NCBI RefSeq assembly: GCF_003075525.1
Contig: NZ_QDDR01000010.1
Span: 1-64,000 of the forward strand
Direction of reading: 5' to 3'
Length of the DNA: 64,000 nt
Source of the DNA: Pararhodobacter aggregans
GTDB lineage: Bacteria; Pseudomonadota; Alphaproteobacteria; Rhodobacterales; Rhodobacteraceae
Part shown: one piece after another, positions 1 to 64,000 of the stretch
Layout of the letters: every line of letters starts with the position of its first letter
Position numbering within the stretch: the first letter of the stretch is position 1
Notes under the pieces: model-generated
What the model was told of the DNA's origin: nothing
The model's input: the letters and a program-made list of their open reading frames with translations, nothing else
Database searches by the model: none
Position numbers and translations under genes: made by a program

Positions 1-13
1 CCGCCCGCCCTTC

Positions 14-157
14 GTCTTTGTTCCAGAAATATCCTCGGGGTTTCCAAAGGGGGGCGTGCCCCCCTTTGGGCGGGGGGTGCGGGGGGCGGCAGCCCCCCGC
101 CTCCGGTCGCCCGACGCCCAGACGCCCAGGGCGTCGGGGCCGAGGGCGAAACCCCTC
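14..157 (-). repeat. GC-rich gene-end repeat, unit A
   Basis: Copy of a dispersed intergenic repeat. Read on the minus strand it runs from a GAGGGGTTTCGCCCTCG-type segment (141-157) through two perfect hairpins (arms 92-100/79-87 and 59-69/44-54) to a core GAGGATATTTCTGGAACAAAG (about 19-39). The unit at 4360-4506 has the same layout. No minus-strand gene ends beside it in this window, so it is the only copy without an obvious upstream stop codon. Nothing else is seen in bases 1-218 apart from the leader of the next gene. Confidence 0.7.
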
Positions 158-218
158 CTCCTCTGGACCTTCGCCGCGCCGGGGTGTTTAACTCGCGCAG
201 CATGACAGAGGGAGAGGC

Positions 219-1079
219 ATGATGGCCGTCGGTTCGCGCATCCGCACCTGGTTCGAGGGAAGCTGGCACGAGGGCGATGTCCCGGTGATGAAGGCCGCCG
301 ATCACGGCGCCTGGCTGGGCAGCACGGTTTTCGACGGCGCCCGCTACGTGGACGGGCTGACCCCCGACCTCGACCTGCATCTGGCCCGCGTCAACCGCTC
401 GGCCGAGGCGCTGATGATCCAGCCCTCGATGAGCGTCGAGCAGATGCTGGACATCACCCGTGAGGGGCTCGAAGGTTTCGCGCCTGCCGTCTATATCCGG
501 CCGATGTACTGGTCGGTCCACGGCGGCCCCTCGGGCGTGCTGGCGACTTATGGCGACACCGGCTTCGCGCTCTGCCTCGAAGCCATCCCCATGGCGCCCG
601 AGGAGGCGACGACCACGCTGACCACCACCCGCTTCCGCCGCCCGACGCTCGACGTGGCGGTCACCAATGCCAAGGCCGGCTGCCTCTATCCCAACAACGC
701 AAGGATGCTGGCCGAGGCCAATGCCAAGGGCTTCGGCAACGCGCTGGTGCAAGACAGCAACGGCAATGTCGCGGAATCGGCCACGGCGAATGTGTTCATG
801 GTCAAGGATGGCGAGGTCTTCACCCCCATCGCCAACGGCACCTTCCTCAGCGGCATCACCCGCGCCCGCCACATCAAGAACCTGCGCGCCGATGGCGTCA
901 CGGTGCATGAGGCGGTGCTCACCCTCGACGATTTCCGCGGCGCGGACGAGGTGTTCCTGTCGGGCAACATGTCCAAGGTCACCCCGGTCAGCGCCTTCGA
1001 CGACGTGACCTATGCCATCGGCCCCGTCACCCGCCGCACGCGGCAGCTCTACTGGGATTGGGCGGCCTCGGCCCGGTGA
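219..1079 (+). CDS. Class IV PLP aminotransferase, branched-chain type
   Basis: Likely transfers the amino group between a branched-chain amino acid and 2-oxoglutarate using pyridoxal phosphate in the cytoplasm. The 286-residue protein has the fold-type IV layout: the PLP lysine is expected at about K152 in TNAKAGCLYPN, and the conserved Glu in NVAESATANVF lies near 185. Length matches short IlvE-like enzymes; D-amino-acid transaminase and aminodeoxychorismate lyase share the fold and cannot be fully excluded. A GGGAGAGG ribosome site precedes two adjacent ATGs (219 and 222); 222 has the better spacing. The ion-channel gene overlaps its stop codon, so the two are probably co-transcribed. Confidence 0.85.
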   Translation: MMAVGSRIRTWFEGSWHEGDVPVMKAADHGAWLGSTVFDGARYVDGLTPDLDLHLARVNRSAEALMIQPSMSVEQMLDITREGLEGFAPAVYIRPMYWSVHGGPSGVLATYGDTGFALCLEAIPMAPEEATTTLTTTRFRRPTLDVAVTNAKAGCLYPNNARMLAEANAKGFGNALVQDSNGNVAESATANVFMVKDGEVFTPIANGTFLSGITRARHIKNLRADGVTVHEAVLTLDDFRGADEVFLSGNMSKVTPVSAFDDVTYAIGPVTRRTRQLYWDWAASAR

Positions 1080-1861
1080 GGGAACGCTCGCGCCTCTTCC
1101 GACGGGTGCGGATCCTCTACCGGGGGCGGACCGAATACGCCAAGCGCTTCCGCTACGGGCTGATCGTCTTCGACGTCGCCTCGATCCTCTATTTCATCAT
1201 CGCCGCCGCCCTGCCCTATTCGGGCTGGGTGACGGCGATCAACCTCGGGCTCGGGCTGGTGATCCTGCTCGATTTCCTGGCCCGGCTCTGGGTCGACGAC
1301 AACCGGCGGCGCATGCTGCTCAGGATCTACACCATCGCCGATATCGTGGTGCTGCTGTCGCTGCTCGTCGCGCCCTTCCTCAGCCATGACATCACCTTCC
1401 TCAGGATCCTGCGGGGCTTGCGGCTCCTGCATTCCTATCACCTGATCACCGACCTCAGGCGCGACTGGAAACTGTTCCGCCGGCACGAGGAGACCTTCGT
1501 CGCGGGCCTGCATCTGTTCGTTTTCCTGTTCGTGACGACCTCGCTGGCCTTCGCCCTGTTCTTTCCGGCCCATACCGGCTTTGCCGCCTATGTCGACGCG
1601 CTCTATTTCACCGTCGCCACGCTCACGACCACGGGCTTTGGCGACATCACCCTGCACACGACCGGCGGGAAACTCTTCTCTGTGGCGGTCATGGTGGTGG
1701 GCGTGGCGCTCTTCGTGCAATTCGCCCGCGCCCTCTTCCAGCCGCCCAAGGTGCGCTACGAATGCCCGACCTGCGGCCTCAACCGCCACGATCCCGACGC
1801 CGTTCATTGCAAGCATTGCGGCGAACAGCTGAAGATCACGACATCCGGCTATCGCGACTGA
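1076..1861 (+). CDS. Voltage-gated-type potassium channel with C-terminal zinc ribbon
   Basis: Inner-membrane cation channel subunit, 261 residues. Membrane helices are visible at about 28-47, 53-72, 86-103, 142-164 and 200-220. The region 110-116 has Arg at every third position (R110, R113, R116), as in a voltage-sensor helix. The pore loop TLTTTGFGD (182-190) is a K+ selectivity filter in the GFG form. The cytosolic tail carries CxxC-x11-CxxC (C230, C233, C245, C248), a zinc ribbon that is unusual on this family. A GTG start at 1076 gives a 4-nt GTGA overlap with the aminotransferase stop; an in-frame TTG at 1058 is the alternative. Ion selectivity and the role of the ribbon are inferred. 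Confidence 0.82.
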   Translation: MRERSRLFRRVRILYRGRTEYAKRFRYGLIVFDVASILYFIIAAALPYSGWVTAINLGLGLVILLDFLARLWVDDNRRRMLLRIYTIADIVVLLSLLVAPFLSHDITFLRILRGLRLLHSYHLITDLRRDWKLFRRHEETFVAGLHLFVFLFVTTSLAFALFFPAHTGFAAYVDALYFTVATLTTTGFGDITLHTTGGKLFSVAVMVVGVALFVQFARALFQPPKVRYECPTCGLNRHDPDAVHCKHCGEQLKITTSGYRD

Positions 1862-1944
1862 CCGCCCACCCCGCCCGACGCCCGCCGCTTCTGGACAGCC
1901 CGCGGAGCATCCGCCAATATGGCCCGACCAACCGGAGACACTGA

Positions 1945-2400
1945 ATGCGCAAGTTCCTCGTCGTGCTGGACGACAGCCGCGAATGCCTGAACGCGATCCG
2001 CTTCGCCGCACTCCGGGCTGCCCATACCGGCGGCGGCGTCACCATCCTGTCGGTCATCCCGCCCGAGGAATTCCAGCACTGGATCGGCGTGGCCGACCTG
2101 ATGCGCGAGGAAGCGCGCGAGCGCATCGAGGCTCATTTCGAGGTCTTCGCCAAATGGATGCGCGACAAACACGGGATCCAGCCCGACCTGGTGATCCGCG
2201 AGGGCAAGCCCGTGGACGAGATCCTGGGCCTGATCGAGGAAGACCCCGAGATCGGGATCCTGGTCCTCGGCGCGGGTTCGGACCGGGCGGGCCCCGGCCC
2301 GCTGGTCACGCAGCTGAGCCGCAACTCGGGCTCGCTGCCGGTGCCGATCACCATCGTGCCCGGCACCATGGACAAGGCCCGGATGGAAAAGATCGCCTGA
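1945..2400 (+). CDS. Universal stress protein (UspA family)
   Basis: Single-domain UspA protein of 151 residues, cytoplasmic, of the kind that binds nucleotides or partner proteins under stress. The N-terminal strand MRKFLVVLDDS and the late segment ILVLGAGSDRAGPGPLVTQL correspond to the two ends of the Usp fold. The end GxxGPLVTQLSRNSGSLPVPITIVPG resembles the G-2x-G-9x-G(S/N) ATP-binding loop in changed form, so ATP binding is plausible but not certain. A GGAG site 7 nt before the ATG supports the start. It lies 83 bp after the channel gene, and its stop abuts that of the convergent hydrolase. Confidence 0.88.
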   Translation: MRKFLVVLDDSRECLNAIRFAALRAAHTGGGVTILSVIPPEEFQHWIGVADLMREEARERIEAHFEVFAKWMRDKHGIQPDLVIREGKPVDEILGLIEEDPEIGILVLGAGSDRAGPGPLVTQLSRNSGSLPVPITIVPGTMDKARMEKIA

Positions 2401-3537
2401 TCAGCGCCAGCGCTCCAGCCTGAGACCCGCATCCCGCCCCTCGCCGAACCCCGCCTCGGGGCCGAGGCCGGTGGCGGGGTCGAGGAAGCGCTCGGCCTCG
2501 GCCTCGGCCTTCAGATGCCGGTCCAGGAACGCCGCGGCGAAATGCTGGGCGATGGCGTTCATCCGCACCGAGTCCCAGACCGCATCGGCGTAATGCAGGA
2601 AGGGCGCCCAGCCCAGCTTGGCGCTCAGCGCGTGGCTTTCCACGGGCGCGGGGATCGGCGCCGCGGCATTGTGGCCCGCGTTGAGGAAGGTCAGCAGCAG
2701 ACCCCGCGCCGACTCGGCAATGCCGCGCATCCCGTCATAGCCCGAGGTCTCGTCCCGGTCCCCGGCCATCACCAGCACCGGCAACCCCGCCAGCGCGCCA
2801 AGACCCGCGGGCGACCAGAGCCCGTGGCTGTTACCGAAGGGACCGATGGCGATGACCGCTTTCAGCGCCTCGGGCGGCGGCGGTGCGGCACCTTCCAGAT
2901 GGCCGGCCAGCAGGTCATGGGGCGGCGCATGCTCATGATCGCGGACGGCGGGGGCAAGCCCCGCCCCCGCCGTCACCAGCGCCCCGTAGCCGCCCATGGA
3001 ATAGCCGATGATCGCCGCCTCGGCCCCGGCGTTCGGTAACTCCGCCAGCGCGCCCAGCAGGAAGCGCTGGTCGAGCGGCCGGTGGTGCAGCGTCGCGCCG
3101 AACGGGCCCTGATCCTCGTAGGTGCTGTCGGGATGGTCGGCGGCCGCCACCAGATACCCGCGCGAGGCCAGAGCCTCGGCCAGATGCGCCAGCAGGTAGC
3201 GGTTGCCCGGATAGCCATGCGAGATCAGCACCAGCGGAAACCGGCCCGGCGCCGGATTGGCATTGCGCGCGGCCCGGCCCTGCAGGGTGATCGGCGTCTC
3301 GCCGTCGCGCAAAAGCGTGCGATAGGTGCCGCCCGCCCGCGTGTTGGTCAGCGCCGGATACCAGAGCTCCGTCACCAGCGCCCGGGGCCTGCGCACCACC
3401 GCCTCGGTCGAGGCCGCGACATCCACGCGGTCGGGATCGGTGACGGTGAGGGTCCGCACGCCCACCGGCAGGGGACCGGGACCGGCCAGAGGCGGGGAAT
3501 CGGGGCGGGTGGCGTCGACGCGGTTGTGCTGGCTCAT
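2401..3537 (-). CDS. Alpha/beta hydrolase, dienelactone hydrolase/PAF-acetylhydrolase-like
   Basis: Predicted serine hydrolase of 378 residues. The nucleophile elbow is GYSMGGYGAL, with a preceding HG oxyanion region (LISHGYPGNR) and late Asp and His candidates (VMAGDRDETSG, LNAGHNA). No signal peptide or membrane segment is obvious, so it is probably cytoplasmic. Substrate unknown. The chosen ATG (MSQHNRV) lies 12 codons inside the longest open frame, and protein-like composition starts there. Its TGA is directly adjacent to the convergent UspA stop. It is divergent from pyrF with about 100 bp between. Confidence 0.8.
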   Translation of the reverse strand: MSQHNRVDATRPDSPPLAGPGPLPVGVRTLTVTDPDRVDVAASTEAVVRRPRALVTELWYPALTNTRAGGTYRTLLRDGETPITLQGRAARNANPAPGRFPLVLISHGYPGNRYLLAHLAEALASRGYLVAAADHPDSTYEDQGPFGATLHHRPLDQRFLLGALAELPNAGAEAAIIGYSMGGYGALVTAGAGLAPAVRDHEHAPPHDLLAGHLEGAAPPPPEALKAVIAIGPFGNSHGLWSPAGLGALAGLPVLVMAGDRDETSGYDGMRGIAESARGLLLTFLNAGHNAAAPIPAPVESHALSAKLGWAPFLHYADAVWDSVRMNAIAQHFAAAFLDRHLKAEAEAERFLDPATGLGPEAGFGEGRDAGLRLERWR

Positions 3538-3635
3538 GGCGCGAAGACTGCATCCCGATCCCGGCCTGCGCAAGGTTGCCCGGCCCGGTCAATCCGCGTA
3601 TCAGCGGGCCAGCGCCCAAGACGGAGTCCCGCCCG

Positions 3636-4352
3636 ATGTCCCAGCCCGCCCCCCTTCCCGCCGACGACCGCCTGATCGTCGCCCTTGATGTACCCAATGT
3701 GGTGCAGGGGCTCGAAATCGCCCGGCGCCTCGGCGATCAGGTCAGCTTCTACAAGATCGGCCTCGGCATGCTGACCGGCGGCGGGCTGGCGCTGGCCAAC
3801 GAGATGAAGCAGGAGATGGGCAAACGCATCTTCCTCGACATGAAATTCTTCGACATCCCGGCCACGGTCGAAGCGGCGGTGCGCGGCATCGCCCGCTTCG
3901 ACCTCGATTTCCTGACCGTGCACGGGGACCCGACTGTGGTCCGCGCCGCGCGCGAGGGCGCGGCGGGCAGCGGGCTGAAGATCCTGGCGGTGACGGTGCT
4001 GACGGCGATGGACCGCGCCGACCTCGACGCCGCGATGATCGTGCCGGGCGAGATGGCCGATATCGTCACCGAACGCGCCGAGCGCGCCTTCGCCGCGGGC
4101 GCCGATGGCGTGATCGCCAGCCCGCACGAAGCCGCCCGGATCCGCGCCCTGCCCGGCGCGGCGGGCCGGCTGATCGTGACCCCGGGGGTTCGGCCCGCCG
4201 GCTCGGCCGCCAACGACCAGAAACGCATCGCCACCCCGGCCGAGGCGGTGCGCGCCGGCGCCGACCACATCGTCGTGGGCCGCCCGGTCTGGAACGCCCA
4301 GGACCCGGCCGCCGCCGCCCGCGCCATCGTCGTGGAACTGGCGGGCACCTGA
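3636..4352 (+). CDS. pyrF: Orotidine 5'-phosphate decarboxylase
   Basis: Decarboxylates OMP to UMP, the last step of de novo pyrimidine synthesis, in the cytoplasm. The 238-residue TIM barrel shows ALDVPN (D18), the substrate lysine at K40 (SFYKIG) and the catalytic DxKxxD array in FLDMKFFDIP (D68, K70, D73), followed by LTVHG, the VTPGVRP phosphate loop and GADHIVVGRPV near the C-terminus. The ATG at 3636 is preferred because the 20 upstream codons do not match the family. Monocistronic in appearance and followed by gene-end repeat B1. Confidence 0.96.
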   Translation: MSQPAPLPADDRLIVALDVPNVVQGLEIARRLGDQVSFYKIGLGMLTGGGLALANEMKQEMGKRIFLDMKFFDIPATVEAAVRGIARFDLDFLTVHGDPTVVRAAREGAAGSGLKILAVTVLTAMDRADLDAAMIVPGEMADIVTERAERAFAAGADGVIASPHEAARIRALPGAAGRLIVTPGVRPAGSAANDQKRIATPAEAVRAGADHIVVGRPVWNAQDPAAAARAIVVELAGT

Positions 4353-4359
4353 AAGGGGC

Positions 4360-4506
4360 GAGGGGTTTCGCCCTCGTTGCCCGCTGCCGCGAGCGCCTCG
4401 GGCGACCAGCGGCGCGGCTTCGCCGCGCCGAAGAAGGGGGGCTTTCTGCCCCCCTCTTGGCCCAAGGGCCAATTCACCCCCCGAGGATATTTAGGGCGCA
4501 AAGAAG
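4360..4506 (+). repeat. GC-rich gene-end repeat, unit B1
   Basis: Begins 7 nt after the pyrF stop with GAGGGGTTTCGCCCTCG, passes through several G/C-run hairpins (e.g. 4434-4456) and ends in the core CCCCCCGAGGATATTTAGGG then CGCAAAGAAGG (4478-4507). Same polarity as other units: stop codon, hairpins, TATTT core. Its core (4477-4494) is an inverted repeat of the B2 core (4543-4560). Confidence 0.7.
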
Positions 4507-4529
4507 GCGGCATAACGCCCTCTTAACCT

Positions 4530-4634
4530 TCATCTTTGTTCTCTAAATATCCTCGGGGGTTTCCAAAGGGGGCCCGAGGGTCCCCTTTGGCGGGGGGCGC
4601 GGGGGGCTGGCCCCCCGCCTCCTCCCGGCCCGCG
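4530..4634 (-). repeat. GC-rich gene-end repeat, unit B2
   Basis: Oriented for the convergent tgt gene. On the minus strand, after the tgt stop (4639), come a GCGGGGGGC hairpin (4610-4618 with 4599-4607), a second hairpin (4582-4590 with 4563-4571), and then the core CCCCCGAGGATATTTAGAG and AACAAAGATGAAGG. It is nearly the same module as unit A. Confidence 0.7.
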
Positions 4635-4638
4635 CCAG

Positions 4639-5769
4639 TCACAGAGGCTCGATATCGCCCTCGGCACGGGTCGCATGGAATTCAGCCACGAAGGCCGCAA
4701 GCCGACCGCCTGCGATGGCGGCGCGCAGGCCTGCCATCAGGTCCTGATAATACTGCAGATTGTGCCAGGTCAGCAGCATGGAGCCGATGATCTCGTCGGC
4801 CTTCACCACATGGTGCAGATAGGCCCTCGAATAGGACCGGCAGGCCGGGCAGGTGCAGGCCTCGTCCAGGGGGCGGGGATCGTCGCGGTGGCGGGCGTTG
4901 CGCAGATTGACCGAGCCGCGGCGCGTCCAGGCCTGCCCCGTCCGCCCCGAACGCGAGGGCAGCACGCAATCCATCATGTCGACGCCGCGTTCGACCGCGC
5001 CCACGATGTCGTCGGGCTTGCCCACGCCCATCAGGTAGCGCGGCTTGTCCTCGGGCAGGAAGCCGGGCGCGTAATCGAGGACGCCGAACATCGCCGCCTG
5101 CCCCTCGCCCACCGCCAGCCCGCCGATGGCGTAGCCCTCGAAGCCGATCTCGCGCAGCGCCGCTGCCGATTCCTCGCGCAGGTCGCGGGTGACGCCGCCC
5201 TGCATGATCCCGAACAGCGCATGGCCCGGCCGGTCGCCGAAGGCCTCGCGCGAGCGGCGGGCCCAGCGCATCGACATGCGCATCGACTCGGCCACCACCT
5301 TGTCCTCGGCCGGCAGCGCCGGGCATTCGTCGAAGGCCATGACGATGTCGGAGCCCAGAAGCCGCTGGATCTCCATCGAGCGCTCGGGCGTCAGCATATG
5401 CTTGGAGCCGTCGATATGCGAGGCGAAACGCACCCCCTCCTCGGTCAGTTTGCGCAACGATGCCAGGGACATGACCTGGAACCCGCCGGAATCGGTCAGG
5501 ATCGGCCGTTCCCAGTTCATGAACCTGTGCAGCCCCCCCAGCGCCGCGATCCGCTCGGCCGTCGGGCGCAGCATCAGGTGATAGGTATTGCCCAGCAGGA
5601 TGTCGGCGCCGGTCGCGCGCACGCTTTCCGGCATCATCGCCTTGACCGTGCCCGCCGTGCCGACCGGCATGAAGGCCGGCGTGCGGATCTCGCCCCGGGG
5701 GGTGTGGATCACCCCGGTGCGCGCCGCCCCGTCCACCGCACTCAGCTCAAAGGAAAACCGCTCGACCAT
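4639..5769 (-). CDS. tgt: Queuine tRNA-ribosyltransferase (tRNA-guanine transglycosylase)
   Basis: Exchanges G34 of tRNA-Asp, -Asn, -His and -Tyr for the queuosine precursor preQ1. The 376-residue protein has the full bacterial Tgt layout: [12 protein letters not shown] with the catalytic-base Asp at D93, the DECPA segment, GIMQGG, the GGLAVGEG substrate loop, the [13 protein letters not shown] segment with the nucleophilic Asp, and the zinc site CxCxxC with a later His ([16 protein letters not shown]). Length is normal. It stands alone, convergent with pyrF and divergent from the enoyl-CoA hydratase. No other queuosine gene is in the window. Confidence 0.96.
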
Positions 5770-5850
5770 CCGTCACCTCGCTTTGGCCGCGCTTTTAGCC
5801 GCTCGCGGCTGCTCTTGCCAGCCCGGGCCGGGAGCGGCACACTCGCGCCC

Positions 5851-6624
5851 ATGAGCACCCTGACCGAAAGCCGCGCGGGCGGCATCCTGACCCTGACGCT
5901 GGAAAACGGCGTCGCGCATCCCTTGTCGCTGGGCATGATCCGCGCCCTGCACCGGGCCATCACGGGCGCGCAGACCGACCCCGAGACCCGGGTGATCCTG
6001 GTCCATGGGCCGGGGCGCATCTTCAGCGCCGGGCACGATCTGAAGGAGATCGCCGCCCATCGCGCCGATCCCAACCGGGGCGCGGCCTATATCCGCGCGC
6101 TTTTCGAGGAATGCGCGGCGATGATGCAGGCGCTCGCCACCTCGCGCAAACCGACCCTCGCCCGGGTCGAGGGGCTGGCCACCGCCGCGGGCCTGCAACT
6201 GATCGCGTCCTGCGATCTGGCCTTCCTGTCCGAGAATGCCCGCGTCTGCCTGCCGGGCGTCAAGCGCGGCGGCTTCTGCACCACGCCGGCGGTCGGCGTC
6301 GGCCGCAAGGCCTCGCGCGCGGCGCTGATGGAGCTGGTGCTGACCGGCGCCGAGAAACCGGCCGATTGGGCGCTGCGGGCCGGGCTTGCGACCGAGGTCC
6401 TGCCCGAGGCGGAACTGGCCGGGCGCGTGGCCGAGGTGGCGGAAACGCTCGCCGGGCGCTTCTCGCCCATCTCGGAGGACGGGCTGGCCGCGACGAGGCG
6501 GCAGCTGGAACTGCCGCTCGATCAGGCCTATGCGCTGGCGACCGAGGCGATGATCGGCCATTTCATGGACCCCGCCCTGCCGGACCCGATCCTGCCGCGG
6601 AAGAATGCGGCGGCGGCGGAATGA
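5851..6624 (+). CDS. Enoyl-CoA hydratase/isomerase family protein
   Basis: Crotonase-fold protein of 257 residues. Oxyanion-hole segments are visible: FSAGHDLKEI (about 68-77) and the ATAAGLQLIASCDLAF region (about 110-125). It resembles the ECHDC3-like branch more than FadB-type hydratases. The second usual catalytic Glu position is not clearly conserved (CLPGVKRGGF), so a hydratase reaction is not certain. Upstream open sequence belongs to the antisense of tgt; the ATG at 5851 is the first start giving family-like sequence. The next gene follows after 73 bp on the same strand. Confidence 0.82.
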   Translation: MSTLTESRAGGILTLTLENGVAHPLSLGMIRALHRAITGAQTDPETRVILVHGPGRIFSAGHDLKEIAAHRADPNRGAAYIRALFEECAAMMQALATSRKPTLARVEGLATAAGLQLIASCDLAFLSENARVCLPGVKRGGFCTTPAVGVGRKASRAALMELVLTGAEKPADWALRAGLATEVLPEAELAGRVAEVAETLAGRFSPISEDGLAATRRQLELPLDQAYALATEAMIGHFMDPALPDPILPRKNAAAAE

Positions 6625-6697
6625 CAGGGGCCCCCTTTACGCACCCCCGGGGAAAACTTATATCTTCGCTCAGGAATACCTGAGCCCCGAGGAAGGC

Positions 6698-7066
6698 ATG
6701 GACGCCTCGCAGAACCAAGAGCCCGCCGAAGGCACCCCGCTGATCGCGCCCTCGACCACCGAACACCCGCTTTACGAGCCGGTGGTCGATGCCTGTCGCA
6801 CGGTCTTCGACCCCGAGATCCCGGTCAATATCTATGACCTGGGGCTGGTCTATACCGTGGCCATCGACCCCGAGAACAAGGTGAAGATCGTCATGACCCT
6901 GACCGCCCCGGGCTGCCCGGTGGCCGGCGAGATGCCCGGCTGGGTGCAGGATGCCGTGGGCTCGGTCCCCGGCGTGCAGGATGTCGACATCGACATGACC
7001 TTCGACCCGCAATGGGGGATGGAGATGATGTCGGATGAGGCCCGTCTTGAACTGGGGTTCATGTAA
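6698..7066 (+). CDS. DUF59/MIP18-family Fe-S assembly protein (SufT-like)
   Basis: Small cytoplasmic protein of 122 residues, likely an Fe-S cluster maturation factor. The DUF59 core is clear: DPEIPVNIYDLGLVYTVAID, then TLTAPGCPVAGEMPGWVQDAV with the conserved Cys, and a C-terminal DPQWGMEMMSDEARLELGFM characteristic of SufT. The start is supported by GAGGAAGG 4 nt before the ATG. The A-type carrier gene begins at the very next base after its TAA, implying translational coupling. In many alphaproteobacteria these two close the suf operon; here they stand apart from sufBCDS. Confidence 0.9.
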   Translation: MDASQNQEPAEGTPLIAPSTTEHPLYEPVVDACRTVFDPEIPVNIYDLGLVYTVAIDPENKVKIVMTLTAPGCPVAGEMPGWVQDAVGSVPGVQDVDIDMTFDPQWGMEMMSDEARLELGFM

Positions 7067-7459
7067 GTGTTCGGCATTCCCGGAAAATCCCCCGTCACCC
7101 TGACGCCCGCCGCCGAGCGGCACGTCGCGCGGCTGATGTCCAGGCAGGGCAAGATGGGCCTGCGGATCGGCGTCAAGAAGGGCGGCTGCGCGGGGATGGA
7201 ATACACGATGGATTTCGCCGACGAGATCGAGCCGCATGAGGAGATCGTGCAGCAGGGCGAGGCCCGGGTGCTGATCGCGCCGATGGCGCAGATGTTCCTT
7301 TTCGGCACCGAGATCGACTACCAAACCGGGCTGCTGGAATCGGGCTTCAAGTTCCGCAACCCCAATGTCTCGGAGGCCTGCGGCTGCGGCGAGAGCGTGA
7401 AGTTCGAGGATGTCGAGACGCTGAAGGCCAAGCTCGACGCGGCCAGCAAGGCCGGGTGA
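7067..7459 (+). CDS. A-type iron-sulfur carrier (SufA/IscA/ErpA family)
   Basis: Carries Fe-S clusters to client enzymes. The 130-residue protein has the three conserved cysteines: one in KKGGCAGMEY and two in the C-terminal ACGCGES. The start is a GTG directly after the stop codon of the DUF59 gene, with no gap. Pairing with the DUF59 protein suggests joint work in late Fe-S maturation; the nearby ilvD product is itself an Fe-S enzyme, although it is on the other strand. Confidence 0.93.
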   Translation: MFGIPGKSPVTLTPAAERHVARLMSRQGKMGLRIGVKKGGCAGMEYTMDFADEIEPHEEIVQQGEARVLIAPMAQMFLFGTEIDYQTGLLESGFKFRNPNVSEACGCGESVKFEDVETLKAKLDAASKAG

Positions 7460-7470
7460 GAATGTTCGGG

Positions 7471-7572
7471 TGAAGGCGGGGGGCGGCCGCCCCCCGCGCC
7501 CCCTGCTTCAAGGGGGTCTGCAACCCCCTTGAAAATCCCCCTGCGCGTATTTCCGGCAGAATGAAGAACGGG
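7471..7572 (+). repeat. GC-rich gene-end repeat, unit C
   Basis: Follows the A-type carrier stop. A GCGGGGGGC-type hairpin (about 7478-7500) and a TTCAAGGGGGT hairpin (about 7505-7535) come first, then the core CCCCCTGCGCGTATTTCCGG and CAGAATGAAG. The remaining 115 bp before the ilvD stop shows nothing recognisable. Confidence 0.7.
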
Positions 7573-7687
7573 CGCGGCGTATGGCCGGGCCCGTGGGACT
7601 TTCTTGAGACATGGTGAACGGCAGGCGCCAAGTCCTCGATCTCTCAGGGCCTGGCCGGGTGTCCCGCGCGCGGGACACCCGCCTGGA

Positions 7688-9529
7688 TCATTCCTCGCCC
7701 GGCAGGATCCGCACGCCGCCCTTGGCCGCCGAGGAGGCGAACATCGCATAGGCCTTCAGCGCGGTCGACACGGCGCGCTTGCGGGGGGCGGCGGGTTTCC
7801 AGGGCAGCGGGCCCTTGGCGGCGCGGCGGGCCTCCAGCGTGGCATCGTCCACCGCCAGGTTGATCGAGCGGTTGGGGATGTCGATCTCGATCCGGTCGCC
7901 GGTTTCCACGAGGCCGATCAGCCCGCCCTCGGCCGCCTCAGGCGAGGCATGGCCGATCGACAGGCCCGAGGTCCCTCCCGAGAACCGCCCGTCGGTCAGC
8001 AGCGCGCAGGCTTTGCCCAGACCTTTCGACTTCAGGTAGCTGGTCGGATAGAGCATCTCCTGCATGCCCGGCCCGCCCTGCGGCCCCTCGTAGCGGATGA
8101 CGACCACATCGCCTTCCTTGACCTTGCCGGTCAGGATGCCGCTCACCGCGTCGTCCTGGCTTTCATAGACCCGCGCCGTGCCGGTGAATTTCAGGATCGA
8201 CTCGTCCACGCCCGCCGTCTTCACGATGCAGCCGTTGAGCGCGATGTTCCCGAAGAGGACCGCCAGCCCGCCGTCCTTCGAAAAGGCATGCTCGACATTG
8301 CGGATCACGCCCTTGTCGCGGTCGGCATCCAGCGCCTTGTAGCGGTTGTCGGTCGAGAAGGCCTGCGTGGTCCGCACCCCGCCGGGGGCTGCGCGGTAGA
8401 ACTGATCCACCGCCGGGTCATTCGCCGTCTTGATGTCCCAGGTCGCCAGCGCCTCGGCCATGGAGCCCGAATGCACGGTGCGCGCCGCGCCATGCAGGAG
8501 GCCCCCGCGATGCATCTCGCCCAGGATGCCCATGATGCCGCCGGCGCGGTGCACGTCCTCCATATGGACGTTCTGCGTGTTGGGCGCGACCTTGCACAGG
8601 CAGGGCACCTTGCGGCTCAGCCGGTCGATATCGGTCATGGTGAAATCGACCTTGCCCTCATAGGCGATGGCCAGAAGGTGCAGCACGGTGTTGGTGGACC
8701 CGCCCATGGCGATATCCAGCGACATGGCGTTCTCGAACGCCTCGAAGGTCGCCACCTCGCGCGGCAGATAGCCGGGCTCGTCCCCTTCGTAATGGGCCTT
8801 GGTGATCTCGACGATCCGGCGACCGGCGCGCAGGAAGATCTCCTTGCGGTCGGCGTGCGTGGCCAGCATCGAGCCGTTGCCGGGCAGCGCCAGACCCAGC
8901 GCCTCGGCGAGGCAGTTCATCGAGTTCGCCGTGAACATGCCGGAACACGAGCCGCAGGTCGGGCAGGCGTTTTCCTCGAATTCCTGCACCTGCGCGTCGG
9001 TGTAATTGTCATCCGCCGCCACGATCATCGCGTCGATCAGGTCGACCTTGCGCACGAGGTCACCGATCTGCACCTTGCCGGCCTCCATCGGGCCGCCGGA
9101 CACGAAGATGGTCGGGATGTTCAGCCGCATGGCGGCCATCATCATGCCGGGGGTGATCTTGTCGCAGTTCGAGATGCAGACCATCGCATCGGCGCAATGG
9201 GCGTTGACCATGTATTCCACGCTGTCGGCGATCAACTCGCGCGAGGGCAGCGAATAGAGCATCCCGTCATGGCCCATGGCGATACCGTCATCGACGGCGA
9301 TCGTGTTGAATTCCTTGGCCACGCCGCCCGCCGCCTCGATCTCGCGCGCGACCATCTGGCCGAGGTCCTTGAGGTGGACGTGACCGGGCACGAATTGCGT
9401 GAAGCTGTTGACGACGGCGATGATCGGCTTGCCGAAATCGCTGTCGGTCATCCCCGTGGCGCGCCAGAGGCCCCGGGCCCCGGCCATGTTGCGCCCATGG
9501 GTGGAACGCCTCGAACGGTATTGCGGCAT
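7688..9529 (-). CDS. ilvD: Dihydroxy-acid dehydratase
   Basis: Converts 2,3-dihydroxy-isovalerate and its methylvalerate homologue to the 2-oxo acids for valine, leucine and isoleucine synthesis. The 613-residue protein matches the IlvD/Edd family with cluster cysteines in [12 protein letters not shown] and [16 protein letters not shown], the Mg/substrate region [13 protein letters not shown], and the C-terminal [23 protein letters not shown]. The start [12 protein letters not shown] at 9529 is family-typical; the open frame extends 101 more codons but that part is low-complexity antisense. It is divergent from tpiA with 131 bp between. Confidence 0.96.
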
Positions 9530-9660
9530 GGTCAGGCTCTCCCTTGGCTGTTGGCCGTCCATAGCGTGTTTGCCGGGCAGAGGGAAGATCTGCGGCGCCT
9601 TGCCCGCTTGGCCCCGGGGCCGATCCGTGGTCTGTTGCGCGGCAAGAATGGGAGGACCCG

Positions 9661-10386
9661 ATGAAGAAACTCGCCGCCGGAAACTGGAAGATGAACGGGC
9701 GCACCGCCCAGCTGACCGAGGCCATGGCGCTGGCCGCCGCCCATCCCTCCCCCACGGTCGATGTGCTGCTCTGCCCGCCCGCCACCCTGCTTGCCGCCAT
9801 GGCGCAGGCGATGGTCGGCACGGCGGTGGCACTCGGCGGGCAGGATTGCCACGCCGCCGAGAAGGGCGCGCATACCGGCGACATCGCGGCGGCGATGCTG
9901 GTGGATGCGGGCGCCTCCCATGTGATCCTCGGCCATTCCGAGCGCCGCGCCGATCATGGCGAAAGCTCGGCGGATGTCGCGGCCAAGGTGCGCGCCGCCT
10001 GGGCGGCGGGGCTCACCGCCATCGTCTGTCTGGGCGAGACCGAGGCGCAGCGCGACGCGGGCGAGACGCTGGCGGTGATCGGCGCGCAGCTCGCGGGCTC
10101 CCTGCCCGAAGGCGCCAGCGCGGAAAACACCGTCATCGCCTATGAACCCGTCTGGGCCATCGGCACCGGCCGCACCCCCACGCCCGAGCAGATCGCCGAG
10201 GTCCACGCCTTCCTGCGCCAGAACGCGCCCGATGCGGGCATCCGGCTGCTCTACGGCGGTTCGGTCAATCCGGGGAACGCGGCGGCGATCTTCGCCCTGC
10301 CCAATGTCGATGGCGCGCTGGTCGGCGGCGCCTCGCTGAAAGCCGCGGATTTCGGCCAGATCATCACCGCCCTCGAAGCCGCCTGA
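9661..10386 (+). CDS. tpiA: Triosephosphate isomerase
   Basis: Interconverts glyceraldehyde-3-phosphate and dihydroxyacetone phosphate. The 241-residue TIM barrel has the N-terminal GNWKMNG lysine, the catalytic His in ILGHSERR, the catalytic Glu in [11 protein letters not shown] with the loop-6 hinge, and the phosphate loops LYGGSVNP and GALVGGASL. An apparent GGGAGG site lies just before the ATG. Its stop is followed directly by gene-end repeat D, whose polarity fits the convergent protease gene. Confidence 0.97.
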
Positions 10387-10387
10387 T

Positions 10388-10490
10388 CTTCATTCTGCCA
10401 AAAATACGCACGGAGGGGGTCCGGGGGAGGGGCGTGCCCCTCCCCCGCCTTTTGTTTCGGGACGGGAGGGGCGTGCCCCTGCCCCGCCTG
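10388..10490 (-). repeat. GC-rich gene-end repeat, unit D
   Basis: Fills the gap between convergent tpiA and the protease gene. On the minus strand, two similar hairpins built on GGGGCAGGGGCACGCCCCTC-like arms (10466-10487 and 10420-10447) are followed by the core CCTCCGTGCGTATTTTTGGC and AGAATGAAGA (10388-10415). Confidence 0.7.
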
Positions 10491-10492
10491 TT

Positions 10493-11806
10493 TCAGTCCA
10501 GCGCCCCGGCGCGCCGCAGCGCCTCGGCGAAGGCGCGGGTATCCACCGCCAGATGCGACGAGGACATCTGCGGGAAGGGCGGCTGGGCGTCGAAGAACTG
10601 GCTGTCCACCGCCACCAGACGCCATTCCCCGTCCCGCAGGTGCATGATCGGCGAGCCGGAATCGCCCTGGGTCGTGTCGCAGGTATGGATCATCGAGCCG
10701 TCGCGATAGGCGGTCAGGATCTGGCAATCCATATGCCCCGAGGGGAAGCGCCCGGTATCCCAGCTATAGCCCATCTGGCTGACCAGATAGGTGCCGTTGC
10801 GGATCTCGGTCAGGTCGTCCTTGTTGAAGACATAGGGCCGGACATAGCCGATCTCATCGCCCAGATCGCGGTCCAGCGTCAGGATCGCCCAATCGTCGCC
10901 GTTGCCGCCATTGGGCGCGGCGCTCTGCGGTGAATAATCGGGCGCCACGACCGAGCTGACGACATGGGCGATGCCCTGTTCGGTATCGCCGTAGGCCCCG
11001 GCGCGGAAGCTGATGACCTTGGCCAGCTGCCCGTTCTCGCCCTGCATGCAATGCGCGGCGGTGGCGATCAGGCGCGGTGCGATCAGCGTCGCGGTGCAGG
11101 AGCCGTCCTCGAGCGTGAGCAGGCCCACGGCGCGCCACGGCATCTGCGTGACATCGGGATGCACCCGGTCGTCATGGCCGAAGTAATGGTCACGCAGCAC
11201 CACCGGCCGGTCGCGGCCGATGCAATCGGCGGTATCGGTGAAGGCCCGGCAGGTGGCGCGGGCGCTGCCCGGCTCCTCGCAGATGCCGTTGAACGAGGTC
11301 TCGCAATTGTTCGAGCGGTTGCGCATCATGGCGACCGGCGCGCAATCGGTGCGGTCGGTGCCCGAGATGCAGGCGCCGGTGCCGATGCCCGGGTCGTCGC
11401 ATTCGCCGTCATTGGCCCAGCGGCAGCTGTCGTCCGAGCCGATGGCCAGCGCCCGGCAATCCGAGGCATCGGTGCCGTTCTCGCAGGCGCCGGTGCCGCC
11501 GAAGCGGATGTCGTCGCATTCGCGGTCATTGGCCCAGCGGCAGGTATCGTTGCCCAGCTGGGCCCGGATCTCGGCCGGGACCGCATCCATCAGGCGCTGC
11601 CAGCTGGCGGCCTCGGCCCGGCAATCATTGGCGTCGGTGCCGCTTTCGCAGGCGCCGGTGCCGCCGAAGCGGGATTCGTCGCATTCGTTGTCATTGGCCC
11701 AGCGGCAGGTATTGGCCTGCGCAAGCACCGCCCCCGGCACGGCTGCCAGCAACAGCGCCGTCAGGATCAGGGGAAATCTGGTATTCCGAAATGTCTTCAT
11801 GAACAT
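10493..11806 (-). CDS. Secreted trypsin-like serine protease with Cys-rich N-terminal repeats
   Basis: Exported protease of 437 residues. The signal peptide (FPLILTALLLAAVPGAVLAQA) is followed by three ~29-residue repeats of form CRWANDxECDxxRFGGTGAC...DC, a shorter fourth Cys-rich segment, and an S1 trypsin-like domain with His in IATAAHC, Asp in DDWAILTLD and Ser in TTQGDSGSP. The repeats recall LDL-receptor class A modules and may bind calcium or a substrate; that is inference. Three ATGs are possible (11800, 11806, 11824); GGTGGGG upstream favours 11806. The secreted repeat protein gene ends 69 bp upstream on the same strand, so an operon of two exported proteins is likely. Confidence 0.85.
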   Translation of the reverse strand: MFMKTFRNTRFPLILTALLLAAVPGAVLAQANTCRWANDNECDESRFGGTGACESGTDANDCRAEAASWQRLMDAVPAEIRAQLGNDTCRWANDRECDDIRFGGTGACENGTDASDCRALAIGSDDSCRWANDGECDDPGIGTGACISGTDRTDCAPVAMMRNRSNNCETSFNGICEEPGSARATCRAFTDTADCIGRDRPVVLRDHYFGHDDRVHPDVTQMPWRAVGLLTLEDGSCTATLIAPRLIATAAHCMQGENGQLAKVISFRAGAYGDTEQGIAHVVSSVVAPDYSPQSAAPNGGNGDDWAILTLDRDLGDEIGYVRPYVFNKDDLTEIRNGTYLVSQMGYSWDTGRFPSGHMDCQILTAYRDGSMIHTCDTTQGDSGSPIMHLRDGEWRLVAVDSQFFDAQPPFPQMSSSHLAVDTRAFAEALRRAGALD

Positions 11807-11874
11807 GGCAAGCCCCACCGCCATAAGAATGAGGGGCCGCCCCCCGGCGAATACCCGGGGGGCGGCGGTCGCTC

Positions 11875-13671
11875 TCAGTGTTCGCGGTCCATGACCCATT
11901 GCGGCGAGGCGATGGTCACGCCCAGCGTCGCCATGCCACCCGCCCCCGCGTAGCTGCCGGCGAAGACCGCATAGGCCCCGGCCTGCGGGTTCGGGATCAT
12001 GACGCCCGGGTTCAGCTGCTCGAAATCGTCGTTGCAATAGATCCGCCCGTCGGGCGCCACGACCGTCAGCGTGCCGTCGGTATCGGCGACCATGTAGACC
12101 ATGAGCTGCGGCAGACCCTCGACCGCGTCGATCACCAGATCCGGCTGGCCGGGGGTGATGTAGCCCGCGCAGCCGTCGCCCATGCCGAAGGCCTCGGTCT
12201 GGCTGGGGGTGATGTCGAAGATCACCCGCGGGTCGATCCTTGTGTCCGGGCCGAAGCTCAGCCGCGCGACCGAGGGCTCGGCGGTGACATTGAGCGTCGA
12301 GGGCGCGGTCTGGCCACCGGCCAGCGCGGTGGCGTTCCAGTTGGGCTCTCCCATCGAGGCATAGAGGTTGTAGGTCCCCCCCGCCCCCGGCGCGTAGCTG
12401 CCGACATAGACCAGATAATCGCCCGGCTGGGCGGCGTTGATGCTGATGCCCGGGTTCAGCTGGAAGGCGTCGTCATTGCACGACCAGCTGCCATCGGGCG
12501 CCCGCACGGCCAGCACCAGATCGGTTTCCGACCGGGCATAGATCGACATCATCGATTGCGCACCATCGAGCGACAGCACCAGATCGGGGGCCGAAATATC
12601 GGTGAAACCGGCGCAATACATGCCGATCGGCAGCGATTCGACGGGATCTTGCGACGAGACCGGCGCGCTGGCCAGCAGCTGGCCCTGCAGCGCCTGATCG
12701 GCGTCGAAGGCGACATGGCCGGCGCGGGGCTCGGCGTCGAGGTTGACGACCGCATCCGAGAAGGCCGGCATCCCGGCCGAGGCATAGAGGTCATAGACCG
12801 ACCCCGGCCCCGGGCTGTAGCCGCCGACAAAGACCTGATACTCGCCCGGCTGGGCCGCGTCGAAGGTGACGGCCGGGTTCAGGTTGTAGCTGTCGTCGTT
12901 GCAATGGACCTGACCCGCCGGGTCGATCACCGCCATCACCAGATCGCGTTCCGAGAGGGCGAAGACGCTGAAACGGTCGCTCGCCTGATCCAGCGTCAGG
13001 ATCGCGTCGGCCGCGTCGAGGCGGCTGTAGCCCCAGCAATTGTCCTGGGCCAGCGGGCGCAGTTCCTCTTCGGCGTAAAGCGGTGCGCCGCTGACCAGCG
13101 TCTGGCGCGCGCTGTCGGGGCTGGGCGCAAAGGCGAAGCGGCCCGCGCGCGGCTCGCCCAGACGGGCAACGTCGAGGCCGAAAAGCTCGATGGCCGAGAC
13201 CGGGGTCTCCGAGGCGAAGAGCCGCGCGTCGATGCTGCTGCCCTCGGCCGCACCCAGCCAGACCGTGTAGCGCCCGGGCGCGACATGGCCCAGCGAGGTG
13301 CTGACGAAGCCCTGGTCATCGGCCAGAGCGCAGCGATAGAGCCCGTCAGGCGTGCCCAGCACCAGGCTTTGCAGCCCCGCCCCGGCCCCGGTGAAGGAAA
13401 GCGTGTCCATCGGCGCCGTGACCTCGAAAGCCGCGCCCGCGCTTTCGGCCGGGACCACGCCCAGACAGCCCCGCACGAAGGACGCGGCGGGCTCGGTCAC
13501 CGGGCCATAGACGCGCAGGCCGATGCGCTGGCGCAGGAAGGGATCGGTGGCGGGGCTCAGCTCGACGGCGAACCCGGCCTCTTGCGCCAGCGCCGCGCCG
13601 CTGGCGAGCGGCAGCATCAGGGTGGCCAGCGCGGTGGTAGCGGTCAATAACGGTCGATCAATGCGGGTCAT
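11875..13671 (-). CDS. Secreted repeat protein, PPC-like modules, function unknown
   Basis: Not assigned to a function. The 598-residue protein has a signal peptide (TALATLMLPLASGAALAQE) and then four related modules of ~120 residues. Three carry the pattern CNDD-x5-LNPG...AQPGxYxVxxGsYapGxG, each preceded by a segment with a single Cys (CWGYS, CAGFT, CAGYI) and a DLVLxxxxxxxxxxxYxxxxTDL stretch. The first module is a diverged version. The layout resembles bacterial pre-peptidase C-terminal (PPC) beta-sandwich domains. AAAGGA 8 nt before the ATG supports the start. The downstream protease gene suggests a shared extracellular or periplasmic role. Confidence 0.7.
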   Translation of the reverse strand: MTRIDRPLLTATTALATLMLPLASGAALAQEAGFAVELSPATDPFLRQRIGLRVYGPVTEPAASFVRGCLGVVPAESAGAAFEVTAPMDTLSFTGAGAGLQSLVLGTPDGLYRCALADDQGFVSTSLGHVAPGRYTVWLGAAEGSSIDARLFASETPVSAIELFGLDVARLGEPRAGRFAFAPSPDSARQTLVSGAPLYAEEELRPLAQDNCWGYSRLDAADAILTLDQASDRFSVFALSERDLVMAVIDPAGQVHCNDDSYNLNPAVTFDAAQPGEYQVFVGGYSPGPGSVYDLYASAGMPAFSDAVVNLDAEPRAGHVAFDADQALQGQLLASAPVSSQDPVESLPIGMYCAGFTDISAPDLVLSLDGAQSMMSIYARSETDLVLAVRAPDGSWSCNDDAFQLNPGISINAAQPGDYLVYVGSYAPGAGGTYNLYASMGEPNWNATALAGGQTAPSTLNVTAEPSVARLSFGPDTRIDPRVIFDITPSQTEAFGMGDGCAGYITPGQPDLVIDAVEGLPQLMVYMVADTDGTLTVVAPDGRIYCNDDFEQLNPGVMIPNPQAGAYAVFAGSYAGAGGMATLGVTIASPQWVMDREH

Positions 13672-13928
13672 TCTGCAATCCTTTGTCCTCGGACCTCGGT
13701 CCTGCGGTCGATACGCGCCCATTGACTTTCAGGCCCCGGGCGCCAGCGCGGCAAGAGTGCCCCGCCCCCGCCGCGCGCGTCAATCACATTGCAGGCCGCT
13801 CACGGCTTGGTGCAGCGCCGCCCCATCTGGGGATGGCAGCGGCGACGACCATGCTGTAAGGACAGGGCAATCCGGCCCCCGCCCGGCACGACGATCCGCA
13901 CGACAGCCCGCACGACAGGAAGCCCGAC

Positions 13929-15647
13929 ATGGCGCGAATTCTCATCACCTCGGCGTTACCCTACATCAACGGGATCAAGCATCTGGGCAATCTGGTCGGC
14001 AGCCAACTGCCCGCCGACCTCTATGCCCGGTACATGCGCGCGCGGGGCCATGAGGTGATGTTCATCTGCGCCACCGACGAACACGGCACCCCGGCGGAAC
14101 TCGCCGCCGCCAAGGCGAAGAAGCCGGTCGCCGAGTATTGCGCCGAGATGCACGAGGTTCAGGCGGATCTGGCCGCCGGGTTCCGGCTGTCGTTCGACCA
14201 CTTCGGCCGCTCCTCCAGCCCGCAGAACCACAAGCTGACCCAGCACATGGCCGGTCGGCTGAAGGCGGCGGGCCTGATTTCCGAGGTGAGCGAGAAACAG
14301 GTCTATTCCAACGCCGACGGCCGTTTCCTGCCCGACCGCTATATCGAGGGCACCTGCCCGAACTGCGGCTATGACCGGGCCCGCGGCGACCAATGCGAGA
14401 ATTGCACCAAGCAGCTGGACCCGACCGACCTTATCAACCCTCGCTCGGCCATCTCGGGCTCGACCGATCTGGAGGTGCGCGAGACCAAGCACCTGTTCCT
14501 GCGCCAGCGCGACATGCGCGACCAGCTGCGCGACTGGATCAAGTCCAAGAAGGACTGGCCGATCCTGACCACCTCGATCGCGCTGAAATGGCTCGATGAC
14601 GGCGACGGGTTGCAGGACCGCGGCATCACCCGCGACCTCGACTGGGGGATCCCGGTCAAGGATGGTCAGGCCGAATGGCCCGGCATGGAGGGCAAGGTCT
14701 TCTATGTCTGGTTCGACGCCCCCATCGAATACATCGCCGCGACAGCGGAATGGGCCGAGGCCCAGGGCCTGGGCGATGACGCCTGGGAACGCTGGTGGCG
14801 CACCGACAAGGGCGCGGAGGACGTGCGCTATATCGAATTCATGGGCAAGGACAACGTGCCCTTCCACACGCTCAGCTTCCCGGCCACGCTGATGGGTTCG
14901 GGCGAGCCGTGGAAGCTGGTCGATTACATCAAGTCCTTCAATTACCTGAATTATGACGGCGGCCAGTTCTCCACCTCGCAGGGCCGGGGCGTGTTCATGG
15001 ATCAGGCGCTTTCCATCCTGCCGCCCGATTTCTGGCGCTGGTGGCTGCTGTCGCACGCGCCAGAAAGCTCGGACAGCGAATTCACCTGGGAGAATTTCCA
15101 GGCCTCGGTGAACAAGGATCTGGCCGACGTGCTGGGCAACCTCGTCAGCCGCGTCACCAAATTCTGCCGCTCGAAATTCGGCGAAATGGTGCCCGAAGGC
15201 GGCAGCCTCGGCCCGCGCGAGGAGAAGCTGGTCGCCGACCTGACCGAGAAGCTGCGCAGCTACGAGGGCCTGATGGAGGCCATGGAAGTGCGCAAATCCT
15301 CGGCCGAGCTGCGCGCGCTCTGGGTTCTGGGCAACGAATACCTGCAAGAGGCCGCGCCCTGGTCGACCTTCAAGACCGACCCGGACCTGGCCGCCGCGCA
15401 GGTGCGCCTCGCGCTCAACCTGATCCGGCTTTACGCCGTCGTCTCGCAGCCCTTCATCCCCGATGCGGCGCAGGCGATGATGGACGCGATGGGTTGCAGC
15501 GACTGGTCCTGGCCCGGGGACGTGGGCGCGGCGCTGTCGCTGCTGCCCGCGGGCCATGCCTTCACCACGCCCGAAGTGCTGTTTGCCAAGATCACCGACG
15601 AGGCGCGCGAGGATTGGCAAAGCCGCTTCGCCGGGATCCGCACCTGA
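13929..15647 (+). CDS. metG: Methionyl-tRNA synthetase
   Basis: Charges tRNA-Met. The 572-residue class I enzyme has the HIGH-type segment [12 protein letters not shown] (11-22), a zinc knuckle CPNC...CENC (C143, C146, C156, C159) and the C-terminal anticodon-binding helices. The KMSKS loop is the variant [11 protein letters not shown] (about 346), typical of one alphaproteobacterial MetRS subclass, so the change is not damage. No C-terminal tRNA-binding extension is present. Preceded by a 257-bp gap shared with the divergent secreted-protein gene and followed by a clear intrinsic terminator. Confidence 0.96.
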
Positions 15648-15702
15648 GACCGGCCGCCTGACACCCCAAAGGTTGACAGGCGACCAAGCGTGAACGACCC
15701 TG

Positions 15703-15734
15703 AATCCCGCCCGTCATTTTGGGGCGGGATTTTT
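15703..15734 (+). terminator. Rho-independent terminator of metG
   Basis: Perfect 10-bp stem AATCCCGCCC / GGGCGGGATT (15703-15712 with 15722-15731) around a 9-nt loop, followed by TTT. It lies 55 nt after the metG stop and ends just before the next gene. Confidence 0.85.
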
Positions 15735-15749
15735 CCAAAGGTCGTTTGC

Positions 15750-16688
15750 ATGAAGCTCTCCATCCCCCTCGCGGCGGCACTGTGCCTTCTGGCCCAGTCC
15801 GCAATCGCCCAGACCGATCTGACCGCGATCAGCCTCAGCGCCCGCGCCTATGAGCAGGTGACAAGCTGGCAGGAACGCGGCTTCCGCCCCGCCGGCCTGA
15901 GCGAAGTGGTGCGCGTGCCGGGTCACATCCTCCTCGATGTGCGCGCGGTGCTGGACGGCCCCTGGTCCGACACCATCGAGCGGGCGCAGGCGGGGTCGCG
16001 TGACATCCGCCTCGTGCTGCCCGACGGGCGTGAACTGGAGCCCGAGGGCGGCTATCAGTACTGGGGGCAACTCGGCCTCATCCCCCGCACCATCTCGGCC
16101 CGCCGTCCCCGCGACTTCCCCGAGGCCGACGCCGATATCCACTGGAACGGCCTGTTTCTGGTGCCCGAGGGCGTGACCCAGGCGACCCTGACCATCGCCA
16201 GCGACGACATCCGCTTTTCCGGCGTGGTGAGCGTGCCCAAGACCTCGACGCCCGAAACCGCCGCCAGCTTCGCCCGGTTCGAGCCGCAGGGCATCCGCCG
16301 CTTCCGGGTGGCCGAATTGCAGGACGGCAATGGCGCGGGCGCCGTGCCCTCGACCATCACCGCGCTCCCCGGCACCGTGCTGGCCGAGATCGAGGTGCAG
16401 GTCACGGGCGTCGCGGGCAACAACGCCGATGGCGACGACCGCTTCAACTGGAGCACCTCGGATTTCCGCCTGACCGATCCTCAGGGCCAGACCCTGCCCC
16501 TGATCGGCGAACGCTTCATCCGCCGGGTGCTCGATTCCCAGTTCAACGGCGTCGATATCGGCGATTCTGCGGAACGGACCATGCTCTGGCTGGTGCCCGA
16601 GGGGCTGACCGAGGCAAGGCTCGTCTTCGGCGAGACCGAGGTGGCGACGGTCGCGCTGGCCAGCGCCGCCATCACCGAGACCGACTGA
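15750..16688 (+). CDS. Exported protein of unknown function
   Basis: I do not recognise the family. The 312-residue product starts with a signal peptide (KLSIPLAAALCLLAQSAIAQ) and has no other membrane segment, so a periplasmic or secreted location is likely. Two halves look related: each ends in a beta-rich stretch with a LWLVPEG or LFLVPEG motif (FLVPEGVTQATLTI and WLVPEGLTEARLVFG), which suggests a duplicated sandwich domain. No catalytic motif is visible. It lies just past the metG terminator and is probably transcribed alone. Confidence 0.7.
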   Translation: MKLSIPLAAALCLLAQSAIAQTDLTAISLSARAYEQVTSWQERGFRPAGLSEVVRVPGHILLDVRAVLDGPWSDTIERAQAGSRDIRLVLPDGRELEPEGGYQYWGQLGLIPRTISARRPRDFPEADADIHWNGLFLVPEGVTQATLTIASDDIRFSGVVSVPKTSTPETAASFARFEPQGIRRFRVAELQDGNGAGAVPSTITALPGTVLAEIEVQVTGVAGNNADGDDRFNWSTSDFRLTDPQGQTLPLIGERFIRRVLDSQFNGVDIGDSAERTMLWLVPEGLTEARLVFGETEVATVALASAAITETD

Positions 16689-16768
16689 GCCCGGCGGCGG
16701 CCTGCCACCCCGCTTGCCGGCGGCGCGATTTCGATTGCGCCTGCCGGGGGCTGGGGTAGGCTGGCCGC

Positions 16769-17020
16769 ATGTTCACCATCGAGCACGATTTCGACGCCAC
16801 CGTCATCACCCTCATCGACGAGGGGGAGGCCCCCCTCAACGAGGATGTGGTGATCGAAAGCCATGAAGAGGGCGTGACCCTCACCCAGGTCGACCCCGAC
16901 ACCGACGAGGTGATGGTGGTCAACCTGTCGATGCACCAGCTGAAGGAACTGCGCGCCGCGCTGGACCTGCCGGAAGGGATCTACCGGCTGAAACGGCCCT
17001 CGGGCGATCAGTCCAGCTGA
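16769..17020 (+). CDS. Small acidic protein of unknown function
   Basis: 83 residues, strongly acidic at the start (MFTIEHDFDATVITLIDEGEAP) and basic at the end. It has no signal peptide and no metal motif. It reads as a compact alpha/beta protein (EDVVIESHEEGVTLTQV, MHQLKELRAALDLPEGIYRLKRP). The coding pattern is regular and the gene fits the space. Its last 13 bases overlap the convergent DUF167 gene. Confidence 0.65.
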   Translation: MFTIEHDFDATVITLIDEGEAPLNEDVVIESHEEGVTLTQVDPDTDEVMVVNLSMHQLKELRAALDLPEGIYRLKRPSGDQSS

Positions 17021-17259
17021 AACAGCTTGTCGCGCGCCGTCTGGCCCCTGAGCAGGGTCAGCCGGGTCGGCGCCACGCCCATCGCCTTGGCCAGCAGCTT
17101 GCGCACCGCCTCGTTGGCCCGGCCCTGATCGGCCGGCGCCGTCACCCAGATCCGCAAAGGATCGCCCGCCTCGATCGCCTCGCGCTTGGCCCGGGGCGTG
17201 GCGCGCACCGCCAGCTTCGCCCCCGGCACGGCCAGGGCCGAAAGGTCGGGCAGGCTCAC
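17008..17259 (-). CDS. DUF167/YggU family protein
   Basis: 83-residue member of the DUF167 family, whose biochemical role is unknown. The family signature is clear: LAVRATPRAKREAI, then LRIWVTAPADQGRANEAVRKLLAKAMGV and LLRGQTARDKLFQL. Its ATG overlaps the stop of the upstream dehydratase gene by 4 nt (ATGA), so it is the last gene of a three-gene operon with the hydrolase and dehydratase. Confidence 0.85.
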   Translation of the reverse strand: MSLPDLSALAVPGAKLAVRATPRAKREAIEAGDPLRIWVTAPADQGRANEAVRKLLAKAMGVAPTRLTLLRGQTARDKLFQLD

Positions 17260-18215
17260 CCCTGCAAGGCCCGGATCATCATCGCCCGGTCCACGTTCCC
17301 GCCCGAGGCCACCGCGATCACCGCCCCCGCACCCGGCCGGAACAACGCCGCCGCCAGCGCCACCGCGCCGCCCGGCTCCAGCACGATCTTCAGCCGGTCA
17401 TGGGCCAGCGCCATCGCCCTTAGCGCCTCGTCCTCGGTCACCACCAGCCCCGGCCCGCAGAGGTCGCGCAGCAGGGGCCAGGTCAGGTCCCCCGTCACCG
17501 GCGTGATGATCGCATCGCAGATCGAGCCCGAGAGCCGCTCGTTCCTCAGCCGCTCCCCGGCCGCCTGCGACCGCGCCACATCGTCGAAACCCTCGGGCTC
17601 GACCGGATGCACCACCATGCCGGGCGCCCGCGCCTGCAGGGCCAGCGCGATGCCCGAGGTCAGGCCGCCGCCGCCGCAGGGCACCAGCACCACCGCCTCG
17701 GTCACGCCCGCCTCGGCCGCCTGTTCGGCGATCTCCAGCCCGGTGGTGCCCTGCCCCGCGATCACCTCGGCCATATCGAAGGGCTTGACCAGCGCCAGCC
17801 CCCGCTCCGCTGCGAGCCGCGCGCCCAGCGCGTCGCGATCCTCGGCCGCGCGGTCATAGGTTACGACCTCGGCCCCCAGGGCGCGGGTATTGGCGATCTT
17901 GATGGCGGGCGCGTCCGCCGGCATCACGATCACCGCCGGGATGCCGTGCATCTTCGCGGCCAGCGCCACCCCCTGCGCGTGATTGCCCGAGGAATAGGCG
18001 ATGACCCCGCTGAGCGGCCCGGCCTCGACCAAAGCCGAGACCGCGTTCCAGCCGCCCCGGAACTTGAAGGACCCGGTGTGCTGCAGGCATTCGGCCTTCA
18101 CGAAGACCCTCCGCCCGGCGATCTCGTCCAGAAAGGGCGAGGACAGCAGCGGCGTGCGCCGGGCATGGCCGGAAAGCCGCTTGGCGGCGGCCTCGATCAG
18201 GGCAATGGAGGTCAT
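17256..18215 (-). CDS. PLP-dependent threonine/serine dehydratase-like enzyme
   Basis: Fold-type II PLP enzyme of 319 residues without an ACT regulatory domain, so more like catabolic TdcB/serine racemase-type enzymes than IlvA. It has the PLP lysine motif SFKFRG (about 50), SSGNHAQG and the glycine-rich loop PCGGGGLTSG. Likely deaminates a hydroxy-amino acid to a 2-oxo acid; serine racemase or hydroxyaspartate dehydratase activities belong to the same fold and cannot be separated here. Its start overlaps the upstream hydrolase stop by 4 nt. Confidence 0.85.
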   Translation of the reverse strand: MTSIALIEAAAKRLSGHARRTPLLSSPFLDEIAGRRVFVKAECLQHTGSFKFRGGWNAVSALVEAGPLSGVIAYSSGNHAQGVALAAKMHGIPAVIVMPADAPAIKIANTRALGAEVVTYDRAAEDRDALGARLAAERGLALVKPFDMAEVIAGQGTTGLEIAEQAAEAGVTEAVVLVPCGGGGLTSGIALALQARAPGMVVHPVEPEGFDDVARSQAAGERLRNERLSGSICDAIITPVTGDLTWPLLRDLCGPGLVVTEDEALRAMALAHDRLKIVLEPGGAVALAAALFRPGAGAVIAVASGGNVDRAMMIRALQG

Positions 18216-19030
18216 ATCAGCAATCCCAGGAAACGGTGAATGGCGGTGACGGCCTCGGGCTCGTCAAGGAAGGGGATATGGCCGCGGTCGGGCACCTCGG
18301 CCAGGATCATGTCGGGGGCCCGCGCCGCCATCTCGTCGGCGGTGGCCTGGGTCAGCAGGTCGGAATTGGCGCCCCGGATCAGCGCCAGCGGCTTCGCGGC
18401 GCATAGCTCGAACAATGGCCAGGCATCGGCCGGGGGCTGCTTCATCGCCTCCAGGAAAGCGGTCCTGAGCGCCGGGTCGTAATTGATATCAAGTCCCTGA
18501 TCAGTCTCGATATAATGGCGCTTCGCCTCGTCCATCCAGCGGCTGGCGGGGGCGTCGAACCCCTCCATCGACAGCTGCAGCGCCACCGCCGCCGCGGCAT
18601 GGGTCCGCGCCGCCGGGCGGCGGCCGATGTAATCGCGGATCCGCTCCAGCCCCAGGGGCTCGATCACCGGCCCCACGTCGTTCAGGATCAGGCCCCGCAC
18701 CCGCTCGGGCGCCACGGCGGACAGGTACATCCCGATCAGCCCCCCGCGCGAGGTGCCAAGAATCGCCGCGCTCTCGATCCCCAGATGGTCGAGCAGAGCC
18801 AGCGCATCGGCGCCCTCCTGCACGATGGTATAGGTCTCGGCCCCGGTCCAGTCCGACTTGCCGCGCCCGCGGTAATCCAGGCGGATCAGCCGCAGGGGCG
18901 GCAGATGCGGCGCCAGATAGTCGAAATCGCTGCCGTTGCGGGTCAGCCCCGCCAGGCACAGCAGCGGAATGCCGTGGCCTTCGTCCGTGAACCAGAGCCG
19001 GGCGCCATCGGCGGCGGAGAAATGGGGCAT
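18212..19030 (-). CDS. Alpha/beta hydrolase
   Basis: Predicted cytoplasmic serine hydrolase of 272 residues. It shows the strand-turn region RLDYRGRGKSD, the nucleophile elbow ILGTSRGGLIGMYL (Ser near 94) and the C-terminal His in VPDRGHIPFLDEPEA. The cap region is helical. The sequence resembles haloperoxidase/lactonase-type hydrolases; the substrate is unknown. First gene of the operon hydrolase-dehydratase-DUF167, with 4-nt overlaps throughout. Confidence 0.85.
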   Translation of the reverse strand: MPHFSAADGARLWFTDEGHGIPLLCLAGLTRNGSDFDYLAPHLPPLRLIRLDYRGRGKSDWTGAETYTIVQEGADALALLDHLGIESAAILGTSRGGLIGMYLSAVAPERVRGLILNDVGPVIEPLGLERIRDYIGRRPAARTHAAAAVALQLSMEGFDAPASRWMDEAKRHYIETDQGLDINYDPALRTAFLEAMKQPPADAWPLFELCAAKPLALIRGANSDLLTQATADEMAARAPDMILAEVPDRGHIPFLDEPEAVTAIHRFLGLLI

Positions 19031-19089
19031 GCGCGGGGTCCGTGATTGTCGCCCTGCACTAGATCACGCGCGCCCGGGACGGGCAAGGA

Positions 19090-19689
19090 TCACAGAAGCC
19101 CGCGCGCCGCCAGATCCGCCTCCAGCGCGGGGGGCGTGGTGAAAAGATGAACCTGCATCCCCACCGCCCGCGCGCCGGCGACATTGCCCGCGCTGTCGTC
19201 GATGAACAGGCAATCTTCGGCCGCCAGCCCGTGGCGCTCCAGCAGCAGCCGATAGATCGCCGCCCCGGGTTTCAACAGACCCACTTGCCCCGAGACGATG
19301 ACATCCTCGAAATCCTCCCCCAGCCGCGGGTGGACGCGCAGCGCCACCGGCCAGGTCTCGGCGGCGAAATTGGTGATGGCGAAAAGGCGCAAACCCTTGG
19401 CCTTCAGCCGGTCGATCAGCGCCCAGGTCCCGGCGATGGGCTCGCGGATCGTCTCGCCGAAGCGCGCCGGATACTCGGCCAGCGCCTCGGCCTCGGCGCC
19501 ATGGGCGGCGCGCAGCTCGGCCATGGCCTCGGCAAAGGGCCGCCCGCCGTCATTGGCCAGGTTCCAGGCGGCAAAGCCCATCCGCTCCAGATAGGCCAGC
19601 GCCGCCTCCCGCTCGGGATAGACATGCGCGACGGCCAGCTCCGGCCGCCAGCGGATCAGCACATTTCCTACATCGAACACCAGGTTCAC
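19090..19689 (-). CDS. HAD-superfamily hydrolase
   Basis: Phosphatase-like HAD protein of 199 residues. Motif I is VFDVGNVLIRW (nucleophilic Asp; the second usual Asp is Asn, as in the YihX/haloacid-dehalogenase-like branch), motif II is FAITNF, and motifs III/IV are KPGAAIYRLLLER and DCLFIDDSAGNV. Best match is the YihX-type glucose-1-phosphatase group; the substrate is inferred only by family. A GTG start at 19689 puts motif I at the N-terminus as usual. An ATG at 19740 would extend the protein into repeat E and is less likely. Confidence 0.82.
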   Translation of the reverse strand: MNLVFDVGNVLIRWRPELAVAHVYPEREAALAYLERMGFAAWNLANDGGRPFAEAMAELRAAHGAEAEALAEYPARFGETIREPIAGTWALIDRLKAKGLRLFAITNFAAETWPVALRVHPRLGEDFEDVIVSGQVGLLKPGAAIYRLLLERHGLAAEDCLFIDDSAGNVAGARAVGMQVHLFTTPPALEADLAARGLL

Positions 19690-19721
19690 CGCCGAAACCC
19701 CGAAATTTCCGCCACAAATCC

Positions 19722-19832
19722 CACCTTCTTTGCGCCGCAAATATCCCGGGGGGCGCGCGGCACGCGCGGCGGGGGGCAGCGCCCCCCGGGCGGGCCGAGG
19801 GGGCTCGATGCCCCCGAGGCCCGCCCCTCCCC
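19722..19832 (-). repeat. GC-rich gene-end repeat, unit E
   Basis: Starts 3 nt after the SDR stop on the minus strand. A GGGGGCATCGAGCCCCC hairpin and a GGGGGGCGCTGCCCCCC hairpin are followed by the core CCCCCCGGGATATTTGCGGC and GCAAAGAAGG (about 19727-19755). Same polarity as the other units. Confidence 0.7.
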
Positions 19833-19834
19833 GC

Positions 19835-20614
19835 TCACAGGGTCGTGTTCACCCCGCCGCCATCCAGCAGCAGGTTCTGCCCGACGATGAAGCCCGCGTG
19901 CTGCGAGCACAGGAACGCACAGGCCGCGCCGAATTCCGCCGCCGTGCCATAGCGCCCGGCCGGGATCGACGCCTCGCGCGCTTTGCGCGCGTCCTCCAGC
20001 GAGCCGCCGGCGGCCTTGGCCGCGCCCGTGTCCAGCGCCACGGCGCGGTCGGTGTCGTGGATCCCCGGCAGCAGGTTGTTGATCGTGACCCCGGTCTTCG
20101 CCACCTGGCGCGAGGTTCCCGCGACAAAGCCCGTAAGCCCGGTCCGCGCCGAATTCGACAGCCCCAGCACCCCGATCGGCGCCTTGACCGCCTGGCTGGT
20201 GATGTTGACCACCCGGCCCCAGCCGCGCGCCATCATCCCCGGCACCAGCGCCTGCATCAGCGCGATCGGCGTCAGCATGTTGCCGTCCAGCGCCTTGATG
20301 AAATCCTCACGCGCCCAGTCGGTCCAGGTGCCGGGGGGCGGGCCGCCCGCGTTGGTCACCAGGATATCGACCTCGCCCGCGGCCTCCAGCACCCGCGCCC
20401 GGCCCTCCTCGGTGGTGATATCGGCCGCGACCGCGATCACCTCGACGCCATAGCGCTCGCGGATCGCCGCCGCCGTCGCTTCCAGCGCCTCGGCGCCGCG
20501 GGCGTTCATCACCAGCGTGCAGCCCGCTTCCGCCAGGGCCTCGGCGCAGCCCCGGCCCAGCCCCTTGGACGAGGCGCAGACCAGCGCGCGTTTACCCCTG
20601 ATCCCCAGATCCAT
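19835..20614 (-). CDS. SDR-family protein with altered catalytic residues
   Basis: Short-chain dehydrogenase/reductase fold of 259 residues. The nucleotide-binding segment is CASSKGLGRG (13-22) with NAGG near 88-91. The conserved Ser region is present (VVNITSQ, about 135-141), but the YxxxK motif is replaced by S153-NSA-R157 in GLSNSARTGL. A small SDR subgroup shares this LSNxxR form, so it is likely native. Whether it reduces a substrate is open. The C-terminus NLLLDGGGVNTTL is typical of the family. It stands alone, with repeat E behind it. Confidence 0.85.
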   Translation of the reverse strand: MDLGIRGKRALVCASSKGLGRGCAEALAEAGCTLVMNARGAEALEATAAAIRERYGVEVIAVAADITTEEGRARVLEAAGEVDILVTNAGGPPPGTWTDWAREDFIKALDGNMLTPIALMQALVPGMMARGWGRVVNITSQAVKAPIGVLGLSNSARTGLTGFVAGTSRQVAKTGVTINNLLPGIHDTDRAVALDTGAAKAAGGSLEDARKAREASIPAGRYGTAAEFGAACAFLCSQHAGFIVGQNLLLDGGGVNTTL

Positions 20615-20739
20615 GACGCATCTCCTCTTGTTGCCGGGCAGAGGTAACCTGCCCTCGTCCGGCCGACAACCCGGGCGCGATTGACCTCCGCCCGCGCCCC
20701 GCCCTAAGATCGCCGCTGCTCTGCCCTCCCGGAACCGCG

Positions 20740-21744
20740 ATGGTCGCCCAATCCCCCAGCCCGCCCCTGCCCGCCGCCCATGCCGTGGCCGCCTTTCCGG
20801 CCGCCGCGCTCGCGGTCGTCTCGGGCGCCAATGCGGGCGACGCGCTGCCCGCGCCGGGGGACTCGGTCTGCGGCGACTACTACCGGCTGGACGAGGCCGC
20901 GGCGCCGCTGACCCTGATGCTCGACCTGGAGGGCGGCGCGGGCGGCCGTCTGGCCCCGGGCAGCGAGGCGGGGCGCCCCGGTGATCCGGTCCGGCTGGAG
21001 GGACGGCTTTCGCTGATGGCGCCCGATGGCGATCTGGTCGAGGTGCTGGTGCTGGCCCTGCCCGACGCCCGTGTCGCCCTGCCCCTGTCGCCCTTGCGCC
21101 CCAAGCTCACCTATTCGCTGATCGCCACCGATCCCACGCCCGGGCCGATCCGGCTGGCCGATGTGGTGGCCGGCGCCTTCGCCCAGGGCACGCGGATCGC
21201 GCTGGCGGACGGGCGGCAGGTCCCGGTCGAGGATCTGGCACCGGGCGAGCGGGTCATCACCCGCGACCACGGCGCCCAGGCGTTGCGCTGGAAGGGCGAG
21301 GTCACGCTCAGGGCCGAGGGCGGTTTCGCCCCGGTCACCGTGCTGCCCGGCGTCATGGGCAACCCCGGCGCGCTGATCGTCAGCCCCTATCACCGGCTGT
21401 TCCTCTATCGCCGCGACGCGCGGGCCCTGGCGGGCGCCGCCGAATTGCTGGTGCAGGCGCGCCATCTGGTCGACGGCCAGTCGATCCTGCGGCGCGAGGG
21501 CGGTTTCGTCACCTATCACTCGCTGGTCTTCGACGCGCATGAGGTGATCTATGCCGAGGGCGTCCCCTGCGAGAGCCTGATGGTCTGCCCCTCGGTCGTG
21601 ACCCGCCTGCCCGAGGATCTGGCCCTGCCCCTGGCCGAGGCCTTCCCGGGCCTTTCCCAGCACGCCCATACCGGCGCCGATCTGCGCCCCGAGCTGGTCT
21701 CGCGCCTGCGCGACCGGCCGGGCAGCGCCTCCAGCGGGATCTGA
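20740..21744 (+). CDS. Hint-domain protein (Hint_2 type) lacking the N-terminal Cys
   Basis: 334-residue protein with a Hedgehog/intein-type domain from about 145 to 290: GAFAQGTRIALADGRQVPVEDLAPGERVITRDHG, SPYHRLFL (H218) and VFDAHEVIYAEGVPCES. In this family the residue before FxxGTxI is a Cys that starts N-S acyl shift; here it is Ala146, encoded GCC. The N-terminal 130 residues are not recognised, and their SVCGDYYRLDEAA stretch may be a small binding domain. In Rhodobacterales such domains often sit on secreted proteins, but no clear signal peptide is seen. The UspA gene follows after 3 bp. Confidence 0.82.
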   Translation: MVAQSPSPPLPAAHAVAAFPAAALAVVSGANAGDALPAPGDSVCGDYYRLDEAAAPLTLMLDLEGGAGGRLAPGSEAGRPGDPVRLEGRLSLMAPDGDLVEVLVLALPDARVALPLSPLRPKLTYSLIATDPTPGPIRLADVVAGAFAQGTRIALADGRQVPVEDLAPGERVITRDHGAQALRWKGEVTLRAEGGFAPVTVLPGVMGNPGALIVSPYHRLFLYRRDARALAGAAELLVQARHLVDGQSILRREGGFVTYHSLVFDAHEVIYAEGVPCESLMVCPSVVTRLPEDLALPLAEAFPGLSQHAHTGADLRPELVSRLRDRPGSASSGI

Positions 21745-21747
21745 CCC

Positions 21748-22527
21748 ATGCCCTTTGCCGCCATCCTCGCCGCCACCGACCTGACCGCGCGTTCCGCGCA
21801 GGTGCCCGGCCGGGCCCGGACCCTGGCGCAGGCCCCCGGTTCGCGGGTGCTGCTGGTCCATGTCCGGCCGGAGGACCGCAAGAAACCCCCGGCGGCCGAG
21901 GTCGAGGCAGAACTCGCCGACATCGCCGAGGCAAGCGGCGCCGATGGCTTCCGCCTGCTCACGGGCGAGGCTGGGCCGCAGATGGCGGCGCTGGCGCGCG
22001 AACAGGCGGCCGGGCTGATCGTGCTGGGGCTGCATCAGGAGCGGCGCGTGCTGGACCTCCTGCGCCTCACGACGATGGAGAAGATCGTGCTGGCCGCGCC
22101 CTGCCCGGTGCTGATCGCCCAGCTGCCGCCCGAACGCCCCTATCGGCAGGTGCTGCTGGCGACCGATTTCTCGCCCGCCTCGGCCGAGGCGCTGAAAGCC
22201 GCGGCCCGGGTCGCGCCGGGCGCCGAATTCCACGCCATCCATGCGCTGGAACTGCCGCTGGTCGGCGACCGCGAGGCGGCGCGGGAACGGGCCGAGGCCG
22301 CGCGGGCCGCCTTCCTCGCCACGCCCGGCCTGCCGACCCTGGCCGAGCGGCCCGAGATCGTGCCCGGCGGGGTGCATCAGGTGCTGGCCTTCCGGCACGA
22401 GGAACTGGGCGCGGATCTGTTGTGCCTTGGCGCGCAATCGGGCAAGGATCCGGGAACGCTGGGCAATTACGCGCGCGACCTGATGCGGGCGCCGCCCTCG
22501 GACATGCTGGTGGCGAAGGCACTGTGA
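21748..22527 (+). CDS. Tandem universal stress protein
   Basis: 259-residue protein made of two UspA domains. The first is about 1-125 (FAAILAATDLTARS ... GLIVLGLHQERR ... CPVLIAQLP) and the second about 130-259 (YRQVLLATDFSPASAEAL ... DLLCLGAQSGKDPGTLGNYARDLMRAPPSDMLVAKA). The ends of both domains keep a shortened nucleotide-loop region. It starts 3 bp after the Hint gene and is probably co-transcribed with it. Its stop is 6 bp from the convergent phnM stop. Confidence 0.88.
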   Translation: MPFAAILAATDLTARSAQVPGRARTLAQAPGSRVLLVHVRPEDRKKPPAAEVEAELADIAEASGADGFRLLTGEAGPQMAALAREQAAGLIVLGLHQERRVLDLLRLTTMEKIVLAAPCPVLIAQLPPERPYRQVLLATDFSPASAEALKAAARVAPGAEFHAIHALELPLVGDREAARERAEAARAAFLATPGLPTLAERPEIVPGGVHQVLAFRHEELGADLLCLGAQSGKDPGTLGNYARDLMRAPPSDMLVAKAL

Positions 22528-22533
22528 CGCCTC

Positions 22534-23676
22534 TCACGCCACCCGCCGCCCCGCCACCCAGGTGCCCCTGACCGCCGCCTCGGCCCCGAAACGCCGCACG
22601 CGGATCACATCGGCCCTCAGCCCCTCGACCAGCCGTCCGCGGTCCGCCAGCCCCGCCGCGCGGGCCGGGGCCGCGGTGACCGTGGCCAGCCCCCGAGCCA
22701 GATCGCCCCAGATCGCGCCCAGCATCAGCCCGCCGCTCAGCAGCGCCGAGGGCACGTAATCCGAGGACAGCACCTGCAGCACCCCCTGCCGGGCCAGCGC
22801 CTCGGCCGCGACATTGCCGGAATGCGAGCCGCCCCGGATCAGGTTCGGCGCCCCCATCATCACCGCGATCCCGGCCCGGTGGCAGGCAAGCGCCGCCGCC
22901 TCGGTCGTCGGGAATTCGGCGATGGTGGCGCCGTGCCGGGCCGAGGCCGCGACATGCGCTTCGGTCGTGTCGTCATGGCTGGCCAGCACCGCCCCCAGCC
23001 GCCCGGCCGCCGCCACGGCTGCGGCCTCGTGCGGCAGGCGCCGCGCCGCGCCCAGTGCCTGCTGGGCGTGCAGATGCTCCTGAAACTCCGCTTCGGAAAA
23101 CCCGTGCTTGCCGCGCACGTAATGGCGGAAGATGGCGATATCGGCGAACTGGCGCTGACCGGGGGTGTGGTCCATCAGGCTGACGATGCCGACCCGGTCG
23201 GCGGGGCCGAAGCCGTCAAGCTCGCGCTCCAGCGTCTCGGAGCAGATCTCGGCCCTCAGGTGCAGGCGGTGGCTGACCCGCAGCGCCCCCGTCCGATGCG
23301 CGGCGAGGATCCGGTCGGCCACGCCCCGCGCGTATTCCCCGGCACCATACGGTCGGCTGACCAGTGCCCCCACCCGCAAAGCGTCGAAAACCGTGGTGAT
23401 GCCGACCGCCGCCAGTTCCGCATCATGGGCCAGCAGCGCCGCCGCCTGCGGCCAGTTGACGCCCGGGCGGGGCTTGAGGTGGCGCTCCAGATTGTCGGTA
23501 TGCAGTTCGACCAGACCGGGCATGACCAGATCGCCCTCGCAATCGACGGCGCCCGTCGGCAGGTCCGTCCCCGCCTCGATCCGCCGGATCACGCCGCCCG
23601 CCATCTCCAGCCAGCCCGGCAGGACCTCGCCCGGCAGGACCAGCCGGGCATTGGCAAGGATCGTCGTCTCGGTCAT
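22534..23676 (-). CDS. phnM: Alpha-D-ribose 1-methylphosphonate 5-triphosphate diphosphatase
   Basis: Removes pyrophosphate from the ribose-methylphosphonate triphosphate intermediate of the C-P lyase pathway. The 380-residue amidohydrolase-fold protein has the metal-binding region VMPGLVELHTDNLERHLKPRPGV, LMDHTPGQRQF, SHDDTTEAHV, FPTTEAAA and SSDYVPSALL, all typical of PhnM. The rest of the C-P lyase operon (phnGHIJKL) is not in the window. Divergent from the DUF1045 gene across a 53-bp gap with a 14-bp palindrome. Confidence 0.94.
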   Translation of the reverse strand: MTETTILANARLVLPGEVLPGWLEMAGGVIRRIEAGTDLPTGAVDCEGDLVMPGLVELHTDNLERHLKPRPGVNWPQAAALLAHDAELAAVGITTVFDALRVGALVSRPYGAGEYARGVADRILAAHRTGALRVSHRLHLRAEICSETLERELDGFGPADRVGIVSLMDHTPGQRQFADIAIFRHYVRGKHGFSEAEFQEHLHAQQALGAARRLPHEAAAVAAAGRLGAVLASHDDTTEAHVAASARHGATIAEFPTTEAAALACHRAGIAVMMGAPNLIRGGSHSGNVAAEALARQGVLQVLSSDYVPSALLSGGLMLGAIWGDLARGLATVTAAPARAAGLADRGRLVEGLRADVIRVRRFGAEAAVRGTWVAGRRVA

Positions 23677-23692
23677 CCTGTCGGCGCTCCTG

Positions 23693-23706
23693 TCACAGCG
23701 CTGTGA
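23693..23706. promoter_or_regulatory. 14-bp perfect palindrome between phnM and DUF1045 genes
   Basis: TCACAGCGCTGTGA sits in the only 53 bp between two divergent phosphonate genes, where both promoters must lie. It is a candidate operator for a phosphonate regulator; the regulator is not in the window. Confidence 0.45.
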
Positions 23707-23729
23707 TCCCGGCTGCGCATGGTTGCTGC

Positions 23730-24392
23730 ATGAAACGCTACGCCCTGTATTACGCCCCGCCGCCCGGTCCCTGGGCCGAAACCGCCGCGCGCTGGCTCGG
23801 CCGCGATGCTGTCAGTGGCGAGGCGCGGATGCAACCGCATCTCGCGCTGGCCGGCCTGACCGCCAGCGCCCGGCGTTACGGCTTCCACGCCACGCTGAAG
23901 GCGCCGTTCCGTCTGGCCGAAGGGTCAAGCGAGGAGGACCTGCTGGCCGCGGTAGAGGTCTTCGCCGCGGGCATCGCGCCCTTCTCGGTCGAGGGGCTGC
24001 GCGTCGCGGTCCTGGACGGGTTCCTGGCGCTGGTGCCCGCGGGCGATGCCTCGGCGCTGGACACCTTTGCCGCGCAGGTGGTGGTCCGGTTCGAACGCTT
24101 CCGCGCGCCGCTCGCCGCCGAGGACCGCGCCCGCCGCCGCCCCGAGCAACTCAGCGTGCGCCAGCGCGCCCTCCTCGATACCTATGGCTACCCCTGGGTG
24201 ATGGAGGAATTCCGCTTCCACATGACCCTGACCGACCGGCTGACGTCCGAACAGAGCGCCCGCCTTCAGCCGCTGGCCGAGGCCGATTTCACCCCGGTCC
24301 TGCCACGGCCGTTCGTACTGGGTGCGCTCTCGGTCTTCGCCGAGGATGCCGAGGGCCTGTTTACCGAGATCCACCGCGCCCGGCTGGGCTGA
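23730..24392 (+). CDS. DUF1045 phosphonate-metabolism protein (2H phosphoesterase fold)
   Basis: 220-residue protein of the family found with C-P lyase genes. It carries the two HxT motifs of 2H phosphoesterases, GFHATLKAPF (about 50) and FRFHMTLTDRL (about 163), and the N-terminal RYALYYAPP. By position and family it probably acts on a cyclic ribose phosphate or related intermediate of phosphonate breakdown, like the PhnP step; that is inference. The ATG at 23730 (MKRYALYY) is preferred to an in-frame ATG 9 codons upstream. Only 2 bp separate its stop from the convergent transporter. Confidence 0.85.
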   Translation: MKRYALYYAPPPGPWAETAARWLGRDAVSGEARMQPHLALAGLTASARRYGFHATLKAPFRLAEGSSEEDLLAAVEVFAAGIAPFSVEGLRVAVLDGFLALVPAGDASALDTFAAQVVVRFERFRAPLAAEDRARRRPEQLSVRQRALLDTYGYPWVMEEFRFHMTLTDRLTSEQSARLQPLAEADFTPVLPRPFVLGALSVFAEDAEGLFTEIHRARLG

Positions 24393-24394
24393 GG

Positions 24395-25240
24395 TCAGGC
24401 GCGGCCGACCCTGAGCAGCACCGCGCCCGCCAGCGTCAGCGCGGTCGACAGCACCTTGGCGAGGCTCAGCCTTTCGCCCAGCAGGAAAACGCCGATCATC
24501 AGCGCGAAGATGATCGAGGTTTCGCGCAACGCCGTGACCAGCGCAATGGGCGCCTGGGTGAAGGCCCAGACCACCAGCGCATAGGCGATGAACGAAGCGC
24601 CGCCGCCCAGGAACAGGGTGCGTTTGAGGGCGATCGAGCGTCCCAGCAGACCCGGCCGCCAGACCCGGGCGAGCCCGGCGAAGATCACCGCATCCAGCGC
24701 CGACAGCACGCCGTAATAGCCGAGCGCCGTTCCCGCCTGCCGCGCGCCCAACCCGTCCGTCACCGAATAGGCGGCGATGAAGCAGCCGGTTATCAGTGCC
24801 AGCACCGCGGCCTTGCCCTGCACGATCCCGTCGCCCCGCCGGACCAGGCTGACCGAGGCGATGCCGATGGAGATCATCGCCACCGCAGCGATTTCAAGGC
24901 TGGAGAAGGTGACGCCGAGGATGAAGGCCGAGGTCAGCGCCACCAGCAAGGGCGCCACGCCCCGGGCGATGGGATAGACCTGCGTCAGGTCGCCGAAGCG
25001 GTAGGATTGCATCAGGAAGACCTGATAGAGCATGTGCAGGACGACGCTGCCCGCGAGGTACGGCCAGCTTTCCGCCGCCGGAAAGGGCACGAAGGGCAGA
25101 AGCGCCGCGCCGAACAGGCCCTGCCCCACCACCACCGCGACCATGGCCGCGCTCTTGTCGGCGCCGCCCTTGACCAGCGCGTTCCAGGCCGCGTGCAGGG
25201 CAGCGGCGAGGATCACCACGGCGAAGACGAGGCCGGTCAT
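24395..25240 (-). CDS. EamA/DMT-family transporter
   Basis: Inner-membrane protein of 281 residues with ten predicted helices in two EamA halves (about 1-135 and 145-281). The second half starts near VLALITGCFIAAYSVTDG and ends LAKVLSTALTLAGAVLLRVGRA, typical of drug/metabolite exporters. The ATG at 25240 (MTGLVFAVVI) opens directly into helix 1. Adjacent phosphonate genes suggest, but do not prove, a phosphonate-related substrate. Confidence 0.88.
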   Translation of the reverse strand: MTGLVFAVVILAAALHAAWNALVKGGADKSAAMVAVVVGQGLFGAALLPFVPFPAAESWPYLAGSVVLHMLYQVFLMQSYRFGDLTQVYPIARGVAPLLVALTSAFILGVTFSSLEIAAVAMISIGIASVSLVRRGDGIVQGKAAVLALITGCFIAAYSVTDGLGARQAGTALGYYGVLSALDAVIFAGLARVWRPGLLGRSIALKRTLFLGGGASFIAYALVVWAFTQAPIALVTALRETSIIFALMIGVFLLGERLSLAKVLSTALTLAGAVLLRVGRA

Positions 25241-25294
25241 TGGCGACACCCTTGCAGCGGGGCGGGGGAAAGGCGCATGGGATTCGGTCCGGTT

Positions 25295-25316
25295 ATCTAG
25301 ACAACTAGACACTTTC
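25295..25316. promoter_or_regulatory. Possible GntR-type operator upstream of the DMT transporter
   Basis: TCTAGACAACTAGAC (25296-25310) has TCTAG/CTAGA arms with a 4-nt spacer and also reads as two direct CTAGACA repeats; TTTCTAG follows at 25313. It lies about 60 bp before the transporter start. HutC/PhnF-type GntR regulators use TAGAC-type half-sites, so a phosphonate-linked repressor is a reasonable guess. Confidence 0.35.
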
Positions 25317-25357
25317 TAGCGCCCGCCCCCCGGCGATGCACGCGAAATCTGCCGGAT

Positions 25358-25864
25358 TCAGCCGCGTGAGGCCGCCAGAAACGCCGCGCTGACCTTGGCC
25401 AGCGCCTCGGCCCTGAGGCGCGGCAGGTCGGCCAGCACCACGGGCGGGCCGTCTCCCGGCACCATCCACGCCGCCCAATCGGCATCGCTCATCTCTCGCC
25501 ACTCCACATTCAGATGAATGCGGCTGTGGTCGAAAAGGTGCCGCAGCGCCCGGGGCGGCAGATGGGCGGCGAAATCGACCTCGGCCGGGTCGGGGACCAG
25601 CGAGGGCACCCCCTGCCCGGCCCGATGCGCGGCAATCGCCTCGCCCATCCGCCTCGCTTCCAGCGACAGAAGCGCAATCCGCCAGCCGAGCGAGGGCTGG
25701 TCCGGGCGATAGAGCGCCGCGTCGGGCGTGTCGTTCAGCAGCCGCGCGACCTGCGCGGTCAGGCGGCGGGCCTGCAACAGGTCCCCGGCCGGGGCGCCGG
25801 GCGCGTCATAGCGTGCGCCCGCCCCCTGCCGCTCGATCAGCGCCTGACGCGCGGGGTCGGTCAC
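25358..25864 (-). CDS. Probable DinB-like maleylpyruvate isomerase
   Basis: 168-residue protein, last gene of the gentisate operon. Helical, with SLGWRIALLSLEARRMGEAIAAHRAGQG and RALRHLFDHSRIHLNVEWREMSDADWAAWM, which resemble the helical bundle of mycothiol-type maleylpyruvate isomerases (DinB fold). That activity, maleylpyruvate to fumarylpyruvate, is the only step otherwise missing between its two neighbours. The identification rests partly on this context. A GTG start 4 nt after the dioxygenase stop, with GAGGACTGAGG before it, fixes the N-terminus. The thiol cofactor cannot be read from the sequence. Confidence 0.55.
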   Translation of the reverse strand: MTDPARQALIERQGAGARYDAPGAPAGDLLQARRLTAQVARLLNDTPDAALYRPDQPSLGWRIALLSLEARRMGEAIAAHRAGQGVPSLVPDPAEVDFAAHLPPRALRHLFDHSRIHLNVEWREMSDADWAAWMVPGDGPPVVLADLPRLRAEALAKVSAAFLAASRG

Positions 25865-25868
25865 GGCC

Positions 25869-26969
25869 TCAGTCCTCGACAAAGGCGGTGCGGTCGAAAT
25901 GCAGCCGCTCCATGATCGGCGCATCCGAGAAGTGGAAAAGGTCGAACTGCGTCTCGGCCTGCAGTTTCCACGGCACCCAGGACGGCACGACGAACATGTC
26001 GCCGATATCGAGCGCGTGCTCGACGCCCCCCAGCACCACCGAGCCCCGGCCGGAAAACACCTGAAACACCGACGACCCCACATCCCGCCGCATCCGGCTG
26101 GCGGCCCCGGCCCTGAGGCGGTGGAACTGGCAGCGGATCGTCGGCATCACATCGCCGCCGGTGGTCGGATTGACGTAGCGGATGCCGGCATGGCCCAGAC
26201 TGTAGGTCGCGGGCTGGCCCTCGTCCTCCAGCAGCAGCTGTTCGGTCAGGGCGCGGTCGGTGTGTTCCCAGCGGAAGGCGGCCAACGGGCTGGAGACGGT
26301 ATTCTCCAGCTTTGACAAGGGCCTGAGCCCCGGATGCGCCCAGAGCCTTTCGCCCTGACTGAAGCGCGGCGTCGCGTAATCCGTCACCCTGTCGGCGCCG
26401 AACTCGAAGAAGCCCACGTCGTTTTGCTTGCTGAACGGGATGTCCAGCCCGTCGATCCAGGCCATCGGCGCGTCGGTATCGTTGTGGTGGCCGTGGAAAT
26501 TCCAGCCCGGCGTCAGCAGCAGATCGCCCCGCGACATGCGCACCGGATCGCCGTTGACCACGGTCCAGACGCCCTCGCCCTCGACCACGAAGCGGAAGGC
26601 GTTCTGCGCGTGGCGATGCTCGGGCGCGGTCTCGCGCGGGCCGAGGTACTGGATCGCGGCCCAGAGCGTCGGGCTGACATAGGCCGCGCCGCCAAGGCCC
26701 GGGTTCGCCAGCCCGATGGCCCGCCGCTCGCCGCCCCGCCCGACCGGGACCAGCGCGCCCGAGGCCTCGGCCAGCGGCAGCAGATCCTTCCAGCGCCACA
26801 GATGCGGCACCGCCCTGGGTTTGGGATGCATCGGCATCAGATCGCCCGTCTGGGTCCAGAGCGGGATCAGGTGATGATCGGCAAAGCCCTGATAGAGCGC
26901 GCGCAGTTCCGGTGTATCCTCGGGCTGCATGCCATGGGCGACGGTTTCGTGGGTCAGATCCTTGGTCAT
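25869..26969 (-). CDS. Gentisate 1,2-dioxygenase
   Basis: Ring-cleaving Fe(II) enzyme that opens gentisate to maleylpyruvate. The 366-residue bicupin has the N-terminal PHLWRWKDLLPL segment, the metal-binding cupin motif APEHRHAQNAFRFVVEGEG (H118, H120) with the third His expected in GWNFHGHHND (about 159), and a second, degenerate cupin (SSVFQVFSGRGSVVLGG) near the C-terminus. Its ATG overlaps the stop of the hydrolase gene by 4 nt. Its neighbours encode the next two pathway steps, which firmly supports the assignment. Confidence 0.93.
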   Translation of the reverse strand: MTKDLTHETVAHGMQPEDTPELRALYQGFADHHLIPLWTQTGDLMPMHPKPRAVPHLWRWKDLLPLAEASGALVPVGRGGERRAIGLANPGLGGAAYVSPTLWAAIQYLGPRETAPEHRHAQNAFRFVVEGEGVWTVVNGDPVRMSRGDLLLTPGWNFHGHHNDTDAPMAWIDGLDIPFSKQNDVGFFEFGADRVTDYATPRFSQGERLWAHPGLRPLSKLENTVSSPLAAFRWEHTDRALTEQLLLEDEGQPATYSLGHAGIRYVNPTTGGDVMPTIRCQFHRLRAGAASRMRRDVGSSVFQVFSGRGSVVLGGVEHALDIGDMFVVPSWVPWKLQAETQFDLFHFSDAPIMERLHFDRTAFVED

Positions 26970-27682
26970 AGCGCAGCCTCGCTGAGGCCCGCGCGGGGCC
27001 CGATGGTGGTTGTCAGATCGCCCAGCCCCTCGATGCTGACCACGCAGATATCGCCCGGCACCAGCGCCCCCACACCCGCGGGCGTGCCGGTCATGATGAG
27101 ATCGCCCGCCTTCAGCGCCATGGAGCGCGAGAGGATGGCGATGATCTCGGGCACAGTCCAGATCAGTTCCGAGAGGTCGGCGTCCTGCATCACCTTACCG
27201 TTGACCGTCAGCCGGATCGAGCCCGTCGCCGGATGCCCGACCTCGGCCGCCTTGCGGATCGCCGCGATGGGGGCCGAGCGGTCAAAGGCCTTGCCCCAAT
27301 CCCAGGGCCGCCCCTTGTCGCGCGCCTCGAGCTGCAGGTCGCGGCGGGTCAGGTCATTGCCCACGGCATAGCCATAGACGTGATCCAGCGCCTGCCCCTC
27401 GGGGATGTTCACCCCGTCCTTGCCGATGGCCACGACCAGCTCGGCCTCGTAGTGGAAATTCGCCGTCTCGGGCGGATAGGCGACGGTCTCGCCATCGCCC
27501 AGCACCGCATCGGCGGGCTTGGTGAAGAAGAAGGGCGGGTCGCGGTCCGGGTCCTTGCCCATCTCGCGGGCATGGGCGGCGTAGTTGCGGCCGACGCAGA
27601 AGATCCGGCGCACGGGGAAGCGCGCCGCCTCGCCCACCACGGGCAGGCTGGGCGTCGGCATCGGGGCGAAAACGTAGTCCAT
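26966..27682 (-). CDS. Fumarylpyruvate hydrolase (FAH family)
   Basis: Splits fumarylpyruvate into fumarate and pyruvate, the last step of the gentisate pathway. The 238-residue FAH-fold protein shows IFCVGRNYAAHAREMG, PPFFFTKPADAVLGDG, the metal-binding FHYEAELVVAIGKDG, and GDLIMTGTPAGVGALVPGD. Two in-frame ATGs exist (27688 and 27682). The AAAGGA site abuts the first but lies 6 nt before the second, so the second is preferred. Substrate assignment rests on the adjacent gentisate dioxygenase. Confidence 0.9.
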   Translation of the reverse strand: MDYVFAPMPTPSLPVVGEAARFPVRRIFCVGRNYAAHAREMGKDPDRDPPFFFTKPADAVLGDGETVAYPPETANFHYEAELVVAIGKDGVNIPEGQALDHVYGYAVGNDLTRRDLQLEARDKGRPWDWGKAFDRSAPIAAIRKAAEVGHPATGSIRLTVNGKVMQDADLSELIWTVPEIIAILSRSMALKAGDLIMTGTPAGVGALVPGDICVVSIEGLGDLTTTIGPRAGLSEAAL

Positions 27683-27701
27683 GGGCATTCCTTTCGGCGG
27701 C

Positions 27702-30425
27702 TCAGCGCGCGGCGAGCGTCTGGCGGTCGATCTTGCCGGTGCCGGTCTTCGGCAATCCGTCGCAATATTCGATCAGGCGGGGGTATTTGAACGGCTGCAA
27801 CCGCTCCTTGACGAAGGCGCGTATCGAGTCGTCCATCGCCGGGCCGGGCCGGGCGCCGCTCCGCAAATGCACGAAGGCGCGCAATGCCATGCGCTTGTCC
27901 TCCAGCGCATGGGCGAGGACGGCGCATTCATGGATATCGGGATGCTCGGCCAGGCATTTCTCGACCTCGCCGGGCCAGACCCATTGGCCCGAGACCTTGA
28001 TGAGTTCATCGGCGCGGCCCTGGAAGTAGTAATACCCGTCCCGCTCGACGAAGCGGTCGCCGGTATAGATCCAGTCGCCGCGCATCGTGTCGCGGGTCTT
28101 GTCGGGCCGGTTCCAGTAGCTCGGCGCCGAGGAATGGCCGCGGACCTGCATCACCCCCTCCTCGCCCGGTCTGGCGGGCTCGCCCTCGGGCGTCAGCAAC
28201 CGGATTTCGTAGCCCGGCACCCGGGCACCGGCCGCGCCCAGCCGGTGATCGTCCAGCCGGTTGGACAGGTAGACATGCAGCATCTCGGTCGAGCCGAGGC
28301 CTTCGGTCGGGCCATGCCCGGCGAGGCGCACCCAGCTCTTGTAGACATCCTCGGACAGGATCTCGGCCGCCGACATGCTTTGCCTGAGCGAGGAGAAATC
28401 GGCGCCCTCGGCCCGGGGGCTGCGGGCGATGGCGGTGAAGAGCGTGGGCAGGCCGAAGAAGACGGTGGGCCGGAAGCGTTCAATCGTGTCGATCACCGCC
28501 TCGGCCCGGGGCTGGCCGGGCATCAGCACGGTGGTCGCGCCGACAGAGAAGGGGAAGGTGAAGGCGTTGCCGAAGCCATAGGCGAAGAAGATCTTCGGGA
28601 CGGAAAAGCACAGGTCATCGGGCGTCAGCCGCAGCACATGCCGCCCGAACGAGAGGTCCGAATAGGCCATGTCGTGATGCAGGTGGACAATCCCTTTGGG
28701 CCGCCCGGTCGAGCCCGAGGAATACATCCAGAAGGCCATGTCATCGGGCGCGGTATCGGCAGCCTCCAGCGTGGTCGGCTGACCTTGCAGGAACGCCTCG
28801 GCCCCCTCGAACCCCTCGGCCGCGCCATTCACCGTGATGACCCGGGCCACGTCGGTCCCGGCCAGCACCTCAGGCCCGAAATGCGCCGCCAGCGAGGCCT
28901 CACACAGCGCGATCCGGGCGCCGGTGTCCTTCAGGAAATAGTTCAGCGTCTCGTCCGGGGTCTGGGTGTTCAGGAGCACCGGCACGAACCCCGCCCGCAC
29001 CGCGCCGAAGAAGGCGGCGGGATAGGCGGGCGTGTCATCGAGGAAGAAGGGAATCCGCGCGCCCCGCTGCAACCCGGCCTTGGTGAAGGCATTCCCCCAG
29101 CGTGCGGCCTCGGCGATCAACGCGCGGTAGGTCAGCGTGCCGGCGGGGCCGGTGACGGCGGGTTTGTCGGGGTTGCGGGTCAGGTTCTGCCACAGGATGT
29201 CCGAGCAATTCGGATGCGCGGCCTTGTCGAAGCCGATCTCCAAAGCGCCCGGCGTCCCCTCGCCCACCGGGTCGGTGATCGCATCGGGATGCGCCCGCTT
29301 CTCGGCCTCGTAGCGGGCGGCGAAGCCGGGGGCGAGCTTGCGCAGCCGGTCCATGTCCACCCGGCCCGAGCGGGTGATGTAGTCGAAGGCGAAATCAAGC
29401 GGCGCCTTTTCCATCCGGGCGCCGAAATCCTCGTACCACCCGGCCGAGGTATTCGCCGCATCGACGATCTTGCGGGCAATCGGCAGGCGCGTGGCCTCGA
29501 ACCGCGCCAGCCCCTCGCGCCAGTCGTCCGTCCCGGCCAGCGCCTCGACCAGTGCGATCACATCCTCGAAGGCCAGCCGCGTGCCCGAGCCGATGGAGAA
29601 ATGCGCGGTATGCGCCGCGTCGCCGACGATGACGTAGCGGTCATGCACCCAGCGCCGGCACCAGAGACGCGGGAACTGCCGCCAGACCGACTTGTTGGTA
29701 ATCAGCTCGGCCCCGTCCAGCACCTCGGCGAACAGTTCCTGACACAGCGCCGCGCTGGCCTTTTCGTCCATCTGCCCGAAGCCGTAGCGCTCGAAGGTCT
29801 CGTGTTCGCATTCGACGATGAAGGTCGAGCGGTCGGGCGCAAAGCGGTAGTGATGCGCGTTCATCGGCCCCTTGGGGGTGCGGATGAAGCTCTGGGTCAG
29901 GGTGTCGAAGGGCCGCGTCGCCCCGAACCAGGCGAAATGGCAGTTGAAATGCTCGATCTCGGGCGCGAAATCGGCCTTGAAACTGCGGCGCACCAGCGAA
30001 TTCAACCCATCCGCGCCCAGCACCACATCCGCCTCCAGCGCCGAAAGGTCCGTGATCGTGGTGTCGAAGCGGATGTCGATGCCCAACCCCTCGGCGTGCG
30101 CGCGCAGGATCTCGATCAGCTCCAGCCGACCCAGCGCCGTGAAACCCACCCCGTCCAGGATCACCCGATCCTCGGGGTGGTTCAGCGTCATGTTCTGCCA
30201 GCGTTCCATATGCGGCACGATCAGCGCGTGCATCTCGGGGTCCGAGGCGCGCAGGAAATCGAGCGCCTGATCCGAGAAGACCACCCCGAAGCCGAAGGTC
30301 GCCCCCTTCGGGTTCTGCTCGTACACGGTGACCTGAACCTGCGGCATTTTCCGCCGCATCAGGATCGCCGCATAGAGGCCCGCGGGCCCGCCCCCCACAA
30401 TCGCCATGCGCTTGAGCTGCGCCAT
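27702..30425 (-). CDS. Fusion: FAD aryl-CoA hydroxylase + benzoate-CoA-ligase-type enzyme
   Basis: Single 907-residue polypeptide. Residues 1 to about 385 form an FAD monooxygenase of the salicylyl-CoA 5-hydroxylase/2-aminobenzoyl-CoA monooxygenase type: VGGGPAG (10-16), VLGADGLNSLVRRSF (136-150) and VGDAAHTAHFSIGSGTRLAFED. Residues about 400-907 form an acyl-CoA synthetase close to benzoate-CoA ligase: YSSGSTGRPKG (568-578), YTGDRF (788-793) and the adenylation Lys in PKTGTGKIDR (K898). Inferred role: activate salicylate (or 3-hydroxybenzoate) to the CoA thioester and hydroxylate it to gentisyl-CoA, feeding the dioxygenase downstream. No frameshift or internal start is needed. GGGAGGGG before the ATG supports the start. 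First gene of the operon; divergent from the IclR regulator. Confidence 0.88.
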   Translation of the reverse strand: MAQLKRMAIVGGGPAGLYAAILMRRKMPQVQVTVYEQNPKGATFGFGVVFSDQALDFLRASDPEMHALIVPHMERWQNMTLNHPEDRVILDGVGFTALGRLELIEILRAHAEGLGIDIRFDTTITDLSALEADVVLGADGLNSLVRRSFKADFAPEIEHFNCHFAWFGATRPFDTLTQSFIRTPKGPMNAHHYRFAPDRSTFIVECEHETFERYGFGQMDEKASAALCQELFAEVLDGAELITNKSVWRQFPRLWCRRWVHDRYVIVGDAAHTAHFSIGSGTRLAFEDVIALVEALAGTDDWREGLARFEATRLPIARKIVDAANTSAGWYEDFGARMEKAPLDFAFDYITRSGRVDMDRLRKLAPGFAARYEAEKRAHPDAITDPVGEGTPGALEIGFDKAAHPNCSDILWQNLTRNPDKPAVTGPAGTLTYRALIAEAARWGNAFTKAGLQRGARIPFFLDDTPAYPAAFFGAVRAGFVPVLLNTQTPDETLNYFLKDTGARIALCEASLAAHFGPEVLAGTDVARVITVNGAAEGFEGAEAFLQGQPTTLEAADTAPDDMAFWMYSSGSTGRPKGIVHLHHDMAYSDLSFGRHVLRLTPDDLCFSVPKIFFAYGFGNAFTFPFSVGATTVLMPGQPRAEAVIDTIERFRPTVFFGLPTLFTAIARSPRAEGADFSSLRQSMSAAEILSEDVYKSWVRLAGHGPTEGLGSTEMLHVYLSNRLDDHRLGAAGARVPGYEIRLLTPEGEPARPGEEGVMQVRGHSSAPSYWNRPDKTRDTMRGDWIYTGDRFVERDGYYYFQGRADELIKVSGQWVWPGEVEKCLAEHPDIHECAVLAHALEDKRMALRAFVHLRSGARPGPAMDDSIRAFVKERLQPFKYPRLIEYCDGLPKTGTGKIDRQTLAAR

Positions 30426-30466
30426 CGTCTTCCCCTCCCGACCGAACACGTGTCGGGCGGGACGTT

Positions 30467-30513
30467 AGGAAATAATTCCTCAGGATGCAACCGATTCCGC
30501 ATAGGGGAATTAT
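30467..30513. promoter_or_regulatory. Putative IclR operator region
   Basis: In the gap between the fusion gene and the IclR gene, AGGAAATAATTCCT (30467-30480) is an inverted repeat with a 4-nt spacer. Its ATAATTCC half is repeated in inverted form as GGAATTAT at 30506-30513. It is AT-rich in a GC-rich region, which fits a promoter/operator; binding is inferred. Confidence 0.45.
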
Positions 30514-30595
30514 GCCGACGGTTTCCGGCTGCCGGAGCGTTGTTTGTCGGGGCCGCCACTGGTATCAACGCCGGACCAGAACGGGGACCGGGCGG

Positions 30596-31399
30596 ATGAC
30601 GAAAGAGTCGAAGGACAGCGGCGCGGGCGGGGGCATCCAGTCGCTGGACGCGGCGCTCAAGGTGCTGGCGCATATGGCCCGCGCCGGTGGCCCGATCTCG
30701 CTGACCGATCTGGCGCGGGAAACCGACATGCCGCCCAGCAAGGTGCACCGTTACCTCGCGTCCTTCCTGGCGGCGGGATTGGTGGCGCAGGGCGGGCGAT
30801 CGGGCAAATACGACCTCGGGCGCGGCGCCATCGACCTTGGCCTCGCCGCGCTGGACCGGCACGATTTCGTCAACGCCCCCTCGGCCCATCTGGGCGATCT
30901 GCGCGAGGAAACCGGGCTTACCGTGCTGCTGTCGGTCTGGGGCGCGGGCGGCGCGACCGTGGTCCGGTGGGAGCGCGCGGCCTCTCCCGTCGTCACCTCG
31001 ATGGGGCTGGGCACCACCCTGCCGCTCCTCAATTCCTCGACCGGGCGGGTGTTCCTGGCCTATGGCCCCCGCCCGCCGATGGAGCATCAGCTGGGCCTGG
31101 AGCTGGCCCGCGCCCGCAAGACGCCCGAGATCCTGTCCGACGCCGAGCCCAGCCGCGCCGGGATCGAGGCGCTGGCCGAGAGGGTCCGCGCGCAGGGCTA
31201 TGCCACGGTCTCGGGCGATTACATCCCCGGGCTGGCGGCGGTGGCGGCGCCGCTTCTGGACTGGCAGGGGCAGGCGCAGGCGGTCATCACCCTGATTGGC
31301 ACCAGCCGCGAGACGATCCGCGAGGGTGCCCCGCCGATCGCCCGCCTGCTCGATTTCTGCCGCGCCCATTCCTTCGCGCCCCTCGGCGCGAAGGGCTGA
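30596..31399 (+). CDS. IclR-family transcriptional regulator
   Basis: DNA-binding regulator of 267 residues, presumably of the divergent aromatic operon. The N-terminal winged helix-turn-helix is seen in IQSLDAALKVLAHMARAGGPISLTDLAR-type sequence (about 15-45) with MPPSKVHRYLASFLAAGLV. The C-terminal IclR effector domain follows, with LREETGLTVLLSVW and SGDYIPGLAAVAAPLLD. The ATG at 30596 has a weak GGGCGG site; sequence upstream of it in frame is not IclR-like. The effector is probably an aromatic acid or its CoA ester. Confidence 0.88.
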   Translation: MTKESKDSGAGGGIQSLDAALKVLAHMARAGGPISLTDLARETDMPPSKVHRYLASFLAAGLVAQGGRSGKYDLGRGAIDLGLAALDRHDFVNAPSAHLGDLREETGLTVLLSVWGAGGATVVRWERAASPVVTSMGLGTTLPLLNSSTGRVFLAYGPRPPMEHQLGLELARARKTPEILSDAEPSRAGIEALAERVRAQGYATVSGDYIPGLAAVAAPLLDWQGQAQAVITLIGTSRETIREGAPPIARLLDFCRAHSFAPLGAKG

Positions 31400-31405
31400 G
31401 CGCCC

Positions 31406-31813
31406 TCAGGGCTGGCGTTGCAGGGACAAGCTGCCGCCATCAGGGGCGATCAGGGTGACGCCGGCCGTCGCCAGATCCAGAACGACCTCCAAGGGCTGCC
31501 CCAGCAGGCTGAAGATCGCCTGTTCCTGCTCGCCCAGCGCGCCCGGGCAGGCCATGCGGGTGCTGGCCAGCGGCCCCAGCGTCAGCACGCTGCCTTCCTG
31601 CGTGGCCTCGCCGCCGAAGCGGTTGCAGCCGCTGGTCCCCGAGACCCGCCCGCCCTCCTCGAACAGGATCGCCGGCTCATCGACCGTCGCCGCGCCCGAG
31701 ACGGCGGTAATGGCCCAGCCGACGCCCGGCGCTTCCCGAGGCGCATCCTCGGCCCCGGCCCCCAGAGGCAGAAGCGCGAAAGCCCCCGCAACCAGCACTG
31801 TGATTGATTTCAT
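31406..31813 (-). CDS. META-domain exported protein
   Basis: 135-residue protein with a signal peptide (KSITVLVAGAFALLPLGAGAE) and a META/HslJ-type domain: GWAITAVSGAATVDEPAILFEEGGRVSGTSGCNRFGGEATQEGSVLTLGPLASTRMACPG. The conserved SGCNRF and TRMAC segments are both present. META domains occur in envelope and stress-related proteins, but their activity is unknown. Convergent with the IclR gene (6 bp apart). GAAAGGG before the ATG supports the start. Confidence 0.88.
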   Translation of the reverse strand: MKSITVLVAGAFALLPLGAGAEDAPREAPGVGWAITAVSGAATVDEPAILFEEGGRVSGTSGCNRFGGEATQEGSVLTLGPLASTRMACPGALGEQEQAIFSLLGQPLEVVLDLATAGVTLIAPDGGSLSLQRQP

Positions 31814-32113
31814 GACGTAACCCTTTCCGTCTGCGTCCCTGGGACGATTGTGCGGGGGCAGACTGGCAGGTTCGGGACGATTCTTGAACGCGGACCGGCC
31901 GGGAGGGAGGGAATTCCGCTCATCGGCGGCCTCTGCCACCCTGATCCGCATGCACCTGACAGTCTCCTGCACCACCGAAGCCAGGACCAACCCTCGGCCG
32001 ACAGACCGGGCCGGGCCCAACGCCAGCGCAGGGCAGAGGCCGGGCGAGAAAGACAGGCTGAACCGCGGAGAGAGAACGCTGACCCCGAAAGCATCGGCGT
32101 CCAGCGAAGTGAT
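31814..32113. other. 300-bp gap between META gene and tRNA-Leu
   Basis: No gene with protein-like composition is seen on either strand. It holds the META leader and the 3' side of the tRNA. I found no clear terminator hairpin for the tRNA. Confidence 0.5.
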
Positions 32114-32199
32114 TGGTGCCCGAGGCGAGATTCGAACTCGCACACCCGTTAGGGCGGAGGATTTTGAATCCCCTGCGTCTACCGTTCCGCCACTCGGGC
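32114..32199 (-). tRNA. tRNA-Leu (anticodon CAA)
   Basis: 86 nt including an encoded CCA end. The 7-bp acceptor stem GCCCGAG/CTCGGGC is perfect. The anticodon arm GGGGA-TTCAAAA-TCCTC gives anticodon CAA, decoding UUG. The long variable arm (CGCCCTAACGGGTG) marks a class II tRNA, and GTTCGAATC forms the T loop. Confidence 0.95.
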
Positions 32200-32208
32200 C
32201 CGATGCGG

Positions 32209-32237
32209 GGCTTAGCGCGGCCCGAGGGCGCGGTCAA
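32209..32237 (-). promoter_or_regulatory. Promoter of tRNA-Leu
   Basis: On the minus strand, TTGACC (32237-32232), 17 nt, then TAAGCC (32214-32209), ending 9 nt before the mature tRNA 5' end. The -10 is imperfect but spacing and position fit. Confidence 0.5.
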
Positions 32238-32326
32238 CGGGGCAACCGGGTCGGACCGCACTCGCCGCCCTTGACGTACCCCGGCGACTGGGGCACGGAG
32301 TGGGCGACCCGCTGACCGGAGCCATC

Positions 32327-32905
32327 ATGCTGCGCCGCCTTTACGACTGGACCATCGCGCTTGCCGCGCATCCACGGGCGCTCTGGGCGCTCGCCTTCGT
32401 CGCCTTCATCGAGAGTTCGGTCTTTCCGATCCCGCCCGATGCGCTGATGATCCCGATGATCATCGCCACCCCGCGCCGGGCCTTCCTGATCGCCGGGGTC
32501 GCGACGATCTCGTCGGTGCTGGGCGGGCTTTTGGGCTATGCCATCGGCGCGCTGGCCTTCGACCAGCTCGGCTATCCGATCCTGCAGGCGCTGGGCAAGG
32601 GCGATGCGGTGCTCGAATTCAACGAGCGCTTCAACGACCTCAGCTTCTGGCCGGTGCTGATCGCCGGGCTCACGCCCTTCCCCTACAAGGTCATCACCAT
32701 CATGTCGGGCTGGACCGGGCTGTCGCTGACCACCTTCGTCGTTACCTCGATCCTGGCGCGGGCCGGGCGCTTCTTCCTGGTCGCGACGCTGCTGCATTAC
32801 TTCGGCGCACCGATTCGTGACTTCATCGAGCGTCGCCTGGGGTTGATGACCGTGCTGTTCGTGGTGTTACTCCTCGGCGGATTCTTTGCCGTGAGGTACC
32901 TGTGA
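32327..32905 (+). CDS. DedA/YqaA-like membrane protein (VTT domain)
   Basis: 192-residue inner-membrane protein. Features of the VTT/DedA-type family: FIESSVFPIPPDALMIPMI near 35 (the E...F.P.P re-entrant motif), GGLLGYAIGAL, and GLTPFPYKVITIMSGWTGLSLTTFVVTSILARAGRFFLVA. Family members are linked to lipid-carrier translocation and envelope integrity; a specific role is not shown. The start at 32327 has CGGAG 6 nt upstream. Overlaps dsbB by 4 nt. Confidence 0.88.
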   Translation: MLRRLYDWTIALAAHPRALWALAFVAFIESSVFPIPPDALMIPMIIATPRRAFLIAGVATISSVLGGLLGYAIGALAFDQLGYPILQALGKGDAVLEFNERFNDLSFWPVLIAGLTPFPYKVITIMSGWTGLSLTTFVVTSILARAGRFFLVATLLHYFGAPIRDFIERRLGLMTVLFVVLLLGGFFAVRYL

Positions 32906-33363
32906 GAGATTGGTCGCTCGCTTCGCTTGCGGGGCTCGGATCGGCGGCGCTGCTGGGCGGCGCGCTGTTCTTTCAATACGTTGTGGGGCTTGCTCCCTGC
33001 GAGCTCTGCATCCTGCAGCGCTGGCCGCATCTGGTGGCCTTCGTCATCGGCGTCATCGTGTGGTTCTTCCCCCGCGGCTGGCTGATGGGCCTCGGCGCGC
33101 TGGCCGCGGCCACCGCCAGCGGCCTCGGGATCTATCACACCGGGGTCGAGCGCGGCTGGTGGGAAGGTCCGACTGCCTGTTCGGGCACGGTGGACCTGAC
33201 CACGCTGACCCCGCAGCAGGCGCTGGAGGCGATCATGGGCGCGCCCGTGGTCCGCTGCACCGATGTGGCCTGGGAGATGCTGGGCCTGTCGATGGCCAGC
33301 TGGAACGCGATCCTCTCGGCGGTGCTGGTCGGCGTCTGGATCATCGCCATGCGCCGGGCCTGA
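32902..33363 (+). CDS. dsbB: Disulfide bond formation protein DsbB
   Basis: Reoxidises DsbA and passes electrons to quinone in the inner membrane. 153 residues with four membrane helices. The first periplasmic pair is CELC in GLAPCELCILQRWPH (about 33-36), and the second is C in PTACSG and C in VVRCTD. The GTG start overlaps the stop of the upstream gene (GTGA), so the two are co-translated. No dsbA is nearby. A hairpin at 33402-33429 ends the unit. Confidence 0.92.
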   Translation: MRDWSLASLAGLGSAALLGGALFFQYVVGLAPCELCILQRWPHLVAFVIGVIVWFFPRGWLMGLGALAAATASGLGIYHTGVERGWWEGPTACSGTVDLTTLTPQQALEAIMGAPVVRCTDVAWEMLGLSMASWNAILSAVLVGVWIIAMRRA

Positions 33364-33370
33364 GGCGGGC

Positions 33371-33504
33371 GGTGCGTGCAAGCACGCACCCTACGGATGA
33401 GAACGGCCGCGCTTTCGGGCGCGGCCGTTTCCCGTTCCGCCGGTAGGGTGCGTGCTTGCACGCACCGTTCCACCTATCCCGTAGGGTGCGTGCTCGCACG
33501 CACC
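33371..33504. repeat. REP cluster 1 (three copies)
   Basis: Three copies of the REP hairpin GGTGCGTGCTTGCACGCACC with its 5' GTAG: 33371-33394 on minus, 33443-33466 on plus, and 33481-33504 on plus with TC instead of TT in the loop. The first two form an inverted pair around the dsbB terminator; the third ends just before the GNAT stop. All lie between two convergent genes. A matching transposase gene is at 53176-53652. Confidence 0.9.
33402..33432. terminator. Hairpin terminator between dsbB and GNAT genes
   Basis: Perfect 11-bp stem AACGGCCGCGC / GCGCGGCCGTT (33402-33412 with 33419-33429) with loop TTTCGG. It is followed by a short T run on the plus strand (GTTTCCC) and preceded by A residues, so it could serve both directions. 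Confidence 0.7.
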
Positions 33505-33511
33505 ATCCCCC

Positions 33512-34204
33512 TCACCCGACCAAAGGATCCACCGCCGCCAGCACCGGGCGCGTCAGATCCGCGAGGCTCTGTTTCTGCCGCCCTGCCCCGTCGAAATTCG
33601 CCGGATCCAGCCAGGTCTCGAACGCCGCTTTCAGCGCGGGCCATTCGAGGTCGATCGCCGCGTACCAGGCCGTGTCGCGGTTGCCGCCCTTGACCACGCC
33701 CGCCTGCCGGAACACGCCCTCGAAACTCATCCCGAAGCGCTGCGCCGCCCGGCGCGAGGGCAGGTTCGCCGCGTGGCATTTCCACTCGAACCGCCGGTAG
33801 CCCGCGTCAAAGCTCCATTCCATCAGCCGGTAGACCGCCTCGGTCGCCTCGCGCGTGCGTTGCAGCCGGGGGGCGAAGGTCAGCCAGCCGGTCTCGGCCG
33901 AGCCCGCCCGCGGGTCGATCCGCATCAGGCTGAGCGTCCCGCCCAGCCGCCCGTCGGCCATCCGCACCGCGTAATGCAACGGGTCCCAGCCCAGCCGCGC
34001 GGCATCGAGCCAGCCGATGTAGGACCCCAGATCCTTGTGGGGTCCGGCGGGCAGGTAATCCCACATCGCGCCCCCATCCTCGGCATAGGCCGCGAACAGA
34101 TCCGCCGCATGCTCGCGCCCCAGCGGTTCGAGGGTCACGTAGCGGCCCCTGATCGGCGTGCGGGGCGGCAGTTGCGGGGGGATCCAGGCGGTGAGATCGG
34201 TCAT
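33512..34204 (-). CDS. GNAT-family N-acetyltransferase (RimJ/RimL-like)
   Basis: 230-residue acyltransferase of the type that acetylates protein N-termini or small molecules. It has the N-terminal VTLEPLGREHAADL, the strand GGTLSLMRIDPRAGSAETGWLTF, and the acetyl-CoA region LQRTREATEAVYRLMEWSFD with the late NLPSRRAAQRFGMSFEGVFRQ typical of RimJ-like proteins. Target unknown. Stands alone and convergent with dsbB. Confidence 0.85.
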   Translation of the reverse strand: MTDLTAWIPPQLPPRTPIRGRYVTLEPLGREHAADLFAAYAEDGGAMWDYLPAGPHKDLGSYIGWLDAARLGWDPLHYAVRMADGRLGGTLSLMRIDPRAGSAETGWLTFAPRLQRTREATEAVYRLMEWSFDAGYRRFEWKCHAANLPSRRAAQRFGMSFEGVFRQAGVVKGGNRDTAWYAAIDLEWPALKAAFETWLDPANFDGAGRQKQSLADLTRPVLAAVDPLVG

Positions 34205-34322
34205 GGCGTCATTCCCTGTTGCCCCCCAGCGTTAGCGCAACCCCGGTCACAAGGAAAGGCCGCACCCCGACAGGGATGCGGCCCTCGGCTGGTGGCTTCA
34301 TGGTGCCGCGAGGGGCGCGGCC

Positions 34323-34454
34323 TCACCAGCGTCCCTGCGGCCAGCTCGGGCAGAGCCCGAACAGCCGGTTTTCACATTCGCGGCAGCCTTCGGGCATGAC
34401 GCGACGTTCCGGCGCCAGCGGCGCGGCGCGGCGGATGCGGGTCCGGCTCAGCAC
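34323..34454 (-). CDS. Possible small Cys-rich protein
   Basis: A 43-codon frame begins with GTG overlapping the end of the hemerythrin-like gene and ends CRECENRLFGLCPSWPQGRW. The C-x2-C-x7-C pattern suggests metal binding. A shorter version starts at an ATG (34397, 24 codons). Support is only the motif, the overlap and the lack of another use for this stretch. Confidence 0.35.
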   Translation of the reverse strand: MLSRTRIRRAAPLAPERRVMPEGCRECENRLFGLCPSWPQGRW

Positions 34455-35143
34455 AGCACGCGCTCCATCTCGTCCCAGTCGTCGTGGCGCCAGCGGGGGT
34501 GGACGATGGCCGCGAACATCTGGCCGAAGACCTCGGTCGGCATCGCCGCCTTCATGCCGGTCACCGTGGCGATCCGCTCGCTGCGGGTCGCGGCGCCCAG
34601 CATGACGCGCATGAAGGGCACCATCACCTCGGGCGCGATGGACGAGACGATGGAATGCTCGATCCCGTCGATCTCCTCGGCCGAGAAATGCTGCGCGATC
34701 AGCGGCATGAGGCGGGTTTCCTCTTCGTGCATATGCTGGAAATCCTCGGCCACGAAGAGGGCGAAGCGCTGATAGAGGCGGCGCAAGGCCCCGGCGCGGG
34801 CGGCGGGCGCGGCCGCCGAGACCGCCGCCGCCAACTGGCGCAGCTCGATGAAGCTCTCGAGGTGATGCTCGTGATCCTCGTCGGCATGGTCCGAGCCGCC
34901 GGGCACGCGACGGTCGACCAGGGCGTGGATCTTGGCATTCTCGTGCTTGAGGTGGATGAGGCAGGTGTCGAGGTGCTGCGAGAGCCGCCCCAGCACCGCC
35001 CCGACCTCGCCGTCGTCGGCAGCGTCCGACTGGCCCAGCGCGATCAGCATGCGCGCATTGGCCAGCCGGAGCCCCTTGTGCACCGCGTAATACAGATCGC
35101 GGACCGCGGATTCAGCGGGTTTGAAATCGGTCTTGGCGTTCAT
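34448..35143 (-). CDS. Hemerythrin-like (HHE) domain protein
   Basis: 231-residue cytoplasmic protein with a helical HHE cation-binding bundle. Candidate ligands are in HLKHENAKIHALV (about 64-76), DEDHEHHLESFIE (about 88-100) and FQHMHEEETRLMPLIAQHF (about 137-155), the normal spacing for a di-iron centre. It may sense or store O2 or NO, or protect Fe-S proteins; inferred from family. Followed by a possible small Cys-rich gene and divergent from a LysR regulator 116 bp away. Confidence 0.85.
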   Translation of the reverse strand: MNAKTDFKPAESAVRDLYYAVHKGLRLANARMLIALGQSDAADDGEVGAVLGRLSQHLDTCLIHLKHENAKIHALVDRRVPGGSDHADEDHEHHLESFIELRQLAAAVSAAAPAARAGALRRLYQRFALFVAEDFQHMHEEETRLMPLIAQHFSAEEIDGIEHSIVSSIAPEVMVPFMRVMLGAATRSERIATVTGMKAAMPTEVFGQMFAAIVHPRWRHDDWDEMERVLC

Positions 35144-35223
35144 GGTTTTCTCCTAAGGATTTCCCGTTGCCGGGCGAATGCCGGGGAGGTACAGGGCTTT
35201 CCTCCTCCGGGAAACGGTGACAA

Positions 35224-35247
35224 ACCGGAATCAGTCTCCGGTAGAAT
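35224..35247 (+). promoter_or_regulatory. Inverted repeat and -10 element before the LysR gene
   Basis: ACCGGA-N7-TCCGGT (35224-35242) is followed by TAGAAT (35242-35247), with a TGACAA-like -35 at 35218. This is a candidate LysR autoregulatory site shared with the divergent hemerythrin-like gene. Confidence 0.35.
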
Positions 35248-35259
35248 CGGACAATCACG

Positions 35260-36177
35260 ATGGACCATCTGCGCGCCATGCGCCTCTTCCTGCGGATCGC
35301 CGAGCTTGGCACCCTGACCGCCGCCTCGACCGACCTCGGCTATGCCAAGGGCGCGGGCTCGGCGGTGCTGGCCGAGCTGGAAAGCTATCTCGGCGTGCAA
35401 CTGGTCGAGCGCACGACGCGGCGCCTGAGGATCACCGAGGACGGGCTGCTCTACCTCGAACGGGCCCGCCGCATCCTGGCCGAGGTCGAGGATATGGAGG
35501 CCGAGATCGGCAGCGCCGAGCGCGCCGTGCGGGGCACGCTGCGGGTGCAGCTGCCGGCCGGGATCGCCCGGCTGATCGCCCCCAACCTGCCCGCCTTCAT
35601 GGCCGAGCATCCGGGCCTCTCGCTGGAGATCCTGTCGCGCAACGAATTGCCGGATTTCGTGGGTCAGGGGCTGGATGCGGCGGTCTATGTCGGCGAGGTG
35701 CCCGATCTGGGCGTGGTCGCCCGCCCCGTCGGCCGCCTGCCGATGCTGACCGTCGCCACGCCGGAATACCTGGCCCGCCACGGCACGCCGCGCCGCGTCG
35801 AGGATCTGAAAACCCATCAATGCATCGGCTTCCGCTCGCCCCGCTCGGGCGAACAGATGGGCTGGCGGTTCATGGTGAACGGGCAGGAAATCAGCTTCGT
35901 CCCCGTCAGCCGCCTGACCTTCGAGGCCGCCGATGCCGCCCGGGCGGCGATCTTCGGCCATGGCGGGCTGATGCAGATCGGCAGCTACATCGTCTATCGC
36001 CAGATCCGCAACGGCACCCTGGTCAGCGTGCTGGACGAGTTCCGCGCGGCGGGCGGCATGGCCCATCTGCTGCACCCGCGCCACCGGCACAAGCCCCGCA
36101 AACTCAAGGTGTTCGAGGATTTCCTGCTGCGCCAGAACCGCGATTTCCGCCGCCGCTGGAACATCCGCAGCGAGTGA
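35260..36177 (+). CDS. LysR-family transcriptional regulator
   Basis: 305-residue regulator. The N-terminal winged helix runs MRLFLRIAELGTLTAASTDLGYAKGAGSAVLAELESYLGVQLVERTTRRLRITEDG, a form in which the recognition helix departs slightly from consensus. The effector-binding domain follows with GTLRVQLPAGIARLIAPNLPAFMAEHPGLSLE. Closest to the CrgA/AaeR-type branch. The divergent hemerythrin-like gene is the obvious candidate target. Confidence 0.9.
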   Translation: MDHLRAMRLFLRIAELGTLTAASTDLGYAKGAGSAVLAELESYLGVQLVERTTRRLRITEDGLLYLERARRILAEVEDMEAEIGSAERAVRGTLRVQLPAGIARLIAPNLPAFMAEHPGLSLEILSRNELPDFVGQGLDAAVYVGEVPDLGVVARPVGRLPMLTVATPEYLARHGTPRRVEDLKTHQCIGFRSPRSGEQMGWRFMVNGQEISFVPVSRLTFEAADAARAAIFGHGGLMQIGSYIVYRQIRNGTLVSVLDEFRAAGGMAHLLHPRHRHKPRKLKVFEDFLLRQNRDFRRRWNIRSE

Positions 36178-36180
36178 AAT

Positions 36181-36705
36181 TCAGAAGCTGAAACCCGGCG
36201 GGTAATCGTGCAGCCCGTCGATGTCGGCCTTGCCGACCTCGGCCCCGGCGGCGCGCAAGAGCGCATAGGCCGTGGTCAGGTGGAACCAGAAATTCGGCAG
36301 GCCGAAGCGCACCAGAAAGTCACCGGCGCTCAGGTCCAGATCGGCAAAGCCCGCGCGTTCGCGGTAGCGCCGGGTCGCCGCGCCCTCGAAGGCCACGTCC
36401 GGCAGGTCCAGCGCCCCCCGTGCCGCAGCGATCCGGCGGCGCAAATCGTCGAGGTCGGGCGTGGCCGCGGGCGGCTCGGGCAGCGGCTGGTCGGCCAAGG
36501 GCAGCGCGATGCGCAGGGCGAATTGCACCGCCGTGCGCACCTGCTGGGCGAAGGTGAACATGTCGGGCGCGAGGCGGCTGGACAGCAGCGCCGCCAGCCT
36601 GTCCTCGGGCCAATCCGCCACCCGCCCCAGCATCCCGTCGAGCCGCATCAAGGCCTCGTCGAGGCTGCGCACGGCGTCGAGGAACAGGCGGTCGGCCGGG
36701 CTCAA
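36181..36705 (-). CDS. DUF1993 family protein
   Basis: 174-residue member of an uncharacterised, DinB-like helical family. Recognised from the C-terminal [35 protein letters not shown] and the [19 protein letters not shown] segment. The start is a TTG whose bases overlap the aspS stop (TTGA), so translation is coupled to aspS. No catalytic residues are obvious. Confidence 0.85.
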
Positions 36706-38480
36706 TCCTTGGGCACCACCCGGAGGCGCAGCTCACGCAGCTGCTCGTTGGTGGGATCGGACGGCGCGTTCATCATCAGATCCTCGGCCCGCTGGTTCAT
36801 CGGGAACATGATGACCTCGCGGATGTTCGCGGTATCGGCCAGCAGCATGACGATCCGGTCGATGCCCGCCGCGCAACCGCCGTGCGGAGGGGCGCCGTAT
36901 TTGAACGCCTTGACCATGCCGCCGAAGCGTTTCTCGACCTCGGAGGCGGGATAGCCCGCCAGTTCAAAGGCCTTGAACATGATCTCCGGCTTGTGGTTGC
37001 GGATCCCGCCCGAGATCAGCTCGTAGCCGTTGCAAGCGAGGTCGTATTGATAGGCATGGACCTTGAGCGGGTCGCCCATCAGCGCCTCCATGCCTCCCTG
37101 CGGCATCGAGAAGGGGTTGTGCGAGAAGTCGATCTTGCCGGTTTCCGGGTCCTTCTCGTACATCGGGAAATCGACGATCCAGGCGAAGCGGAAGCTGTTC
37201 TCGTCCGCCAGACCCAGTTCGCGGCCGATCTCGTTGCGGGCCCGGCCGGCGACGGATTCGAACTGCTCGGGCTTGCCGCCGAGGAAGAAGGCCGCATCGC
37301 CCTCGCCCAGACCCAGTTGTTGGCGGATCGCCTCGGTCCGCTCGGGGCCGATGTTCTTGGCCAGCGGCCCCGCGGCTTCCATCGCCCCGTCATCGCCCTT
37401 GCGCCAGAAGATATAGCCCATGCCGGGCAGCCCCTGCTGTTGCGCAAAGGCGTTCATCCGGTCGCAGAACTTGCGGCTGCCGCCGGTGGGCGCCGGGATG
37501 GCGCGGATTTCGGTGCCCTCATTCTCCAGCAGTTTGGCGAAGATGGCGAAGCCCGAGCCGCGGAAATGTTCGGAAACCACCTGCATCTTGATCGGGTTGC
37601 GCAGGTCGGGCTTGTCCGAGCCATACCACAGCATCGAATCCTTGTAGGCGATGCGCGGCCAGTCGGCATCGACCGTCTTGCCCTCGCCGAACTCCTCGAA
37701 GAGGCCCTGAATGACCGGCTGCACGGCGGCAAAGACATCTTCCTGCTCGACAAACGACATCTCGACGTCGAGCTGGTAGAAATCGGTCGGCGAACGGTCG
37801 GCGCGCGGGTCTTCATCGCGGAAACAGGGCGCGATCTGGAAATAGCGGTCGAAGCCCGCCACCATGATGAGCTGTTTGAACTGCTGCGGCGCCTGCGGCA
37901 GGGCGTAGAACTTGCCGGGATGCAGGCGCGACGGCACCAGGAAGTCGCGCGCCCCTTCGGGCGAGGAGGCGGTGATGATCGGCGTCTGGAATTCGTTGAA
38001 ACCCGCGTTCCACATCCGGTTGCGGATCGAGCGGACGACATTCGAGCGCAGCATCATGTTCTTGTGCAGCCTGTCGCGGCGCAGGTCGAGGAAGCGGTAG
38101 GTGAGGCGCGTCTCCTCGGGGTAGTCGGGCTCGCCGAAGACGGGCAGCGGCAGCTCGCCCGCCTCGCCCAGCACGCGCAGGCCCTGGGCATAGACCTCGA
38201 TCTCGCCGGTCGGGATCTTGGCGTTGACCAGCGCGGCATCGCGCGCCTTCACCCGCCCGTCGATCGAGATGACCCATTCGGCGCGGACCTTCTCCAGATC
38301 CTTGAAGGCCGGGCTGTCGCTGTCGGCCAGCACCTGGGTGATGCCGTAATGGTCGCGCAGGTCGATGAACAACACGCCCCCGTGGTCGCGGACCCGGTGG
38401 ACCCAGCCCGCCAGCCGGACGGTATCGCCGACATGCGCCTTGTTCAGATCGGCACAGGTATGGCTGCGGTAGGGGTTCAT
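36702..38480 (-). CDS. aspS: Aspartyl-tRNA synthetase
   Basis: Class II synthetase of 592 residues. The N-terminal OB-fold anticodon domain ([26 protein letters not shown]) is followed by the catalytic core with motif 2 [24 protein letters not shown], a bacterial GAD insertion, and motif 3 [14 protein letters not shown]. The C-terminal NAPS ([19 protein letters not shown]) is standard for bacterial AspRS. Many alphaproteobacterial enzymes are non-discriminating and also charge tRNA-Asn; this cannot be settled here. Overlaps the DUF1993 gene by 4 nt. Confidence 0.97.
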
Positions 38481-38564
38481 CGCGGGCTCCGGGGGCTGGA
38501 AACAGACTGCCCGGATACACTCCGTCAGGCCCCGGAAGTCAAGCCCGGCCCCCGTTCGCAGGCC

Positions 38565-39413
38565 TTATTCCGATGCGGTATCGCCTGCGCCGAAGAAGAC
38601 GCCGTCGCTGAGAACCTGCGCCACCGTGTCGCGCTTCACCATGCCGGCCTTGGCGGCATAGGCATAGGTCAGCGCCAGATCGCAGAGCTGGTTGATGAGC
38701 CGCGGCACGCCGCCCGTCGCCTCGTGGATCAGTTCCGCCGCCTGACGGCTGAAGATGTTGGGATTGCCCCCCGCCTGCCGGATGCGCGAGGCGATGTAGC
38801 CCGCGGTCGAGGCCGCATCGAGCCGCGGCAGGTGGTAGCTGGCCGAAACCCGCTGCGCGAATTGCACGAGGTCGGGGCGGCGGACCACGGCACGGAGTTC
38901 CGGCTGGCCGACCAGCAACAGTTGCAGCACCTCGTCGCGCCCGGCGTTGATGTTGGTCAGCATGCGCAGGTCTTCCAGCGCGTCGCGGTTGAGGTTCTGC
39001 GCCTCGTCGATGACCAGCAGCACCCGGTTGCCGCGCCGATGTTCGCCCAGCAGGAATTCCTGCACCACGGCGAAGACATCGGCGCTGTCGCCGCCCGGGG
39101 GCACCGTCAGCCCCAGCGCCGCGCAGACCCGGCGCAGCACGTCGTTCACCCCCGGCCGCGCGTTCGAGATCATGCCGATCGTCACGCCCTCGCCCAGGCT
39201 GTCGATGAAATGATGCAAAAGCGTGGTCTTGCCCGCGCCGATCTCGCCGGTCAGCAAGGTGATGGGCGCGCGCGTGGACAGGCCGTAATCCAGCATCGCA
39301 TAGGCGCCGCGATGTTCGGGCGACCAGAACAGGAACTCGGGATCGGGGGCCAGCGCGAAGGGACGTTCGCGCAACCCGAAATGCTCCAGATAGTAATTCA
39401 GCGCCTGTGCCAT
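38565..39413 (-). CDS. ExeA-type AAA ATPase
   Basis: 282-residue cytoplasmic ATPase of the ExeA/XrtA-associated group. It begins with the typical NYYLEHFGLRERPFALAPDPEFLFWSPEH, then Walker A GEIGAGKTT, Walker B LLLVIDEAQN and sensor region LLLVGQPELRAVV, ending with a helical lid. Such ATPases accompany secretion systems or exopolysaccharide export. The divergent sugar-transferase gene supports a polysaccharide link. Two ATGs are close (39419, 39413); a GGA 6 nt before the second favours it. Confidence 0.85.
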   Translation of the reverse strand: MAQALNYYLEHFGLRERPFALAPDPEFLFWSPEHRGAYAMLDYGLSTRAPITLLTGEIGAGKTTLLHHFIDSLGEGVTIGMISNARPGVNDVLRRVCAALGLTVPPGGDSADVFAVVQEFLLGEHRRGNRVLLVIDEAQNLNRDALEDLRMLTNINAGRDEVLQLLLVGQPELRAVVRRPDLVQFAQRVSASYHLPRLDAASTAGYIASRIRQAGGNPNIFSRQAAELIHEATGGVPRLINQLCDLALTYAYAAKAGMVKRDTVAQVLSDGVFFGAGDTASE

Positions 39414-39419
39414 GCCCAT

Positions 39420-39911
39420 TCCGGTGGTGTTGCCGGTTATCGTTGCCCCCGCCGACCCCACCCCCGAGGGGGGCCAGGAAGCGGACGTCTTGATCCGGGG
39501 ATATAGGGCAAGTTTGTCACCAATACCAAATTCTCAAGGCGCTTTCAGGGCAGGGCTCCAGCGGGAGTGATTCGCGCGCTCCCGCATTAGATGTAAATTT
39601 TTCATATTTTCCCGTTGCACGGGTATCCGCTTCGACGGGGCTCCGCGCCGGCCCTCGGGCTTGACGCAACGGCATTGTCGCGGCCCTCCGAACGATCCCT
39701 GCAATACAGACAGATCTTTGCAGAGTGAGGCGCAGTCTGCAGCGCCGCCCGCTGGTTCCCATCTGGAAACAAACCGTTTTCTATGCAATTTAGACAATCT
39801 CGCCTCAATTTGTTTTTTTCGTGGCACGTCTGCGGCTAAAAGGGGGGCGAGACTGTCGGAAGGCGCCTGGGGGGGTGTCCGGCCGATCCCGAAACCTCTT
39901 TGGGTGCTGCC
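39420..39911. other. 492-bp AT-richer intergenic region
   Basis: Divergent promoter region between the ATPase and sugar-transferase genes. It is clearly less GC-rich than its surroundings, with A/T runs at 39590-39612 and 39776-39832. No frame on either strand looks coding. I could not identify a convincing -35/-10 pair or a known operator. Confidence 0.55.
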
Positions 39912-40673
39912 ATGACCCTTCATTACCGGGCCTTGCCCGACCTCACCGGGGTCGATCTCGGTCCCCTGCCTGCGTCCTCGGTCTTTCCGGTCTGGGGCGA
40001 CGGAGCTTCGACCCATTCCCACCGGCATCTGCCGCAACCGGCCGCCCTGCTGCCGGCGCTGAAGGGCGATTACGCGCTGGTCGTCAAACGCCTGCTCGAC
40101 ATCGCGCTGGCTTCGGTGGCGCTGGTTCTGGCCGCGCCCGTCCTGGTGCTGCTGGCGCTGGCGCTCTGGGCCGAAAGCGGCAACCCCGTCTATTCGCAGC
40201 TGCGGCTGGGCAAGGACGGGCGGCTCTTCCGCATGTACAAGCTGCGCACCATGGTGCCCGGCGCCGAGGCCCGGTTGCAGGAATATCTGGACCGCGACCC
40301 GGCGCTCAGGGCCGAATGGGAGCTGACGCAGAAGCTGAAGAAAGACCCCCGCATCACCCCGGTGGGTCGACTGCTGCGCAAGACCTCGATGGATGAGCTG
40401 CCGCAACTGGTCAATGTGCTGCTGGGCGACATGAGCCTGGTCGGTCCGCGGCCGATGCTGCCCGAACAGATGCCGCTCTACCTGAACCCGCCCGCCTATC
40501 TGGGCCTGCGCCCGGGGATCACCGGCCTGTGGCAGGTGTCCGCCCGCAACGAGGAAAGCTTCGAGCTGCGCGCCATCATCGACCTGCGCTATGCCCAGCG
40601 GCTCTCGTTCTGGACCGACGCCAGGATCATCGCCGCCACGGTCAAGGCGGTGTGGCGGGCCACGGGCTATTGA
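39912..40673 (+). CDS. Exopolysaccharide sugar transferase (polyprenyl-phosphate type)
   Basis: Initiating transferase that moves a sugar-1-phosphate onto undecaprenyl phosphate. 253 residues. A single re-entrant membrane segment follows KRLLDIALASVALVLAAPVLVLLALALW, then the catalytic domain with YSQLRLGKDGRLFRMYKLRTM, DPRITPVGRLLRKTSMDELPQLVNVLLGDMSLVGPRP and GLWQVSARNEESF. The N-terminal 55 residues are not conserved-looking. No other glycosyltransferase, polymerase or export gene is in the window, so the rest of the locus must be elsewhere. Confidence 0.93.
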   Translation: MTLHYRALPDLTGVDLGPLPASSVFPVWGDGASTHSHRHLPQPAALLPALKGDYALVVKRLLDIALASVALVLAAPVLVLLALALWAESGNPVYSQLRLGKDGRLFRMYKLRTMVPGAEARLQEYLDRDPALRAEWELTQKLKKDPRITPVGRLLRKTSMDELPQLVNVLLGDMSLVGPRPMLPEQMPLYLNPPAYLGLRPGITGLWQVSARNEESFELRAIIDLRYAQRLSFWTDARIIAATVKAVWRATGY

Positions 40674-40731
40674 TCGCGCGCCGCGGGCCGCGGCCCTTGC
40701 CGTCGCCCGCCGCGCCTGCCATGCCTGTGCC

Positions 40732-41403
40732 ATGACCGACCGCCCCGTCCTTCCCGCCGCACCCCGCCCGGCCCCGATCGTTCTGGCGATCGCCGGGCTT
40801 TGCGCGCTTTTCGAACTGGCCTTCACCCTCGCCGACCTGCCGATGGTCGGATACGAGGGGCTGCGCCGCGCGGCGCTGGTCTATGGTGCCTTCTGGCCGG
40901 GCCTGTTGCAGGATTGGGAGCCGGTCTTTCCCGGCCAGCCCGTCACCATGTTCATCAGCTACGCCTTCCTGCACGGCGGCTTCCTGCACATGCTGTTCAA
41001 CATGCTGGTGATGATCGCCCTGGGACGCGAGGCGGTGGCCCGGCTCGGTCAGGGCGGGTTCCTGCTGGCCTTCCTCATCACCGCCATCGGCGCGGCGGGG
41101 ACCTATTACCTTCTCGACAGCACCGGTACGCCGATGCTGGGTGCCTCGGGCGCGGTCTTCGGCTTTTTCGGCATGCAGGTCTATTGGGACGTGCAGATCC
41201 GCCGCGCGCGCGGGCTGTCGCTGGATCAGCCGGTCCGGCTGGTCATCGGGCTGGTCGTCATGAACGTGCTGCTCTGGGCGCTGGTCTCGGGAATGCTGGC
41301 CTGGCAGGCGCATCTGGGCGGTTTTGTCACCGGGGTGGTGCTGGCCGCGCTGGTCACGCCGACGCTGAACCACCGGCACCGGAGCGGCCGTCGCGGCAAT
41401 TGA
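40732..41403 (+). CDS. Rhomboid-family intramembrane serine protease
   Basis: 223-residue inner-membrane protein with six or seven helices. The catalytic Ser is in GASGAVFGFFG and the catalytic His in AWQAHLGGFVTG. The HGGFLHMLFNM segment supplies the usual His/Asn of the L1/TM2 region. It presumably cleaves membrane-anchored substrates; none is known. The ATG at 40732 is preferred because upstream in-frame sequence is antisense-like. It follows the sugar transferase by 58 bp and may be co-transcribed. Confidence 0.9.
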   Translation: MTDRPVLPAAPRPAPIVLAIAGLCALFELAFTLADLPMVGYEGLRRAALVYGAFWPGLLQDWEPVFPGQPVTMFISYAFLHGGFLHMLFNMLVMIALGREAVARLGQGGFLLAFLITAIGAAGTYYLLDSTGTPMLGASGAVFGFFGMQVYWDVQIRRARGLSLDQPVRLVIGLVVMNVLLWALVSGMLAWQAHLGGFVTGVVLAALVTPTLNHRHRSGRRGN

Positions 41404-41483
41404 CAAACCGGCATTCCACCGTTGCAATCGTCGGTGAAATGCGCCCTAGTATCAGAATATGATCAAATAATGTCGGAGTCCCC

Positions 41484-42293
41484 TTGACCACCGCGCCCAA
41501 CGCCGCCCCTGCCCCCGCCCCGACCGCCGTTCCGGTGATCGCGATACAAGGGCTGCACAAGGCCTATGGGACGCTCGAGGTGCTCAAGGGCGTCGATGTC
41601 AAGGCGATGCCCGGGCAGGTCATTTCGCTGATCGGCTCTTCGGGCTCGGGCAAATCCACGCTGCTGCGCTGCTGCAACCTGCTGGAGGACAGCCAGCAGG
41701 GCGAGATCCTGTTCGAGGGCGAGGCGGTGCGCTGGCGCGGCGCCGGGCTGGAGCGTCACCCCGCAGACCGCGCCCAGGTCGCGCGGATCCGCACCAACCT
41801 GTCGATGGTGTTCCAGAACTTCAACCTCTGGTCGCACATGACCGTGCTGCAGAATGTCATGGAAGCGCCGGTGACGGTGCTGAAACAGGACCGCGCCACG
41901 GTCGAGGCCCGGGCCCGCGCCCTGCTGGCCAAGGTCGGCATCGGCGACAAGGCCGATGTCTATCCGGCGCAGATGTCGGGCGGCCAGCAGCAGCGCGCGG
42001 CCATCGCCCGCGCGCTCTGCATGGAGCCGCGCGCGCTGCTCTTCGACGAGCCGACCTCGGCCCTGGACCCTGAGCTGGAACAGGAGGTCGTGCGCGTCAT
42101 CAAGGCGCTGGCCGACGAGGGGCGGACGATGCTGATCGTCACCCATGACATGCGGCTCGCCGCCGACGTCTCGGATCACGTCATCTTCCTTCATCAGGGC
42201 CTGATCGAGGAGGAAGGCCCGCCCGGCACCCTGTTCGGCGCGCCGAAATCGCAGCGCCTGCAGCAATTCCTCAGCGCCAGCCAACCGGCCTGA
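41484..42293 (+). CDS. Polar amino acid ABC transporter, ATP-binding subunit
   Basis: 269-residue ATPase of the HisP/GlnQ class. Walker A GSSGSGKST, signature MSGGQQQRAAIARAL, Walker B ALLFDEPTSALDPE and the switch His in IVTHDM are intact. The start is TTG at 41484 with GGAG 7 nt upstream; about 20 Ala/Pro-rich residues precede the first strand. First gene of an operon that continues through the binding protein, two permeases, two glutamine-synthetase-like enzymes and an amidotransferase. Confidence 0.93.
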   Translation: MTTAPNAAPAPAPTAVPVIAIQGLHKAYGTLEVLKGVDVKAMPGQVISLIGSSGSGKSTLLRCCNLLEDSQQGEILFEGEAVRWRGAGLERHPADRAQVARIRTNLSMVFQNFNLWSHMTVLQNVMEAPVTVLKQDRATVEARARALLAKVGIGDKADVYPAQMSGGQQQRAAIARALCMEPRALLFDEPTSALDPELEQEVVRVIKALADEGRTMLIVTHDMRLAADVSDHVIFLHQGLIEEEGPPGTLFGAPKSQRLQQFLSASQPA

Positions 42294-42335
42294 GGCAACA
42301 AGAACAACAAACCGTCCAACAGAGGAAACACACTC

Positions 42336-43070
42336 ATGAAGAAACTGCTTCTTTCGGCCGCGATCCTCGCGCTGGGCACGAGCGGCGCGCTGGCCCAATC
42401 CGTCATCCGGCTTGCCACCGAGGGCGCCTACCCTCCCTATAACTTCGTCAACGAATCCAACCAGCTGGAAGGTTTCGACATTGATGTCGGCAATGCGGTC
42501 TGCGAACGGGCCGGGCTCACCTGCGAATGGGTGCAGAACGATTGGGATTCGATCATCCCCAACCTGGTCAGCGGCAATTACGACGCCATCGTCGCCGGGA
42601 TGAGCGCGACCGAGGCCCGCGCCGAAGTCATCTCCTTCTCGCAGGCCTACAAGCTGCCCGATCCCTCGGCCTATATGGCGCTGGCCGGCACCGATGCCTC
42701 GGTGATGACCGAGGGCGTGATCGCGGCCCAGTCGAACACCTTCCAGGCCGACATGGTCGCCGAAACCAGCGCCACGCTGGTCGAATTCGCCAGCCCCGAC
42801 GAGACCATCGCCGCGGTGCGCAACGGCACCGCCGATGCGGTGCTGGCCGACCGCGAATTCCTGATGACCTATGTCACCGATTCGAACGGCGAGTTCGAAC
42901 TGCTGGCCACCGTCCCCTCGCCGGGGGATGGCGTGTCGATCGGCCTGCGCCAATCCGACACCGAACTCCGCGCAACCTTCGACGCGGCACTTGACGCGAT
43001 GAAGGCCGACGGGTCGCTGAACGCGCTCCTCGTCCAATGGTTCGGCGAAGAAACGCTGCTCTTCGACTGA
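42336..43070 (+). CDS. Periplasmic binding protein of the amino acid/amine ABC transporter
   Basis: 244-residue SBP_bac_3 protein with a signal peptide (KKLLLSAAILALGTSGALAQ). The ligand site region begins TEGAYPPYNFVNESNQLEGFDIDVGNAV, and NDWDSIIPNLVSGNYDAIVAGMSAT is typical. The usual Arg of the SxxR amino-acid clamp is not clearly kept (FSQAYKLPDPSAYMAL), which leaves room for a ligand other than an ordinary amino acid, for example an amine; this is inference. Same operon as the transport ATPase. Confidence 0.92.
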   Translation: MKKLLLSAAILALGTSGALAQSVIRLATEGAYPPYNFVNESNQLEGFDIDVGNAVCERAGLTCEWVQNDWDSIIPNLVSGNYDAIVAGMSATEARAEVISFSQAYKLPDPSAYMALAGTDASVMTEGVIAAQSNTFQADMVAETSATLVEFASPDETIAAVRNGTADAVLADREFLMTYVTDSNGEFELLATVPSPGDGVSIGLRQSDTELRATFDAALDAMKADGSLNALLVQWFGEETLLFD

Positions 43071-43128
43071 TCCCCAGAGACGGCCCCGGCCCGGCATCGC
43101 CGCGACCGGGGTCAAGCCTCGGTGCCCG

Positions 43129-44010
43129 ATGTTTTCGTTCTGCGCTGACCCCTCGACCCTGTCGGACTGGCCGTGGATGGCCTGTTACCTGACCACGGCC
43201 TCGCATCTGGCGCTCTATCGCTCGGTGCTGGTCGTGCTGGTCCTGCTGGCGCTGGCGGCGCCGCTGGCGCTGGGCATCGGCTTTCTGGGCGCGCTGGCCA
43301 TGCGCTCGCGGAACGCGCTGCTGCGGCCGCTCGGCACGCTCTATGTCTCGATGGTCCGGGGCGTGCCGGACATCATCTTCTTCCTCTTCGTGCCCTTCGC
43401 CATCGACCAGGGCGTCGAATACGCCCGCCACCGGATCCTGTGCCCCGACTGGGACCAGCCGGTGCGGCAAGGCAATGATTTCATCGTCTGCGCCGCGGCC
43501 AAGATGCCGCTGGCGACCGATCCGGCCTGGGTGCATGACCTCTGGGGCTTCCTGCTGGCGCTCGCCGCCTTCGCGCTGGTCTTCGGCGCCTTCGCCGCCA
43601 ACACGCTGCAGGGCGCCATGGCGGCCGTGCCGCGCGGCCAGCTGGAAACGGCCGAGGCCTATGGCATGACCCCGGGCCAGGCCTTCCGCCGGATCCTGCT
43701 GCCGCAGATGTGGGTCTATGCCCTGCCGGGCCTGTCGAACCTGTGGATGATCCTGACCAAGGCCACGCCGCTTCTGTTCCTGCTCGGCATCCAGGATGTG
43801 GTCTATTGGGCGCGCGAGCTCGGCGGGCAGAAGACCGGGGTCTATGCCTATCCGCATCCCGACTGGCGGGTGTGGTATTTCATGGGCGTGCTGGCCTTCT
43901 ACCTGCTGCTGACCTGGTCCAGCCAGAAGGTCTTCGACCGGCTGATGGTGCGGATGAGCCACGGCCAGGCGACCGCGGGCGGCGAAGCGCTGCGGAGGGC
44001 CGGCGCATGA
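43129..44010 (+). CDS. Amino acid/amine ABC transporter permease 1
   Basis: 293-residue inner-membrane subunit of the HisM/HisQ type. The first helix follows LYRSVLVVLVLLALAAPLALG; SMVRGVPDIIFFLF is the usual RGVP motif, and the cytosolic EAA-like loop is ETAEAYGMTPGQAFRRILLPQ, which contacts the ATPase. There is a larger than usual periplasmic insert around 100-135 (YARHRILCPDWDQPVRQGNDF). Overlaps the next permease by 4 nt. Confidence 0.92.
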   Translation: MFSFCADPSTLSDWPWMACYLTTASHLALYRSVLVVLVLLALAAPLALGIGFLGALAMRSRNALLRPLGTLYVSMVRGVPDIIFFLFVPFAIDQGVEYARHRILCPDWDQPVRQGNDFIVCAAAKMPLATDPAWVHDLWGFLLALAAFALVFGAFAANTLQGAMAAVPRGQLETAEAYGMTPGQAFRRILLPQMWVYALPGLSNLWMILTKATPLLFLLGIQDVVYWARELGGQKTGVYAYPHPDWRVWYFMGVLAFYLLLTWSSQKVFDRLMVRMSHGQATAGGEALRRAGA

Positions 44011-44852
44011 CCTTCGAGAGCTGCGCCGAGAGCTTCCGCGGCCTGATCCTGCGCTCGATGGGGCGGGAATTCGGCGACCGGCTCCTGCCCCGGGGGCTGG
44101 AGATCGACACCTGCGATCAGGTGTTCCTGATCGCCTCGGGGCTGGTGTGGAACGTCTATTTCGCCACCCTCGCGCTGTTTTTCGGCTTCTTCCTCGCCAC
44201 CGCCGTGGCGCTGGGCAAGGCCAGCCCCCGCGCCTGGGCCCGCAAACCGGCCGAGGCCTTCGTCTTCCTGTTCCGCGGCTCGCCGCTCTTCGTGCAATTC
44301 TTCTTCATCTACGAGGCGCTGGTCCTGCTCCCGCGTGAGGGGATCACGCTGGCCGGCATCACCCTCGACACGCAATGGACCACCCGGGCCTGGGCCGGGG
44401 CGCTTTTCGTCCTCTTCCTCAATACCTCGGCCTATACGGCCGAGATCTTCCACGGCGCGCTGAAGGCCATCCCCAAGGGGGATCTGGAAGCCGCCGACGC
44501 CTACGGCCTGACCGGCTTCGCCAAGTTCCGGCGGGTGGTCTGGCCGACGATGCTGCGCCTTGCCTGGCCCAGCTACACCAACGAGGCCATCTTCCTGTTG
44601 CACGCCACGACCTTGGTGTTCTTCTCGGCCTTTCCCGCCTGGCAGCAGATGGGCGACGCCCTCTATTATGCCAATTACTTCGCCGCGCAGACCTTCAACC
44701 CGTTCATCGCCTACCCGCTCGTCGGACTCTATTTCATCCTGATGACCCTGGCGGTGATCGGCCTTTTCGGCGCGGTCAACCGGCGGCTCAACCGGCATCT
44801 CCCGCGCGAGGCGCGGGCCCGTTTCCGGTTCCGTCCGCAATATATCAGGTGA
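44007..44852 (+). CDS. Amino acid/amine ABC transporter permease 2
   Basis: 281-residue permease paired with permease 1. It has VFLFRGSPLFVQFFFIYEALV (RGSP motif) and the EAA loop DLEAADAYGLTGFAKFRRVVWPTM. Its N-terminal 45 residues are longer than in most family members and mirror the long start of its partner. Its ATG overlaps the stop of permease 1 (ATGA). The synthetase gene begins 3 bp after its stop. Confidence 0.92.
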   Translation: MTFESCAESFRGLILRSMGREFGDRLLPRGLEIDTCDQVFLIASGLVWNVYFATLALFFGFFLATAVALGKASPRAWARKPAEAFVFLFRGSPLFVQFFFIYEALVLLPREGITLAGITLDTQWTTRAWAGALFVLFLNTSAYTAEIFHGALKAIPKGDLEAADAYGLTGFAKFRRVVWPTMLRLAWPSYTNEAIFLLHATTLVFFSAFPAWQQMGDALYYANYFAAQTFNPFIAYPLVGLYFILMTLAVIGLFGAVNRRLNRHLPREARARFRFRPQYIR

Positions 44853-44855
44853 ATC

Positions 44856-46190
44856 ATGCGTGATTGGCTCCGCCATCACCCCGACGTCCGTACCATCCGC
44901 GTTGCCGCCGCCGACCTCAACGGTCAGGCGCGGGGCAAGCGCATCCCGGTCCGCTTTGCCGACAAGATCGTCGAGGAGGGCACGCGCTTTCCCTTCTCGG
45001 TCATGAACCTCGATATCTGGGGCGAGGATATCGAGGACAGCCCGCTGGTCTTCGATTCGGGCGATGCCGATGGCGTGCTGAAACCCACGGAACGCGGCTT
45101 CCTGCCCATGCCCTGGCTCGAGGCGCCGACCGCGCTGCTGCCGATCTGGATGTTCCACGAGGACGGCAGCCCCTTCGCGGGCGATCCCCGCCACGCGCTG
45201 GCCCGGGTGGTCGAGCAATTCCACGAGCGCGGCATGTTCCCGGTCTGCGCCACCGAGCTCGAATTCTACCTGATCGACGATTCGGGCCGCGAGCTGCGCG
45301 TGCCGCCCTCGCCCCGTTCCGGCAAACGCAGGCCCGGTGCCGATACGCTGGCCCTGCGCGCGCTCGACGCGTTCGACCGTTTCTTCACCGATCTTTACGA
45401 TTGCTGCGAGGTGATGGACATCGACGCCGACACGGCGATTTCCGAGGCCGGGCCCGGCCAGTTCGAGGTCAACCTGCTGCACTCGGCCGATGTGCTGAAG
45501 ATCGCCGACGATACCTGGTTCTTCAAGATGCTGGTCCGCGGCCTCGCCCGCCGCCACGGCTTTGCCGCCAGTTTCATGGCCAAACCCTACGAGGATTGGC
45601 CGGGCAACGGCATGCACATGCATTTCTCGGTCACCGACGGGGCGGGCAAGAACCTGTTCGATGACGGCACGCATGGCGGCTCGCATCTGCTGCATCAGGC
45701 GGTCGCCGGGTGCCTCAAGGCGATGCCCGGCACGACGCTGCTGCTGGCGCCCCATTACAACAGCTACGACCGTTTCGAGCCCGGCGCCCATGCGCCCACC
45801 GGCATCGCCTGGGCCTATGAAAACCGCACGGCCGCGGTGCGCATCCCCTCGGGCAGCCTCAAGGCACGGCGGATCGAGCATCGCGTGGCGGGGGGCGACA
45901 TCAACCCCTATCTGATGATGGCGGGCGTCCTGGGCGCGGCGCTGATCGGCATCGAGGACGGGCTCACCCCGCCCGCGCCCATTAGCGGCAATGCCTATGA
46001 ACTCGATCTTCCGCAGATGCCGACAACGTGGCAGGATGCGATCGACACCTTCGAAAGCAGCCCCGAGATGAAGCGCATCTTCGCGCCGCAACTCATCGAG
46101 AACCTTGTCCGGACCAAGCGCCAGGAACTCCGCTACATGGCGGAGATGACGCCGACGGAAGTGCTTGACCTCTATCTCGACACCGTTTGA
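44856..46190 (+). CDS. Glutamine-synthetase-family gamma-glutamylamine synthetase (PuuA-like) 1
   Basis: 444-residue ATP-dependent ligase of the GS fold. Short N-terminal beta-grasp (AADLNGQARGKRIP), the metal-binding ATELEFYLID (Glu of the exe motif), GPGQFEVNLLHS, GMHMHFSV with metal His, and ENRTAAVRIP at the substrate site are all present. The Asp-rich loop and Tyr adenylylation site of GlnA are absent. Clustering with an amine-type ABC transporter and a PuuD-like amidotransferase points to gamma-glutamylation of an imported amine such as putrescine; substrate is inferred. Confidence 0.88.
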   Translation: MRDWLRHHPDVRTIRVAAADLNGQARGKRIPVRFADKIVEEGTRFPFSVMNLDIWGEDIEDSPLVFDSGDADGVLKPTERGFLPMPWLEAPTALLPIWMFHEDGSPFAGDPRHALARVVEQFHERGMFPVCATELEFYLIDDSGRELRVPPSPRSGKRRPGADTLALRALDAFDRFFTDLYDCCEVMDIDADTAISEAGPGQFEVNLLHSADVLKIADDTWFFKMLVRGLARRHGFAASFMAKPYEDWPGNGMHMHFSVTDGAGKNLFDDGTHGGSHLLHQAVAGCLKAMPGTTLLLAPHYNSYDRFEPGAHAPTGIAWAYENRTAAVRIPSGSLKARRIEHRVAGGDINPYLMMAGVLGAALIGIEDGLTPPAPISGNAYELDLPQMPTTWQDAIDTFESSPEMKRIFAPQLIENLVRTKRQELRYMAEMTPTEVLDLYLDTV

Positions 46191-46197
46191 GGACCCT

Positions 46198-46896
46198 ATG
46201 AAGATCGGCATTCTGCAAACCGGCGACGCCCCCCAGGGGCTGGAATCCCACGGCACCTATCCCGACATGTTCGAGACGCTGCTGGCGGGTCAGGGCTTCA
46301 CCTTCGCCCGCTGGCGGGTCAATGCGATGGCGTTTCCGGCCTCGGTCACCGAGTGCGACGGCTGGCTCATCACCGGCTCGCGCCATGGCGTCTACGAGGA
46401 TCACCCGTTCATCGCGCCGCTGGAGCAGTTCATCCGCGACGCCATCGCCCGCGACATCCCGGTGGCCGGCATCTGTTTCGGCCATCAGATCATGGCCCAG
46501 GCGCTGGGCGGCAAGGTCGAGAAATACCAGGGCGGCTGGGCCGTGGGCCCGACCGAGTACGATTTCGGCGGCGAGACGGTCACGCTGAACGCCTGGCATC
46601 AGGACCAGGTGACCGAGTTGCCGCCCGGCGCCCGGGTCACCGCGACCTCGCCCTTTTGCCAATACGCAGGGCTGGCCTATGGCAAGACCGGCTATTCGGT
46701 GCAGCCCCATCCCGAATTCGGCGATGGCTTCGTCGGCGATCTGATCGATGCGCGCGGGCGCGGGGTGGTGCCCGACCCGCTCCTTGACGCGGCGCGGGCC
46801 CGTCTGGGCGCGGGACCCGACAGCGCCGTCATCGCCCGGCAACTCAGCGACTTTTTCAAGGCCGCCCATGCGGAGCGGCAACAGACCGTCAAATGA
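46198..46896 (+). CDS. Class I glutamine amidotransferase (possible gamma-glutamyl hydrolase)
   Basis: 232-residue class I GATase domain standing alone, with the nucleophile Cys in VAGICFGHQIMAQALGG and the His/Glu pair in YSVQPHPEFGDGF. In this setting it could release gamma-glutamyl groups as PuuD does in the putrescine pathway, although the sequence is closer to the GMP-synthase-like stand-alone amidotransferases. It lies between the two PuuA-like synthetase genes with gaps of 7 and 22 bp. The ATG at 46198 begins the first strand (MKIGILQ). Confidence 0.88.
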   Translation: MKIGILQTGDAPQGLESHGTYPDMFETLLAGQGFTFARWRVNAMAFPASVTECDGWLITGSRHGVYEDHPFIAPLEQFIRDAIARDIPVAGICFGHQIMAQALGGKVEKYQGGWAVGPTEYDFGGETVTLNAWHQDQVTELPPGARVTATSPFCQYAGLAYGKTGYSVQPHPEFGDGFVGDLIDARGRGVVPDPLLDAARARLGAGPDSAVIARQLSDFFKAAHAERQQTVK

Positions 46897-46918
46897 CGGA
46901 TTTCCACAGGACTGACCC

Positions 46919-48280
46919 ATGACCAACTGGACCACCAAGATCCCCGAGGCGGCCCGTGATTTCCTCGCCGGGCGCCGCCTGGACGAGATCGAATGCATCC
47001 TGCCCGATATCGCCGGCGTGGCGCGGGGCAAGGCGATGCCCGCCTTCAAATTCGACAAGCAGACGCATTTCTATCTGCCGACCTCGATCTTCCTGCAGAC
47101 CATCACCGGCGAATGGGCCAATGCCCCGGGCGGCGAGGACGAGTACAAGGAACCGGACATGACGCTGGTCCCGGATTTCTCGACCGCCACCGCCGCGCCC
47201 TGGACCGCCGACATCACGCTGCAGATCATCCATGACGCGATGACCCAGACCGGCGCCCCGGTGCCGACCGCGCCGCGCAACGTGCTGAAACGCGTCCTCG
47301 ACCTCTATGCCGCCGAGGGCTGGAAGCCGGTCGTGGCGCCCGAGATGGAATTCTATTTCGTCGAGCGCAACACCGACCCCAACATGCCGATTTCCCCGCC
47401 CATGGGACGTTCCGGCCGCAAGGCCGCGGCGAAACAGGCCTATTCCATGTCGGCGGTCGATGAATACGGCAAGGTCATCGACGACATCTACGATTACGCC
47501 GAGGCGATGGGGCTGGAGATCGACGGCATCCTGCAGGAAGGCGGCGCCGGTCAGGTCGAGATCAACCTCGCGCATGGCAACCCGGTCGATCTGGCCGACC
47601 ACATCTTCTTCTTCAAGCGGATGATCCGCGAGGCGGCGCTGCGCCACGATTGCTTTGCCACCTTCATGGCCAAGCCGATCGAGGGCGAGCCGGGCTCGGC
47701 CATGCATATCCATCACTCGGTGGTGGATCTGAATACCGGCAAGAACATCTTCTCGGCCGAGGACGGGTCGGAAACGCCTGCCTTCCTGCATTTCATCGCC
47801 GGGATGCAGAACCACCTGCCCGCCGCGGTGGCGCTGCTCGCGCCCTATGTGAACAGCTACCGCCGCTACGTCCCGGATTTCGCCGCGCCGATCAACCTGG
47901 AATGGGGCCGCGACAACCGCACCACGGGGCTGCGGGTGCCGATCTCGGGCCCCGAGGCGCGGCGGGTGGAGAACCGGCTCGCGGGGATGGATTGCAACCC
48001 TTACCTCGGCATCGCGGCGTCCCTCGCCTGCGGCTATCTGGGGCTGAAGGAGAAGAAGGACCCGCGCCCCGAATGCCGGATCAACGCCTATATGGGCGAG
48101 GACGAGCTGCCGCTGACCCTGGGCGACGCCATCGACCTGCTGGTCGAGGACACGGCGATGACCGAGGTGCTGGGCCCGGATTTCGTGGCGCTCTATGCCT
48201 CGGTCAAGCGCGACGAATACAAGGAATTCCAGCAAGTGATCTCGCCCTGGGAGCGCGAACATCTGCTTTTGAACGTGTGA
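46919..48280 (+). CDS. Glutamine-synthetase-family gamma-glutamylamine synthetase (PuuA-like) 2
   Basis: 453-residue paralogue of the enzyme encoded at 44856-46190. It keeps DIAGVARGKAMP, the metal motif APEMEFYFVE, GAGQVEINLAHG, AMHIHHSV and RDNRTTGLRVP. The two proteins differ enough to suggest different amine substrates or a hetero-oligomer. Last gene of the operon; repeat F starts 4 nt after its stop. No FAD amine oxidase (PuuB) or aldehyde dehydrogenase (PuuC) follows, so those steps must be encoded elsewhere. Confidence 0.9.
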   Translation: MTNWTTKIPEAARDFLAGRRLDEIECILPDIAGVARGKAMPAFKFDKQTHFYLPTSIFLQTITGEWANAPGGEDEYKEPDMTLVPDFSTATAAPWTADITLQIIHDAMTQTGAPVPTAPRNVLKRVLDLYAAEGWKPVVAPEMEFYFVERNTDPNMPISPPMGRSGRKAAAKQAYSMSAVDEYGKVIDDIYDYAEAMGLEIDGILQEGGAGQVEINLAHGNPVDLADHIFFFKRMIREAALRHDCFATFMAKPIEGEPGSAMHIHHSVVDLNTGKNIFSAEDGSETPAFLHFIAGMQNHLPAAVALLAPYVNSYRRYVPDFAAPINLEWGRDNRTTGLRVPISGPEARRVENRLAGMDCNPYLGIAASLACGYLGLKEKKDPRPECRINAYMGEDELPLTLGDAIDLLVEDTAMTEVLGPDFVALYASVKRDEYKEFQQVISPWEREHLLLNV

Positions 48281-48283
48281 CGA

Positions 48284-48381
48284 AAGCGGGGGGCTGCTCG
48301 CCCCCCGCACCCCCTCGCCAGAGGGGGGAGCACGCTCCCCCCTCTGGACACCCCCCGTGCGTATTTGGGACAAGATGATGC
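48284..48381 (+). repeat. GC-rich gene-end repeat, unit F
   Basis: Follows the second synthetase gene. A GCGGGGGGC hairpin (48288-48309) and a CCAGAGGGGGGAG hairpin (48318-48346) precede the core CCCCCCGTGCGTATTTGGGA and CAAGATGATG. Same order and polarity as the other units. Confidence 0.7.
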
Positions 48382-48432
48382 AGGGGCGTGGTTTGGCTTG
48401 GCGGGGTCCGGCGCTTCGGCTATGCGGGTTTC

Positions 48433-49050
48433 ATGGAATTGCGCGTGACGGATCTGGCCTGCGCCCGGGGCGGGCTGCCCTTGATCGAGGGGCTGAGCTT
48501 TGCCGTCGCAAGCGGCGAGGCGCTGGTGCTGCGCGGGCCGAACGGGTCGGGCAAGACCACGCTGCTCAGGACGCTCGCCGGGTTGCAGCCGGCGCTGAAG
48601 GGCGAGATCACCTGCCCGCCCGAAGAGATGGCCTATGCCGCCCATGCCGACGGGCTGAAATCCACCCTGACCGTGGCCGAGAACCTGTCGTTCTGGGCGG
48701 AGATCCATGGGCAGAGGGACATCACCGGGGCGCTTGAGGCGATGAACCTGACCGATCTCGCCGGGCGGCAGGCGCAGCATCTGTCGGCCGGGCAGAAGCG
48801 GCGTCTGGGGCTGGCGCGGCTTCTGGTCACCGGGCGCTGGCTCTGGGTGCTGGACGAGCCGACGGTCTCGCTGGACGCGGCATCGGTCGCGCTGTTCGCG
48901 GGCGTGGTGCGGGATCATCTGGCTGCGGGCGGCGCGGCGCTGCTGGCCACGCATATCGACCTCGGCCTGCCCGAGGCGCGGGTCTTGGACCTCGCCCCCT
49001 ACCGGGCCGAGCTGCCGCCGGACCTCGGCTTCGATGAGGCCTTCCTGTGA
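48433..49050 (+). CDS. ccmA: Heme exporter ATP-binding protein CcmA
   Basis: 205-residue ABC ATPase of the cytochrome c maturation system I. It has Walker [10 protein letters not shown], a compact signature [15 protein letters not shown], Walker [13 protein letters not shown] and the switch His ATHIDLG. The short length and the [19 protein letters not shown] style are typical of CcmA. It provides energy for release of heme-loaded CcmE from CcmBCD. The frame is open upstream, but the start at [10 protein letters not shown] fits the family. Overlaps ccmB by 4 nt. Confidence 0.93.
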
Positions 49051-49703
49051 CCGCGCTGCTGATCCGCGACCTGAGGCTGGCAATGCGCGCGGGCGGCGGC
49101 TTCGGGCTGGGGCTGGGGTTCTTCCTGATCCTCGCCGTGCTGGTGCCGCTGGGCGTCGGTCCCGATACCGGCACGCTGGCGTTGATCGCGCCCGGGATCC
49201 TCTGGGTCGGGGCGCTGCTCGCGTGCCTCCTGTCGCTGGACCGGCTGTTCGCGCTGGACCATGAGGACGGCTCGCTCGACCTGCTGGCGACCTCGCCCAT
49301 CCCGCTGGAGGGCGTGGTCGCGGTGAAGGCGCTGGCCCATTGGCTGACCACCGGGCTGCCCTTGGCGCTGGCTGCGCCGGTGCTGGGCATCCTGCTGAAC
49401 CTGCCGGGGCCCGCCTTCGCCCCGCTGATGCTGTCCCTGCTGCTGGGCACCCCGGCCCTGAGCGTGATCGGCGCTTTCGGTGCGGCGCTGACCGTGGGGC
49501 TGAAACGCGGCGGGCTGCTCATGTCGCTGCTGGTGCTGCCGCTCTATGTCCCGACGCTGGTCTTCGGCGCTCAGGCGGTAAGCCGCGCCGCGCAGGGGCT
49601 CGACGGCTCGACCGCACTGCTGCTGACCGCCGGGATCACCGCCGGATCCGCCGCCCTGCTACCCTTCGCCGCAGCCTTCGCGCTGCGCATCAATCTGCGC
49701 TAG
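49047..49703 (+). CDS. ccmB: Heme exporter protein CcmB
   Basis: 218-residue inner-membrane protein with six helices. Family marks include [43 protein letters not shown] and [19 protein letters not shown]. It forms the membrane part of the CcmABCD complex. The GTG start overlaps the ccmA stop (GTGA), so the two are coupled; ccmC follows after 52 bp. Confidence 0.94.
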
Positions 49704-49755
49704 GATCACGCCCGTGTGGCTTGAGCCCCGCCCCCGGACACATTAGGAAACCTGC

Positions 49756-50490
49756 ATGGCATCGCTCTGGGAATACGCCAATCCGGTCAAGTTCATGCGG
49801 CTCTCGGGCTGGCTGATGCCCGTGAGCGCGCTGCTCGCGGCCGGGCTGATCGTCACCGGGCTGGTCTGGGGCTTTTTCTTCACCGAGGCCGATTACCGCC
49901 AGGGTGCCAGCGTCAAGATCATCTTCCTGCATGTCCCCTCGGCGCTGATGGCGATCAATGCCTGGGCCATGATGCTGATCGCCTCGCTGATCTGGCTGGT
50001 CCGGCGCCACCATGTCAGCGCGCTGGCCGCCAAGGCCGCCGCCCCCATCGGCGCCACCATGACGTTGATCGCGCTCATCACCGGGGCGATCTGGGGCCAG
50101 CCGATGTGGGGCACCTGGTGGGAATGGGACCCGAGGCTGACCTCGTTCCTGATCCTGTTCCTGTTCTACCTCGGCTATATCGCGCTCTGGTCCGCCATCG
50201 AGGATACCGATACCGCCGCCGACCTGACCGCCATCCTCTGTCTGGTCGGCTCGGTCTTTGCCGCGCTCTCGCGCTATGCCGCGCTCTTCTGGAACCAGGG
50301 CCTGCACCAGGGGGCCTCGCTCAGCGTGGCGCCCGGGACGCGGATGGACTGGGCCTACAAGGCGCCGCTCTATCTGTGCATGGCGGGCTTTGCCCTGCTC
50401 TTCCTGGCGCTGGTTCTGGCCGGCACGCGGACCGAGATCCGCGCGCGGCGCGCCCGCGCCCTCATGACCCGTGAAAGGGCCCGTGCCTGA
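49756..50490 (+). CDS. ccmC: Heme exporter protein CcmC
   Basis: 244-residue inner-membrane heme-handling protein with six helices. The tryptophan-rich WWD loop that presents heme is GQPMWGTWWEWDPRLTSF (about 115-133), flanked by the axial His residues in VPSALMAINAW-side and LFWNQGLHQGASL segments (His 62-type and His 184-type positions). It loads heme onto CcmE. Its stop overlaps the ccmD start by one base (TGATG). Confidence 0.95.
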   Translation: MASLWEYANPVKFMRLSGWLMPVSALLAAGLIVTGLVWGFFFTEADYRQGASVKIIFLHVPSALMAINAWAMMLIASLIWLVRRHHVSALAAKAAAPIGATMTLIALITGAIWGQPMWGTWWEWDPRLTSFLILFLFYLGYIALWSAIEDTDTAADLTAILCLVGSVFAALSRYAALFWNQGLHQGASLSVAPGTRMDWAYKAPLYLCMAGFALLFLALVLAGTRTEIRARRARALMTRERARA

Positions 50491-50642
50491 TGCCCGACCT
50501 TGGCCCCTATGCCACCGAAGTGACGCTCGCCTATGCCGTATCGCTGGGCCTGATCGCGGCGCTGATCCTGTGGAGCTGGGCCCGCGCGCGCCGTGTCAGG
50601 CGCGAGCTGGCCGCCCTCGAAACCCGAACGCCCCGAGGCTGA
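50490..50642 (+). CDS. ccmD: Heme exporter protein CcmD
   Basis: 50-residue protein between ccmC and ccmG. It has one membrane helix (VTLAYAVSLGLIAALILWSW) preceded by a short periplasmic start MPDLGPYATE and followed by a basic tail ARARRVRRELAALE, exactly the CcmD pattern (the Y-x-W/A-x-YxxT start and positive inside tail). It stabilises CcmC-CcmE-heme. Start overlaps the ccmC stop by one base, and the ccmG start lies 1 nt after its stop. Confidence 0.9.
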   Translation: MPDLGPYATEVTLAYAVSLGLIAALILWSWARARRVRRELAALETRTPRG

Positions 50643-50643
50643 G

Positions 50644-51186
50644 ATGAAGATCAACCCCCTCCTGCTGCTGCCGCCCGTCCTGCTGGCCGGTTTCGTCGCC
50701 TTCGTTGCCGTCGGCAATTTCCGCGAGGACCGCAACGACCTGCCCTCGGCCCGCGCCGGGCATCAGGCGCCCGCCGTGGCCCTGGCGCCGCTGGAAGAGC
50801 TGCCGCTTTTCACCGACGACATGCTGCGCACCGGCGAGGTGACGCTGGTCAATTTCTGGGCCTCGTGGTGCCCGCCCTGCCGGGCCGAGGCCCCGGTGGT
50901 CGAGGCGCTGGCCCATGAAGGGCTGACCGTGCTGGGCGTGAACTATCGCGACGAGCCCGACCGGGCGATGGATTTCCTTGACGAACTGGGCAACCCCTAT
51001 GCCGCGATCGGCGCCGATCCCCGGGCCCGCATGGGCCTCGACTGGGGCGTGGTCGGCCTGCCCGAGACCTTTGTGGTCGATGGCGAGGGCAATATCCTGA
51101 TGCGCCACGCCGGCCCCCTGACCGAGGAGGTGGTGGAGCAGCGCCTGCGCCCGGTGATCGAACGCGCCCAGGGCCGGGCCAGCTGA
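50644..51186 (+). CDS. ccmG: Thiol:disulfide interchange protein CcmG/DsbE
   Basis: 180-residue periplasmic thioredoxin-like protein tethered by an N-terminal helix (KINPLLLLPPVLLAGFVAFVAV). The active site is WASWCPPC (about 74-81), with the cis-Pro loop GVVGLPETFVVD. It reduces the heme-binding cysteines of apocytochrome c. Last clear gene of the ccmABCDG operon, whose order matches helABC-orf52-helX of Rhodobacter. Confidence 0.95.
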   Translation: MKINPLLLLPPVLLAGFVAFVAVGNFREDRNDLPSARAGHQAPAVALAPLEELPLFTDDMLRTGEVTLVNFWASWCPPCRAEAPVVEALAHEGLTVLGVNYRDEPDRAMDFLDELGNPYAAIGADPRARMGLDWGVVGLPETFVVDGEGNILMRHAGPLTEEVVEQRLRPVIERAQGRAS

Positions 51187-51187
51187 G

Positions 51188-51841
51188 ATGGAGCGCCCCT
51201 CGGACCAGCGCCTGACGACCGAGGGGATGCAAGCGCCGCGCGAGGGCCGCCTGCTGGCCCTGGCCTGCGGCGCGCTCGCCCATGAGATCCTGGCGATCAA
51301 GGCGGCCAATGGCTGGACCCATCTGGACCTGCATTGCCTGCCCGCCAACCTGCATCTCTGGCCCGACCGGATCCCCGACGCGGTCGAGGCCGCGGTGACC
51401 AAATACCGCGAGGCCTATGACGAGATCCTGGTGGTCTATGCCGATTGCGGCACCGGCGGCCTGTTGCAGGCCCGCTGCGCGGCGCTGGGCGTGCCGATGG
51501 TCGAAGGCCCGCACTGCTATTCCTTCTTTGCCGGCAACGCCGATTTCGCCGCGAGGGCCGAGACGGAATTCACCGCCTTCTACCTGACCGATTTTCTGGT
51601 CAGGCAATTCGAGGCCTTCGTCTGGCGGCCGATGGGCTTTGACCGCCACCCCGAACTGATCGCCATGATGTTCGGCAATTACGAAAAGCTGGTCTATCTG
51701 GCGCAGGTCGACGACCCGGCGCTCGACGCCAAGGCCGCCGAATGTGCCGCCCGCCTCAACCTCGCCTATGAGCGCCGCCTGACCGGCTATGGCGACCTTG
51801 TCCCGGCGCTCTCGGCGCTGGCCGGGCGCACGGCGCGGTGA
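51188..51841 (+). CDS. DUF1638 family protein
   Basis: 217-residue uncharacterised protein. The family pattern is clear: LLALACGALAHEILAIK, DLHCLPANLHLWPDRIPDAV, ILVVYADCGTGGLLQARC and EGPHCYSFFAG. The conserved Cys and His residues suggest metal or corrinoid-type chemistry, but no reaction is known. It starts 1 nt after the ccmG stop, so it is in the ccm operon; a link with heme or cytochrome biogenesis is only positional. Confidence 0.87.
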   Translation: MERPSDQRLTTEGMQAPREGRLLALACGALAHEILAIKAANGWTHLDLHCLPANLHLWPDRIPDAVEAAVTKYREAYDEILVVYADCGTGGLLQARCAALGVPMVEGPHCYSFFAGNADFAARAETEFTAFYLTDFLVRQFEAFVWRPMGFDRHPELIAMMFGNYEKLVYLAQVDDPALDAKAAECAARLNLAYERRLTGYGDLVPALSALAGRTAR

Positions 51842-51914
51842 TCGGCCGGCCTCGGGCATTGTAACCGGGGGCGGCGCGGCCTAATCTCGACGAAACCCCC
51901 TTTTTCTGGCACCG

Positions 51915-53075
51915 ATGACCCCGCACGAGATCGAACACGCCGCCGCCGAGCCGCAACCCGCCAACCGCCTGTCGCTGGTCGATCGCTACCGGCTGCAGAC
52001 CTGGTTCCTGGGGATCATCGCCTTTTCGATGATCCTGTTCCTGCTGGTGCAGGCGCGGTTCATCCTGATCTCGCTGGTCATCGCCATCATCCTCTTCTCG
52101 CTGACGGCGGATGCGATCACCGCCTTCTCGCGGCTCAGGATCGGGTCGTGGAAGATCACCAACTGGCTGGCCTCGGTCGGGGCCTTCGCCATGATCGCGG
52201 TGATCCTGCTGACCCTCACCGGCATCATCATCAGCCAGATCAACACGGTGGTGACGACGACGCTGGGCTATACCGACCAGGCGATTGCCGCCATGGCGCG
52301 GCTCGCCGCCTGGATCTCGCCCGAGGCCGAGCAGATGGTCGAAACCTCGATCCGCTCGATCCAGGTCTCGACCTATATCAGCACGCTGGCCGGGCAGGCC
52401 TCGAACCTGCTCAGCGCGACGACGCTGGTCATCCTGTTCGTGGGTTTCCTCTTTGCCGAGCGGCTGTGGTTCAACACCAAGCTGGAGAACCTGCTGCACG
52501 ACAAGGCGCAGGCCAAGCGCGTGGGCCGCATCATCCATTCCATCGTCCGGCGGGTGAACCATTACCTTCTGGTCAAGACCGGTGTCTCGCTGGCGACCGC
52601 GCTGGCGGTCTATCTGCTGATGGAGGGGTTCCGCCTCGATTTCGCCGGGCCCATGGCGATCCTGACCTTCGTGCTGAACTACATCCCCTCGGTCGGCTCG
52701 ATCATCGCCACGATCCTGCTGGGGCTGGTGGCGCTGATCCAGGTGACGGAACCGGCGACGGCGCTGCTGGTCTTCGTGCTGGCGGGGATGATCCAGTTCG
52801 TGCTGGGCTCGGTCATCGACCCGATGCTGATGGGCCGGGCGCTGAGGGTGTCGTCCTTCGGCATCATCATCTCGCTCGCCTTCTGGGGGGCGCTCTGGGG
52901 GATCGCCGGGATGTTCCTGGCGGTGCCGATCATGGTCGCGGCGATGATCGTCTGCTCGCATATCCCCGCCGCAAGGCCGGTGGCGGTGCTGCTGTCGCGC
53001 GAGGGGCTGCCGGAGATCGAGGAAGCGGGAACCGTCACGGACGAGGGCGAACCGATCCGCCGCGCGGCAGAGTGA
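51915..53075 (+). CDS. AI-2E family transporter
   Basis: 386-residue inner-membrane protein with about eight helices. It has the family's N-terminal hairpin (LGIIAFSMILFLLVQARFILISLVIAIILFSL-type region), a long central soluble segment (INTVVTTTLGYTDQAIAAMARLA) and the conserved LNYIPSVGSIIATILLGLVALIQ and GSVIDPMLMGRALRVS blocks. Family members are exporters of varied small molecules or Na+/H+ antiporters; actual AI-2 transport should not be assumed. A REP element begins 2 nt after its stop. Confidence 0.9.
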   Translation: MTPHEIEHAAAEPQPANRLSLVDRYRLQTWFLGIIAFSMILFLLVQARFILISLVIAIILFSLTADAITAFSRLRIGSWKITNWLASVGAFAMIAVILLTLTGIIISQINTVVTTTLGYTDQAIAAMARLAAWISPEAEQMVETSIRSIQVSTYISTLAGQASNLLSATTLVILFVGFLFAERLWFNTKLENLLHDKAQAKRVGRIIHSIVRRVNHYLLVKTGVSLATALAVYLLMEGFRLDFAGPMAILTFVLNYIPSVGSIIATILLGLVALIQVTEPATALLVFVLAGMIQFVLGSVIDPMLMGRALRVSSFGIIISLAFWGALWGIAGMFLAVPIMVAAMIVCSHIPAARPVAVLLSREGLPEIEEAGTVTDEGEPIRRAAE

Positions 53076-53076
53076 C

Positions 53077-53137
53077 GTAGGGTGCGTGCTTGCACGCACC
53101 GATCCCGCCGGTGGTGCGTGCGAGCACGCCCCCTGCG
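53077..53137. repeat. REP cluster 2, upstream of the RAYT gene (inverted pair)
   Basis: 53077-53100 is a perfect plus-strand REP (GTAG + GGTGCGTGCTTGCACGCACC). 53113-53137 is a minus-strand copy with GA in the loop position, one arm mismatch and GCAG instead of GTAG. They are 12 nt apart, a BIME-like arrangement. Confidence 0.9.
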
Positions 53138-53175
53138 TTAAGCCTTCTCTCACCGGTTTCCGCGTTGATCGGGGC

Positions 53176-53652
53176 ATGTCCTCGTATCTCCGCCCCCGCG
53201 TTCCCGGTGCCACGATCTTCTTCACCGTCCGTCTGGACGCGGCCGGCGGCACGCTGCTCACCGACGAGATCGACCGCCTGCGCCACGCCGTGGCAGCCAC
53301 GCGACGGGAGCGGCCGTTTACCATCGACGCTTTCGTGGTGCTGCCGGACCATCTGCATTGCGTCTGGACCCTGCCCGAGGGGGATTGCGAGTATTCGGAG
53401 CGGTGGCGGTTGATCAAATCCCGCTTCTCGATGGGATTGCCACCGGGCCCTCGGCGGCATTCCCACCTTGCCCGGAACGAGAGGGCGATCTGGCAACGCC
53501 GCTTCTGGGAACACCATATCCGCGATGCGGAGGATTACCGCGCGCATGTCGCGTATTGCCGGGCCAATCCGGTCAAGCACGGGCTCGCGACATCGCCCGA
53601 GGATTGGCCCTTTTCCTCGGTCCACCGCGACCGCCGCCTCGGCCTGCTGTAG
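53176..53652 (+). mobile_element. REP-associated tyrosine transposase (RAYT, TnpA-REP)
   Basis: 158-residue single-strand-specific nuclease of the IS200/IS605-like Y1 family, domesticated type. The HUH-type metal motif is HLH (H59, H61) in VVLPDHLHCVWTLPEGD. The RAYT-specific WQRRFWEHHIRDAEDYRAH follows, then the catalytic Tyr Y127 in VAYCRANPVKHGL, and the end DWPFSSVHR. All key residues are intact. REP pairs flank the gene, and its TAG stop is part of the GTAG of the downstream REP. It probably cuts and moves REP sequences. Confidence 0.93.
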
Positions 53653-53724
53653 GGTGCGTGCTTGCACGCACCGTCGGGGCGGATTCGGGTCGGGGGACGG
53701 TGCGTGCAAGCACGCACCCTACGG
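53649..53724. repeat. REP cluster 3, downstream of the RAYT gene (inverted pair)
   Basis: Plus-strand copy at 53649-53672 (GTAG then GGTGCGTGCTTGCACGCACC) and perfect minus-strand copy at 53699-53722, 26 nt apart. The first supplies the RAYT stop codon. Confidence 0.92.
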
Positions 53725-53803
53725 GGCGCCGTGCCTCACCGGATGCGGCCGCAGGTTTTTGACGAAACCCGCTTGCCCGCGCCTGCCTTGAGGATGGACA
53801 GCC

Positions 53804-55603
<1,800 letters not shown>

Positions 55604-55653
55604 GGCGGGCATATGAGCAGGTTTCTTCGAGCCGTCAATGCTTGCTTTGGGCC

Positions 55654-56805
55654 CTAGAGCTGCGCGTCGAGCGTGGCGTGGTAAAGCCGGGCATAGGCCG
55701 TGGCCTCGGCCGCATCCGAGCTTTGCCAATCGGCGCGGGACAGCCAGTCGGGATGCGGCTCGGTCCCCCAGCCGGGCAGGTCGGGGACGCCGAGATGCCC
55801 CGCCTCGACCCGGAACGGGTCGGTGGTGAAAAGGCCCCGCTGCCAGGGGTAGTAATCCTCGCCCTCGATCGAGAATTCGAGGTATTTGCCGGCATTCGGG
55901 ATGGCCCGCATCAGATGCATCGTCGCCAGCGTCACCAGACCCAGATTGGCGGCATGGGGCGTGACCGCCAACCCCTCGGCCGAGGCCAGCCGGGCGACAT
56001 GCAGCGTCTTCGCCAGCCCGCCCAGATAGAGGATATCGGGCTGCACCACATCGACCGCCCGGTCGCGGATCATGCGGGCGAAGGTGGTGACCTCCACCTC
56101 TTGCTCGCCGCCGGTCACGTCGATGTCCAGTGCCTCGGCCACGGCGGCGGTGGCGTCGAGGTCCCACCAGGGCACCGGCTCCTCGTAATGGCCGACGCCA
56201 TTATCCTCCAGCATCCGGCCCACGGCGATGGCGCGCGGCACGGAGAAACCCGAATTGGCGTCGACCAGCGTGTCGAGGCCGCGCAGCGCCCCGGTCACGG
56301 CGGGGATGATCGCCTCGGTCCGGCCCTCCCATTGGTCGCGGTCCTCGCCCATCTCGGCGCCGATGCGGAACTTGGCGGCGGTGAAACCCTGCTCGCCGCA
56401 GATCCGCTTCAGGCGCTCGGCCTCCTCATCCGGGGTCAGGTCACGGCGCATAGAGCTGGCATAGGCGCGCACCGGCCCGGCGCTGCCGCCCAGAAGTGCG
56501 GCCACCGGCTTGCCGGCCCGCCGCCCCGCCATGTCCCACAGCGCCGTGTCGAGCCCGGCCAGCGCCCGGTTGCGATAGGAGCCGGGGAATTTGTGCTCGG
56601 CCCGCTCGATCCGGGCGACCAGCGCGGCGATGTCGGCCGAATCCTGGCCCAGGGCCCAGGGGGTGATCTGGCGGTGAAAGACGCGGGCGGTGAGATCGGC
56701 GTTATAGGTCGCGGTCTGGCCCCAGCCGATGGCGCCATCCTCGGCCGTCGCCTTGACGAAGCAGACGAATTCGTCGTGGAAAGTCTCGAGGCGGATCAGG
56801 CGCAT
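55654..56805 (-). CDS. Enolase-superfamily enzyme (mandelate racemase/muconate lactonizing type)
   Basis: 383-residue metal-dependent dehydratase, racemase or epimerase acting on a carboxylate. The N-terminal capping domain is followed by the barrel with the base in AAKFRIG (K-x-R in place of K-x-K), metal ligands D in [10 protein letters not shown] in [10 protein letters not shown] in GGEQE, and His in VTPHAANLG. This pattern fits the mandelate-racemase subgroup. A sugar-acid or aromatic acid substrate is likely but not readable. Stands alone, 50 bp before lepA on the same strand. Confidence 0.86.
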
Positions 56806-56900
56806 GGGCAGGTCCCGGCTGTTTCGCATCAGACTAGCCGCGCCCTGCCCCGCCGTCCATGGCGGCGTAGGATGGGCAATATTGCCCATCCTGCCGGGCG

Positions 56901-57218
56901 TTAGAGCCGCAGGCCGCCGGTCTGTTCCAGCCAGAAGGCCAGGCGTTCCTTCAGGATCCGGGGCTGGCTCAGCGCCTCGGTCTCGGGGTCGAGGCGTTCG
57001 AGGATCTCGACCCGGTAGCCTGCCGTCGACGCGGCCTGCAGGCCGGCATGGGGATGGGCACCCTGCCCCAGCGTGAAGCGCAGCCGGTTCTCGACCGTGT
57101 CGAGCCGGGGCGCGGCGGCGATCCAGAGATGCCCGCCCGCGTGGATGGCGTAGATCCCGGCCTGCGGTCTGGCCTCGCGATAGGACGAGGCGGCGGCTTT
57201 GCGGTCCTGACGGTTCAT
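56901..57218 (-). CDS. GIY-YIG nuclease-family small protein
   Basis: 105-residue protein whose residues 20-65 match a degenerate GIY-YIG domain: AGIYAIHAGGHLWIAAAPRLDTVENRLRFTLGQGAHPHAGLQAA (GIY at 21-23). This variant is known from HTH/GIY-YIG fusion regulators, but no HTH is present here. Nuclease activity is uncertain because the YIG half is changed to LWI. AAAGGAG 8 nt before the ATG fixes the start. Divergent from the DUF2239 gene across a 20-bp palindrome. Confidence 0.78.
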   Translation of the reverse strand: MNRQDRKAAASSYREARPQAGIYAIHAGGHLWIAAAPRLDTVENRLRFTLGQGAHPHAGLQAASTAGYRVEILERLDPETEALSQPRILKERLAFWLEQTGGLRL

Positions 57219-57267
57219 GGCGCGACTCCTTTGATGCGGTTGATAGCAGAGCTCTGCGCCTCGCACA

Positions 57268-57287
57268 ATATTACCCGGGTAATATTG
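57268..57287. promoter_or_regulatory. 20-bp perfect palindrome, putative operator
   Basis: AATATTACCCGGGTAATATT lies in the 100-bp gap between two divergent genes and overlaps a TTGACA-like -35 (57286-57291) directed towards the DUF2239 gene. Its size and symmetry fit a dimeric repressor of TetR or ArsR type. The regulator is not in the window. Confidence 0.6.
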
Positions 57288-57318
57288 ACAAACGATCCCG
57301 CCCGGTGTTCATGGCGCC

Positions 57319-57816
57319 ATGGAACAGAATGATACATGCACCGCCTTTCTGGGGCTCGAGATCGTGGCCGAGGGGCCGCTGGCGCAGGTGGCGCCGGTGG
57401 CCCTGGCCAAGGGGGCGCTGGTCTTCGATGACCGGACGGGGCGGGTCGTCGACCTTGACCCGCGCGATTGGGTCGTGCCGCCCCCGCCCCGGCGCGGACG
57501 GCCGAAGCTGGGGGTGGTGGCGCGGGAAGTCACGCTGCTGAAACGCCATTGGGACTGGCTCGGATCGCAGCCGGGCGGGGCCTCGGCCACGATCCGGCGG
57601 CTGGTCGAGGCCGCGCGCGCCGACGAGGGCGGCGCGGCCGAGCGGCGCGACGCCTGCTGGCGGGCGATGAACGCGCTGGCGGGGGATCTGCCGGGCTTCG
57701 AGGAGGCGAGCCGGGCGCTTTACGCCGGTGATCTGGTGGGCTTCGCGGCAAGGGTCGACGGCTGGCCCGAGGGCATCCGGGGTTATGTGCGGCGGATGGC
57801 GGGGGTGGGTGCCTAG
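57319..57816 (+). CDS. DUF2239 family protein
   Basis: 165-residue uncharacterised cytoplasmic protein. The family is recognised from CTAFLGLEIVAEGPLAQVAPVAL, VFDDRTGRVVDLD and especially RRGRPKLGVVAREVTLLKRHWDWLGSQPGGASATIRRLVEAAR. The basic, helical middle could bind nucleic acid, which is inference. Divergent from the GIY-YIG gene and probably under the same palindromic operator. A REP element starts 8 nt after its stop. Confidence 0.87.
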   Translation: MEQNDTCTAFLGLEIVAEGPLAQVAPVALAKGALVFDDRTGRVVDLDPRDWVVPPPPRRGRPKLGVVAREVTLLKRHWDWLGSQPGGASATIRRLVEAARADEGGAAERRDACWRAMNALAGDLPGFEEASRALYAGDLVGFAARVDGWPEGIRGYVRRMAGVGA

Positions 57817-57823
57817 GGGGTCA

Positions 57824-57909
57824 GGTGCGTGCGAGCACGCACCCTACGGGTGTTTTCGAGTAAGGCCCGGATTCTCCCTTTCCCTGCAGGGTGCGTGCTT
57901 GCACGCACC
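57824..57909. repeat. REP cluster 4 (inverted pair)
   Basis: Minus-strand copy at 57824-57847 with GA in the loop (loop-variant like the 33481 copy) and plus-strand copy at 57886-57909 with GCAG instead of GTAG. They are 38 nt apart, between the convergent DUF2239 and thrS genes. The next 115 bp to thrS holds two GTTGAAAAA repeats and nothing else recognised. Confidence 0.9.
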
Positions 57910-58024
57910 ATCCGCTCAAAAGTCAGACCTTACCACTCCGCCGGCACATTGTTGAAAAAATGCAAATAGGGCCGGCATTCCCCTAAGAACCCCGACCCCC
58001 AATGTTGAAAAAGTATCAGCCTGC

Positions 58025-59971
58025 TCAGGCCATATCAGGCGGCGTCGCCTCGGCGGCAAGCGCCGGGACCAGGGCGTCCAGCGCCATCGTCTCGGTCCGG
58101 TTGTCGCCCAGCCGCCGCACCGACACCGTGCGCTCGGCCACCTCGCGCGCGCCCAGCGCCAGGATCACCGGCACCTTGGCCAGCGAATGCTCACGGACCT
58201 TGTAGTTGATCTTCTCGTTGCGGATGTCGGCCTCGACCCGCAGACCCGCCTTGCGCAGGGCATCCACGACCTCGGCGACATATTCATCCGCCTCGGAGAC
58301 GATCGAGGCCACCACCACCTGCTGCGGCGCCAGCCACAAGGGCAGCTTGCCTGAATAGTTCTCGAGCAGGATGCCGATGAAGCGCTCGAACGATCCCAGA
58401 CAGGCCCGGTGCAGCATCAGCGGCCGGTGCTTGGCACCGTCCGCGCCGACATAGCTCGCGTCCAGCCGCTCGGGCAGGTTCGGGTCGACCTGGAACGTGC
58501 CGCATTGCCAGTCGCGGCCGATGGCATCGGTCAGCACGAATTCCAGCTTCGGCCCGTAGAAGGCCCCCTCACCCGGGAACAGCTCATAGGCATAGCCCGC
58601 CGCGGTCACGGCATTGGCCAGCGCGGATTCGGCGTAATCCCAGCTTTCCTCGGTGCCGATGCGCTTATCCGGCCGCGTCGACAGCTTGATGCGCCATTTG
58701 TCGAAGCCAAGTTCGGCATAGACATCGGCCAGGAATTCGATGAAGCGCTTGGCCTCGCCCTCGATCTGCTCTTCGGTGGCGAAGATATGCGCGTCATCCT
58801 GCGTGAAGCCGCGCACCCGCATGATCCCGTGCAGCGCGCCCGAGGGCTCATACCGCGCGCAGGAGCCGAATTCGGCCATGCGCAGCGGCAGGTCGCGGTA
58901 GGACTTCAGCCCGTGATTGAAGATCTGCACGTGACACGGGCAGTTCATCGGCTTCAGGGCATTGATGGTCTTTTCCTTGGCGCCCTCTTCGTCCACCTCG
59001 ACGATGAACATGTTCTCGCGGTAATTCTCCCAATGCCCCGAGGCTTCCCAGAGCTTGCGGTTCACCACCTGCGGCGTGTTCACCTCGACATAGCCGCCCG
59101 CCCGCTGCTTGCGGCGCATGTAATCCTGCAACGTGGCATAGATCGTCCAGCCGTTCGGATGCCAGAAGATCTGGCCGGGGGCCTCTTCCTGCATGTGGAA
59201 CAGATCCATCTCGCGGCCCAGCTTGCGGTGGTCGCGCTTGGCGGCCTCCTCGAGCATGTGCAGATGCGCTTTCAGGTCGTCGCGGTTCTTGAAGGCCACG
59301 CCATAGATGCGCTGCAGCATGGGGCGCGAGGCATCGCCCAGCCAATAGGCGCCCGCCACATGCGTCAGCTTGAAGCCATCGGCCGGAACCTGACCCGTGT
59401 GCTGCAGATGCGGCCCGCGGCAGAGGTCCTGCCAGTCGCCGTGCCAGTACATGCGCAGGTCCTGATCCTCGGGGATGCGGTTGACCAGCTCGACCTTGTA
59501 GGGCTCGTTGTTCTGCTCGTAATAGGCGATCGCATCGGCGCGCGACCAGACTTCGGTCCGGACCGGCTCGCGGGCGTTGATGATCTTCTTCATCTCGGCC
59601 TCGATGGCGCCCAGATCCTCGGGCGTGAAGGGCTCGGCGCGGTCGAAGTCATAGAACCAGCCGTAATCACGCACGGGGCCGATGGTGACCTTCGTATCCG
59701 GCCAGAGCGCCTGCACGGCGCGGGCCATGATATGCGCGAGGTCGTGGCGGATCAGTTCCAGCGCCGGGCCGTCATCCTTCAGCGTGTTGATCGAGAGGGT
59801 GGCGTCCGACGGGATCGGCCAGGCCAGATCCCAGTGCTGGCCGTTCACCTGGGCCGAGATCGCGGCCTTGGCCAGCGACGGCGCGATGGATTTCGCGACC
59901 TCGCCGGGCGTGATGCCGGCGGAGTATTCACGCACATTGCCATCGGGGAATTTCAGGGAAATCTGGCTCAT
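58025..59971 (-). CDS. thrS: Threonyl-tRNA synthetase
   Basis: 648-residue class II synthetase. The N-terminal TGS domain (1-60) is followed by the editing domain with the zinc-like HDLAH (H76, H80) and [19 protein letters not shown], then the catalytic core with [10 protein letters not shown] (zinc Cys), [38 protein letters not shown] and [19 protein letters not shown], and the anticodon domain ([17 protein letters not shown]). Length is standard. No upstream leader peptide or obvious T-box was seen. Confidence 0.97.
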
Positions 59972-60122
59972 CGGCCAAGCTCCTCGTCGTTTCGGCGCCC
60001 ACGGAACGCCCGGTTGCGGGTTATGTCGGGGTTATGTGCCGCGCGCCGCGGGCCTTGTCAACGTTGCATGAAAACGCCGCCGCCCGGGTGGGGCGGCGGC
60101 GCCATGGCGAGGGGTCGCGCCC

Positions 60123-61616
60123 TTATTCCTTGCCCGGCGCCGCGGCCCGGCGGGACTTGATCCAGGGCGAGAGATACGGCCAGACGATGGAGAAGGCCGC
60201 GACCAGCAGCAACAGGGCCGAGATCGGGCGGGTGAAAAAGGGCCAGACCCCCTCGTCCGTATAGGTGATGCCGCGGCGCAGGTTCAGCTCCAGCATCGGG
60301 CCGAGGATGAAAGCCAGGATGAAGGGGCCGACCGGCAGTTTCACCTTGTCCATCAACAGGCCCAGCGCGGCGAAGCCCAAGAGCAGCACATAGTTGAACG
60401 CGGTGGAGGAGCCGACGAAAACGCCGATGAAGCCCAGCACGACGATGGCCGGATAGAGGTAGTGGTACGGGATCTTCAGGATCGCCGGGAACAGGCGCAT
60501 CCCGAAGTATTGCAGGACCAGCGTGATGACCGCAGCCAGGATCGCCGTCAGGAACAGCGCATAGACGATGTCGGGGTTGTTGGCGAAAAGGAGCGGCCCC
60601 GCCTGAATCCCGTGGATCATCAGCCCGCCCAGCAGGATCGCCGTGGTGCCGTCCCCGGGGATGCCCAGCGCCACCATCGGGATCAGCGCGCCGCCGACCG
60701 AGGCGTTGTTCGAGGTTTCCGAGGCGAAGACGCCGTCGACGCAGCCCTTGCCGAATTTCTCGGGGTGTTTCGACGCGGATTTGGCCTGCGCATAGGCCAC
60801 CATGTTGGACAGGGCCGAGCCCATGCCGGGCAAAAAGCCGATCCAGAGCCCGATCATGAAGGACCGGACGATGTTCCAGGCGTTGTCGATGTATTCCCTC
60901 AGCGTCACGCCGAAGCCCCTGATCTGCGAGACATCGACCTCGGGGATCTGCTGTTCGCCCCGGGCGTGGTCCTGCACGATCTGCTTCAGCGCGAAGAGGC
61001 CCAGCATCAGCGCGATCAGGTCGATGCCGCCCGACAGGTAGATCGAACCGAAGGTGAAGCGCGCGTAGCCGTCGATCGGCGCGAAGCCCACCGTCGACAG
61101 CAAGAGCCCCAGCGCCGCCGCCGCCATGCCGTGAAAGATCGAGCCCCGGGCCAGCGCCGCGACCAACGCGATGGCGCAGAACCCGAGCGAGAAATACTCC
61201 CACGGCCCCAGTTTCAGCGCCATCCGGGCCATGAAGGGCGACAGGAACATGGCGATCAGGATCGAGAAGGCGGTGCCGATGAAACTGGCGACGATGGCCG
61301 CGCCCAGCGCTTTGACCGCCTCGCCGTTGCGGGTCATCGGATAGCCGTCGAAGGTCGTGGCGATCGACGAGGGAGAGCCGGGAATGCCCAGCAGGATCGA
61401 GCCGATCATCCCCCCCGACACGCCGCCGATCCAGATGGAGACCAGCATGGCCAGCCCGATATGGGGGTCCATGCCGAAGGTGATGGGCAGCAAAAGCGCC
61501 ACGCCCAGACCGCCCGAAAGGCCCGGAATGGCCCCCAGGATGATGCCCAGCGCGGTTGCGGCCAGGATAATCAGCAGCGTCGTGGGCTGCAGAAGCGACA
61601 GGAAAGTGTCGAACAT
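60123..61616 (-). CDS. tctA: Tripartite tricarboxylate transporter, large permease (TctA family)
   Basis: 497-residue inner-membrane protein with about 11-12 helices. The TctA signature GAIPGLSGGLGVALLLPITFGMD and the internal repeat IGFLPGMGSALSNMVAYAQAKSASKHPEKFGKG are clear, as are TSNNASVGGALIPMVALGIPGDGTTA. It imports an organic acid using the ion gradient with the TctB and TctC partners, which lie just upstream. Last gene of the operon, 10 bp after tctB. Confidence 0.93.
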   Translation of the reverse strand: MFDTFLSLLQPTTLLIILAATALGIILGAIPGLSGGLGVALLLPITFGMDPHIGLAMLVSIWIGGVSGGMIGSILLGIPGSPSSIATTFDGYPMTRNGEAVKALGAAIVASFIGTAFSILIAMFLSPFMARMALKLGPWEYFSLGFCAIALVAALARGSIFHGMAAAALGLLLSTVGFAPIDGYARFTFGSIYLSGGIDLIALMLGLFALKQIVQDHARGEQQIPEVDVSQIRGFGVTLREYIDNAWNIVRSFMIGLWIGFLPGMGSALSNMVAYAQAKSASKHPEKFGKGCVDGVFASETSNNASVGGALIPMVALGIPGDGTTAILLGGLMIHGIQAGPLLFANNPDIVYALFLTAILAAVITLVLQYFGMRLFPAILKIPYHYLYPAIVVLGFIGVFVGSSTAFNYVLLLGFAALGLLMDKVKLPVGPFILAFILGPMLELNLRRGITYTDEGVWPFFTRPISALLLLVAAFSIVWPYLSPWIKSRRAAAPGKE

Positions 61617-61626
61617 GGCCGGGTCC

Positions 61627-62073
61627 TCAGAACAGGATGCCGCGGGGCAGGAAGGCGTTGAGCGCGGTGTGGAACAGCAGATGCACCGATCCCGTCACCG
61701 CGGCGGCATAGATCAGGCCCCGCCACCAGACGCGGCGCTGGGGCCCGGCAATGATCCAGTAAAGGCCGAAGACCGCGCTCAGGCTGGCGAGGTAGAAACC
61801 CACGAGCCACAGCGCCAGGGCGTAGAACAGCAAGAGCCCCGCCATGGTGAGGCCGCGGATCATGGCCTCGGGGTCCATCTTGCGGCCCTGATCGGTGGGC
61901 TTGGTCAGGATCAGACCCAGCCCGCAGATCACCAGAATGGTGCAGGCGAAGATCGGGAACAGCTTGGGGCCGGGGTCGTCGTTGAAGGTGCGCACGGTGA
62001 TCTGCGAGGCGACGGCGATGCCCGCCACGCCCAGCGCCAGCAGACCCGCACCAAGGGGGCGATCGGTGTTCAT
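61627..62073 (-). CDS. tctB: Tripartite tricarboxylate transporter, small permease (TctB family)
   Basis: 148-residue membrane protein with four helices, the small subunit of the tripartite tricarboxylate transporter. It begins MNTDRPLGAGLLALGVAGIAVASQ and has the FNDDPGPKLFPIFACTILVICGLGLIL motif typical of TctB. The ATG at 62073 has GGAGAGA upstream. Located between tctC (58 bp) and tctA (10 bp). Confidence 0.9.
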   Translation of the reverse strand: MNTDRPLGAGLLALGVAGIAVASQITVRTFNDDPGPKLFPIFACTILVICGLGLILTKPTDQGRKMDPEAMIRGLTMAGLLLFYALALWLVGFYLASLSAVFGLYWIIAGPQRRVWWRGLIYAAAVTGSVHLLFHTALNAFLPRGILF

Positions 62074-62131
62074 GTCTCTCTCCTGCCGGGGACGGGGCGC
62101 GCGGGGTCTCCGCCCGCGCGCCCTGCCGGGT

Positions 62132-63088
62132 TCATTGCGCCGCAAGGCCGAGGTGGCGCGCCAGCTCGGCGATATGCTGGTCTTCCTGCTGGACGATGGC
62201 ATTGGCCTCGGCAAGCGAATGCGCAACGAAGCTGCTGTCGGCCGCCGCCAGCGACTGGGCGACCTGCGGGTCATCCCCCATGGCCTGAATCGCGGCGTTG
62301 ATGGTCTCGGCCACCGCCGGGTCGATCCCGGCCGGGCCCAGCACCAGAAGCGGCGCGATCCAGGACACGTTCACGCCCTGATCGAGGCAGGTCTGGAATT
62401 CGGGATAATCGGGATCGGCCACCGGATCGACCATGCAGAGCACCCGCATGTCGCCCGATGTCACGTATTGCCGCGCCGAGCCCGCGCCGAGGTTGCCCAG
62501 CGTGATATGCCCGCCCTGAATGCCCGCGACCTTGTCGACCTCGGCCGAGGCCTCGACCAGCCGCAGGTCGACGCCTTCGTTCATCATGATCGTGCCGGCG
62601 ATGAAATGCGTGGCCTGCCCCAGCGAGACGCCGACCGTGTATTGCCCGGGATGGGCACGGGCATCGTCCACGAACTCGCGCATCGTCTGCCAGGGGGCGT
62701 CGGGCGCCACCGCATAGACCTGCGGCGGATAGCTCTGGGCGATGCCCAGCACGCTGAATTCGTCCAGCCCGTGGCTGTAGCGGCCGGTCTGGATACCCAC
62801 CAGCATCCCGGTATGCTGGAAGAGCAGCGTCTGGCCATCGGGCGCGGCGTTGCGCACCGTCTCCTGCGCCACGACGCCGCCGCCTTCGGGCTGGTTGATG
62901 ACCGCCACCGCCGCGCCGGTGTGGCGTTGCAGGAAATCGGCAAAGATGCGGCCCATGACGTCGGTGCCGCCCCCGGGGCGCGAGGGGATAATCAGCTGGA
63001 CCGGGCCGTTCGGCCAGCTCTGGGCACCGGCGGCACCGGCGGTCAGCGCCAGCGCCAGGGCGGCGGCCAGGGACGTCTGCAGTTTCAT
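62132..63088 (-). CDS. tctC: Tripartite tricarboxylate transporter, binding protein (TctC/Bug family)
   Basis: 318-residue periplasmic binding protein. The signal peptide KLQTSLAAALALALTAGAAGAQ is followed by SWPNGPVQLIIPSRPGGGTDVMGRIF, the conserved PxxPGGGTD loop that binds a carboxylate, and QPEGGGVVAQETVRNAAPDGQTLLF. It delivers the ligand to TctAB. Ligand identity cannot be read; the upstream esterase suggests an acid released from an ester. Confidence 0.92.
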   Translation of the reverse strand: MKLQTSLAAALALALTAGAAGAQSWPNGPVQLIIPSRPGGGTDVMGRIFADFLQRHTGAAVAVINQPEGGGVVAQETVRNAAPDGQTLLFQHTGMLVGIQTGRYSHGLDEFSVLGIAQSYPPQVYAVAPDAPWQTMREFVDDARAHPGQYTVGVSLGQATHFIAGTIMMNEGVDLRLVEASAEVDKVAGIQGGHITLGNLGAGSARQYVTSGDMRVLCMVDPVADPDYPEFQTCLDQGVNVSWIAPLLVLGPAGIDPAVAETINAAIQAMGDDPQVAQSLAAADSSFVAHSLAEANAIVQQEDQHIAELARHLGLAAQ

Positions 63089-63124
63089 GTCATGTCCTCC
63101 CGAATGATCTTGGCGTTGCTCGTG

Positions 63125-64000
63125 TCACTGCGCGTAAAGCGCGCGCAGCCAGTCGACGATCAGCCCCCGGGCCTCGCGAAAGCGCGAGTGGCAGGCGATC
63201 AGAAACCCGTGGTCGGCGTCGGCGTATTCCTTGACCACCACGTCATTGCCCGCCTCGACCAGCCGCGCGGCATAGGCGCGCGCCTCGAAGCGCAGCGGGT
63301 CCAGCCCGGCGGTGATAATCAGCGCGGGCGGCAGGCCCTTGATCGCCGCCTCCGGGGCCAGCACCGGCGACAGAAGCGGGTTGCGCAAATTCTCCTCGAC
63401 GCCCGCGTAGCAGACGGAGAAGGCGTGCAGCCGCGCGGCCGGGAAGATCGACTGCGGCTCCAGCTTGTCCTCGGGCGCGGTCACGGCATCGAGGAACGGA
63501 TAGGACAACAGCTGCCCCAGCACGCGGAAATCCCCCGTCTCCTGCGCCATGAGGCAGATCGCAGCGGTTAGGTTGCCGCCCGCCGAATGGCCGCCAAGGG
63601 CGATCCGCGCCGGATCGCCCCCCAGCGCGGCGGCATTGGCAAAGGCCCAGGCGGTGATGTCATAGCCTTCATGCAGCGCCGTCGGGAACGGATGTTCCGG
63701 CGCCAGCCGGTAGTCGAGGTCGATGACCACGGCATCCAGACGGCTGGCCAGATACGCGCAGAACACCGTGTCCCGCTCCTGATAGCCGCGCACGAAGCCG
63801 CCGCCATGGATGTTGACGAAGATCGGCCGCGGCCCGGCGGCGGGCGCCTTGGGCGTGACGATCACGATCCGGGTGTCGCCCGCGCGGGTCGGGATGAACC
63901 GCTCCTCGGCCGTGCAGAGGTCGAGGTCGGCCATCAGGTCCGGGGTCAATTGGGTGGCAACCAGATTGGTCGACCGCAATTGCCCGGCCAGGATCAGCCG
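63125..64000 (-). CDS. Alpha/beta hydrolase, hormone-sensitive-lipase family (partial)
   Basis: Truncated by the window edge: 291 codons are present and the true start lies beyond base 64000. HSL-type esterase with the oxyanion motif IHGGGFVRG, nucleophile GGHSAGGNL, Asp in ITAGLDPLRFEA and His in ADADHGFLI. Likely hydrolyses short acyl esters or lactones. It ends 36 bp before tctC on the same strand, so it is the upstream partner of the tctCBA operon. Confidence 0.88.
   Translation of the reverse strand, partial: RLILAGQLRSTNLVATQLTPDLMADLDLCTAEERFIPTRAGDTRIVIVTPKAPAAGPRPIFVNIHGGGFVRGYQERDTVFCAYLASRLDAVVIDLDYRLAPEHPFPTALHEGYDITAWAFANAAALGGDPARIALGGHSAGGNLTAAICLMAQETGDFRVLGQLLSYPFLDAVTAPEDKLEPQSIFPAARLHAFSVCYAGVEENLRNPLLSPVLAPEAAIKGLPPALIITAGLDPLRFEARAYAARLVEAGNDVVVKEYADADHGFLIACHSRFREARGLIVDWLRALYAQ

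Follow-up and report, generated by a model that had tools for sequence, protein, structure and literature searches.

Salicylate is a plant defence hormone and also an intermediate in the breakdown of naphthalene and carbaryl. In Streptomyces, the CoA-dependent route from salicylate to gentisate (sdg route, SdgA/SdgC) reportedly relies on separate proteins, and the same chemistry is proposed here for a single fused gene of Pararhodobacter aggregans, the two being likened by description and not by sequence. CoA-mediated salicylate catabolism has also been described in Rhizobium sp. X9 (Zhou et al. 2021, doi 10.1111/mmi.14771, as cited in a passage of PMC11335346). Passages of PMC8292978 assign CehC1C2 to strain X9 and, aided by these, we infer that the ceh gene names originate from that strain. 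In Agrobacterium tumefaciens Sta004 (plasmid pAt1, locus L103), two neighbouring genes bear the names cehH (salicylyl-CoA hydroxylase) and cehG (salicylyl-CoA ligase) and are accompanied by a divergent gene annotated cehI (gentisyl-CoA thioesterase), while Salipiger abyssi (L104) has adjacent genes annotated cehH and cehG and an acyl-CoA thioesterase at the cehI place. The names in Sta004 and S. abyssi are annotations, and the function of these genes is treated here as putative.

The window (the whole 64,000-nucleotide stretch of P. aggregans contig NZ_QDDR01000010.1 that was analysed) contains relatives of CehH and CehG in the same order as in Sta004, placed in a common tree with them and joined in one gene where Sta004 has two. 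The hydroxylase part is 66.9% identical to its Sta004 counterpart and the ligase part 70.2%. The original prediction had invoked the CoA route from salicylate to gentisate with Streptomyces sdg as the known system; the route stands, whereas the closest named system is instead the Agrobacterium cehH-cehG-cehI cluster, with the same gene order. The fusion is a variant of this CoA-dependent salicylate route, and the route itself is already known. The features of the locus are as follows.

27702..30425, minus strand: fused hydroxylase-ligase gene, 907 amino acids, intact frame, stop included
29286..30425, minus strand: FAD-dependent aryl-CoA hydroxylase part, residues 1-380 (FAD_binding_3, motifs, 67% to CehH of Sta004)
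29226..29285, minus strand: linker DPV...PGA.EIGFD, residues 381-400, conserved among fused proteins
27705..29225, minus strand: aryl-CoA ligase part, residues 401-907 (TIGR02262, 70% to CehG of Sta004)
26966..27688, minus strand: fumarylpyruvate hydrolase-like protein, FAA_hydrolase (Pfam; best PDB match 4MAQ, a putative fumarylpyruvate hydrolase)
25869..26969, minus strand: gentisate 1,2-dioxygenase-like bicupin, close to 2PHD, with Ala at the Gly106 position (Pfam, alignment)
25358..25864, minus strand: MDMPI_N-only protein, GTG start proposed, probable maleylpyruvate isomerase (Pfam PF11716, conservation)
30596..31399, plus strand: IclR-family regulator, divergent (family profile matches)
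30426..30595, no strand: presumed promoter/operator, the intergenic stretch separating the operon from the IclR gene; unlike many relatives, it holds no CehI-like thioesterase gene

The originally predicted frame of 907 residues is exact, stop codon included, and lies on the minus strand, which that prediction had not given; its description as an FAD monooxygenase joined to a benzoate-CoA-ligase-type enzyme, with intact motifs in both parts, was likewise borne out. Pfam matches to FAD_binding_3 (residues 8-323), AMP-binding (412-771), and AMP-binding_C (820-898) all exceeded curated cut-offs, and the ligase half passed the benzoate-CoA ligase model TIGR02262 (469.8 versus a cut-off of 375.25). 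Motifs are complete in both halves, and the columns invariant across 51 aligned fused proteins include the flavin GxGxxG glycines, GD, the P-loop, GSTE, and the C-terminal PKTGTxK. ATG 30425 is preferred to GTG 30449 as the start because a GGGAGG-like stretch sits between the two. The best-scoring NCBIfam hydroxylase model shown for the protein was NF006101 (salicylyl-CoA 5-hydroxylase fused to old yellow enzyme), which covers residues 6-376 only. The N-terminal hydroxylases are related (381.7 bits), whereas the fusion partner in NF006101 is an old yellow enzyme and not a ligase; since only the first half of the model was matched, with 381.7 against 1078, the hydroxylase half lies outside this hydroxylase-oxidoreductase family, and no Oxidored_FMN domain was listed for the 907-residue protein. 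A separate NF006101 protein is encoded elsewhere in this genome (C7:240657) and is 39% identical to the hydroxylase half.

The ligase half shares its fold and motifs with benzoate-CoA ligases (PDB 4EAT, 4RLF, 2V7B), which differ in lacking a hydroxylase and at three motif positions. F618, A687, and Y719 are kept in all 51 aligned fused proteins and are common to CehG of Sta004, whereas the benzoate-CoA ligases (five PDB chains compared) have Leu, Gly, and Phe. An AlphaFold model of the whole protein (mean pLDDT 89.7, pTM 0.61) represents both parts confidently, with their relative orientation not fixed by the model. Structure-search lists were filled by the ligase (residues 394-907) and are uninformative on the hydroxylase half; one of the matches was 4EAT (Z 51.8, rmsd 3.0 over 506 residues, 38% identity). 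By sequence, the nearest solved relatives of the hydroxylase half are VioD chains. The linker between the halves is similar to the arm with which CehG of Sta004, a separate protein, begins at its N terminus.

The fusion is genuine and under selection. A fused copy 95% identical to the window gene is present in a metagenome-assembled genome from another assembly (L023), and dN/dS between the two is 0.085 for the whole gene (0.102 for the hydroxylase, 0.079 for the ligase), and the 20 linker codons are free of amino acid changes. An assembly error or pseudogene as the source of the fusion is ruled out by this copy, by the dN/dS value, and by the many fused relatives.

Tight same-strand spacing and Pfam matches support the claim of an operon with gentisate dioxygenase and fumarylpyruvate hydrolase: the fused gene is followed after a 13-base gap by the FAA hydrolase gene, which overlaps the dioxygenase gene by 4 bases, and the MDMPI_N gene follows after a 4-base gap. 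The locus thereby has the linked gentisate dioxygenase and fumarylpyruvate hydrolase of a Ceh-type cluster. Compared with Sta004, similar halves occur in the same order, with a facing IclR gene, an FAA hydrolase, a close dioxygenase, and an MDMPI_N gene downstream; the differences are that Sta004 has a divergent thioesterase and a MaiA-type isomerase, neither of which lies beside the window gene. The MDMPI_N gene was present at 34 of 35 loci with a close dioxygenase and at none of 32 loci without any linked dioxygenase. Because it tracks the ring-cleavage genes rather than the CoA genes, its product is read as an isomerase and not as the missing thioesterase.

Judged from sequence comparison, the product of the fused gene is probably bifunctional, a salicylyl-CoA ligase/5-hydroxylase working in the CoA-dependent salicylate route. 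This is the best reading because its two parts match genes annotated cehH and cehG at 67% and 70% identity; together with an operon whose dioxygenase is near 2PHD, this identity supports the proposed link to the route from salicylate to gentisate. With salicylate as the presumed substrate, the C-terminal half would adenylate the acid with ATP and form salicylyl-CoA, which the N-terminal half, with FAD, NAD(P)H, and O2, would hydroxylate at ring C5 to give gentisyl-CoA. A trans-encoded thioesterase would then yield free gentisate, the operon's dioxygenase would convert gentisate to maleylpyruvate, and the MDMPI_N protein would isomerise maleylpyruvate before the FAA hydrolase splits fumarylpyruvate.

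The fusion is present in many Alphaproteobacteria. A search for the two-domain architecture, as proposed with the original prediction, found it in the genomes of many relatives, so it is not peculiar to this genome. Among the best 80 of 368 relatives in a scan of genome contigs, 63 loci were fused and 17 split, a sample biased to fusions since relatives were ranked with the fused query. Across 295 family genomes we found 12 fused and 8 split forms, plus one genome (G041) with a ligase fragment only; three candidates were scored per genome and misses are possible. A class-wide draw of 385 genomes contained 15 besides the window's own with a hydroxylase match of at least 44%, none of them fused, because all lay in open frames of only 324-451 residues. 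Among 398 genomes drawn phylum-wide, the fusion at comparable similarity occurred only in the window's genome and one other (G954). Of 182 plasmid records with a match, 49 match 80% or more of the query at a single place; both fused and split forms are among these 49, some of them on Rhizobium and Pseudosulfitobacter plasmids.

To trace the two forms, a tree was built from concatenated hydroxylase and ligase parts of 90 rows (65 fused, 25 split), from which L001-L022, L082, L116-L123, L127, L128, and L131 were left out as duplicates. It requires five changes between fused and split states, all forced by starred branches; adding the distinct loci L018, L020, and L022 (split) and L071 (fused) gave 66 fused and 28 split rows and six changes, five of them forced by starred branches. 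With the 90-row set, AU tests reject a single clade of fused forms, whether all 65 fused rows (P = 2e-5) or the 57 crown rows (P = 8e-46) are taken; these P-values are weakened by the groups having been tested after the first tree had been viewed. An 18-row group containing 16 split pairs, including those of Pseudaminobacter salicylatoxidans (L101) and Sta004, nests among fused rows in the 90-row tree. Because of this nesting, the annotated two-gene CehH/CehG form is probably a later split of a fused ancestor, with the root placed by one distant outgroup and a quick method. The 25 split loci give no sufficient ground for reading a single in-frame stop as a relic of such fission: one stop codon separated the frames at 9, and 11 were in frame, against one-third by chance (hand count). 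Two Sulfitobacter loci inside the 18-row group (L060, L132) carry a separate hydroxylase 77%–79% identical to its nearest split relatives, followed directly by a fused gene whose ligase is 85% identical to a split ligase, while its hydroxylase part is only 64% identical to its nearest other relative. This fused gene is probably a re-fusion with a second hydroxylase, one whose motifs are complete.

Such changes bear on what the fusion may be for. We lean slightly towards a translational convenience that would fix a 1:1 ratio of independent modules with no channelling, hence the splitting and re-fusion; this is compatible with a bifunctional salicylyl-CoA ligase/5-hydroxylase and competes solely with direct transfer of the CoA ester. 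The five to six state changes, the rejection of a single fused clade, the unchanged gene order in split relatives, and a model in which the domains are confident yet pTM is only 0.61 all agree with it. On the other side, the fused state has been maintained across much divergence, and the linker is conserved in sequence as well as in length (18-35 residues in most fused proteins, 54 in one). Here nature has placed two successive enzymes of a pathway on one chain, and at comparable loci the relatives are split, fused, or, it seems, fused anew, a set that offers a natural experiment on channelling versus mere co-expression.

A second question concerns the substrate. Every carrier of the hydroxylase-ligase among the 295 family genomes (20/20; 12 fused, 8 split) has a gentisate-dioxygenase homologue (E ≤ 1e-30), compared with 40 of the 275 others, among which the genome with the ligase fragment was counted. 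When only the two closer dioxygenase subtypes are considered, which were divided after the scores were seen, the counts are 14/20 carriers and 27/275 others (Fisher P = 2.4e-9); for 5 of the 12 family genomes with the fusion, the only homologue is a distant one (32%–35%). At 24 of 54 fused loci (those with at least 2 kb upstream and at least 6 kb downstream), gentisate dioxygenase is absent within 7.5 kb. In view of these loci and of the genomes with a distant homologue only, the substrate of fused relatives may be a different acid, or the dioxygenase gene may be unlinked. The absence at the 24 loci, along with the return of the anthranilate-CoA ligase AuaEII alongside benzoate-CoA ligases in the structure search, would suit a fusion acting on some other aryl acid that ends in gentisate or a gentisate analogue, such as 3-hydroxybenzoate, anthranilate, a substituted salicylate, or 1-hydroxy-2-naphthoate. 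We consider this unlikely, as the closest named relatives (67%–70%) carry salicylyl-CoA enzyme annotations and sit in a comparable operon, and the dioxygenase encoded alongside the fusion belongs to the gentisate/salicylate type. For 3-hydroxybenzoate, the corresponding CoA-ligase model HbdA scored 358 on the window protein, far under its cut-off of 1000, as did CehG (364.5).

The original prediction also noted that a thioesterase was missing, leaving the release of gentisyl-CoA to be accounted for. This is true of the locus and its contig: a CehI-like thioesterase was absent at window positions 15001-45000, and no CehI or 4HBT_2 match was found anywhere on the contig. It does not hold as a trait of the fusion, since among loci with 2 kb or more of upstream sequence, a CehI-like gene lies upstream on the opposite strand, mostly about 100 bases away, in 29 of 61 fused and 15 of 22 split cases, with no clear tie between fusion and thioesterase loss (Fisher P = 0.14). 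Eleven fused loci, the window's among them, combine a close dioxygenase with the lack of a CehI-like thioesterase. Elsewhere the genome does encode hotdog thioesterases: the whole genome has 12 4HBT_2 matches, 11 of them over the cut-off, and its best CehI homologue (C7:209177, 44%) lies next to a short-chain dehydrogenase gene. Release of gentisyl-CoA by a thioesterase encoded elsewhere in the genome is, on these homologies, likeliest. It is very improbable that CoA serves at loci without a thioesterase as a catalytic handle, with the ester kept on the polypeptide from activation to hydroxylation and the ligase half freeing gentisate, either through its reverse reaction with AMP and pyrophosphate or by hydrolysis of gentisyl-AMP, such that no free CoA ester or thioesterase would be needed.

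The dioxygenase itself is closely related to the enzyme crystallised from P. salicylatoxidans (2PHD). It does not pass the gentisate 1,2-dioxygenase model TIGR02272 (255.8 versus 442.1), a cut-off that the dioxygenase of the P. salicylatoxidans cluster misses too (276.0). The G106A mutant of the P. salicylatoxidans enzyme is said to have lost salicylate cleavage. Among 38 distinct close sequences, of which the window enzyme is one, 37 have Ala at the Gly106 position, and the sole exception is the P. salicylatoxidans cluster itself. Since Gly also stands at this column in all 14 distant dioxygenase-like cupins that were aligned with them, it does not reliably indicate salicylate cleavage. Ala106 in the window dioxygenase fits a pathway where salicylate would need prior hydroxylation. 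That this dioxygenase cleaves salicylate directly, leaving the fused enzyme to act on some other substrate or on a side substrate, is very unlikely, its nearness to an enzyme termed salicylate 1,2-dioxygenase in passages of the literature being set against its Ala106, as in the G106A mutant that a paper's title calls a model of conventional gentisate 1,2-dioxygenase.

The fusion is unmentioned in the titles and starts of abstracts of the open-access literature searched, as well as in the passages of PMC13215587, PMC9219206, PMC11335346, PMC8292978, PMC11264262, PMC13280823, and PMC10306065 that were covered. The fused proteins that we looked up are annotated by their ligase half only, as "benzoate-CoA ligase family protein," and because of such naming, salicylate degradation is easily missed in Rhizobium plasmids and marine Rhodobacterales.

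The complete split ceh-like cluster of Pseudaminobacter salicylatoxidans DSM 6986 (locus L101), in which hydroxylase and ligase are separate proteins, contains the gene for the crystallised dioxygenase 2PHD:

L101:12342-13445, salicylate/gentisate dioxygenase gene, 1 residue different from 2PHD

Comparison of this locus with that of Agrobacterium Sta004 showed a 7.8 kb stretch that is 98.4% identical between the two, with Ala in Sta004 at the position of Gly106 in P. salicylatoxidans. Gly106 looks like a recent change, added onto a CoA route.

Two Sulfitobacter loci carry an additional hydroxylase, with the fused hydroxylase-ligase gene immediately following the separate one:

L132:6743-10739, stand-alone hydroxylase and fused hydroxylase-ligase
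L060:7992-11993, stand-alone hydroxylase and fused hydroxylase-ligase

The hydroxylase part of both fused genes is divergent in sequence, with its motifs intact. At another locus, L026, the match to a CehI-like (gentisyl-CoA) thioesterase lies upstream of the fused gene and falls into two segments scoring 69 and 52 bits, possibly representing a broken gene in that assembly.

Further genes of the window lie in or next to the operon:

22534-25312, adjoining phosphonate-type genes (PhnM, a DUF1045/TIGR03223 protein and an EamA transporter)
25358-25864, MDMPI_N-only protein, with relatives in gentisate operons of Alphaproteobacteria

The EamA transporter resembles TIGR03340, scoring below the cut-off. 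The MDMPI_N-only proteins, here and in relatives, comprise approximately 170-200 residues, and H119 and H123 are invariant in an alignment of 36 sequences. Mycothiol synthesis is not known from Alphaproteobacteria. A MaiA-type isomerase accompanies the protein at most loci, being absent from 7 of the 35 that have the close, 2PHD-related gentisate dioxygenase.

The window's genome also encodes, at G000:C7:240657-241772 (locus L115), another protein resembling salicylyl-CoA hydroxylase, in this case joined to an old yellow enzyme; it scores above the NF006101 cut-off. A second, distant gentisate-dioxygenase-like cupin (35%) is located on the window's contig, beyond the window (G000:C10:104849-105913).
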